Shown here one piece after another: positions 1 through 28,754 of a DNA stretch of 28,754 bases. The stretch is from a virus: the IMG/VR virus record IMGVR_UViG_3300045971_000506, positions 1 to 28,754 of that record; one strand, 5' to 3'. The notes beneath the pieces are model-generated. The model had not been told where the DNA came from. It saw only the letters and a list, made by a program, of their open reading frames with translations, and did no database searches. The number at the start of each line of letters is the position of its first letter. Positions within the stretch are counted from its first letter, which is position 1. The translations under genes were made by a program, and so were the position numbers.

Positions 1-108
1 TATTCGAAAGAGGTTTCTCTGGTCGAAGCGCTGCATTTGGACACCATCTCTGGTTACGGTCAACGCGCCACGGGAACGAAGTACCTGATCAACCCCCACA
101 AGACATGA
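1..108 (+). CDS. C-terminal end of an unidentified protein (5' partial)
   Basis: Frame 1 is open from the left edge to TGA at 106-108 and encodes 35 residues ending GTKYLINPHKT. The ending Gly-x-Gly-x-x-x-x-Gly-Thr-x-Tyr-Leu resembles the last beta-hairpin (wing) of winged-helix domains such as those closing Fic or AlbA/RecG-like regulators, but this is only a motif impression. The gene lies outside the phage late operon and is probably part of the host flank. Only the last residues are visible, so no function is assigned. Confidence 0.45.
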   Translation, partial: YSKEVSLVEALHLDTISGYGQRATGTKYLINPHKT

Positions 109-231
109 ACTTGCTCGGTTAAATAGCGGCCCAGAGGCATCCACTGTTTCGATTGCATCTCGGCCAAGTATGGAATCGGCTTGGTCCTGACGTTTTCGCC
201 CGCGCCGGTGCCCACTAACCCCTACGAACAA

Positions 232-453
232 ATGAACGCACTGCACCCCAAGAAACTGCTGCTTACCAAGTGGACAGCGGTAAAGCCCATCGCCAAGAAC
301 AAGCACTTTCTGGTCTCGCAGGTGATTGAGCCGGAATTGCCCGGGGACGCGATTGAATGGGTTGAATTGGAAGCGGTGTATTCCAAGTCCCAGGTCCGCC
401 TTGCTTGGCGAGACCTGCGTGATGCAACCCAATGGAAGCAAGGGTGGGTTTGA
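232..453 (+). CDS. DUF2389 / TIGR02450 family Trp-rich small protein
   Basis: A 73-residue protein with the layout of the Trp-rich TIGR02450 (DUF2389) family: an N-terminal HPKKLLLTKWTAV block, a central KHFLV strand, and a C-terminal AWRDLRD...WKQGWV block carrying the conserved tryptophans. The length fits the family, which is usually about 70 residues. ATG 232 is chosen because the family similarity begins there. In-frame TTG 181 and GTG 208 would add up to 17 residues of poor quality. No clear Shine-Dalgarno site precedes ATG 232. The family has no established function; it is a chromosomal gene in many proteobacteria, which supports reading this end of the window as host DNA rather than phage. 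Confidence 0.72.
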   Translation: MNALHPKKLLLTKWTAVKPIAKNKHFLVSQVIEPELPGDAIEWVELEAVYSKSQVRLAWRDLRDATQWKQGWV

Positions 454-461
454 GCGAACCC

Positions 462-632
462 ATGACCCCCAACTGGTACGAACCCCACATCCTGCCCGCA
501 GCTCTGGACTTTGCCTGTGGCATGCCCATGATTTTGCGCATGCGCCAACTATCGGTGCGGCGGTCAGAGCCCTTCATGGCATCGATTGCGGGATGGGTCA
601 GGCGTTTGATAAGCGAAAAAGCCTGCTACTGA
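462..632 (+). pseudogene. Truncated start of a class I SAM-dependent methyltransferase
   Basis: The first ~30 residues (NWYEPHILPAALDFACGMP, then MILRMRQ) match the characteristic N-terminus of small UbiE-like class I SAM methyltransferases, which normally run on into a V.P...GRVLEIG glycine-rich SAM motif. Here the similarity stops at about position 555. It is replaced by ~25 unrelated residues (LSVRRSEPF...) and TGA at 630-632, so the SAM-binding core is absent. The simplest reading is a host gene cut by integration of the adjacent prophage, with the breakpoint near 550-560. A decayed gene or coincidental resemblance is possible. A GAGCGA sequence lies upstream of ATG 462, and the gene follows the Trp-rich gene by 8 bp. 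Confidence 0.5.
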
Positions 633-671
633 TTAAATAGCAGGCTTTCAAGTACCCTTGCGGGTTTTTTT
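618..671 (+). terminator. Rho-independent terminator, two stacked hairpins
   Basis: A perfect 11-bp inverted repeat (618-628 with 638-648, 9-nt loop, arm AAAGCCTGCTA) is followed by a small ACCC/GGGT hairpin at 654-665 that runs into seven T residues (665-671). It lies directly after the truncated methyltransferase ORF. It also lies beyond the end of the leftward gene that stops at 765, so it could act on either side. Confidence 0.6.
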
Positions 672-764
672 GGCTCCAAGACAAATCGTGTCTAAGAGTC
701 GGAACGATAGAAATAGAGCGGCCCAAGGTGTTCCCACGATTGATCAGGAAGGCTGCTTGAGCGC

Positions 765-1310
765 TCATTTCGGTTTGGCCGTAACAGCCATGGTCTGATC
801 GATGTCAAACAGATTCTTGAAAAACATGTGCCGCCAGGGCAATGGAGTGATCTGATCTCGCATGTTGAAAGCTTCACACATCTCGTTGTGGCACTGGGTC
901 ACCAGTGCGCCCAAAGAAGCGGGCTCCTGCGCTGAGAGGCTGGCATTTTCCGATTCGAACTTGGCAAGCTGCGCTGCAGAAACATCCCCTCCTAGGGCAA
1001 GAATCTGGGCTTCCAGGCGCCGGAAGTCTCTCGCGAGCTCCGCATGCTTGCGTGCCTTGGCCGATGGCCCGTACACAAGTGAAATTGTGGCCACGATTGT
1101 GATGACCGCCGCAATGGTGGGGCCCCAAACGCTTTGCGGGGTCTTGAACTGCGCAAAAGCAGCCGCACCACCAAGAGCGCTCACAGCCTTGGATAATTTG
1201 TCGACGCCATCCAGAAACCTCTCACGCTTGAGGTGGTACAAGGCCGAAAGCCGGATGTTCCACAGCAAATCCCAGGTTGAGGGCGTTGCGGGGGCAGTGT
1301 CATCTGGCAT
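765..1310 (-). CDS. SLATT-like two-helix membrane protein, accessory (moron)
   Basis: A 181-residue protein. The start at 1308-1310 (MPDDTAPATP) is chosen because AGGAG lies 9 nt upstream; the open frame extends further but that part is low-quality. Order of parts: an N-terminal helix rich in basic residues (TWDLLWNIRLSALYHLKRER), a weakly hydrophobic stretch (KAVSALGGAAAF), a clear membrane helix (WGPTIAAVITIVATISLVYG), then a long charged helical tail. A juxtamembrane helix, a two-helix hairpin and a helical tail are the pattern of SLATT-type proteins, which act as membrane effectors in nucleotide-signalled defence systems. No partner nucleotidyltransferase or SLOG gene is visible, so an effector role is not shown. 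It may equally be a conserved phage membrane protein of unknown role. Confidence 0.6.
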   Translation of the reverse strand: MPDDTAPATPSTWDLLWNIRLSALYHLKRERFLDGVDKLSKAVSALGGAAAFAQFKTPQSVWGPTIAAVITIVATISLVYGPSAKARKHAELARDFRRLEAQILALGGDVSAAQLAKFESENASLSAQEPASLGALVTQCHNEMCEAFNMRDQITPLPWRHMFFKNLFDIDQTMAVTAKPK

Positions 1311-1320
1311 TTGGGAACTC

Positions 1321-1509
1321 CTACTTCGGTTTGGGTTGGGGCGTAGGCCGAGTCTGAAACACAGTGGTCTGGCGCTGATTTTCACCGAGTATGCGCGTGC
1401 CGTTTTGGGGCGCTTGCCGAATATCCGGTGCCGACCCAGGGCGCTGAATACTGCCGGGCTTGTTGATGGGCGGTGTATTGGTGTTCTTGGTAACCATTGG
1501 GGGGTCCAT
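1321..1509 (-). CDS. Small proline-rich, probably disordered peptide
   Basis: A 62-residue ORF in the same direction as the SLATT-like gene, ending 11 bp before that gene starts, so the two would be co-transcribed. It is rich in Pro, Thr, Gln and Asn (repeated TPP, KPGS, RPGS) and ends TPQPKPK, with no predicted hydrophobic core. The start ATG is at 1507-1509; an alternative ATG four codons in gives MVTKNTN. There is no strong ribosome-binding site. The composition and tight spacing suggest a real but disordered peptide, possibly a chaperone or linker partner of the neighbour. It could also be a fortuitous ORF. No family recognised. Confidence 0.38.
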   Translation of the reverse strand: MDPPMVTKNTNTPPINKPGSIQRPGSAPDIRQAPQNGTRILGENQRQTTVFQTRPTPQPKPK

Positions 1510-1584
1510 TCTGATTTATTTAAGATGGATTCGACCCATCTTTGCGCAAGCTTACCACTGCGCATTTTTAGCATGTTTCAATAC

Positions 1585-1613
1585 ATTACACCTATGAAAT
1601 GGAATAAATTCAA
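1585..1613 (-). promoter_or_regulatory. Candidate sigma-70 promoter for the leftward accessory pair
   Basis: On the minus strand TTGAAT (1613-1608) and TGTAAT (1590-1585) are separated by exactly 17 nt, in an AT-rich stretch. Transcription would begin near 1578 and reach the Pro-rich ORF start at 1509 after ~70 nt. Judged by consensus match only. Confidence 0.4.
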
Positions 1614-1698
1614 AAACCAATGCACTGCGCTTTTCATGTGCTAAAGTTCAACCGTCCCGAAAGGGATCGGGATTGGCGTCCCGGTAACACGGCGCAGT

Positions 1699-1730
1699 AA
1701 GCCGCGCCCAATTATGGTCAGCGGCTTTTT
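1699..1730 (+). terminator. Terminator-like hairpin with T run
   Basis: AAGCCGC (1699-1705) pairs with GCGGCTT (1721-1727) across a 15-nt loop and is followed by five T residues (1726-1730). It lies in the non-coding stretch between the leftward accessory pair and the gene starting at 1885. It could end a rightward transcript or act as an attenuator in that gene's leader. Confidence 0.45.
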
Positions 1731-1756
1731 CATGCGCAACGCATGGCCCCCTTTTT

Positions 1757-1828
1757 GGCGGACCGTGCGGGGGCACTCGCAAGAGTGCGCCGGTCCGTGT
1801 CCGGTACGCCAACCCCGTACGGTCTGCC
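1757..1828 (+). promoter_or_regulatory. Structured 5' leader with two competing stems
   Basis: This non-coding DNA lies 60-130 bp before the gene at 1885. One fold pairs GGACCG (1760-1765) with CGGTCC (1791-1796) around an inner CACTC-gcaa-GAGTG hairpin. A second, mutually exclusive fold pairs 1757-1771 with 1814-1828 (15 positions, two mismatches). Alternative pairings of this kind are typical of regulatory leaders, but no known riboswitch class is recognised. The rest of the 1575-1884 gap holds the candidate promoter and terminator listed separately. Confidence 0.35.
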
Positions 1829-1884
1829 TCCTGTGATTGGCGTCGCTTGAGGCAGGTTTTTCGACCTGTTACACGGAGTCAACC

Positions 1885-2262
1885 ATGACTGACACACGTT
1901 TCCCCGATGACGACACTTCCCCTGCGCCTGCCCATGATCCGAGCCTTCCCTGGACCGGCATTGGGCGGGTGGAAATACCCCGGCCGCCTCATCTTTTCGT
2001 TGATCCAGAAGACGAGCCTTTGGTGATGCACGAAGATTTGCTGGAGCTGCTTGCGGATACCAAGGCCAGCTACTGCGCCGTCGCCGTGCTGGTGAACCTG
2101 CTGAGGGGGTCACCAGATCATCCCTTGAACGCCATGGACTGCAGTGGGCTTTCTGAGCTGATGGGCAGTGTCCAGGGGCGTATTGAGCTGACGCTGGACG
2201 GGCTTGTCATGGTGGCGACTGCTTTGGGCCTACCAAATGCGCGGGAGTTCGCCCACGGCTAA
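1885..2262 (+). CDS. Small helical protein, paralogue of the protein at 14424
   Basis: 125 residues. ATG 1885 is chosen over an upstream in-frame TTG because GGAG sits 6 nt before it (1875-1878). The first ~50 residues are acidic and Pro-rich (DDDTSPAPAHDPSLPW). The C-terminal ~70 residues are helical and contain LLRGSPDHPL followed by GLSELMGSV and DGLVMV. The same core order (LLRG-x-P-x-PL, GL-x-E, SV-x-x-R, DGL-x-V) recurs in the 76-residue protein at 14424-14654, so the two are probably homologous. It is a lone rightward gene that converges with the secreted-protein gene 38 bp downstream. No known family recognised and no function inferred beyond a possible protein-protein interaction role. 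Confidence 0.68.
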   Translation: MTDTRFPDDDTSPAPAHDPSLPWTGIGRVEIPRPPHLFVDPEDEPLVMHEDLLELLADTKASYCAVAVLVNLLRGSPDHPLNAMDCSGLSELMGSVQGRIELTLDGLVMVATALGLPNAREFAHG

Positions 2263-2300
2263 CAGATAGAGCGGTCGGGGTACTTACCAATTGATACGGG

Positions 2301-2906
2301 CTACTTTGTGTCCAAAGCTCGGCGCTTTGCATTGCCCCGATCCAATACAGCCTCATTAAATTTCCGGTCCTTTTGCCACTTTGCAAAGGCAGCCTCATCC
2401 CGCAGAAAAACTTCAATTCCATTGAATTCAATGTATTGCTTTTTGGCCCATGAAATCGCTAAAGCTTGCGTTCCTTGCTTCCACACTGTATGACTGAAGA
2501 CTCCATTTGGGTCCTTTGGATAGGGCGATGTTTTTCCATAGGACTGTCTGAGCGCAACGATGAAATCTGCCAATTGCCCAAAGTCCATCGTTTGCATCTC
2601 AAACTTAACTTGTATCAACCTGTCATCTGCAAAAAGAAGAGATGCAGGGTTTTCCAGTTGCTGACCTGCAAAAGTTTCTATGGCTACGTCACAACCAAGA
2701 CTGTTGGTAATGCGCAGCCCAGGATAATCGTCCTGCAACGTTCGCAGCGGCTTATCCAACTCATTAACTCCAAGCACAGACGTAGCGCAGGCAACTTCGG
2801 GTGATTGCCCAAGTTGCAGCCCTTTTATTGACATTGGCTCTGCCGACCAGGCCTGCCAGTGAAATAAGAGCACGAATGTGAAAACAAAAATCTTTGCATT
2901 TGCCAT
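2301..2906 (-). CDS. Secreted/periplasmic protein with signal peptide, accessory (moron)
   Basis: 201 residues, beginning with a clear Sec signal peptide: basic start MANAK, hydrophobic core IFVFTFVLLF, and an Ala-x-Ala-like site (AWSA|EP) near residue 22. The mature part has two Cys (about residues 40 and 73, CATS and GCDV) that could form a disulphide, and a Lys-rich C-terminus. AGAGAG lies ~6 nt before the ATG. The gene is more AT-rich than its neighbours and runs against the late operon, with a convergent gene on one side and the terminase leader on the other. These are the usual marks of a moron expressed from the prophage. Family not recognised. A lysogenic-conversion role such as altering the envelope is conjecture. 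Confidence 0.68.
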   Translation of the reverse strand: MANAKIFVFTFVLLFHWQAWSAEPMSIKGLQLGQSPEVACATSVLGVNELDKPLRTLQDDYPGLRITNSLGCDVAIETFAGQQLENPASLLFADDRLIQVKFEMQTMDFGQLADFIVALRQSYGKTSPYPKDPNGVFSHTVWKQGTQALAISWAKKQYIEFNGIEVFLRDEAAFAKWQKDRKFNEAVLDRGNAKRRALDTK

Positions 2907-3080
2907 TTTTTCTCTCTACGTTGATATGTGGTGCTGCATAGCTTACCGTTTGACTTTGCTTGTTTTGCTCTGAAGGGCTGGATACATTGGCGTCACGCCT
3001 TGGGGCGTGTCTCCCTGATCGTTTAGCGACGGCGATCAATTTGGGCTTGTTCCGGCAACGGCTCAGGCCCTTTTTTTGCG

Positions 3081-3103
3081 CCAATTTCCCCCCTTTTTTT
3101 GTC
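3081..3103 (+). repeat. C6T7 element, copy 1, upstream of small terminase
   Basis: The 23-bp sequence CCAA(TT)T-C6-T7-GTC lies 18 bp before the terminase start. A second copy differing at only two positions lies at 14721-14743, upstream of the capsid fusion gene. The remainder of the 2907-3120 gap holds a 6-bp hairpin (CACGCC/GGCGTG, 2994-3009), a TGATCG/CGATCA inverted repeat (3016-3038) and an earlier T7 run (3071-3077). No gene is seen in it. Confidence 0.7.
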
Positions 3104-3120
3104 ACCGGTGAAGCCCGACT

Positions 3121-4080
3121 ATGGGCACCATGGCAAAGGACTGGACGGCTCAACTATCGATGGTGAATTTTCGCTGTGACGTGTGCAAACACGCCTGGGA
3201 AGATGAGCCGGATTTAATTGAGGAAGCGCCGGAGCTGGAGCACCACCCGTACCGCTATTTTGGCGACTGCCCGGTGTGCCATGCCGAGCTGCAGCCGCAG
3301 GCTTCGTGGGCGCGCGCCCTGATGAAGGCGCACCAGGCATCCACCGGCCCGCGCACACCCGAAGGCATAGCCCGCGCAGCCAAGAACCTGGAAGGCCACC
3401 CCAACGCTGAGGCCCAGCTACGCACCCGCTTCAATGCCATGAAGCACGGCATGGCGGCCAAGACGGCCACCTATTTCCCGGCCAAGCCTGACGGCTACAG
3501 CTTTTGTGCCCAGTGCGAGACCAACCGCACCTGGTGCGGCCAGCAGGCGGCATGCGTCAAGCAGACCGAAATCTTCATGCTGCACCACGCGGCGTTTGAG
3601 TCGCGCAATCCGCGCGTGCTGTCCGGAATCCATGCGGACCTGCAGGCGGGCCTGACGGCCATGCTGCAGATGCTGATGCAGGGCGCCCTGGCCGATGGCG
3701 TGGTGATCAAGCAGCCCAAGGTGGAGCTGGACCGGGAGGGCAACAGCGTGACGCTGACTTACCTGGATGAGGCCGGTAAGCGCCAGTACATCTACGACCA
3801 CCACGCGCACCCGGCGCTGAAGGCCATATCGGTCTTTGTCAGCCGCCTGGGCCTGTCCATGAACGACCTGGGCATGACGGTGCGTGCCAGCGACCCCGAG
3901 GGTGAAGACAGCGGCGGCGTGCTCAAGCTCGATGACGACACGCGGGAGACGCTGAGCGACTTCAATCGACGGATGCTGGGCGTGATGGCCGGCGCCAAAG
4001 AAATGCTGGACCAGGCCGGCAAGGCCACCAAGGCAGACCCCGTATTGATGGCGCACGAAGCGAGAGAAGGTAAATCATGA
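3121..4080 (+). CDS. Terminase small subunit (probable), with Cys-cluster domains
   Basis: 319 residues. The assignment rests on position immediately upstream of the large terminase and on resemblance to phage small terminases sharing a TGPRTPEGIARAAKNLEGHP...RFNAMKHG block (here about residues 76-110). Small terminases recognise the viral DNA and load it on the large subunit for packaging. There are two Cys clusters: CDVC...CPVCH (about residues 20-60) looks like a rubredoxin-type zinc knuckle, and CAQC...C...C (about 129-145) is a second possible metal site. The C-terminal third is acidic and helical. GGTGAAG 7 nt before ATG 3121 supports this start; ATG 3130 is an alternative. The stop overlaps the next start (ATGA). 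Confidence 0.68.
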   Translation: MGTMAKDWTAQLSMVNFRCDVCKHAWEDEPDLIEEAPELEHHPYRYFGDCPVCHAELQPQASWARALMKAHQASTGPRTPEGIARAAKNLEGHPNAEAQLRTRFNAMKHGMAAKTATYFPAKPDGYSFCAQCETNRTWCGQQAACVKQTEIFMLHHAAFESRNPRVLSGIHADLQAGLTAMLQMLMQGALADGVVIKQPKVELDREGNSVTLTYLDEAGKRQYIYDHHAHPALKAISVFVSRLGLSMNDLGMTVRASDPEGEDSGGVLKLDDDTRETLSDFNRRMLGVMAGAKEMLDQAGKATKADPVLMAHEAREGKS

Positions 4081-4637
4081 CGATAGAACAGTGGAAACAA
4101 ATGGATGCAATTGCAAAGGTTTGCCATGAGGTAAACCGTGCTTACTGCCAGTCTTTGGGTGACGACAGTCAGCCCGCTTGGGCGGACGCGCCAGAGTGGC
4201 AGCGATCCAGCGCCCGCATGGGTGTTGATCTGCATACCATGGGCGACTTTGGGCCAGAGTCCAGTCACATCAGCTGGATGAAGCAAAAGCTTGACGATGG
4301 CTGGAAATACGGTCCAGTGAAGGACCCGGAGAAGAAAGAGCATCCCTGCATCGTTCCATTTGCAAATCTGCCGCGCGAGCAGCAGTCCAAGGACTTCATT
4401 TTCCGTTCTGTGGTGCACGCGCTGCGCGGCCTGGGAATGACGGTAAAAAAGGCCGAAGCTGATATTGCTATGTTGCGTGGCGCCCTGGTTGGACTGATTG
4501 GCGCAGACACAGAATCCGAGTTGGTTTGCATGGAAGCCACGATGCGCTTGCTACCAGCGCCAGAAGCGGATAAGGCCGTTTCAATTAATGCGATCCAAGC
4601 GCTGCTGGCGACCATTCCTCCCAAGCAACGGGCCTAA
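4077..4637 (+). CDS. RyR-domain protein
   Basis: 186 residues. The first ~115 match the RyR domain (Pfam PF02026): HEVNRAYCQSLGDDSQPAW, then W-x-x-S-A-x-x-G, HTMGDFGPESSH-x-x-W, GWKYGPVKDPEKKEHPC, and PF-x-x-LP-x-x-QQ-x-KD-x-x-F. This domain occurs in eukaryotic ryanodine receptors and widely in bacteria and phages, where its role is unsettled; it is thought to bind ligands, possibly nucleotide-derived. The last ~70 residues are an unrelated helical extension. The start overlaps the terminase small-subunit stop by 4 nt, and the large subunit begins 3 bp after the stop. It is therefore translated within the packaging operon, which hints at a packaging or early-infection role, though this is not demonstrated. 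Confidence 0.85.
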   Translation: MTIEQWKQMDAIAKVCHEVNRAYCQSLGDDSQPAWADAPEWQRSSARMGVDLHTMGDFGPESSHISWMKQKLDDGWKYGPVKDPEKKEHPCIVPFANLPREQQSKDFIFRSVVHALRGLGMTVKKAEADIAMLRGALVGLIGADTESELVCMEATMRLLPAPEADKAVSINAIQALLATIPPKQRA

Positions 4638-4640
4638 CCC

Positions 4641-6239
4641 ATGCGCTCCACCGCCGCCGAACGCAAGAAGTCCTCGATCGTTGCCGAACGGGAGATCATG
4701 CGCTTTGCGGTGGCTGATCCTGAGACCGGCATTAAGCCGCACGCCCTGTGGCACAAGCATGTGCACAACGTGGAGCTGGACCCGATGCAGGTGCTCAAGA
4801 TGCACGAGATGGACCTGCACCCCAACACCGTGGACAACAGTTCGCGTCGCACGGGCAAGACGGCGGTGAAGGAAATGCACAACCTGGAGGTGCTGGCCAC
4901 CACGCCGCACCAGGACTGTGGCATTGTGGCGCCGCGGATGCAGCAGAGCCAGAACAACCTGAATTACATGATCGATGCGATCAAGCGCAGCGCCATGTTG
5001 AAGGCCTTCATCAATTACTCGAGCGGGCGCATGCATCTGCGCGACACAGGGTTTGAGTTTGTGAACCACAGCCGGGCGGCGGCCTTCGGCATCATGAGCC
5101 AGATAGATGGTGAGTCCCTGACCATTGGCGACCTTGAGGAAATTGACGACATGCCGCAAGAGCGGCTGATGAGCCGCTTCCTACCCATGCTGGGCGCCGC
5201 GCGACGCCTGGGTGTGGATCCGCGCAGCAGCTCGTTCAAGCCGTCCGTCCGCATTTCTGGCGTTTTCAAGGGCGCCGGCGTGCTGCAGCGGCTCATCGAT
5301 ACCGGGGAATACCACGTCCTGCCGGTTGTCAATGTGCACCTGGGCGTGAAGATGGGCATGGTGAATGTCGAGTGGGCCAAGTCCATGGCGGTGCAGATGA
5401 GCCAGGAGGAATACATCCGCCAGTTGCTGTGTATCAACATCAAGGCGCGCAACTGGATCTGGGAGGAGCACATCCGCCATGCCTGTGCCCTGGGCCTCGA
5501 GGCAGGACTGCAGCGAGCTGAGCCACTGCCTGGCCAGCGCTACAAGCGCCGCGGCCTGATCGGTCTGGGGTATGACCACACCGGACATGGTGAGACCCCG
5601 GAGGCATCAAAAAGCGCTCTGGTGATCGTGGAAGTGATGGGCAACTGGCTGACCTTCCCCTTTGTGAAGCTGTGGGAGCCCGGCGTCAGCGATTCGACAC
5701 TGCGCCAGGACATCGTGGCGATCTGGGACTACTTTCGCCCGGACTACGCGATCGGTGATGCATACGGTGTCGGGATGATGACCGCGGTCAATGACGATCT
5801 GTTCCGCAAGGGCCTGACCGAGGTGAACCGCGAGACGGTGAACGACGGCCAGAGCAACGCTACGAGCTGGGGCATGTGGGCGTTTGCCCCAATGCGCTTT
5901 GAGGGGATGACAAAGCACGTGATGGCCAGCGCCGTGCGTGAGGCCTTCCATAACAGCCGCGCTGCCTTTCCGTACGTCGATACAGGATGGGACCAGGAGG
6001 ACAAGACATGGACCACTTTCATGCGCCAACTTGGGAATATGAAGGCGCTGCCTACGCAGGCGAGCTACAGCAGTTTTCAGATGGTGGACACCAAGATCGG
6101 AGACGACTTGTTTGATGCGGTATGCGCCGGCGTGTACGCCTTGCTGACCCGAGGGCTGGCGGATGCGCCTGCGGTGATCCAGCAGCGCAAGGCGAGCCGG
6201 GCGAGCTTGTTGGGCATGGACGGGATGGTGATGCAATGA
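4641..6239 (+). CDS. terL: Terminase large subunit
   Basis: 532 residues, normal length for the packaging ATPase-nuclease that pumps DNA into the prohead and cuts it. Walker A is at residues 67-75 (SSRRTGKTA, Lys73). A hydrophobic-acidic stretch at 160-167 (LTIGDLEE) is the likely Walker B/catalytic glutamate. The C-terminal RNase H-like nuclease is marked by Asp312 (GLGYDHTG), Asp373 (YAIGDAYG) and Asp488-Asp489/Asp492 (GDDLFDAV). It is the third gene of the packaging block, and its TGA overlaps the ATG of the next gene. The start ATG 4641 lies 3 bp after the RyR gene. Confidence 0.9.
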   Translation: MRSTAAERKKSSIVAEREIMRFAVADPETGIKPHALWHKHVHNVELDPMQVLKMHEMDLHPNTVDNSSRRTGKTAVKEMHNLEVLATTPHQDCGIVAPRMQQSQNNLNYMIDAIKRSAMLKAFINYSSGRMHLRDTGFEFVNHSRAAAFGIMSQIDGESLTIGDLEEIDDMPQERLMSRFLPMLGAARRLGVDPRSSSFKPSVRISGVFKGAGVLQRLIDTGEYHVLPVVNVHLGVKMGMVNVEWAKSMAVQMSQEEYIRQLLCINIKARNWIWEEHIRHACALGLEAGLQRAEPLPGQRYKRRGLIGLGYDHTGHGETPEASKSALVIVEVMGNWLTFPFVKLWEPGVSDSTLRQDIVAIWDYFRPDYAIGDAYGVGMMTAVNDDLFRKGLTEVNRETVNDGQSNATSWGMWAFAPMRFEGMTKHVMASAVREAFHNSRAAFPYVDTGWDQEDKTWTTFMRQLGNMKALPTQASYSSFQMVDTKIGDDLFDAVCAGVYALLTRGLADAPAVIQQRKASRASLLGMDGMVMQ

Positions 6240-6592
6240 ACCCAGGCTTTTACAACATAACGGCCAAGCAGGGCGCCACCTGGCGGCTGCGTTTGAACTG
6301 GCGCGACGGTACCGGCGCGCAGGTGAATCTGGCCGGATCGCGGGCGCGCCTGGTGGTGCGGGCCAAGCCCGGTAGCGGCGTGGCGGTGCTGGACCTGGAC
6401 AGCCAGGGGGTGAGTCCGGCGATTGTGCTGGGCGCGAGCGACTACAACATCGTCGCCACGGTGAACAAGGTGACGATGGGCGCGATCAAGCCGTTTGGCT
6501 ACGTGTGGGACCTGGAAATAACCGATAGCCTGGGCGACGACTGGCCTCTGCTGACGGGGCGCTTTGACCTGGTGGGGAGCACGGTGCGATGA
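6236..6592 (+). CDS. Beta-sandwich virion protein, BppU-N-like
   Basis: 118 residues starting at ATG 6236, which overlaps the terminase stop (ATGA). The pattern GATWRLRLNWRDGTGAQVNLAGSRARLVV, then regularly spaced strands, Y-x-WDLEITDSLGD and a final LL-x-G-x-F is typical of small beta-sandwich domains found at the base of phage fibres, such as the BppU N-terminal type. It probably anchors the fibre encoded two genes downstream to the particle. Its position between terminase and portal does not tell whether that is a head or tail location. No enzymatic motifs. Confidence 0.62.
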   Translation: MNPGFYNITAKQGATWRLRLNWRDGTGAQVNLAGSRARLVVRAKPGSGVAVLDLDSQGVSPAIVLGASDYNIVATVNKVTMGAIKPFGYVWDLEITDSLGDDWPLLTGRFDLVGSTVR

Positions 6593-6987
6593 CCAATACC
6601 GTGGTGGCCATTGCCGAAGATGTGGTGCACACCGTGCAAGTGGCGGTGGAGGCGGACACGCTGGTGGAGGTGCTGCAGGACACGCTGGTGTCCGTGGTGG
6701 TGCAGGAGAGCGTGCAGGTGGTGACCGCCACACAGCAAGGGCCTGCAGGACCGCCTGGAGGTGGCGGTGGCGGTACCGCTGAGTTTGTGCAGCCGCATTT
6801 TGTGTATGCCAATGGCGTGCTGCAGCGGGTGGAGTATGCCGATGGGCGGTGGAAGGCGTTTGAGTTTTCGCCGGCCCTGGTGTTGATGTGGGTGGATATT
6901 TTTGATGGCACCCGGGTGCAGCGGCGAACGCTGGTGCGGGATGTGCAGGGGCGGTTGGTGGATGTTGTGCAGAGTGAGGTGAGCTGA
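6589..6987 (+). CDS. Small fibre/linker protein with a short collagen-like hinge
   Basis: 132 residues in three parts: a Val-rich N-terminal half (repeated VxVxVE-type strands, residues 1-48), a hinge QGPAGPPGGGGGG (about 50-62) resembling the collagen-like GPxGPP linkers of phage fibres, and a C-terminal domain (FVYANGVLQRVEYADGRWKAF...) with a repeated VxYADGR-like hairpin. Both ends overlap neighbours by 4 or 1 nt, so translation is coupled. A trimeric fibre shaft or connector is likely. The two-residue GPP core is too short to be confident of a true triple helix. Confidence 0.6.
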   Translation: MTNTVVAIAEDVVHTVQVAVEADTLVEVLQDTLVSVVVQESVQVVTATQQGPAGPPGGGGGGTAEFVQPHFVYANGVLQRVEYADGRWKAFEFSPALVLMWVDIFDGTRVQRRTLVRDVQGRLVDVVQSEVS

Positions 6988-9320
6988 TGGCGGTTTTGAT
7001 CACCGGCACCGGCACCGGCCCCTTCAATATTGCGGGCTCTGGGGTAACCGACCCCGTAACGTCAGCAGCGATCTACGCTTACGTCATTGCGCAAAACGCG
7101 GCGAATGCGAGTCGCATTGGTACGACAATTTTCAGCTACTCGTGGGCTTGCAAATTTACCTTAACGTCTTGCCTCTGGAACCCCGTTCAGGAAGCGCACA
7201 TTTTTGCGCAGACCCCAACAATCGGGGCAAGCGCGGAATTCCGAAATGGTTCGCTAGTCTCTGGAGTAGCCAAAAACGGCGGCATGATTCAAATGCCAAC
7301 GACTGGCGGCCTACTCACCGGAGGCGGAAAATTTGCAAGCTACGGCGGGGTAGTGGCGGCACCTCTCTCGTCGCCAGGCGCGTCGAACGGTCCCGTCGTG
7401 TTGCGCGACACGGTTTGCCAGTTCGCCGACTCCATCACAAACAGTGGCACTAATGATTATTTTCGCGTGACCATCGGCAGTTCGGGCGCTGTGGGATTCA
7501 AGGTCACGGTTATCCCGATCCGGTTTCAAGACGTTAAATTTGCCGGTTGCACCATCGCTTTTCAACACAACACAACATCGCCATTCACGCCTGTCGATAC
7601 GATTCTCGAACAAGTTACTTACGACATCGTTGACAACCTAACAGTTAATACGCTCACGCTGCAAGGGCTTTACTCAGATTTCGGCGTACCAAAAAACACA
7701 TTGGTGATCACCGGGGAGCGTGCCGGAGGTATCAAGATTATCCAGTGGCGCTACAACCTTGCAGTGAGCAGCGCATCGGGCCTGCTCAGCGGCGCAGCCG
7801 TGACTATCTGTGACGTGCTCGGCGTCGTCACCTATTCGGGTGCTACGGCGTCAGGCGTCATTCCACAGCAAACGCTTGAGAGAGTTCGTTACACAGGGCT
7901 AGTTAACCGCGCTTATCTCACGCCATGGGCTGGCACCATCACCAATAAATATCCGCACACGGTTCGTGTTCGAAAATTCGGCTTTTTGCCGGTCGAAATC
8001 GTCAAGCAGGCTGATCAGCACAGCGCCGACGGCGTGATTTTGGCGGCTGACACCGGTGCTACGGGAACAGAAGCAGCGGCGGCGATGATCACGGGTGTGT
8101 CGATTGATCCGGTCACTCAGACTGTGACAGTGAGCGAGGTGCGGCCGGTGCCAGAGATTTACAACGCCATTGCTTATTTTCTGGCTTTGGCGGCAAATCA
8201 TGGGGTTCCCTGGTTTGCTTTGTGCAGCGGTAGCACCGTACGCACGGACGCGTGGAGTTGGGTGCTTACTGTACCCGTGACTGGCACAGTCGCAAGCAGT
8301 GCGGGCGTGATCGCTGCGCTGGCGGCCTGCGTGTCTGCAGTCGTGTTGACTGGCACGGCAAGATGGGACACGCAAGCGCCATGCGTCGCCCAGGGCGGAA
8401 GCGCGGCCAGCGGCACAACTGTACGCGTAACGGCAGCAACAAGCGGGGCCGTGTCGGACTTCAGCGCCTTTGAGTTCGACGCGGGCAGCATTTTTGAAAA
8501 TAACAGCGGACAGTCGATCACACTCCAGCTCACGCCGGGTCAGACGGTGCCAACGCTGCTTGCCACCGCCGGAACGATCATTGTGGACGCCAGCATTGAT
8601 GCCGTTATCACAGCACCCCACTTGCTACCCGGTACCACGGTGCGCCTGTACGACAAGACCAACAATGTCCTACTCGACGAGTCCGTTACAACAGTCACGG
8701 GCTACAGCTTTGCCAAGGGCTGGACGGCTAATGCCCTTCTTGAGTTGCGGCATGCAAAGCTCGGTTACATGCCGCGCGTGAGCCTTGGCGCATTTACCAG
8801 TGCGGGCGCGACTTTCTTGGATGTGCAATCTGCCAATGCTGTGTACGACGCTAACGGCATTGATGGCGCCACGCTGGCTGCCGCCGAGTTTGCGACTGAC
8901 TTTGTGCAAGTGCAGATTGACATTGCAGACAGCGATAAGGCCACTACGTTTCAGCGTCTTTACGCGTGGTATTGCTATGTCGAAACGACTTTCTCGGGGT
9001 TGCAGTATTTTGCTGGGGGCCTGAGCGCCGTTGACACGGTCAACTACATGGTGAACGTCAATGTGGTTGACCTCAAGCTCGACAATGTGCTGCGCACGCC
9101 TACGCTTCTAACGGGCGGCAGCATGACCCGATCGGACGGCACTAGCATCATTGCAGACACGAGTGGCAGCATTCAGATTGACCCTGCCAAGGCTTATGTG
9201 GCAAACAGCAGCGGGCTTATGGTCGCTATCGTGGCCAAGCCTAGTTTGGCCCAGATCGAGGGAAGCGCTGTGTTGGCCAAGGAATCCACGGTGCAAACCG
9301 TTTTGGGCCTGAGCGTGTAG
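6987..9320 (+). CDS. Large fibre / putative receptor-binding protein
   Basis: 777 residues, rich in Ser, Thr, Ala, Gly and Val and almost without charged helices, as in beta-helical or beta-prism fibre shafts. There are two recognisable zones. Residues ~500-700 contain GTTVRLYDKTNN and an IDIADSDKATTFQRLYAWYCY block followed by YFAGGLSAVDTVNYMVNVNVVDLKLDN. The C-terminus (IDPAKAYVANSSG...VLAKESTVQTVL) is of a type seen at the ends of Burkholderiales phage surface proteins. ATG 6987 shares a base with the preceding TGA. Stretches such as 7080-7700 are visibly more AT-rich than flanking genes, which suggests exchange between phages. The function as adsorption fibre is inferred from size, composition and context. 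Confidence 0.6.
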   Translation: MAVLITGTGTGPFNIAGSGVTDPVTSAAIYAYVIAQNAANASRIGTTIFSYSWACKFTLTSCLWNPVQEAHIFAQTPTIGASAEFRNGSLVSGVAKNGGMIQMPTTGGLLTGGGKFASYGGVVAAPLSSPGASNGPVVLRDTVCQFADSITNSGTNDYFRVTIGSSGAVGFKVTVIPIRFQDVKFAGCTIAFQHNTTSPFTPVDTILEQVTYDIVDNLTVNTLTLQGLYSDFGVPKNTLVITGERAGGIKIIQWRYNLAVSSASGLLSGAAVTICDVLGVVTYSGATASGVIPQQTLERVRYTGLVNRAYLTPWAGTITNKYPHTVRVRKFGFLPVEIVKQADQHSADGVILAADTGATGTEAAAAMITGVSIDPVTQTVTVSEVRPVPEIYNAIAYFLALAANHGVPWFALCSGSTVRTDAWSWVLTVPVTGTVASSAGVIAALAACVSAVVLTGTARWDTQAPCVAQGGSAASGTTVRVTAATSGAVSDFSAFEFDAGSIFENNSGQSITLQLTPGQTVPTLLATAGTIIVDASIDAVITAPHLLPGTTVRLYDKTNNVLLDESVTTVTGYSFAKGWTANALLELRHAKLGYMPRVSLGAFTSAGATFLDVQSANAVYDANGIDGATLAAAEFATDFVQVQIDIADSDKATTFQRLYAWYCYVETTFSGLQYFAGGLSAVDTVNYMVNVNVVDLKLDNVLRTPTLLTGGSMTRSDGTSIIADTSGSIQIDPAKAYVANSSGLMVAIVAKPSLAQIEGSAVLAKESTVQTVLGLSV

Positions 9321-9343
9321 CCCCCCATTTTGAAATCAAGCAC

Positions 9344-10753
9344 ATGAACTATTTGAAGACTCTGGCAAGCGCCACCACCTCCAACGTGGCTGCCATGTGG
9401 AAAGAACTATTTCCAAGCGCTTCACGGCTGACCAATGAACGCGGCCGACGAATCGATAGCAACCTGGGAATGCAGCGGGCGATGAAGAGCGCCATGTTTG
9501 TGGACTACGACCGGCGTGCGTTGGTTGCCATGATGCGCGAGATGGACTTGAAGGATGGGCGGGTCAAACAGGTGCACGGACGCACGGCAAGTGACGTGAT
9601 CCGCGGCGGCCTGGTGCTGCAGACCAACAGCCGGGTGCTGGCCGACGAGTGGGAGCGCTTTGAGCACCGGCTGCAGCTCAACAATGCCGAAAAACTCAAG
9701 AGCGACGCCCGTGGCCTGGTGATGGAGGGTAGTCTACCGCTGCAGCTTGTTTTAGACGACGCGTCTAATATCGCCGCCGGTGTGCGAATGCCCAGCGACA
9801 CCATTGTGCCCATGGTCGACGTGAGTGGACGCTTTAAGGACCCTGCGGCCGCTTTTGAGCAGCGCGATGTGCTTACCGGCGGCATACAGGCGAGCTTTGC
9901 CGCCTGGCAGCTGGGCATGGGCCGTCTGGATCCGGACAACTGGGACGACCTGGGCAGCATGGGCCGCCCGATGCTGGACGGCTGCGCGGCGGTGTGGCGC
10001 AAGCTGGTGATGACCGAAGAGGATCTGGTGATCCGCCGCCGGGTGCGCGCACCGCTGCGCCTGGCCCATATCCTGGAGGGCGCAGACGATGCTGCGCTGG
10101 CCGCGTATCGCCAGAGCACCGAGGGCGAGAAGGGGGAAATCACCACGGACTTCTATCTGAACCGCAAGGGCGGTGTGCAGTCCATACAGGGCGACGCAAC
10201 GCTAGGCGATATCGGCGACGTGGCACACCTACTGTCCACCTTCTTTGCTGGCAGCCCGGCACCAAAGGCCATGTTTGGCTACACCGACAACACCGCGCGC
10301 GACATCCTTGAAGACATGAAGCGCACCTACTACGACACGGTGGACGGCCTGCAGGACGCGCAGGGCGGTGTGTATGCCTTTGCCTTTCGCATCCATTTGC
10401 TGTTTCAGGGTATCAACCCGGGTCCGAATGAGTTTTATCTGCGCTTCGCCAAGCGGCGCACCGAGACCGCTAACCAGGTGGCGGACCTTGCGCTCAAGTG
10501 GATGTCGCTGGGCCTGCCGGACGAGTTCATTCACTCGGAGATGGGTCTGGACCCGAAGGACATTCGCGCGATGAAGATCGAGCAAGCCCAGAGCAATGAC
10601 CCGTATCCCAACCCGCTGAAGATTGGCCAGAGCAGCGGCGCACCAGCTCCCGGCGGCAACACCATCAGCGTGACGCCCGGAAATGCCCCCAAGGGGGAAA
10701 GTGCCACCAGCATCAGGCAGCCAGGGGGCAACGGCGGGCGAGGGCGCAAATAG
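9344..10753 (+). CDS. Portal protein
   Basis: 469 residues, consistent with the dodecameric portal that forms the DNA channel at one capsid vertex. Family-like features: an N-terminal region with RRIDSNLGMQRAMKSAMFVDYDRRALV and RVKQVHGRTASDVIRGGL, a central MTEEDLVIRRRVRAPLRLAHIL wing, an AFGYTDNTARDILEDMKRTY-type helix (MFGYTDN, about residues 307-325), and a Gly/Pro-rich disordered tail. It sits 23 bp after the fibre gene and directly before the 80-residue and MuF genes, the standard portal-MuF order. Confidence 0.82.
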   Translation: MNYLKTLASATTSNVAAMWKELFPSASRLTNERGRRIDSNLGMQRAMKSAMFVDYDRRALVAMMREMDLKDGRVKQVHGRTASDVIRGGLVLQTNSRVLADEWERFEHRLQLNNAEKLKSDARGLVMEGSLPLQLVLDDASNIAAGVRMPSDTIVPMVDVSGRFKDPAAAFEQRDVLTGGIQASFAAWQLGMGRLDPDNWDDLGSMGRPMLDGCAAVWRKLVMTEEDLVIRRRVRAPLRLAHILEGADDAALAAYRQSTEGEKGEITTDFYLNRKGGVQSIQGDATLGDIGDVAHLLSTFFAGSPAPKAMFGYTDNTARDILEDMKRTYYDTVDGLQDAQGGVYAFAFRIHLLFQGINPGPNEFYLRFAKRRTETANQVADLALKWMSLGLPDEFIHSEMGLDPKDIRAMKIEQAQSNDPYPNPLKIGQSSGAPAPGGNTISVTPGNAPKGESATSIRQPGGNGGRGRK

Positions 10754-10996
10754 ATGCGCTACACCCAACACCTATCCAATAACCACGTGCTGGGCGCACC
10801 TGCAGGTTGGAATCAGCAAGATCTGCCTTGCGGCGCGCTGCCCGTGACCTGCACCGAGGTGGAAGGCAAGCCAGCCATGGTGTCGTTCTGGAAGCCGGAT
10901 GCGGACGAGCTCGAAGCGTTGCGTAACGGCGGCGCGGTGGCCTTGTGGATTTACGGCTCGGTGCACCCGGTTGTAGCCATGGGGGTAGAGCCTTGA
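10754..10996 (+). CDS. Conserved small phage protein of unknown role
   Basis: 80 residues starting on the base after the portal stop codon and overlapping the MuF start by 4 nt. The sequence reads MRYTQHLSNNHVLGAPAGW, CGALPV, then PAMVSFWKPDADELEALRNGGAVALWIYG, with a compact alpha/beta look and an ELEAL helix. I associate similar small proteins with the portal-MuF junction in other phages from memory, but none with known function. No signal peptide or membrane helix. Confidence 0.62.
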   Translation: MRYTQHLSNNHVLGAPAGWNQQDLPCGALPVTCTEVEGKPAMVSFWKPDADELEALRNGGAVALWIYGSVHPVVAMGVEP

Positions 10997-12471
10997 AAAG
11001 CGCCCAAACACGTGCCGCTATCAAGCGGGCCAGCCAGCAGGCCCGCAACGCCATGCGGGAGCTCGATGCTGCCGTGCTGGAGCAACTGCTGGCCCTGTAT
11101 ACCGATGCCGCTGACGAAGTGCGCGCCACGATCCTGCACCTGGTGGATGGCAGCGACACGGTACCGGTTGCCAACCTGCGGGGCCTATTGCGGCAGATTG
11201 ACGACGTGGTGGATGCGTTGGCCCTCAAGCGCAACGAGCTGCTGGTGCAAAGCGTGGACCAGGCTGCCGCGTTGGGCGTGCGGCCTTACACCCTGCCGGG
11301 CGTGAGTGCCACCGGTGTCGCTGGCCAGGCCGTGCTGGAAAGTGGCGCTGCCATGAAGATCCACCAGGAAGCCGTGCGCTTTGTACAGAGCTTTTCCGCC
11401 GCCGATGGCCTGACGCTGAGCAATCGCCTGTGGCGGCTAAACCAAGGCGCCAAGGAAGTGCTGAGCCGATCCATTGGCCAAGCCGTGGTGGCAGGCTGGG
11501 ACGCCAGCAAAGCCGCCGCCCAGTTCATGTACAGCGGGCAGACCGTGCCGCTGGATGTGCAGGCCCGCCTGGGTGCAGCCAAGGCTGATGCCCTGTTGCA
11601 CAGTGCTGACCTTCTGACCGACAGCGCGGGCGAGGTGTGGAAGGCCGAGCGCGTGTTTCGAACTGAAATCAACCGTGCGCATGGCACCGCGTACATGACC
11701 AGTGCGGAAAGGACGCCAGGGTTTGCGGGCTTCAAGTTCCTGCTGAGCCCACAGCACCCCAAACACGACATTTGCGACCTGCTCTCCACCCAGAACCTCT
11801 ATGGGCTAGGGGAGGGCGTCTACCCTGATGCGCGGACCTGCCCGTGGCCGGCCCATCCCAATACGCTCAGTTTTGTGAACATCGTGTTTGCGGAAGAGGT
11901 GACTGCAGCCGACCGGGCCGGAAAGGAAACCGTGACCGAAGCAATGGCACGGTTGAGCCCGGAGGAGCGCACCGGGGTTCTCGGTGTGGAGAAATCTGCC
12001 CTCTATGACGCCGGCAAGGTCAAACCATGGATGATCCGCAGCCCTTTGCGGGCCGTGCGGGAGCGCATGGCGCGGCAGGGCGCTGCGGTAGCATCGGCGC
12101 CAATGCAAATCCATCCTGATGCGATCCCCAATGCCGGGAGCGCCACCGTCCGCGCTGAAAAGCTGGTTCAATACGCGCTCAATTCAAACAGCGAAAGTGG
12201 CCGTCACAAGGCCCTGGTGTTTGAGTCGGTGCTGGGGTACAACCAAAGCAACTTTGAGGAACTGCGGCAGCAATTGTCGCAAGGCGTCCCCACTGTGGCC
12301 GCTGTCAAGAGTTTGCAAGATGTCTATGGTCAGCGCTACACTGCACTGATACCGGTCACTGGGCCAAAGGGTACCGCCGTAGTGACAACGGGATGGATAC
12401 TCAGGCCAGGCAGCGATACCCCGGATTTGATCACCGCCTACATTCCCACGAGAAGGAACAAAAATGTTTGA
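10993..12471 (+). CDS. MuF-type minor head protein with C-terminal DUF6883 (putative toxin) domain
   Basis: 492 residues from TTG 10993, preceded by GGTAGAG and overlapping the previous stop as TTGA; no better in-frame ATG precedes the conserved part. Residues ~1-300 are a MuF/SPP1 gp7-like head morphogenesis protein: a helical region, then VWKAERVFRTEINRAHGTAYM (from residue ~215) and HPKHDICDLL...CPWPAHPN, the Cys/His end of MuF. A linker follows to ~370. Residues ~374-489 match DUF6883 (KLVQYALN, GRHKALVFESVLGY, YGQRYTALI, GTAVVTTGWIL, LITAY). MuF proteins with variable C-terminal domains are an established class of phage polymorphic toxins carried in virions. The toxin role of DUF6883 here is inferred from architecture and the adjacent DUF4926 gene. 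Confidence 0.75.
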   Translation: MKSAQTRAAIKRASQQARNAMRELDAAVLEQLLALYTDAADEVRATILHLVDGSDTVPVANLRGLLRQIDDVVDALALKRNELLVQSVDQAAALGVRPYTLPGVSATGVAGQAVLESGAAMKIHQEAVRFVQSFSAADGLTLSNRLWRLNQGAKEVLSRSIGQAVVAGWDASKAAAQFMYSGQTVPLDVQARLGAAKADALLHSADLLTDSAGEVWKAERVFRTEINRAHGTAYMTSAERTPGFAGFKFLLSPQHPKHDICDLLSTQNLYGLGEGVYPDARTCPWPAHPNTLSFVNIVFAEEVTAADRAGKETVTEAMARLSPEERTGVLGVEKSALYDAGKVKPWMIRSPLRAVRERMARQGAAVASAPMQIHPDAIPNAGSATVRAEKLVQYALNSNSESGRHKALVFESVLGYNQSNFEELRQQLSQGVPTVAAVKSLQDVYGQRYTALIPVTGPKGTAVVTTGWILRPGSDTPDLITAYIPTRRNKNV

Positions 12472-12676
12472 AATGTTCCAAACCATCTGGACCACAGTGC
12501 CTGTGCCGGCATTGGGCTTGGGCGCGGGTGCCAAAGGCGTGATCGTTGACGTCTACCACGAGCCCTATCCCGGATACGAGATCGAGTTCATTGACGCTGA
12601 GAGTGAGCCCATTGGCCTGCTGTCGATGCAGCCCAATGAGATATCCAGCACCTTGCCGGCCCGTCTGGCAGCCTAG
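12464..12676 (+). CDS. DUF4926 family protein, putative immunity partner of the MuF-DUF6883 protein
   Basis: 70 residues, overlapping the MuF gene end by 8 nt. The core matches DUF4926: L-GAGAKGVIVDVYHEPYPGYEIEFIDAESEPIGLLSMQPNEI, i.e. an SH3/KOW-like small barrel with hGxVV-x-Y...YEVEF-DA. From memory, DUF4926 genes are often found immediately beside DUF6883 genes in bacteria, including outside phages, which argues for a functional pair. In MuF toxin loci the gene just downstream of the toxin commonly encodes immunity, protecting the lysogen while virions are assembled. Binding has not been shown and the direction (antitoxin versus accessory) is inference. Confidence 0.72.
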   Translation: MFEMFQTIWTTVPVPALGLGAGAKGVIVDVYHEPYPGYEIEFIDAESEPIGLLSMQPNEISSTLPARLAA

Positions 12677-12680
12677 TCAC

Positions 12681-12697
12681 AGCCGCGTTTAGCGGCT
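12681..12697 (+). other. Small perfect hairpin after the DUF4926 gene
   Basis: AGCCGC (12681-12686) and GCGGCT (12692-12697) pair across a 5-nt loop. No U-run follows, so it is a weak terminator candidate or an mRNA-processing/stability element separating the MuF pair from the next gene. Confidence 0.35.
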
Positions 12698-12709
12698 TAA
12701 ATATTGGCC

Positions 12710-13060
12710 ATGAGCTACTTTGACGCCGCGCTTGACATCCAGAAAGAGAAGTTCACCCCCTTTAAGGCCCTGATCGTCCTGGACGACAAGGTGCTGCGCA
12801 AGTACGTGATGTGCTGGGGCCCGGAGCTGGTGCGCCGGCTCAACGATTACCCGAGGGATACCACCATGGCCGACCTGTGGGACTGCGTGCGGGTGGACTT
12901 CCAGGCACTGGCAGATCTGACCGGCGACAGCATGCCCCAGGTGATGGCGCGCTTTCGCCAAGCGCAGGGCCTACAGCTGATCTACCCCGATGGCAATGTG
13001 GCCGATGCCGTGACGCGCGTGCTGCGCAAAAAGATGGTTGAGCAGTCTGAGGGCGAGTGA
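12710..13060 (+). CDS. Hypothetical phage protein
   Basis: 116 residues from ATG 12710 (MSYFDAALDIQKEKFTPF); an upstream in-frame TTG at 12704 is less likely. Mixed alpha/beta composition with a helical C-terminal half (LADLTGDSMPQVMARFRQAQGL, VADAVTRVLRKKM) that could be a helix-turn-helix-like segment, though no family is recognised. No strong ribosome-binding site is visible. It is the last rightward gene before the immI-like module and converges with the Mnt-like gene across a 17-bp gap containing a CCGC/GCGG hairpin. Confidence 0.55.
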   Translation: MSYFDAALDIQKEKFTPFKALIVLDDKVLRKYVMCWGPELVRRLNDYPRDTTMADLWDCVRVDFQALADLTGDSMPQVMARFRQAQGLQLIYPDGNVADAVTRVLRKKMVEQSEGE

Positions 13061-13077
13061 TTGCCCCGCTTCTGCGG

Positions 13078-13461
13078 CTAACTGCTCTTGACTGACTTGC
13101 GCTCCATGATGATGGATGCTTCTGGTGGGATCATGGTTCTGCTGGCTTCCAGCATCTCCCTGAACTGGGCGATGGTGGTCTGCGGGGTGATGGTGGCATG
13201 GAACAACGTGCCACCGTTGGCCATCGCGGTGCGAGCCATGCGCACGTGCGCCTCTTCGAATGTGCCGCCGCGCATCTCCATTTCATGATCAACGGCCTCT
13301 ATCACGTCGAAGGGCAGCGCCTTGCTGTCTTCGAATGACGCCTTCAGGCGCGCGACTATCTCGGCCGTAAGGGTCCTAGTGTTTGCGGCTGCGGCAGTCA
13401 GAAGCTGCTCCTTCAATTCACTTGGGAGACGCAGGTTGGTTTGGATATCGAATTTCGCCAT
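13078..13461 (-). CDS. Mnt-like ribbon-helix-helix repressor
   Basis: 127 residues. Residues ~5-45 (IQTNLRLPSELKEQLLTAAAANTRTLTAEIVARL) form an Arc/Mnt ribbon-helix-helix: the DNA-contacting strand QTNLRL and two helices with the conserved N-x-R-x-L-x-x-EI turn. The remaining ~80 residues have no recognised family and may drive oligomerisation or ligand sensing. It is transcribed leftward, divergently from the Arc-like gene, across a ~90-bp control region, exactly as mnt is from arc-ant in phage P22. Expected role: repress the antirepressor promoter in the lysogen. It shares about a dozen aligned residues with the divergent Arc-like protein, so the two may be related by duplication. Confidence 0.78.
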   Translation of the reverse strand: MAKFDIQTNLRLPSELKEQLLTAAAANTRTLTAEIVARLKASFEDSKALPFDVIEAVDHEMEMRGGTFEEAHVRMARTAMANGGTLFHATITPQTTIAQFREMLEASRTMIPPEASIIMERKSVKSS

Positions 13462-13486
13462 TGCCCGAGGATACCAATCAAAGTGC

Positions 13487-13515
13487 TTGCAATCTAGGTA
13501 TCACAAAGCTATGAT
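13487..13515 (+). promoter_or_regulatory. Sigma-70 promoter for the arc-ant operon
   Basis: TTGCAA (13487-13492) and TATGAT (13510-13515) are spaced by exactly 17 nt. This gives a strong rightward promoter with a start near 13522 and a ~30-nt leader to the Arc-like ATG. The -10 box lies inside the palindrome described as operator. Confidence 0.68.
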
Positions 13516-13529
13516 AGCTATGTGCTATG
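13507..13529 (+). promoter_or_regulatory. Candidate operator for ribbon-helix-helix repressors
   Basis: The 13-bp palindrome AGCTAT-g-ATAGCT (13507-13519) covers the -10 box. GCTATG occurs three times here (13508, 13517 and 13524). Ribbon-helix-helix repressors bind short inverted or tandem boxes, so occupancy would block the arc-ant promoter. In P22, Arc and Mnt act on the equivalent region. Confidence 0.55.
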
Positions 13530-13550
13530 TCGCACGACCAGGAGAAACAG

Positions 13551-13721
13551 ATGGCAAGAAGTGATACGCAGACGAACCTGCGATTAAAAAAGGAAATGAA
13601 AGATTGGCTGAGGCAGCAGGCGGAGGCTAATAAACGAAGCCTGACCAGCGAGATTGGTGTGATTCTTGAGGATTACCAGCGCCGGCAAACACAGCAACGG
13701 GAGACGGCCCATGCGACCTAA
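13551..13721 (+). CDS. Arc-like ribbon-helix-helix repressor
   Basis: 56 residues, close to P22 Arc (53). ATG 13551 is preferred over 13527 because CAGGAG lies 6 nt before it. The sequence has a DNA-binding strand TQTNLRL, helix A (KKEMKDWLRQQAEAN), turn KRSLTSEI and helix B (GVILEDYQRR), the full Arc fold. The stop overlaps the antirepressor start by 11 nt, so the two are translationally coupled. By analogy with P22 it shuts off its own operon after early antirepressor synthesis. Confidence 0.78.
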   Translation: MARSDTQTNLRLKKEMKDWLRQQAEANKRSLTSEIGVILEDYQRRQTQQRETAHAT

Positions 13722-14427
13722 ACCCACAAAAGGAAACGCCCCGGCTGTTTGCGCAGCCTGGGCGTCAAGTGCCCAGAACCAATCCTCTAAAGAAAGAACT
13801 AAGCCTGTGAATTCTAAAGCAGGCACCCAAAAAAGTGAACCCGTTGCCCTGGCGGGGCAGCTCATCCCCGTGCTCTTTGGCCCAGACACCCTAATTTTGG
13901 TTGAGCATAATGCTCAGCCCTATGTGGTCATGAAGCCCTTGGTGACGGCAATGGGCCTCGATTGGCGCAGCCAGCACGTCAAACTTGGTGAGAAATTCGG
14001 GGCAGTTATGGTGGAAATCACCACAACTGGTGCAGACGGAAAGCAGTACGCCATGGGCTGCCTGCCACTGCGCAAACTCCCAGGCTGGCTCTATTCCATC
14101 AACCCCGGCAAGCTGAGCGCCGAATTGCGGCCCAAGGTTGTGCGCTACCAGGACGAGTGTGACGAAGTGCTGTGGCGCCACTGGACCCAACAGGAGCCGC
14201 TGCACGGCGGCAAGCGCCTGAACCACAGCGACAGCGACCGTCTGCTGCGCCGCCGTGGCGACTTGCGCAAGGAGCTGGGCAACACCGCCAGTCTTGGCGT
14301 GGCCACCGATGCTTTTGCAGATTACGTGATGGTCAGCTCGTTGCTCGGACAGCGCGCATCGACCTTGCGCGAACTGGCCCCCGGAATCCGTCAGCAACTG
14401 TTGGAGCTGGAAGGCGGTGCTTCATGA
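13711..14427 (+). CDS. Antirepressor, P22 Ant-like
   Basis: 238 residues from ATG 13711 (GGGAG 7 nt upstream). After a ~45-residue basic, Ser/Lys-rich leader comes a P22_AR_N domain (about residues 48-155): IPVLFGPDTLILVEHNAQPYVVMKPLVTAMGLDWRSQHVKL, then LPLRKLPGWLYSINP, then YQDECDEVLWRHW. This is the signature of phage antirepressors, which in P22 bind and inactivate the C2 repressor. The C-terminal ~80 residues are helical. Ant proteins of incoming phages can induce resident prophages. The repressor it targets is not in the window. It sits with Arc-like and Mnt-like genes as in the P22 immI region, but within the head operon. Confidence 0.82.
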   Translation: MRPKPTKGNAPAVCAAWASSAQNQSSKERTKPVNSKAGTQKSEPVALAGQLIPVLFGPDTLILVEHNAQPYVVMKPLVTAMGLDWRSQHVKLGEKFGAVMVEITTTGADGKQYAMGCLPLRKLPGWLYSINPGKLSAELRPKVVRYQDECDEVLWRHWTQQEPLHGGKRLNHSDSDRLLRRRGDLRKELGNTASLGVATDAFADYVMVSSLLGQRASTLRELAPGIRQQLLELEGGAS

Positions 14428-14654
14428 GCAGCGAACTCACCGAGTGCGTGACAGAGACACTGTCAGACGCCCAGGGCGCACACCTGCGCATTCGCGCCCT
14501 GCTGGAGCTGCTGCGTGGCTGCCCGCCGGACTACCCGCTGTCGGCGGGGTTGTTCATCGGGCTGATTGAGTCGGTGCGCGAGCGCATGGACAATGTCGTG
14601 GATGGGCTGCAAGTCGTGCATAAAAATGCACCGGAGACCGCCTGGTTGAATTAG
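14424..14654 (+). CDS. Small helical protein, paralogue of the protein at 1885
   Basis: 76 residues overlapping the antirepressor stop as ATGA, so part of the arc-ant transcript. It reads ALLELLRGCPPDYPLSAGLFIGLIESVRERMDNVVDGLQVV, a helix-rich core lining up with residues ~70-115 of the 125-residue protein at 1885-2262. It lacks that protein's acidic N-terminal half. Followed at once by a strong terminator. No known family recognised. Location suggests an accessory to the antirepressor switch. Confidence 0.65.
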   Translation: MSSELTECVTETLSDAQGAHLRIRALLELLRGCPPDYPLSAGLFIGLIESVRERMDNVVDGLQVVHKNAPETAWLN

Positions 14655-14672
14655 CAAAGTGCAGCCATAAAC

Positions 14673-14709
14673 TGCAAAAGGCGTCGCGTAAAAACCGGCG
14701 CCTTTTGCA
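14673..14709 (+). terminator. Strong terminator of the antirepressor operon
   Basis: An 11-bp perfect stem TGCAAAAGGCG (14673-14683) with CGCCTTTTGCA (14699-14709) and a 15-nt loop; the descending arm carries the T tract. It ends the arc-ant transcript 19 bp after the last gene, so the capsid block must have its own promoter or rely on antitermination. Confidence 0.7.
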
Positions 14710-14720
14710 TTTCTACGCTG

Positions 14721-14743
14721 CCAAAATCCCCCCTTTTTTTGTC
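14721..14743 (+). repeat. C6T7 element, copy 2, upstream of the capsid fusion gene
   Basis: CCAA(AA)T-C6-T7-GTC differs from the copy at 3081-3103 at two positions only. Located between the antirepressor terminator and the capsid gene start, 51 bp before ATG 14795. Confidence 0.7.
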
Positions 14744-14794
14744 CCACTGAAACTTTGAAACTGTGCCCCATCGGTTAGACCGATGAGAGGCACT

Positions 14795-17392
14795 ATGAAG
14801 CGTTCGATCATTGCAAATGCAGTCGCGTTGGCGGCACGGCACATCCTTCTGGAAGAGGGCAGCACACCGGGATTGGTGCGCTTCCTGAGCCAGTCGGTAA
14901 CGTTGGCCGACGGCGTGACGCAAACGTGGGTGACGTTGACCAGGATTGGCAACTTCACAGACCCACGCTATGGTGATTTTTCGATCACGCTGGACATGCT
15001 TGGCCAGATGGTTGGCAACTTTAATCAGCGCGTTTTGGGGCAGGACGTGTTTATTGATGTGAGCCACCGGCCCAGCGATGGTGCTGCAGGCAAAGTGTGC
15101 AAGCTGTCGGTCGAGTCCGGCCGGCTGCGCGCCCTGGTGGAGTGGACGCCTTTCGGCGTGGACGCCATCAAGCAGCGCGGGTTTACTTACCTGAGCGCCG
15201 AATACCACGAGGCCTGGAAAGACAACGAAAAGCAACAGCCGCACGGCTGCGTTTTGCTTGGCGCTGGCCTGACCGTTCGCCCCGTCATAAAGCACCTGGA
15301 GCCGGTGCAGCTCTCCGAACACGACCAAGACGGTGCTGCGCGCATCGCCATTTCCCCATCCCTTCTCAAAGAACTCACGGAGCATTCCATGAACAAGTAT
15401 TTGCAAACCCTGTTGGCCCGCCTGATCAAACTTGGTTTCACTGAAACCACAGCCAAACCCCTGACCGATGCCGCACTTGTGCAGCTCACAGCGGCAGGCG
15501 AAGAGGAGGGCAAGTGCCTGGCCGTGGTGGAGGCGTTCTATGTTTCCGGCGAAATGGCCATGACACAGATCCGAAGTCTGAGCGCGGACCCCACCCGTGT
15601 GACCCTCCAGTTGGCAACGCCCCAGGCCATCGATGTGGCCGGTGCAGTCAACAAGGCGCTGGCAGACCGTGACACTGCGGCCGCACTGGCCACCACCACC
15701 CTGATTGCCAAGGTCAAGCTGCTGGCTGACACGATTGCCGATGGCGACAAGACACTGACGCCCGAAGGCGTGAAGAAGTTTGCCGATGACTACGCGCCCA
15801 TGGTGACGTCGACCACCACTGACGACCAGGTCAAACACCTGGCCAGCCTGGCGGTCAAGCAGGCGCAGGAACTGGGCGCTGCCAAGAAGCTGGCAGGCCT
15901 GGGCTACAACCCGGCTAGCGGCAACATCCACATCACCGTGGACAGCTCCAACACCATCAAGGCCCTGCAGGCGCAGGCCGACACCCGACTGGGCCTGCGT
16001 GATGCGGACCCGCGCCGCTTCGCCAAGACCGGCGGCATGCTGCTCTCCGAGAACAAGGCTTTTGCCGAAAAGGCGCTTGCTCAGTTCGACAGCCTGCGCG
16101 GTGCTGACATGGACGCCGAGCACAAGACGCTGGCCGCGGGCTTGGGAAGCATTAGCGACACCAAGGTGCCGGTGGTGTTTGAGCGCACGGTGCTGCGTGA
16201 AATGCTCTACAACCTGGTGTCCATCAACTTCATGGACGTGGGTACCTACGCGTTTGCCAACACGGTGGAAATCCCGTACAGCTACCGCGACACCGCAGCC
16301 GCCTCCGCCAATGCCCTGCGTGTATATGAGCGCCAGGCCATCCAAAATGCCGGCATCATCCAGACCAGCGACCTGGCCTACCCGATCCCGCAAAAGCTGG
16401 GCTTCGATATCTCCAACGAGATGCGATACCTGCTGGATGTGGCGCCCCACGACTTTGACGCCATTGCAGAGAACACCCGCAATGTAATCCGCATCGTGAG
16501 CGAAGACACCGAGGCGCTGAACATGAATGAGCTGGTGCGCGCCGCTGACGAGCACCTGGCCACGGCAGTGGCTTCTGAAAACTTGGGCGCCTCCGTCAAC
16601 GGCACCAACAAGACTTTTGCCCTGGCCCAGTTCCCGGTGGTGCGCCCCCGCAAGCTCTTTGATCTGAAGGGCACGCAGATTGGCAGCACGTTGAACCCAA
16701 TAGTGGTGACGCTCAACAGCGTGGTCCGCAATGAGTACGACGGCACCGGCACCCAGTCCGCCGGTACTTACTACACACTGGACTACAACCTGGGTGAACT
16801 GCGCTTTGTGAGCGAGCTGGGCGCCAGTGTCACCCCCACCAATGCCTGGCCGCTGACCGTGGCCTACTTCTACACCCAGAACGTCAGCAAGTTCGACACC
16901 GACCTGGGTGCGCTGACGGTCAAGGACAAGTACGACTTGCTGCTAACGGCCATCGGCAACCGCAAAGTAGTGATTGGCAACGACCGCTTTTACAACCCCA
17001 GCATGGTGCTGATGAGCTCTGCGGTGGACAACACCCTGACGCAAGCCGGCACCTTCCCGGCCAGCGGCCAGCGCCTGGGCACCAGCCTGAACGCTGACGG
17101 CAGCGTGGGTGTGACCAAGGGCATCCAAACCTTCAACAGCACCGCGTCCGGTCTGTACATGGGGGACGCCCGCATCCTGGTGGGCGAGCGCTACAACTCG
17201 CGTTACCGGATGCTCAAGCCCTTTGCCATGAACCCGCTGGAGCAAAAGAAGGACAGCAACGGCAAGTTTGTCGGCGCACTGACCGGCTACGGCGAGCAAT
17301 ACATTGCCTGCCACACGCCGATCAACCGCAAGAACGCGATGACCTCCATCGTGCTGTACAGCTCTGCTGGGCGCGTCACCCGTACGACCTGA
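14795..17392 (+). CDS. Prohead protease / scaffold / major capsid protein fusion
   Basis: 865 residues. ATG 14795 is chosen because GAGAGG lies 4 nt before it; ATG 14783 is an alternative. Residues ~45-175 are a Mu gpI-like (peptidase U35 type) prohead protease: FIDVSHRP with His91, and TYLSAEYH with Ser134 as likely catalytic residues. Residues ~200-385 are Ala/Lys/Glu-rich and helical, as expected of a scaffold. From ~390 to the end is an HK97-fold major capsid protein (IKALQAQADTRLGL, VFERTVLREMLYNL, VEIPYSYRD). It contains an inserted domain (about residues 595-700, LDYNLGELRFVSELG) that may decorate the shell. Single-chain protease-capsid fusions are a known class. The chain must be cut near 385-400 to release the capsid subunit. 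Confidence 0.83.
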   Translation: MKRSIIANAVALAARHILLEEGSTPGLVRFLSQSVTLADGVTQTWVTLTRIGNFTDPRYGDFSITLDMLGQMVGNFNQRVLGQDVFIDVSHRPSDGAAGKVCKLSVESGRLRALVEWTPFGVDAIKQRGFTYLSAEYHEAWKDNEKQQPHGCVLLGAGLTVRPVIKHLEPVQLSEHDQDGAARIAISPSLLKELTEHSMNKYLQTLLARLIKLGFTETTAKPLTDAALVQLTAAGEEEGKCLAVVEAFYVSGEMAMTQIRSLSADPTRVTLQLATPQAIDVAGAVNKALADRDTAAALATTTLIAKVKLLADTIADGDKTLTPEGVKKFADDYAPMVTSTTTDDQVKHLASLAVKQAQELGAAKKLAGLGYNPASGNIHITVDSSNTIKALQAQADTRLGLRDADPRRFAKTGGMLLSENKAFAEKALAQFDSLRGADMDAEHKTLAAGLGSISDTKVPVVFERTVLREMLYNLVSINFMDVGTYAFANTVEIPYSYRDTAAASANALRVYERQAIQNAGIIQTSDLAYPIPQKLGFDISNEMRYLLDVAPHDFDAIAENTRNVIRIVSEDTEALNMNELVRAADEHLATAVASENLGASVNGTNKTFALAQFPVVRPRKLFDLKGTQIGSTLNPIVVTLNSVVRNEYDGTGTQSAGTYYTLDYNLGELRFVSELGASVTPTNAWPLTVAYFYTQNVSKFDTDLGALTVKDKYDLLLTAIGNRKVVIGNDRFYNPSMVLMSSAVDNTLTQAGTFPASGQRLGTSLNADGSVGVTKGIQTFNSTASGLYMGDARILVGERYNSRYRMLKPFAMNPLEQKKDSNGKFVGALTGYGEQYIACHTPINRKNAMTSIVLYSSAGRVTRTT
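15389..17392 (+). CDS. Likely internal start: scaffold plus capsid without protease
   Basis: In-frame ATG 15389 (MNKYLQTLLARL) is preceded by GGAG (15379-15382) with a 6-nt spacer. This is a better ribosome site than that of the full-length gene, and it falls exactly at the boundary between the protease and the helical scaffold region. It would make a 667-residue product lacking the protease. Lambda (C/Nu3) and Mu (I/Z) use the same device to make excess scaffold. This explains how most capsid subunits could be made without a protease attached. Inferred from sequence only. Confidence 0.6.
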   Translation: MNKYLQTLLARLIKLGFTETTAKPLTDAALVQLTAAGEEEGKCLAVVEAFYVSGEMAMTQIRSLSADPTRVTLQLATPQAIDVAGAVNKALADRDTAAALATTTLIAKVKLLADTIADGDKTLTPEGVKKFADDYAPMVTSTTTDDQVKHLASLAVKQAQELGAAKKLAGLGYNPASGNIHITVDSSNTIKALQAQADTRLGLRDADPRRFAKTGGMLLSENKAFAEKALAQFDSLRGADMDAEHKTLAAGLGSISDTKVPVVFERTVLREMLYNLVSINFMDVGTYAFANTVEIPYSYRDTAAASANALRVYERQAIQNAGIIQTSDLAYPIPQKLGFDISNEMRYLLDVAPHDFDAIAENTRNVIRIVSEDTEALNMNELVRAADEHLATAVASENLGASVNGTNKTFALAQFPVVRPRKLFDLKGTQIGSTLNPIVVTLNSVVRNEYDGTGTQSAGTYYTLDYNLGELRFVSELGASVTPTNAWPLTVAYFYTQNVSKFDTDLGALTVKDKYDLLLTAIGNRKVVIGNDRFYNPSMVLMSSAVDNTLTQAGTFPASGQRLGTSLNADGSVGVTKGIQTFNSTASGLYMGDARILVGERYNSRYRMLKPFAMNPLEQKKDSNGKFVGALTGYGEQYIACHTPINRKNAMTSIVLYSSAGRVTRTT

Positions 17393-17402
17393 TAACCCAG
17401 AA

Positions 17403-17454
17403 GGGCCGCTATTGGCCCGCCACGCGTAGTCCCCCGCGGCATTGTGCCGCGGGG
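17403..17454 (+). other. Two hairpins between capsid and next head gene
   Basis: GGGCC-6-GGCCC (17403-17418) is followed by a very stable 9-bp stem CCCCGCGGC (17432-17440) / GCCGCGGGG (17446-17454) with a 5-nt loop. No T run follows. They may limit read-through or protect the 3' end of the abundant capsid message. Confidence 0.5.
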
Positions 17455-17483
17455 TGTTGGACAAGGTTAATCAGGAGTTCGAG

Positions 17484-17867
17484 ATGGCAAAGAAGTATGT
17501 GGAAAACACGGGCGACTCCCCTTTGTGGGTGAGTGGCAGCCTGATCGCGCCCGGTGAAGGACGCGAGGTGGACGTGCCTGATGAGGCAGTGGCAACCGCT
17601 AAGACTGGTGAACCGGATCTGATCGCCCCGCTGCGCGAGCTGCTGGCCGGTACCGTGGCCGCCGTGGCGGCTTCGCTGGAAGGCCTGAGCACCGAGACGC
17701 TCAACCAGCTGCAGGAGCTGGAGAACGCATCCGCCAAACCCCGCAAGGGCGTGCTCGAAGCGCTGGCCAATGCACGCATCAGCCTGGCAGACGCCAAGCT
17801 CAAGGGTGAAGACTTAGGCGCCGACGGCGCAGGCGATCCTGCGTCCACAGCGCCTGAAGCGCAATAG
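17484..17867 (+). CDS. Head-associated hypothetical protein
   Basis: 127 residues from ATG 17484, with GGAG 6 nt upstream. The N-terminal ~45 residues (KYVENTGDSPLWVSGSLIAPGEGREVDVP) look like a small beta-barrel similar to those found after capsid genes. A long Ala/Leu/Glu helix (LLAGTVAAVAASLEGLSTETLNQLQELENA) and a disordered acidic tail follow. Its position right after the capsid gene suggests a decoration or head-completion role. No specific family recognised. Confidence 0.65.
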   Translation: MAKKYVENTGDSPLWVSGSLIAPGEGREVDVPDEAVATAKTGEPDLIAPLRELLAGTVAAVAASLEGLSTETLNQLQELENASAKPRKGVLEALANARISLADAKLKGEDLGADGAGDPASTAPEAQ

Positions 17868-17875
17868 GCATCAGC

Positions 17876-18505
17876 ATGGCCGGCACGATGTCACTGGATG
17901 ATCTGGCGGAGGACCTCAAGCGGTCCCTGCATGACAGCGCCAGTGTGTTTGCGGCCGACGATTTTGCCGACCTGAAACGCTTTCTGACACTGGCCCTGGC
18001 GGACATGGCATGGAAGCGCCCGGTCACCCGGCTGGGCCAGGTTACTTTGACTGAGGGCGAAACCCGGTTTTCCCTGGCGGCCTACCCGGATGTGTCGAAC
18101 TACAAGACGCACCTGTGGGACAAGGCCAGCGGCTACCCGCAGCCGTGGGAGCCTGGCTATCCTGGCGCGCTGCCTCGCGTATGCCTGCAGCGTGATGGTG
18201 CTTTGGCGCACCTGGTGTTCGATCCGGCACCCAGTGCCGCCCACATTGCACTGCGTGGCTCCACCTTCAAGTTTTACTATTTCGGCAAGCACGTGATCGG
18301 CACGGATGCAGTCGACACCACGGTGACACCGCAGGACCGTGGGATGCTGCTATTGCGCGCCCAGGCTGAGGCCATGCTGGAGCTGACCATCCGCAACGCC
18401 GGCAAGCCCGTGCAGCTGCGTGACGGCCTGAGCGGTACACCGCGTAACAGTACGCCAAAGGCACTGTATGACACGCTGCTGGGTGCATTTCTGGAGGCAC
18501 GCTGA
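17876..18505 (+). CDS. Head-tail connector / adaptor-like protein
   Basis: 209 residues. It starts with a helical block (LDDLAEDLKRSLHDSASVF...DFADLKRFLTLALADMAW) and ends with a second one (RGMLLLRAQAEAMLELTIRNAG). Between them lies a beta-rich insertion (FSLAAYPDVSNYKTHLWD...VCLQRDGALAHLVFDPAP). The helical ends flanking a beta part, and the position between capsid and HK97 gp10-like genes, fit a connector that attaches to the portal. ATG 17876 is used; ATG 17888 is an alternative with no better ribosome site. The stop overlaps the next ATG by one base. Confidence 0.6.
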   Translation: MAGTMSLDDLAEDLKRSLHDSASVFAADDFADLKRFLTLALADMAWKRPVTRLGQVTLTEGETRFSLAAYPDVSNYKTHLWDKASGYPQPWEPGYPGALPRVCLQRDGALAHLVFDPAPSAAHIALRGSTFKFYYFGKHVIGTDAVDTTVTPQDRGMLLLRAQAEAMLELTIRNAGKPVQLRDGLSGTPRNSTPKALYDTLLGAFLEAR

Positions 18506-19059
18506 TGGCTACCGTCTCCGGCGTCCACCAGATTGTCTTTGCCCTCAAGCAGCATGGCGATGACATGGAGCGTGGCATCAGTGCGGAGCTCGATGTGCTG
18601 GCCCAGATGGCCGCACGTCGCATGCGTGAGCTGGCACCCAAGTTTAGAAGCGTGCTGACCAACTCGATCCACGTGGAATCCCCCGACGCCATGACGCGCC
18701 ACATTGCACCAGGTGCTGTCTACTCTGAGGCGGTGGAGATGGGCGTGAAGGCAGGAGGCAAGGGCCTGCCGCGCTATTTGGACCCAGCTAGTGCGTCCAT
18801 CTTGGCATGGTTGGAGAAGAGTTCATTCAAGGGCAGTCCGCGAGTGCGCAAGAACACCATGGGCGCCGTGCTGCGCAACCTGGAGCTGCGCGACCGCTAT
18901 GAAGGTCTGGCCTGGCATGTGCGCCATAACGGCGTCAAGGCCCATCCTTTCGTTGCCCCCACTGCCAAGGAAATGGAACCAGTCGTTTTGCACCGCCTCG
19001 ATCTGGCTGTGCGCCGCATCCTGGCCGCCCGGCCTGAAGCTGCAGGAGCTCCGGCATGA
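18505..19059 (+). CDS. HK97 gp10-like head-tail joining / tail completion protein
   Basis: 184 residues with the family pattern: early helix AELDVLAQMAARRMRELAPKF with Thr/Asn-Ser-Ile-HV, then the small-residue loop GAVYSEAVEMG, a Trp-containing helix (ILAWLEKSS), and the signature HPFVAPTAKEMEP. Such proteins sit at the neck between head and tail. ATGA overlap with the next gene indicates coupled translation. Confidence 0.72.
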   Translation: MATVSGVHQIVFALKQHGDDMERGISAELDVLAQMAARRMRELAPKFRSVLTNSIHVESPDAMTRHIAPGAVYSEAVEMGVKAGGKGLPRYLDPASASILAWLEKSSFKGSPRVRKNTMGAVLRNLELRDRYEGLAWHVRHNGVKAHPFVAPTAKEMEPVVLHRLDLAVRRILAARPEAAGAPA

Positions 19060-19478
19060 CGGTTGCCAACCACAACGAGGTGATCGACGCCATTGTGGCC
19101 AGCCTGAGCGCAGCGCAGCCCCGGCGCTATGTCGAGAGCAGCCTGATCGATCCTGCGAACGCGACGTCCGAGCAATTGCTGGCCGGCGTGGTCAGCGTGG
19201 TCAGCGAAGGCGGCGGCAACTTTGCCAACTACCGCGGCCGCGAGGGCGATCTAGGCTCTATGGACGTGCGCCTGGTGGGCTTTGTCCAGGTCGAAGAAGA
19301 CACCAAGCCGGTGGCCGTGCAGCGTGCGGAGTTGGCCCTGCTGGGGGACCTGCTGCTGTGGGTGAGCGCCGCCGCCGTGCCAGGCTTGGATGTGATGTAC
19401 CCAGGAGACTGGGCGCAGAGCAAGCAGCTTGAACACCCGTTTGGCTGGGTGACGTTGGCGCTCAAGGTCAACACCTGA
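19056..19478 (+). CDS. Tail terminator-like protein
   Basis: 140 residues: helix NHNEVIDAIVASLS, long beta-rich middle (GNFANYRGREGDLGSMDVRLVGFVQV) and a long helix with acidic residues (VQRAELALLGDLLLWVS), ending in a LEHPFGWVTLALKV strand. The order (gp10-like, this gene, small gene, tail tube) is that of lambda gpU-type tail terminators, which cap the tail tube and join it to the head. Assignment by order and fold pattern, not by motif identity. Confidence 0.6.
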   Translation: MTVANHNEVIDAIVASLSAAQPRRYVESSLIDPANATSEQLLAGVVSVVSEGGGNFANYRGREGDLGSMDVRLVGFVQVEEDTKPVAVQRAELALLGDLLLWVSAAAVPGLDVMYPGDWAQSKQLEHPFGWVTLALKVNT

Positions 19479-19499
19479 TTTTCAAAGCAAAGGATTTGT

Positions 19500-19691
19500 A
19501 TGGCAACCAAAAGCACCGTGACCGTGATCCCCGCAAGCGAAGTCGCTGGCCCCCTGCCGCTGGCGGAGCCCGAAGGCGGCTGGCCAGTTGACGAATTCAC
19601 TGGCATCGGTGGCAGCTATGTGCGCGATCCCTTTACAGGTGTGCGCTCCCGCAATGTGCCTGTGGATGCAGACACCCAACCCAACATTTAG
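19500..19691 (+). CDS. Small conserved tail-region protein
   Basis: 63 residues, ATG 19500 with AGGA 7 nt upstream. Acidic and Pro/Gly-rich: VTVIPASEVAGPLPLAEPEGGWPVDEFTGIGGSYVRDPFTGVRSRNVP. I recall the GGWPxDEFTG...YVRDPFTG-type block from small proteins next to phage tail tube genes, but no function is known to me. It lies 12 bp before the tail tube gene and is likely co-expressed with it. Confidence 0.6.
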   Translation: MATKSTVTVIPASEVAGPLPLAEPEGGWPVDEFTGIGGSYVRDPFTGVRSRNVPVDADTQPNI

Positions 19692-19703
19692 GAGTACTGC
19701 GAC

Positions 19704-20639
19704 ATGCCTATGTCAATGAAGAATATGGTGCTGCTGGCCAAGCAGGAAGTAACCACCGGAGTGGATCCGGTGCCCACACCTGCAGCCAACGCAATACTGG
19801 TGCGCGGTTTCACGCCGCAGCTGATCAACGCCGAGTTTGTCGAGCGCAGCAACATTCGCGGCTACAAGGGAAACTTTGGAAAATTGGCAGTCGGTGTGCA
19901 CCGCATGTTTGAGTTTGAGGTAGAGCTTGCCGGCTCCGGCACGGCCGGCACGGCCCCCAAGTGGGCGCCGCTGCTGATGGCATCCGGATTCAGCGAAACT
20001 GTGACCGCACTCACCAGCGCCGTATATGCACCGGTGAGCTCCGGCGAGCCAACGGTGACTATGTATGGCTACCTGGACGGTGTGCTGTTTAAGCTGACGG
20101 CAGCTAAGGGGACTGTGAGCTTTGAGGCCAATTCCAAGGCCATACCGGTGATGAAGTTCAAGTTTCTGGGGGAGTACTCGACGCCCACCGATACGCTATT
20201 CCCCACGGGCATAGTGTTCTCCGGCTTTCAGAAGCCGCTTACTGTGGGCAAGGTCAACACGCCGACTTTCACCATGCACGGCCTGGCAGGTGTCTGCCAG
20301 AACTTGGGCTTTGACATTGCCAATGCGCTGATCTACCGGGACCTGATCAACGCCAGCGGCGCGCGCAGCCCGGACCGCAGCCCGACCGGTTCCGCAACCA
20401 TCGAGCTGCCCACGGTGGCTGCCGCAAACTTTGCCGAAATTACCCGCCTGGGCACCGAAGGCGCGCTGCAGCTGGTGCATGGCACGACGGCTGGAAACAT
20501 CATTCAAATCGACTGCCCGAAAACGCAGATCGTCAGCCCGCCAACGATCAGCAATGACAACGAAATTGCCATGCTGGGTCTGCAGTTCAGCGTCAACCCC
20601 AATACCGGCAACGACGAATTCGTGTTGACGGTCAAGTAA
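19704..20639 (+). CDS. Major tail tube protein
   Basis: 311 residues, beta-rich and Thr/Gly/Val-heavy, with GGAG 9 nt before ATG 19704. Family-like features are the opening LLAKQEVTTGVDPVPTPAANAILV, FVERSNIRGYKGNFGK, and strands alternating with GSGTAGTAPKWAPLLMASGF. The C-terminal half (TVAAANFAEITRLGTEGALQL...NEIAMLGLQFSVNPNTGNDEFVLT) looks like a second domain of the same type. A protein of this size directly before the G/GT chaperones and tape measure is the tail tube subunit of siphoviruses. Confidence 0.8.
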   Translation: MPMSMKNMVLLAKQEVTTGVDPVPTPAANAILVRGFTPQLINAEFVERSNIRGYKGNFGKLAVGVHRMFEFEVELAGSGTAGTAPKWAPLLMASGFSETVTALTSAVYAPVSSGEPTVTMYGYLDGVLFKLTAAKGTVSFEANSKAIPVMKFKFLGEYSTPTDTLFPTGIVFSGFQKPLTVGKVNTPTFTMHGLAGVCQNLGFDIANALIYRDLINASGARSPDRSPTGSATIELPTVAAANFAEITRLGTEGALQLVHGTTAGNIIQIDCPKTQIVSPPTISNDNEIAMLGLQFSVNPNTGNDEFVLTVK

Positions 20640-20657
20640 TACAACGGAGATACCCAA

Positions 20658-20987
20658 ATGGCTTTCAAGCGTTCCCTCTCAGATACCTTCTCGGCACCAG
20701 TCGAAGTCAATACGCCCAACGCAAAGGGCGGCTTTGACAAAAGCACCTTTACCGCAGTTTTCAAGCGCCCCACCACGGATGAACAGAAGCGGCTTCGCCA
20801 GTTGACCAATGAGGATTTGCTGCGCGAGTGCCTGGTCGGGTGGGATATGACGGATGACGAAACCAAGGCCAGTGTGCCCTTCAGTTCCGCTGAACTGGAT
20901 GCGGTATTGCTAATTTCCCCCACGCCTTTGGCGACAGCATTGGCATTTTGGGAATCCTTGAACGGAGCCCGCTCAAAAAACTCGTAG
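20658..20987 (+). CDS. Tail assembly chaperone (gpG-like)
   Basis: 109 residues, CGGAG 9 nt upstream. Helical acidic C-terminal half (TDEQKRLRQLTNEDLLRECLVGWDM...SSAELDAVLLISPTPLATALAFWESL) resembling lambda gpG-type tail chaperones that coat the tape measure protein before tube assembly. Ribosomes slipping at 20975-20981 would extend it into the next frame (gpGT). Terminates at TAG 20985-20987, six bases after the slip site. Confidence 0.75.
   Translation: MAFKRSLSDTFSAPVEVNTPNAKGGFDKSTFTAVFKRPTTDEQKRLRQLTNEDLLRECLVGWDMTDDETKASVPFSSAELDAVLLISPTPLATALAFWESLNGARSKNS
20975..20981 (+). other. Programmed -1 frameshift site, A AAA AAC
   Basis: The zero frame reads TCA AAA AAC TCG TAG; the heptamer A AAA AAC is the classic X XXY YYZ slip sequence. 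Moving back one base gives CTC GTA GGG and enters the open frame ending at 21373. Position and arrangement match the conserved tail chaperone frameshift of siphoviruses. Downstream bases are GC-rich; no specific stimulatory hairpin or pseudoknot was identified by eye. Confidence 0.8.
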
Positions 20988-21373
20988 GGGCCGCGCGCCA
21001 CTGGATGGGTGCCGACGCGCCGACCAAACAGCAGATCCAGCTGGATGCCAATGTGCTACGTGGCCTGGAAGTGTTTGGTGTGTCGGCCCAGTGCATTGAC
21101 GCGCTACGGGCCCGGGAGAAGCAAGAGGCAAATGACTTTGAGGTTTATGGGGATTGTTGGGAGAGCGTGATGTTCTTCCTAATGGTGCAGACGCAATGGA
21201 TTTATTGCGCCGCTGGTTGGGGGGCTCGACGGGCTGGGCTGAATTTTTCGGGCATTGAATCAGCGCTGCGGATATCGGGCACCGCGCGAAGCAAGTGGTC
21301 GGCACTGTTTATTGATCTGAAGGAAATAGAGACAGCGGTGCTGTTGGCGGATCAGGAGAAGGCGGATCGGTAA
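20981..21373 (+). CDS. Frameshift extension of the tail chaperone (gpT-like part of GT)
   Basis: An open frame of 130 codons used after the -1 slip, giving a GT product of about 238 residues (20658-20981 joined to 20981-21373). The extension is helical with Trp-rich segments (ESVMFFLMVQTQWIYCAAGWGARRAGLNF) and ends AVLLADQEKADR. An ATG at 20948 could start it independently, but no ribosome site is visible there, so frameshifting is favoured. In lambda the T part binds the tail tube subunit while G binds the tape measure. Confidence 0.7.
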   Translation, partial: LVGAARHWMGADAPTKQQIQLDANVLRGLEVFGVSAQCIDALRAREKQEANDFEVYGDCWESVMFFLMVQTQWIYCAAGWGARRAGLNFSGIESALRISGTARSKWSALFIDLKEIETAVLLADQEKADR

Positions 21374-21391
21374 CTAAATCGGGGAATTTCT

Positions 21392-23794
21392 ATGTCGGTG
21401 TTGGGTACTTTAGTCGTCAAGATTGCTACGGAAATAAGCAAGTACAAGGCTGACTTGGGCGATGCAGCCAAGGCCACTGAAGACGCGGCAACGAAGATAG
21501 AGGGCGCGGGTGCCAAAGTGACAGCCGGCGCGGAAGAAATGGCGGCATCGGTTGGCAGCACAGAGCAGGCCATGTTGAGGGTCGCGCTGGCCGCTGGCCC
21601 ATTGGGTGCAGTACTAGCCACCGTTGCAGTTGCCGTCGGCGGTGTGGCCTTTGCTGAATACAAGGGTGCTCAGGAACAACTGGAATACCAAAAGTCGCTG
21701 ATTCTTACCGGCAATGCAGCGGGAACCACTGCTAGTCAGATGCAGGCCATGGCCGCGGGCGTTGGTCAGGTTGTTGGTTCCCATGGGCAGGCTGCTGCCG
21801 CACTCGCACAGATGGCAGCAAGCGGGCAGGTGGCAGGTTACAACCTCCAGGCATTCAGCCAGACGGCTATCCAGATGGAGCGCCTTGTTGGACAAAGCGT
21901 GGGTGACACCGCAAAGGTATTTGCCGAGCTTGGCGCCGAGCCAGTCAAGGCCAGCCTAAAGCTCACTGAAAAGCTGAACTACTTGACGGCGGCCACATTT
22001 GCACAGATCAAGGCTGCGGAGGATTTAGGCAACAAAGAAACAGCAGCATCAATTGCCCAGAACGCTTACAGCATTGCGTTTGCCCAGCGCACCAAAGAAA
22101 TCGAAGCCAATTTATGGATATTGGACCGCGCATGGATGAGTATTCAAAAAACTGCTGAAAGGGCTTGGAACGCCATGATGGGTGTCGGTCGGCAGGAAGG
22201 TCCGGAGCAAGTGCTGGGAAAGGCCAAGGAGGCGCTTGCCAACCTGGAAAAGCTGGACGCGGAACGCCGCGCCGGCGCGTCTCATGGCAGCCTGGATAGC
22301 TCATTACCTAAAAAGTTGGAAGATGCGCGGGCCATTCTGGCGACGGCTGAAGAGTCGGCCCGTCTGGATCGGCGGGCCGCGCTTTCGCGCGCTGACCAAG
22401 TAGATGCGGAGAAAGCAAAGATCAAGTGGATCCAGGACGGTGTTCAGTACCGTGAAAAAGAGGAAAAGCTTGAGCTGGCGATCCAGAAGATCCGCAACGA
22501 GGGCTTGAAGGCTGGGGCCGACCAGGCAGACATTGACAAGCGCATTGCCGCCGAGCGCGCGAAGTCCGCTGGCCACACTAAAGGCCCTGAAAACGCCGGC
22601 GCCAACCTGATCAATTCGCTCACCACCGAATACGACAACTTGTCCGGCGCGATGAGTAAGACCTCAGAAGTCACACGCAAGCTCGACACCGATAGCAAAC
22701 GGTACACCGAGACAGAGCGGGAGAAGGCACTCACCCTGGCGGCAGCCATCGACAAAGAAAAGGCGCGCCGTGAGTCGGTGCACGCGCTGGTGCGTGCGAC
22801 GCTTGCCGAGATTGACGCTCAAGAAAAAGCCACTGCAGCCCATGACAAGGCGTTGGAAAACTTGAGCAAGAGCGCGGACAGCCAAACGTTCGAGGCGTCG
22901 TTGGTCGGCAAGTCGGCTGAAGCGGTTCAGCGCATGCGGTTTGAGCGTGAGATATCAAACCAAGAGCGCCTGGCGGAGTCCACGCTGGTGCAAGCTGGCA
23001 TTCTGAACGGTTGGGACGAGGTCCGCATGGAGCAGGAGCGGGCACGCGCCGTTGCCAGCTCGACCAAGGCACGCAACGCTTACGATAAAATGGCGGTCGA
23101 CAAGCACGACCAGGCATACAACCCGCAGCGTGGCTTGAAGGATGGTGTGCAGAACTACCTAGACGGCATTGCAAAGATGGGCGACGCAACCCGCACCATG
23201 GTGGGCAATGCCTTCAAGGGGATGGAGAACTCGCTGCAGAACTTTGTGCGCACGGGAAAGCTGGACTTTGCCAGCATGACAGACAGCTTCGTCAATGATC
23301 TGATTCGCATCCAGATCCAAAAGAGCATTACCGGCCCGCTCGCTGCATCCATGAACAGCGGAAATTTCTTGAGCACGGCGGCAAGCTGGTTTGGCTTTGC
23401 CAACGGCGGCGTGATGTCGAGCTCGGGCCCGATGCCCTTGAACGCCTATTCAAACGGTGGCGTTGCCACGGGTCCGCAACTCGCCCTGTTTGGCGAAGGC
23501 CGCCAGCATGAGGCCTTTGTGCCGTTGCCAGACGGGCGCAGTATTCCAGTGACGATGTCGGGCGGTGGAGGGGGCGGCGCTACGAGCGTCAACTTGACGG
23601 TGAACTTGATTGAAGACAGCAAGCGCGCCGGTACGCAGCAAACGCGCTCTGATGGTTCTGGTGGGGCGGTGTTGGATATGTTTGTGGAGCAGATCGAATC
23701 CAAGATTGCCGGCGGCATTTCTCGTGGCTCAGGCGCTGTAAACGGCGCGCTGCAGCAGACGTTTGGCCTTAACCGCGTGGCAGGGGCCTACTGA
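21392..23794 (+). CDS. Tape measure protein
   Basis: 800 residues, starting at ATG 21392. N-terminal Ala-rich helices (ISKYKADLGDAAKATEDAATKIEGAG), a hydrophobic segment (about residues 55-88, VALAAGPLGAVLATVAVAVGGVAF), and long charged coiled coil (about 250-560). The C-terminal region (NGLQNYLDGIAKMGDATRTMV, SLQNFVRTGKLDFASM-type) resembles the lambda tape measure C-terminus (PF09718). It is followed by the glycine-rich FANGGVMSSSGPMPLNAYSNGG and GEGRQHEAFVPLPDGRSIPV motifs typical of these proteins. Length in the family sets tail length; at roughly 1.5 angstrom per residue 800 residues implies a tail near 120 nm. It is translated directly into the next gene (shared base at 23794). Confidence 0.88.
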   Translation: MSVLGTLVVKIATEISKYKADLGDAAKATEDAATKIEGAGAKVTAGAEEMAASVGSTEQAMLRVALAAGPLGAVLATVAVAVGGVAFAEYKGAQEQLEYQKSLILTGNAAGTTASQMQAMAAGVGQVVGSHGQAAAALAQMAASGQVAGYNLQAFSQTAIQMERLVGQSVGDTAKVFAELGAEPVKASLKLTEKLNYLTAATFAQIKAAEDLGNKETAASIAQNAYSIAFAQRTKEIEANLWILDRAWMSIQKTAERAWNAMMGVGRQEGPEQVLGKAKEALANLEKLDAERRAGASHGSLDSSLPKKLEDARAILATAEESARLDRRAALSRADQVDAEKAKIKWIQDGVQYREKEEKLELAIQKIRNEGLKAGADQADIDKRIAAERAKSAGHTKGPENAGANLINSLTTEYDNLSGAMSKTSEVTRKLDTDSKRYTETEREKALTLAAAIDKEKARRESVHALVRATLAEIDAQEKATAAHDKALENLSKSADSQTFEASLVGKSAEAVQRMRFEREISNQERLAESTLVQAGILNGWDEVRMEQERARAVASSTKARNAYDKMAVDKHDQAYNPQRGLKDGVQNYLDGIAKMGDATRTMVGNAFKGMENSLQNFVRTGKLDFASMTDSFVNDLIRIQIQKSITGPLAASMNSGNFLSTAASWFGFANGGVMSSSGPMPLNAYSNGGVATGPQLALFGEGRQHEAFVPLPDGRSIPVTMSGGGGGGATSVNLTVNLIEDSKRAGTQQTRSDGSGGAVLDMFVEQIESKIAGGISRGSGAVNGALQQTFGLNRVAGAY

Positions 23795-24150
23795 TGGCTT
23801 GGCCCAGCACCTTACCCCTCCCAACGGCGTCCGGCTATGGCGTCAAGCCGTTGAATCCTATTCTGCGTACAGAGATGGAGGTAGGTGCGGCAAGAACGCG
23901 CCGGCGCACCTTCGCACGCAATGACCGTGTGACTGTGGAATGGATATTCACCGACGCAGAAATGGCCGTTTTCCGAGCCTGGTTTGATGACACCTCCGGT
24001 GCGGCCGGCGGCGGCGCGTGGTTTTCAATGTCCCTGGCGCTTGGCACTGGAGGCATCCACACTGTCGATACCAAATTTTTCAATGGCTATGAGCACAACC
24101 TGCTGGCTGCGCTGGAATGGCACGTTTCAGCTCAGCTGGAGGTGCGGTAA
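23794..24150 (+). CDS. Minor tail protein
   Basis: 118 residues. Pattern: LPTASGYGVKPLNPILRTEMEVGAARTRRRTFARNDRVTVEWIFTDAEMAVFRAWF, then Gly/Ala-rich GAAGGGAWFSM, and a closing strand ALEWHVSAQLEVR. It resembles small tail-tip proteins found after the tape measure in Burkholderiales phages (gpM-like in position). The hydrophobic/aromatic content fits a tip component. The product starts at ATG 23794 over the tape measure stop. Confidence 0.65.
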   Translation: MAWPSTLPLPTASGYGVKPLNPILRTEMEVGAARTRRRTFARNDRVTVEWIFTDAEMAVFRAWFDDTSGAAGGGAWFSMSLALGTGGIHTVDTKFFNGYEHNLLAALEWHVSAQLEVR

Positions 24151-24211
24151 ATGAGCGACATCGATATTTATGTCGCAGCCATCAGCCGTGCCGTTCAGCG
24201 TGGGCCCCAAT

Positions 24212-24472
24212 CTATGCCGTTGGCTTGTTTGGACTCAACCTCTTCACGTAGTCGATCAGTGTCTCGATCTGTTCGTTTATTCCGTCCAGGCTCGCCTCCG
24301 GCTGTGGTGTGGGTAATAGGTCGGCAATCAGACGTTCGCGCAATAGCGAGAGCTTTTCTACGGACAATTCTTGAAAGACGGCCATCATGAACGCCGCCGT
24401 CAAGACGCTAATTTCTGCTGTGTGCTTTTGGGCATATGCTTCAAGCGCGGCTATTCTCTGTTCAGTATCCAA
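24212..24472 (-). CDS. Leftward small helical protein with TTG start, inserted in the tail-tip operon
   Basis: 86 residues. The start is TTG at 24470-24472, preceded by CAGGAG with a 5-nt spacer, the strongest argument that it is real. The protein is one continuous amphipathic helical series (RIAALEAYAQKHTAEISVLTAAFMMAVFQ, VEKLSLLRERLIADLL, INEQIETLIDYVKRL), suggestive of a coiled-coil or oligomerising protein. It is antisense to the late operon and occupies almost the whole gap between two tail genes. Its likely role is a moron with its own promoter. No family is recognised, and the promoter was not identified by eye. Confidence 0.62.
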   Translation of the reverse strand: MDTEQRIAALEAYAQKHTAEISVLTAAFMMAVFQELSVEKLSLLRERLIADLLPTPQPEASLDGINEQIETLIDYVKRLSPNKPTA

Positions 24473-24555
24473 GGTAGCTCCTGTGAAATGGTTGGGATTG
24501 AGAAAATCAACCGTATCACATGGAGTTACTGTTGGATCCCCTGCTGGGGCCTTGA

Positions 24556-25080
24556 ATGCCTGACACCACCCTCAGCCAGGCAATCAAGGAAGCCTATGCC
24601 TCCGCGCCAACCAACCAGGTGATCTATCACACGCTGGAGCTGCGCCATTCAACCTTTAGTTCACCTATTCGGGTGGTGCGGGACTATGCGGACCTGATCG
24701 CCACGCTGGAATCCTCAGCTCCGATCAATCCCAGCACGGCCGTCACCTTCACGGCGTTTAACTTTGATCTGACCAAGCCAGAGGTCAGCGCCACTGGCGT
24801 GCCCCAGGTGACCATCCAGATCGACAACGCTGACCGCGCCATCGTGGCAAATATTGAGGCCGCCTTGACAACAACCGAGCTGGTGCAGTTCACCTATCGG
24901 GAGTTCATCAGCACGGACCTGAGCGTGCCGCAAAACAACCCGCCGCTGACGATGACGATCCTGTCCATCAAGGCTGACAACCACAAGGTGACCGCTGTTG
25001 CCGGGTATCCCAATTTGAACAATATCCGCTTTCCGCGCGACGAATACGACGCGCAGACTTACCCTGGATTGGTCGCCTGA
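24556..25080 (+). CDS. DUF1833 tail-tip protein
   Basis: 174 residues from ATG 24556. Resembles DUF1833 (PF08875): after a short helix (TLSQAIKEAYASAPTNQV), IYHTLELRHSTF-SPIRVVRDYADL, then beta-rich VTFTAFNFDLTKPEVSATGVPQVTIQIDNADR and a conserved DEYDAQTYPGL end (the F.R..YD..T.P.. motif). It lies directly before NlpC/P60 and J-like genes, the usual tail-tip order, and shares a base with the next start. Confidence 0.8.
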   Translation: MPDTTLSQAIKEAYASAPTNQVIYHTLELRHSTFSSPIRVVRDYADLIATLESSAPINPSTAVTFTAFNFDLTKPEVSATGVPQVTIQIDNADRAIVANIEAALTTTELVQFTYREFISTDLSVPQNNPPLTMTILSIKADNHKVTAVAGYPNLNNIRFPRDEYDAQTYPGLVA

Positions 25081-25475
25081 TGTGGGCCGTTCAGTACATC
25101 GGAACGCCGTGGGCAGCTGGTGCACAGGGGCCAGAAGCTTTTGATTGCATGGCTTTCTTTCGCCATGTTCAGGGAAAGCACTTTGGTATTGAGGTGCCCA
25201 GCATCATCGCGCCGGACTACGACGACGCGCAGGTGTTGACCAATCTGTTCGCCAAGCACCAGGAGCGGGACAACTGGATACACATTGAGCAGCCCGAGCA
25301 TGGTTGTGCCGTGATCATCCATAGGCCCCTGCATATCGGCGTGTGGCTGGATGTGGACGGCGGCGGCGTGCTGCATTGCGTGCGCGGTGCCGGTGTGGTT
25401 TTCACGTGCGGCAGCGTATGGCAGTTCTCTGGGTTCGGGCGGCGTGAGTACTTCCGGCATGGGACCAAGGCATGA
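25080..25475 (+). CDS. NlpC/P60-like tail-tip peptidase
   Basis: 131 residues. GTPWAAGAQGPEAFDC gives nucleophile Cys23 in the family context Gly-x-Pro...Phe-Asp-Cys; HIGVW supplies His85, and LHC (His99) is a plausible third position. In phage tails this domain (lambda gpK C-terminal type) is thought to cut peptidoglycan during DNA entry. Lambda K also carries an Mpr/JAMM domain, which is absent here: this protein is the NlpC half only. It starts at ATG 25080 sharing a base with the DUF1833 stop. Confidence 0.75.
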   Translation: MWAVQYIGTPWAAGAQGPEAFDCMAFFRHVQGKHFGIEVPSIIAPDYDDAQVLTNLFAKHQERDNWIHIEQPEHGCAVIIHRPLHIGVWLDVDGGGVLHCVRGAGVVFTCGSVWQFSGFGRREYFRHGTKA

Positions 25476-28400
25476 GCATTTCCGTCCTATACCTTGAAAG
25501 CGCACTGAGCCCACAAAAGCGCGTGGTGCAGGCAATGGAGCCTGCCTCCATTCAGAGCCTGGCACCCGTTGGCTGGGCGCATCCGTTCGTCGCATTCGTG
25601 GATGGCAAGCCTGTGCTGCGCGCCGACTGGGAGCTGGTCATTGAAGATGGCCATGCGCTGGCGTTCGTGGACGTCAATTCCATCCCGCAGGGCGGCGGTG
25701 GCGGCGGATCGGACGCGCTGCGCACCGTCTCCATGATTGCGCTGATGGTGGCCGCACCTGAAATCGGTGCCTTCATGGGGCCTGGCATGTTTGGCGCAGG
25801 TGTCATGGGGATGAGTGCTGCCGCGTGGACTGGCGCCACCATGTTCGCGGGCATGGCCCTGGTCAATGCGATCCTGCCGCCACCCAAGCTGCCATCCAGT
25901 CAGCAGGCTGCAGCCTTGGCCGCGCCGAGCCCGACATACACGCTAGGTGCCCAGGGCAATTCGGCCAGGCTGGAAGCGGCTATTCCGGAGCACTTCGGCC
26001 GGCTGCCGGCCTATCCCGACTTTGCGGCGCAGCCCTATTCGGAGTTTTCCGGAAACGATCAGTATCTGTACCAGCTGCTGTGCCTCGGCCGTGGGCAGTT
26101 CGACATCGAAGCGATCCGCATCGACAAGTCCCCACTTTCGAGCTACTCCGACATCACCTATGAGGTGATCCAGCCATACGGCACGCTCAATCTGTTCCCA
26201 GCCTCGGTCGTGACAAGCATCGAGGCGACCGGGCAGGACATGTCGGATGCCGCATCCATCGGTCCTTTCATTGCCAGCGCCACGGGCACCACGGCCAACT
26301 TCATTGGCATCGACTATGTGATGCAGAAGGGCCTGTACTACGGCAATGACGATGGCTCGCTTGCAGCCAAGTCGGTGACGGTGGTGGCCGAGGCGCAATT
26401 GGTGAATGCCGTGGGCGTAGCCATTGGTTCTTGGTTCACTCTGGGCACTGAGACCATCACGGCCGCAACCAATACGCCGCAGCGCGCCAGTTTCAAATAT
26501 GCCGTGACGGCCGGGCGCTACCAGGTGCGGGTGCACCGTTCGGACACCAAGGACACCAGCACCCGCGCTGGCCATGATGTGGCCTGGGCTGGCCTGCGCG
26601 CCTATCTGACCGACACCCGGACCTTTGGCGACGTGACGTTGATCGCCATGCGGATGAAGGCGACCAACAACCTGAGCGGCCAGGCTAGCCGCAAGGTCAA
26701 TGTCATTTGCACGCGGATGCTCCCGATCTGGACCGGCACCGGCTGGACTGGCAACACCGCTACCAGGTCAATTTCCTGGGCCATGGCCTACGCATGCAAG
26801 AAGGCTGGCCTGACCGACGCGCAGATCGACCTCGCTGGCCTGCTCACGCTGGATGCCACCTGGACAAGCCGGGGCGACTACTTCGACGCCCGGTTTGACA
26901 ATTTCCTGAGCTGGTGGGAGGCCGCTACCAAAATTGCCCAGGCTGGACGCGCCAAGCCATTCATGCAGGGCGGTGTGATGCGGGTCATGCGCGACCAGGC
27001 GGCCACCATTCCGGTGACGATGTTCTCGGTGCGCAATATCACACCGGGCTCTTTCAGCATCGACTACCTGATGCCGACGGCCGAGACGGCGGACTCGGTA
27101 CGGGCGTCCTACCTGGACAACACGGCCTGGGCACCGGCAAGCGTGACTGCATCCTTACCAGGCAGCACGGCAAGCAATCCCGCCAAGGTGGACCTGTTTG
27201 GTGTCACAGACCGTGACCACGCCTACCGTGACGGCCTCTATTTCGCTGCCTGCAACCGGTATCGCCGCAAAAACATCGCGTTCACCACCGAGATGGAGGG
27301 TTTCATTCCCTCATACGGTGATCTGATCGCGATCCAGCACGACATGCCGGCCTGGGGCCAAGGCGGCGAGGTGACGGCCTGGGTTTCCGGCACCCGCACC
27401 CTGACACTGACCGAGCAGCTCACCTGGGGCACGGGCACGCACTACATTGTGCTGCGCAAGCGCGACGGCTCCACCGAGACGCCCATTGTGGTGACCGCTG
27501 GTGCAGCACCCAACCAGGTGGTGCTGGCCACTGCACCTTCGTTCACGCCCTACACCGGTATGAGCGAGGAGCGCACGCACTACAGCTTCGGCTGGCAGTC
27601 CACCTACCAGCAGATGGCCAAAGTGGTGAAGGCTTCTCCTTCCAGCCTGAACTCTGTTGCCATCGAATGCGTGAATGAGGACTCCAACGTTCACACGGCC
27701 GACATGGGTGTGACCACTCCGGTGCGACAGACCAGCCAACTGGCGGGCTACACAAACGCGCCCGTTGTGTCTGGCGTCAAGGTCACACAGGCGCTGTATG
27801 CACCTGACAAGCTGATCGTTTCCTGGCAGCCCGCCGCTTGGGCGGACAGCTACACCATCCAGCAAAGCAGCAATGGAACAGACTGGACCACCGTGGCCAC
27901 GGCCGTTACCGGCAGCAGCGCGATCGTCACGGCGCTCTATGGTGCCAACACGAAGACCCGCGTTGCGGCCGTAGGCCTGTCAACCGGCCCTTGGTCAGGT
28001 GCCAGTTCCATGCCGATGGACCTGACGCCGGCACCGGTTGCGCCTGTGGCCATCGCCGTGGGTGGCATGTTCTCTGTGCATGTGTCCTGGAGCTTTGGCG
28101 ATGCGATCAAGTCGCGCAGCTGCACCGAGATATGGTGGAGTGGAACCAACGATCGGGCGGTTGCTGGAAGACTGACATCTGAACCGTTTCCTGGCCAGGA
28201 ATTCGACCACATTGGCCTCACGGCTGGCCAGAGTGGCTTTTACTGGTTGCGTGTGCTGGACACCAGTGGGACCTATTCGCCCTGGTACCCCACCAGCGCC
28301 ACCGCAGGCCTCTACGCCGTCGCCAGCTCCGACCCCTCAGCCCTGCTCACCCAGCTCAACAAGTCTATTGGCGTTGACCAGCTCACCGCTGGCATGGCAA

Positions 28401-28754
28401 CCAAGATCGAATTGATCGACTTGAGCGCACTTAAGAGTGCCGTGGATAGTGCGATTTCTGGTACCAAGATATCCTCCGAGGCGTTCACCAGGGCCAACGC
28501 TCTGTTGGACGAGGCATCAGCCCGGGGTGCGGCAATCACGAATGAGCAAACGATCCGTCAGGCTGCAGACGAGTCGATGGCCAGCAGCATTTCAACGCTG
28601 ACAGCAGGCTTGAATACTGCTAGCGCTGCAATCCAAAGCGAAGCCACAACCAGGGCCACAGCAGATGCAGCCGAGGCCATGGCACGCACTACGCTGGCGA
28701 CGCGGGTGGGTACAGCCGAGAGCGCAATCCAAAGCGAAGCCACAACCAGGGCGA
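25472..28754 (+). CDS. Host-specificity / tip attachment protein J-like (3' partial)
   Basis: ATG 25472 overlaps the NlpC stop as ATGA; the frame stays open to the right edge (1,094 codons). N-terminus: small domain to ~75, then a Gly/Ala/Met-rich hydrophobic segment (about 85-140, MIALMVAAPEIGAFMGPG) like the lambda gpI/TipJ region. A beta-rich body runs from ~150 to 750. Two fibronectin type III-like domains lie at about 765-850 and 855-945 (KLIVSWQPAAWADSYTIQQSS; SVHVSWSF). A Ser/Ala/Thr helical repeat region starts near 960. J-type proteins form the tail tip and bind the host receptor with their C-terminus, which is missing here. Confidence 0.82.
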   Translation, partial: MSISVLYLESALSPQKRVVQAMEPASIQSLAPVGWAHPFVAFVDGKPVLRADWELVIEDGHALAFVDVNSIPQGGGGGGSDALRTVSMIALMVAAPEIGAFMGPGMFGAGVMGMSAAAWTGATMFAGMALVNAILPPPKLPSSQQAAALAAPSPTYTLGAQGNSARLEAAIPEHFGRLPAYPDFAAQPYSEFSGNDQYLYQLLCLGRGQFDIEAIRIDKSPLSSYSDITYEVIQPYGTLNLFPASVVTSIEATGQDMSDAASIGPFIASATGTTANFIGIDYVMQKGLYYGNDDGSLAAKSVTVVAEAQLVNAVGVAIGSWFTLGTETITAATNTPQRASFKYAVTAGRYQVRVHRSDTKDTSTRAGHDVAWAGLRAYLTDTRTFGDVTLIAMRMKATNNLSGQASRKVNVICTRMLPIWTGTGWTGNTATRSISWAMAYACKKAGLTDAQIDLAGLLTLDATWTSRGDYFDARFDNFLSWWEAATKIAQAGRAKPFMQGGVMRVMRDQAATIPVTMFSVRNITPGSFSIDYLMPTAETADSVRASYLDNTAWAPASVTASLPGSTASNPAKVDLFGVTDRDHAYRDGLYFAACNRYRRKNIAFTTEMEGFIPSYGDLIAIQHDMPAWGQGGEVTAWVSGTRTLTLTEQLTWGTGTHYIVLRKRDGSTETPIVVTAGAAPNQVVLATAPSFTPYTGMSEERTHYSFGWQSTYQQMAKVVKASPSSLNSVAIECVNEDSNVHTADMGVTTPVRQTSQLAGYTNAPVVSGVKVTQALYAPDKLIVSWQPAAWADSYTIQQSSNGTDWTTVATAVTGSSAIVTALYGANTKTRVAAVGLSTGPWSGASSMPMDLTPAPVAPVAIAVGGMFSVHVSWSFGDAIKSRSCTEIWWSGTNDRAVAGRLTSEPFPGQEFDHIGLTAGQSGFYWLRVLDTSGTYSPWYPTSATAGLYAVASSDPSALLTQLNKSIGVDQLTAGMATKIELIDLSALKSAVDSAISGTKISSEAFTRANALLDEASARGAAITNEQTIRQAADESMASSISTLTAGLNTASAAIQSEATTRATADAAEAMARTTLATRVGTAESAIQSEATTRA
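28628..28754 (+). repeat. 96-bp-period tandem repeat in the J-like gene
   Basis: A 29-bp sequence at 28628-28656 (GCAATCCAAAGCGAAGCCAC...) recurs identically at 28724-28752, encoding IQSEATTRA both times. The period of 96 bp keeps frame (32 residues), and the window ends within the second unit, so copy number is unknown. Typical of an alpha-helical coiled stalk. Confidence 0.7.

What the first reader, a model, noticed from the sequence alone, without database searches (positions are those of the whole stretch)
10993..12676. MuF protein with DUF6883 C-terminus plus DUF4926 partner: candidate virion-borne toxin-immunity pair
Seen: a MuF-like core (~300 residues) followed by a separate C-terminal domain (~374-489) resembling DUF6883, then an 8-nt-overlapping gene resembling DUF4926. 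Known: MuF proteins carry diverse C-terminal toxin domains in temperate phages, with an adjacent immunity gene. From memory, DUF6883 and DUF4926 genes are neighbours in many bacterial genomes outside phages. Inference: DUF6883 is a toxin delivered with the particle and DUF4926 protects the lysogen. The function of both families is unknown to me, so this may be an undescribed pair.
Basis: partly seen in the sequence, partly recalled or inferred. Interest (0 to 1): 0.82.

Follow-up and report, generated by a model that had tools for sequence, protein, structure and literature searches.

The report
Phage-head toxin domain with immunity gene
A phage head protein ends in what looks like an RNA-cutting toxin domain, followed at once by a small gene that probably protects the host, and the same pair turns up in several other kinds of bacterial weapon.

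Summary
Window 10993-12471 encodes a 492-residue MuF-type head protein whose last ~117 residues are Pfam DUF6883; an 8-nt-overlapping gene (12464-12676) encodes DUF4926. Comparative evidence makes DUF6883 a polymorphic-toxin domain: it ends MuF head proteins, CdiA/FHA exoproteins, an LXG, a PT-VENN and a PrsW protein, and occurs alone. In genome samples 39 of 42 DUF6883 places have a DUF4926-like neighbour (36 of 39 without the three centre genomes). A confident AlphaFold2 model (pLDDT 91) has the BECR RNase fold, closest to the CDI tRNase CdiA-CT Kp342 (Z 11.0), then EC3006; invariant Lys and Tyr and a near-invariant Thr/Ser fall on EC3006 active-site residues, by range offsets. DUF4926 is an SH3/KOW-like barrel. 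Best explanation: a head-borne BECR RNase toxin with its immunity protein. Caveats: this copy has Ser where 77 of 93 relatives have a conserved His; the toxin-immunity interface was not predicted with confidence (pTM 0.63); toxicity, RNA target, packaging and injection are untested. No paper in the searched library describes the pair. It is a new toxin-immunity family of a known kind.

The parts
10993..12117 (+). MuF-like head-morphogenesis core plus linker (residues 1-375) of the toxin carrier
   Evidence: phrog_1657 residues 6-298, E 6.3e-29; 247 of 375 and 245 of 374 residues identical to L002 and L003
12118..12471 (+). DUF6883 C-terminal domain (residues 376-492 and stop): predicted BECR-fold RNase toxin. 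Conserved polar residues K390, Y394, K406, T466, W468, T481; S400 stands where most relatives have His
   Evidence: PF21814 E 4.4e-23; model pLDDT 91.3; VIA-align Z 11.0 to 6cp9_G; residue counts
12464..12676 (+). DUF4926 gene, 70 aa: predicted SH3/KOW-like barrel immunity protein, start overlapping the toxin stop by 8 nt
   Evidence: PF16277 E 2.2e-9; fold taken from the homologous half of the L017 chain, NusG match Z 8.8; the window's own DUF4926 was not folded
9344..10753 (+). portal-like protein directly upstream (packaging-module context)
   Evidence: phrog_19480 head morphogenesis E 5.2e-7, phrog_104 portal E 2.1e-5
10754..10996 (+). 80-aa gene of unknown function between portal and MuF genes, conserved in L014 (= L002 contig) and L003
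   Evidence: phrog_34105 E 7.9e-9, no function; 75-76% identity

Best explanation
The 492-aa protein is a MuF-type polymorphic toxin. Its N-terminal part is a head/portal-associated phage protein; its C-terminal DUF6883 domain is a metal-independent RNase of the BECR fold, most like the CDI tRNases CdiA-CT Kp342 and EC3006. A few copies would sit in the virion head and enter the next host with the DNA, where the domain cleaves RNA, most likely tRNA near the acceptor stem, slowing or killing cells that lack the partner. The overlapping DUF4926 gene makes a small SH3/KOW-like protein that binds and blocks the toxin in the producing cell or lysogen. Shown here: family membership, architecture, gene linkage, predicted folds, conserved residues, purifying selection. 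Inferred: RNase activity, tRNA target, neutralisation, packaging and injection. My odds: toxin-immunity pair 0.87; RNase 0.75; tRNase 0.45; delivered by the virion 0.6.
For: Of 31 DUF6883 carriers that I picked and scanned, 13 are phage head/MuF proteins, 7 carry secretion or CDI-type domains (TPS/FHA x4, PT-VENN, LXG, PrsW), 2 are other phage proteins and 9 show no other domain; in 30 of 31 DUF6883 ends within 20 residues of the C-terminus, L010 being the exception. DUF4926-like neighbour: 78 of 80 distinct domains in the loci held (71 downstream, 7 upstream) and 39 of 42 places in genome samples (59, 87). Pfam's own model matches 67 of 76 of the small genes. Model pLDDT 91.3, pTM 0.83, three helices then four strands. 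Best solved matches: 6cp9_G Z 11.0, rmsd 2.2, 100 residues, 18% identity; 6vek 8.8; 6cp8 8.4; 6cp9_G Z 11.1 again with a second member, L017, 51% identical to the window's domain. K15 and Y19 (95 of 95 each) and T/S106 (84 of 88) are conserved in 99 distinct sequences, and in the 35 found only with the Pfam model: 32 of 32, 32 of 32, 27 of 28. By range offsets they fall on EC3006 K204, Y208, T330, and K15 and T106 on Kp342 K157 and T255, listed as active-site residues in PMC9086364 (passages). Window, L002 and L003 all keep the partner; dN/dS of the domain between L002 and L003 is 0.09.
Against: This copy has Ser400 where 77 of 93 members have His, and Asp478 where 57 of 88 have Arg. The offsets do not put that His on Kp342 H170 (it would be domain residue 28) and put Y19 one residue off Y160, so its catalytic role is a guess. 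The joined toxin-immunity chain had pTM 0.63: mutual placement is not confident. The A4 profile finds no CDI toxin sequence in the PDB at E<=10, so the link to Kp342/EC3006 rests on fold; Foldseek's own best E is only 7.1e-3, and matches below the first three (Z 6.6 and less) lie in the range the tool calls common. 2 of 80 and 3 of 42 lack the partner; 12 of 40 DUF4926 places have no DUF6883 beside them. No activity or delivery was tested.
Confidence: 0.76

Rival explanations
1. This phage lineage carries a catalytically dead or changed BECR domain that now only binds RNA or serves head assembly, with DUF4926 as a structural partner, as Iyer et al. propose for the C-terminal domain of Mu gp30.
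For: Ser400 and Asp478 replace the usual His and Arg in window, L002 and L003; 7 of 16 head-borne copies lack the His against 9 of 77 others with a residue there (related phages counted separately). Passage on the inactive Mu domain in PMC5512222.
Against: K, Y, K, T, W and T of the site are intact; the partner gene is kept in all three phages, with dN/dS 0.10-0.21 between them; Arg is E, Q or A in many other members, among them the LXG-borne copy; BECR RNases without a catalytic His exist (RelE, recalled; Table 1 of Zhang et al., passage, lists Arg residues for RelE).
Confidence: 0.15
2. The pair is an intracellular toxin-antitoxin or superinfection-exclusion module that rides on a head gene; the toxin acts inside the producing cell (for example on competing phages) rather than being injected.
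For: Stand-alone bicistrons on plasmids (L005, L007, L011, L012, L013); 7 places in sampled genomes with an antitoxin-first order, though there the DUF4926-like stretch scores only 18-30 bits.
Against: Repeated fusion to MuF and to secretion domains speaks for export or delivery; a head gene would be expressed only late in the lytic cycle (general knowledge).
Confidence: 0.15
3. DUF6883 is a DNA- or protein-binding domain without toxicity and DUF4926 its co-factor; linkage reflects an operon, not immunity.
For: No activity data; no confident interface.
Against: Delivery-system diversity, C-terminal position, RNase fold with conserved polar site; partial or broken DUF6883 genes beside a DUF4926 gene.
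Confidence: 0.06

Closest known systems
CdiA-CT of Klebsiella pneumoniae 342 (6CP9) and of E. coli 3006 (6CP8/6VEK), BECR tRNases of CDI systems (Table 1 passages of PMC9086364)
   Same: Same fold over 100 of 116 modelled residues (Z 11.0; 8.4-8.8 for EC3006); Lys and Thr (both) and Tyr (EC3006) at equivalent positions by range offset; C-terminal toxin cassette with an immunity gene
   Different: No detectable sequence relation at E<=10; immunity proteins differ (Kp342 mostly beta, EC3006 all-alpha, per PMC9086364; here SH3/KOW-like); carrier here is a phage head protein; conserved His absent in this copy
MuF polymorphic toxins of temperate phages (Jamet et al. 2017, PMC5576092, passages)
   Same: MuF-like core in the packaging module, variable C-terminal toxin domain shared with other toxin families, small ORF directly downstream
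   Different: Toxin domain and immunity family not named in the passages read (12 of 30 places); a likely betaproteobacterial host, whereas that survey found known MuF toxin domains mostly in Firmicutes and extensions without known domains in Proteobacteria
PBECR domains fused to MuF and portal proteins (Iyer et al. 2017, PMC5512222, passages)
   Same: BECR fold at the C-terminus of MuF; Ser/Thr in strand 4
   Different: No match to a Pfam PBECR model at E<=1; L051 carries PBECR3 and DUF6883 side by side as separate domains
NusG/Spt5 KOW and Tudor-type SH3-like barrels (fold of DUF4926)
   Same: Z 8.8 to NusG 2xhc, rmsd 2.0 over 56 residues, for the L017 partner
   Different: A common small fold; it shows no shared function, and the Hpy99I restriction enzyme (3fc3, Z 9.8) scores higher still

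Membership tests
Pfam DUF6883 (PF21814) | match above gathering score | tested here: met
   82.1 bits against 27
Pfam DUF4926 (PF16277) | match above gathering score | tested here: met
   37 bits against 29.1
MuF polymorphic toxin | N-terminal MuF-type head protein | tested here: met
   phrog_1657 E 6.3e-29; Pfam PF04233 not matched at E<=1 in the window, but above its cut-off in relatives L056, L057, L072, L074, L008, L091, L093, L094
MuF polymorphic toxin | gene in the packaging module | tested here: met
   portal-like gene 9344-10753 and weak terminase match 4641-6239 upstream, Mu-I-like head protease downstream
MuF polymorphic toxin | C-terminal domain shared with other toxin families | tested here: met
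   LXG, PT-VENN, TPS/FHA, PrsW carriers
MuF polymorphic toxin | small ORF (<150 aa) directly downstream | tested here: met
   12464-12676, 70 aa
MuF polymorphic toxin | temperate phage | tested here: inconclusive
   P22_AR antirepressor and two Arc-like genes at 13078-14427 suggest it; the record ends inside an open gene (25472-28753) and I made no search for an integrase
MuF polymorphic toxin | C-terminal domain toxic to bacteria and carried in virions | not testable with these tools
   needs expression and virion proteomics
BECR-fold RNase | N-terminal helices followed by a four-stranded meander | tested here: met
   H13-20, H29-38, H46-59, then four strands, pLDDT 91.3; 6cp9_G Z 11.0
BECR-fold RNase | Ser/Thr in strand 4 | tested here: met
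   T481 (domain T106, strand 103-108)
BECR-fold RNase | His in the N-terminal helix: common, not defining (PMC5512222 passage, names a family with Arg instead) | tested here: not met
   S400 in this copy; His in 77 of 93 family members with a residue there, 24 of 30 in the Pfam-found subset; it lies in the loop after helix 1
BECR-fold RNase | RNase activity | not testable with these tools
   needs an assay
CdiA-CT Kp342/EC3006 subfamily | sequence homology | tested here: inconclusive
   no PDB CDI toxin at E<=10 with the A4 profile; fold match only
PBECR families (Pfam) | match to a PBECR model | tested here: not met
   none at E<=1

The most novel reading that the evidence does not exclude
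DUF6883-DUF4926 is one transferable tRNase cassette that moves between contact-dependent inhibition, T7SS/LXG, PrsW, phage heads and solo toxin-antitoxin loci, blocked by a KOW/NusG-like barrel. Phages have re-tuned its active site (the conserved His is missing in 7 of 16 head-borne copies) into a slower or differently aimed RNase that acts at the moment of injection, for instance to tilt infection towards lysogeny instead of killing the host.
Probability: 0.25. Interest if true: 0.75.

Novelty: new member of a known kind. Interest (0 to 1): 0.57.

Why it matters
Two widespread families of unknown function get a testable role: DUF6883 as a BECR RNase toxin, DUF4926 as its immunity protein. It gives a concrete identity to one C-terminal extension of a MuF protein in a phage of a likely betaproteobacterial host; Jamet et al. 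2017 left such proteobacterial extensions open. Because the pair is small and occurs with very different carriers, one could compare head-borne, contact-borne and stand-alone versions of the same toxin, and test directly whether MuF toxins are injected.

Tried and rejected
Sequence search of the PDB with the domain alone, with DUF4926 and with the 47-row DUF6883 profile gave only chance matches; fold comparison was needed. PADLOC and NCBIfam gave nothing for the isolated domain or the small protein; PHROGs gave one chance-level row for the domain (E 0.19) and none for the small protein. tblastn of the domain found 0 records in INPHARED phages and 10 in PLSDB plasmids at E<=0.01.

DUF4926 as the toxin and DUF6883 as the antitoxin was considered and dropped: it is DUF6883 that is fused to delivery domains, and partial or broken DUF6883 genes lie beside a DUF4926 gene (L015, L042, L045, L085, L092, L095; L096, L106, L132; judged by profile coverage, assembly errors not excluded). 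The asymmetry is not absolute: two DUF4926 matches beside full-length DUF6883 are partial (L119, L120).

A confident toxin-immunity interface was sought with a joined chain and not found (pTM 0.63); the short natural linker may itself prevent correct docking, so this neither supports nor refutes binding. The tool gives no PAE or coordinates.

Exceptions to linkage: L010 and L139 lack DUF4926 and share an extra ~120-residue C-terminal domain after DUF6883 (by eye); L032 is truncated with only about 160 nt held after it; L086 is a fragment below Pfam's cut-off; L149 has an internal TGA. DUF4926-like places without DUF6883: 12 of 40 (L107-L110, L113, L117, L118, L125, L127, L128, L131, L135), 4 of the 26 above Pfam's cut-off.

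Caveat on invariance counts: search patterns selected for some columns. K31-A32, position 25 (as [SH], or H), and 'ESALGYN' were in patterns; Y19 in one pattern; W93 and T106 only in patterns, which brought in two loci; K15 in none. The 35 sequences found only with the Pfam model are free of this and agree: K15 32 of 32, Y19 32 of 32, H25 24 of 30, T/S91 29 of 32, W93 30 of 32, T/S106 27 of 28.

Full report
Observation. The window is a virus record of 28,754 bases that ends inside an open gene. ORF 10993-12471 (492 aa) and ORF 12464-12676 (70 aa) are present as described and overlap by 8 nt. The large protein has a head-morphogenesis core (phrog_1657, residues 6-298, E 6.3e-29) and a C-terminal DUF6883 domain (residues 378-484, E 4.4e-23); the small protein is DUF4926 (E 2.2e-9, above its cut-off). 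Upstream lies a portal-like gene. Further downstream are a Mu-I-like head protease, then tail genes.

Relatives. Two IMG/VR contigs carry the same module at 66-67% protein identity, with the partner's ATG placed 8 nt back from the end of the toxin gene. A contig of the same length as L002's and with an identical DUF6883 domain is binned as Rhodoferax (L014), so a betaproteobacterial host is likely. dN/dS between L002 and L003 is 0.18 for the core, 0.09 for the toxin domain and 0.10 for the partner; synonymous sites of the toxin domain between window and the others are saturated, so no ratio is given there.

Carriers. I picked 31 DUF6883 proteins from other loci, mostly ones with long frames, and scanned them (L049 with PHROGs only). 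Thirteen are phage head/MuF proteins (L008, L031, L049, L055, L056, L057, L072, L073, L074, L089, L091, L093, L094). Seven have secretion or CDI-type parts: TPS and/or filamentous-haemagglutinin domains in L009, L021, L030, L040; PT-VENN in L024; LXG in L023; PrsW in L025. Two are other phage proteins (L051 with PBECR3, L058 with DUF5662). Nine show no second domain (L006, L010, L017, L020, both of L029, L036, L037, L046). Nothing recognised follows DUF6883 in any of the 31; only L010 has more than 20 further residues. PrsW-dependent and MuF systems are among the delivery modes listed by Zhang et al. 2012 (PMC3482391, passages). One C-terminal domain on such different carriers is the hallmark of a polymorphic toxin.

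Partner gene. Among 80 distinct DUF6883 domains in the loci held (window included), 71 have a DUF4926-like stretch downstream (-40 to +400 nt), 7 have it upstream and 2 have none (identical domains merged; one broken gene, L045, is counted as two pieces). My profile was trained on 24 such small genes (A5), so I checked with Pfam: 67 of 76 distinct small genes match PF16277 at E<=0.01. Genome samples by phylum: 42 PF21814 places in 33 of 744 genomes, of which 39 have a DUF4926-like neighbour, 32 downstream and 7 upstream; without the three centre genomes, chosen because they had a match, 36 of 39. The 7 upstream cases are short DUF6883-like frames (113-217 aa between stops), preceded by a DUF4926-like stretch of 18-30 bits, mostly within a longer open frame, so gene limits are open there. 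The reverse is looser: of 40 PF16277 places in 31 of 645 genomes, 28 lie beside DUF6883 or a remnant, and 22 of the 26 above Pfam's cut-off do. In the tool's 14 control genomes PF21814 rings in 1 (Caulobacter vibrioides) and PF16277 in 2 (that one and Thermus composti). Several DUF4926 genes sit beside partial or vestigial DUF6883, as expected if the toxin is costly and the immunity is not.

Fold and active site. With 47 homologues, AlphaFold2 gives pLDDT 91.3 and pTM 0.83 for the window's own domain: three helices, then four strands. Zhang et al. describe the BECR fold as an N-terminal helical segment followed by a four-stranded meander (PMC3482391 passage). Foldseek's best hit is 6cp8_A, E 7.1e-3. 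VIA-align ranks 6cp9_G first (Z 11.0, rmsd 2.2, 100 residues, 18% identity), then 6vek 8.8 and 6cp8 8.4; a toxin-antitoxin complex (7vd7) 6.6, BrnT 6.4 and RelE 5.6 follow, in the range the tool calls common. A second member, L017 (51% identical), gives 6cp9_G again, Z 11.1. Table 1 of PMC9086364 (passages) lists active-site residues K157, Y160, H170, R252, T255 for Kp342 and K204, Y208, H256, R260, T330 for EC3006, both acting on uncharged tRNA-Ile. From the aligned ranges, if ungapped at the ends, domain K15 corresponds to K157 and K204, Y19 to Y208, T106 to T255 and T330. Y19 falls one residue off Y160, and H170 would fall on residue 28, not on the conserved His 25. In 99 distinct sequences K15 is K in 95 of 95, Y19 Y in 95 of 95, T106 T/S in 84 of 88, W93 W in 89 of 92, T91 T/S in 84 of 93. 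In the 35 found only with the Pfam model the counts are 32 of 32, 32 of 32, 27 of 28, 30 of 32 and 29 of 32. In the 492-aa protein these are K390, Y394, T481, W468 and T466.

A result against full activity. Position 25 is His in 77 of 93 sequences (24 of 30 in the Pfam-found subset) but Ser (S400) in window, L002 and L003; 9 of 16 head-borne copies and 68 of 77 others have His (related phages count separately). Asp478 stands where 57 of 88 have Arg, but Arg is replaced in many members, the LXG-borne one included. Iyer et al. [quoted passage not shown] The window copy could therefore be altered or dead, although its partner gene is retained.

DUF4926. In the joined L017 chain (pLDDT 88.9) the partner half forms a five-stranded SH3-like barrel; solved matches include NusG (2xhc Z 8.8, rmsd 2.0, 56 residues), Spt5 KOW domains and Hpy99I (3fc3 Z 9.8). 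pTM 0.63 means the two halves are not placed confidently against each other. The window's own DUF4926 was not folded.

Mechanism. Steps shown: domain identities, linkage, predicted folds, conserved site. Inferred: the head protein carries the RNase into the next cell with the DNA (Jamet et al. hypothesise this for MuF toxins, PMC5576092 passages), it cleaves RNA, probably tRNA, and DUF4926 blocks it in producer cells. MuF toxins with (p)ppApp synthetase domains are experimentally toxic and neutralised by downstream genes (PMC12226406 passages), a working precedent.

Novelty. No paper in the library holds 'DUF6883', or PF21814, PF16277, spaced spellings of the two names or an InterPro number typed from recall; one mentions DUF4926 in passing in a cyanophage contig. 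Most subscription papers and all bioRxiv preprints are outside this library. The kind, a MuF polymorphic toxin with a BECR RNase, is known; the toxin-immunity family appears to be new.

Noticed in passing
L010:3959-4693 and L139 (reverse strand, about 1500-2200): DUF6883 followed in the same protein by a further ~120-residue domain that looks shared by both (by eye), with no DUF4926 neighbour; possibly a different immunity or effector arrangement.
   Followed up: partly
L131/L135, 305-aa frame: Three DUF4926-like stretches (15-36 bits) in one frame without DUF6883 nearby, like a pooled immunity protein.
   Followed up: no
L046:10334-11014 and L047: DUF4926 followed in the same protein by about 160 further residues in two Salmonella enterica subspecies.
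   Followed up: no
L077, L079-L084: Short DUF6883-like frames preceded by a DUF4926-like stretch: reversed, antitoxin-first order.
   Followed up: partly
L051:3778-6336: An 853-residue protein of a viral contig with PBECR3 followed by DUF6883: two RNase-type domains in one protein.
   Followed up: no
L062, around 5275-5480: A second DUF4926-like copy about 0.7 kb upstream of the DUF6883 domain with no DUF6883 of its own (orphan immunity).
   Followed up: no
window 6240-9343: About 3.1 kb between terL and portal, including a 777-aa ORF (6987-9320) with no PHROGs match; the related contig L003 has only about 70 nt there.
   Followed up: no
window 13078-14427: Cassette of an Arc-like gene on the minus strand, an Arc-like gene and a P22-type antirepressor; L003 has only about 150 nt between the same neighbours. 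Suggests a temperate, P22 immI-like regulator.
   Followed up: no
window 12704-13060: 118-aa gene next to the pair, 67-71% identical in L014 (= L002 contig) and L003, with no match in Pfam, PHROGs or NCBIfam.
   Followed up: no
L113, frame 1 about 1198-1490: PIN-like frame ending in a stretch that resembles the DUF6883 C-terminus, just before an intact DUF4926 gene: possible chimeric remnant (by eye).
   Followed up: no

Follow-up and report, generated by a model that had tools for sequence, protein, structure and literature searches.

Why should a phage carry an antirepressor operon of the kind known from the immI region of phage P22 among its head genes, and what would keep such an operon silent there? 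The DNA analyzed here, which we call the window, is a 28,754-base virus record from IMG/VR in which the terminase, portal, MuF, protease-capsid, neck, and tail genes all lie on the plus strand; its source is, judging from the sequence, an uncultured temperate siphophage of Burkholderiales-type hosts. Positions 13078-14654 hold a module composed of a leftward ribbon-helix-helix gene (RHH1), a second such gene (RHH2), an antirepressor gene with a P22_AR_N domain (ant), and a gene for a small protein; a promoter precedes RHH2, and the last gene is followed by a terminator (Table 1). The module sits between MuF with two small genes (ending at 13060) and a protease-capsid fusion (starting at 14783). 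These two small genes (12464-12676 and 12704-13060) are to be added to the arrangement given in the earlier note on this DNA.

In P22, Arc and Mnt repress the promoter P_ant, Ant inhibits the C2 repressor, and the antisense RNA sar blocks expression from transcripts arriving from the late promoter (PMC2629481, PMC12111858). immI and its antisense RNA have mostly been described in P22-like phages; for a mycobacterial phage region, a single sar homologue identified with Rfam was reported to be expressed (PMC6582537). The earlier note considered the place inside the head cluster unusual, a view that we reject, because P22 immI itself lies as a "moron" between genes 16 and 9 of the late operon (PMC2629481). 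Similar modules adjoin the tail genes in phages Oslo, Klebsiella phi17.1, and Acinetobacter ABMM1. We are fairly confident that the locus in the window is an immI-like "ant moron", that is, an antirepressor operon that controls itself and has inserted between the genes on the MuF side and that for the capsid.

Table 1. Features of the module and its flanks, in positions of the window.
Feature	Position	Strand	Basis
Left flank of the variable site: conserved small gene after MuF	12704-13060	+	Comparison with relatives
RHH1, ribbon-helix-helix protein in the mnt position, 127 aa	13078-13461	-	Pfam Arc, 2.7e-7
Candidate P_ant promoter, TTGCAA-17-TATGAT	13487-13515	+	Consensus scan
Palindrome AGCTATGATAGCT, candidate operator over the -10 box	13507-13519		Shuffle test
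RHH2, Arc-like ribbon-helix-helix protein, 56 aa	13551-13721	+	Pfam Arc, 1.6e-8
sar-like antisense RNA, opposite the RHH2-ant junction	13728-13806	-	R1 and R2 models, covariation
Antirepressor Ant, 206 aa from GTG 13807	13807-14427	+	Pfam P22_AR_N, 4.5e-42; PHROG anti-repressor Ant, 8.9e-47
Candidate P_sar promoter, TTCACT-17-TAGAAT	13811-13839	-	Consensus scan
Small protein, 76 aa, last operon gene, predicted helical hairpin	14424-14654	+	Conserved in relatives
Terminator-like hairpin after the operon	14673-14708	+	Region -28.7 kcal/mol, z -5.2
Right flank: protease-capsid fusion, Mu-like I protein N-terminal part	14783-17392	+	Pfam Mu-like_Pro, 5.9e-10

The gene order mnt, arc-ant proposed in the earlier note is borne out by the Pfam matches of the three proteins. 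RHH1 has an Arc-like N-domain and a C-terminal part that matches no named family; the Mnt C-terminal domain (PF11423), which Pfam finds in P22 Mnt at 1.6e-20, is absent from it. Homologues of RHH1 occur in the relatives L002, L008, L009, L011, L012, and L080. Between the divergent RHH genes, a consensus scan recovered the promoter with 17-nt spacing that had been described before; over 13400-14800 (1.4 kb) the scan gave three promoter-like sites (P_ant, P_sar, and one other) versus 0.4 expected, and promoters occur at the P_ant place also in L002, L008, L009, L080, and P22. The palindrome across the -10 box likewise stood up to base shuffles of the intergenic stretch, in which any such palindrome appeared in 3.7% and one over the -10 box in 0.8%. 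It is short, and its sequence is not conserved: relatives have different palindromes near the -10 box, as does P22. P22 has two operators at P_ant, of which one lies within the promoter and the other 3' of the -10 box. The window has one 6+6 palindrome over the -10 box and GCTATG repeats, and L008, L011, L012, and L080 have two related sites each.

The antirepressor has an Ant-type domain and is not a KilA-N/Bro-only protein, in agreement with the earlier note. P22_AR_C, which P22 Ant carries (7.2e-31), was not found in the window by Pfam at E up to 1; P22_AR_N is instead joined to a C-terminal domain that is common to the Bro-N and KilA-N types found in the same slot, with a LAPG..Q..L motif across the differing N-domains. 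The antirepressor had also been described as overlapping RHH2. The open frame does so, from ATG 13711, which would give an Ant of 238 aa, but translation probably begins at GTG 13807, where the P22 gene starts too, because the -10 box of P_sar is conserved over the first ant codons and lost in L009, which has no antirepressor gene. The frame upstream of GTG 13807 is open in the Burkholderiales cassettes and closed in P22. A recurring peptide, PxKxxAPxA, is encoded where the ant frame runs open through the sar region (window 13711-13806, L002, L008, L011, L012, L216, L219, L220, and L223), and Burkholderiales cassettes may therefore encode an Ant with an N-terminal extension or a coupled leader peptide. 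A separate observation is that one contig, L003 (5095-7396), has three P22_AR_N-type stretches within about 2.3 kb.

The earlier note overlooked the antisense RNA with its promoter. A hairpin with compensatory changes is common to the RHH2-ant junctions of the relatives, and the P22 arc-ant junction folds into the same hairpin with a nearly identical apex. On the minus strand, a T-rich stretch lies 3' of the hairpin in every cassette, which is the P22 sar layout: a 5' stem-loop, a 4-nt linker, a terminator hairpin, and a U-rich tail. The Rfam model of sar (RF00262) matched L002 at the predicted place and strand with 33.3 bits (E 0.0074, about 60 kb, 4227 families), and more weakly L080 (29.1 bits) and L008 (25.9 bits), compared with 97.8 bits for P22 itself. 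Its gathering score of 43 bits was reached by no cassette, and the window gave only a partial plus-strand match of 19.8 bits. A covariance model built from nine sequences, with the window left out and close relatives included (R1), found 13806-13728 on the minus strand as its best match in the record (52.3 bits, E 3.7e-10). Since R1 includes close relatives, a second model (R2) was built from other phages alone, namely P22, CUS-3, WC36-2, JLK-2012, and UFJF_PfDIW6. It still matched the window with 34.8 bits (E about 1.5e-5; the E-values of both models are rough), and L002, L008, L011, L012, and L080 at the same place. Within the R1 alignment, 89% of cells are paired and 10 pairs are changed on both sides, a level reached by none of 500 shuffles, and pairing falls to 38-51% when the structure is slid. 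Helix 1 is the weaker (67% paired, versus 97% for helix 2), and the hairpin of the window has one mismatch. The window thus carries a predicted sar-like antisense RNA at the RHH2-ant junction.

The candidate promoter of this RNA is written into the antirepressor gene: its -10 box is the complement of the first ant codons (GTG AAT TCT A), and the P22 counterpart is TATACT. Of 36 sar-like loci, nearly all have a -10 box in this position; the mean promoter score is 12.9 versus 5.4 in shuffles (L219 and L220 fall outside the fixed promoter window of this scoring). In L009 the box is gone together with the antirepressor gene.

The same hairpin could instead act on the plus strand, as an attenuator, a processing site, or a translational coupling element, with the antisense match as the by-product of a near-palindrome. 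The junction does score on the plus strand too (27.0 bits), and in the Burkholderiales cassettes the ant frame is open through the hairpin and its upstream ATG overlaps the end of RHH2. Nevertheless, we consider this unlikely, because (i) the minus-strand match is full length, from the 5' stem-loop through linker and hairpin to the U tail, at about twice the score (52.3 versus 27.0 bits); (ii) the U-rich tail lies on the minus side, and the plus side has no T tract in most loci; (iii) a minus-strand promoter stands at the right distance across loci; and (iv) the same element in P22 is an established antisense RNA. The presence of the sar-like RNA is additional evidence for the immI-like identity put forward in the earlier note, which is now well supported.

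How general is this arrangement? Among 80 IMG/VR loci with a P22_AR_N antirepressor, collapsed to 42 distinct upstream regions by merging near-identical ones, a sar-like match of at least 25 bits was found in 15 of the 22 with an Arc-like gene directly upstream and in 1 of the 20 without. From these counts the sar-like RNA accompanies the Arc-like gene, an association that is new here. L005 fits too: its Bro-N antirepressor stands behind XRE and ImmA-like (M78) genes, with no RHH pair and no sar match there. In an Stx phage (L095), ant lies in the lysis region with neither an Arc gene nor sar. Weak sar-like matches before the antirepressor were seen in a Corynebacterium phage (L096 1777-1847; 27.4 bits with R1, none with R2) and in an Acinetobacter phage (L085 1705-1777; 18.6 and 19.8 bits). 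CUS-3 (L088 2058-2264) has an RHH open frame 5' of sar and ant, though PMC2629481 reports no arc gene there. Two kinds of candidate were discarded: in a pattern search of IMG/VR for the leader hairpin, 36 of 38 matches were other sites, mostly one enterobacterial terminator, unrelated to ant; and R1 matches in bacterial genomes without a nearby RHH gene (L222, L224, L226, L227, and L229-L231) were judged to be terminator false positives.

The four genes recur as a unit, since they are found at another genome place in L002 (circular record G001, 43.0 kb), 5' of the terminase genes, in the same order and on the same strands; identities to the window are 36% (RHH1), 41% (RHH2), 53% (Ant), and 37% (small protein). 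A module at the site of the window is also present in a bacterial chromosome (G327/L216, in the set for the family of Acidovorax sp. sif1233), with 76% identity for Ant, 66% for the small protein, and 64% for the capsid. At this same site, however, the central gene is not constant. It encodes a P22_AR_N protein in the window, L011, and L216, a Bro-N protein in L008, a KilA-N protein in L012, and an unrelated 126-aa protein in L080, and it is missing in L009, while the RHH pair, the sar-like RNA, and the small protein are retained. Elsewhere in the same bacterial family, the sar-like RNA is followed by AntA (L221) or Bro-N (L217 and L223). Mosaics are seen as well: RHH2 of the window is 82% identical to that of L011, yet the Ant proteins only 44-47%, and L216 combines an Ant 76% identical to that of the window with an RHH1 start and promoter region like those of L002. 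Domain exchange among phage antirepressors is generally known; the novelty here is the apparently fixed RHH-sar block behind which the antirepressor payload varies. These observations suggest that the control half is retained and the controlled gene is swapped.

The last gene of the operon, an addition to the P22 immI set that the earlier note had pointed out, is indeed there. The small protein has no Pfam, PHROG, NCBIfam, PDB, phage-record, or plasmid match and is homologous to the last gene of the relatives (E 8e-14); AlphaFold2 models it as two helices with a mean pLDDT of 82. A seven-member alignment offered no conserved stretches for a scan, and the five closer members led to one new phage locus, L080. 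Because the protein is retained when the payload changes, it may assist the payload. A gene of 263-316 aa with the motif VTRPPAGQ.YW.WVYS and no known family lies between the antirepressor and the small protein in L008 (2461-3411) and L011 (4469-5260). The terminator noted after the last gene is supported by the folding energy of its region, and hairpins stand at this place also in L007, L008, L009, L011, and L012. L007 is itself without the module and keeps a terminator like the operon-end one (7890-7925), perhaps as a trace of a lost module.

The site itself is variable. L007, L010, and L015 are free of the module, other relatives have up to 7 kb of other genes there, and none of the chromosomal capsid relatives L018-L027 has the module inserted between its MuF and capsid genes. 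A slightly variable C/T-tract element, CCCCCCTTTTTTTG (14721-14745), bounds the site on the right; it lies shortly 5' of the capsid gene in each of the 17 phages compared, with and without the module (the window, L004-L012, L014, L018-L022, and L080); it may be a late promoter, a recombination site, or a binding site. Other cargo includes an HSDR_N restriction-type gene in L012 (1096-2241, Pfam) and, by eye, sliding-clamp-like and PAPS-reductase-like genes in L014 (6700-11700), L018, and L019, and a SRAP-like gene in L216 (3264-3884, reverse-complement coordinates). At this same site on the capsid side, L005 (5620-7550) has its XRE and ImmA-like protease genes divergent to the Bro-N antirepressor and the same small protein, in place of an RHH pair with a sar-like RNA.

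With so varied a payload, the operon might be thought a toxin-antitoxin or superinfection-exclusion moron, with the RHH proteins as antitoxins and Ant or the small protein as effector. RHH antitoxins are common, and the payload is sometimes an unrelated protein (L080 and L228). Overproduction of Gp07, a Bro/KilA protein of phage phi11, is reported to inhibit growth (PMC5944126). We nonetheless hold this to be improbable, somewhat more so than a plus-strand element, because no module protein matches a toxin family, four payload types are recognized antirepressor-type domains, and the arrangement of the two RHH genes and sar matches that of immI. Least probable of all is a decayed immI remnant without a present role: L009 has indeed lost ant and the -10 box of P_sar and kept the hairpin, the RHH genes, and the small protein, and degraded ant morons are known in P22-like phages (PMC2629481), but in the window every frame is open and every control element present, the sar stem pairing is maintained through double changes, and Ant (76%) and the small protein (66%) are conserved in the chromosome prophage.

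For a self-controlled ant moron, the following course would be expected by analogy with P22. In the prophage, RHH1 and RHH2 would silence the operon by binding to palindromes at P_ant, and RHH2 would shut it down early in infection. The module lies in the path of the head operon and would therefore have the same need for a sar-type block as in P22: the sar-like RNA would pair with the ribosome-binding region of ant and stop its translation, chiefly on late read-through transcripts of the head operon. Before control is established, for example on entry into a lysogen, Ant would be produced and would inactivate at least one prophage repressor. The control half (RHH-sar) would evolve independently of the payload half, the two being exchanged near the sar/ant start, so that a phage could swap its antirepressor yet keep the control.

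The search for the phage repressor proposed in the earlier note gave no S24-type repressor in the window fragment or in the circular relatives G001 and G002. Since these two circular relatives have RHH and CP76 genes before an integrase and no S24 repressor, the target of Ant here may be something other than a C2-type protein. They (L036 17454-18857 and L041 4074-5432) show a further divergent RHH switch, with one leftward and two rightward RHH genes, then a CP76/CII-type regulator, then the integrase; this is possibly an immunity region without a CI-type repressor.

A bolder proposal, which we offer tentatively and do not favor, is that the RHH-RHH-sar block is a portable silencer for late operons with a payload slot, into which antirepressor types and some unrelated proteins are exchanged, the antirepressors acting on the repressors of other prophages or on RHH-type repressors. 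The first codons (Asn-Ser) of any gene placed at the (A/G)TG-AAT-TCT start would contain the antisense -10 box, and such a gene would therefore stay silent on late transcripts that read through it; the immunity region of the phage family would be one apparently built from RHH and CP76 proteins. Whether sar is a device for the safe carriage of an antirepressor inside a late operon can now be tested, and the payload exchange behind a fixed control block provides natural swaps for matching an antirepressor domain to its repressor.

Compared with known systems, the module resembles P22 immI in its gene order and strands, its two RHH proteins with P_ant between them, the sar-like RNA encoded opposite the arc-ant junction, whose candidate promoter falls within the first ant codons, the P22_AR_N domain of Ant, and its place as a moron in the late operon. 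It differs in phage lineage, late-operon position, and operator sequences, in the other C-terminal part of RHH1 without the Mnt domain, in an Ant without P22_AR_C, in the extra small protein at its end, and in the exchange of payload among close relatives. Because both the Mnt tail domain and P22_AR_C are absent, we class it as immI-like and not as P22 immI. Its RNA shares with the members of RF00262 the two stem-loops, the 4-nt linker, the CUGUU..CGCAG apex, the place, and the strand, but all cassettes score under the 43-bit gathering threshold. Oslo, Klebsiella phi17.1, Erwinia Midgardsormr38, and Pseudomonas UFJF_PfDIW6 have the same order of one RHH gene and an RHH-ant pair with P22_AR_N, and a sar-like RNA was found by R1 or Rfam in Oslo, phi17.1, UFJF_PfDIW6, and, weakly, Midgardsormr38; unlike those modules, that of the window has a small protein with no homologue among phage records. 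The "ant moron" of P22-like phages is, as here, an insert of variable content, in many cases including immI genes, at a single fixed site of the late operon, but its place is between gene 16 and the tailspike gene (PMC2629481), whereas ours follows the MuF-side genes and precedes the capsid gene, and that of L002 precedes the terminase genes; in our case, moreover, the control block is constant and the payload domain variable. Also new is an immI-like module with a predicted sar-like RNA in a phage lineage unrelated to P22, and also in one bacterial chromosome.
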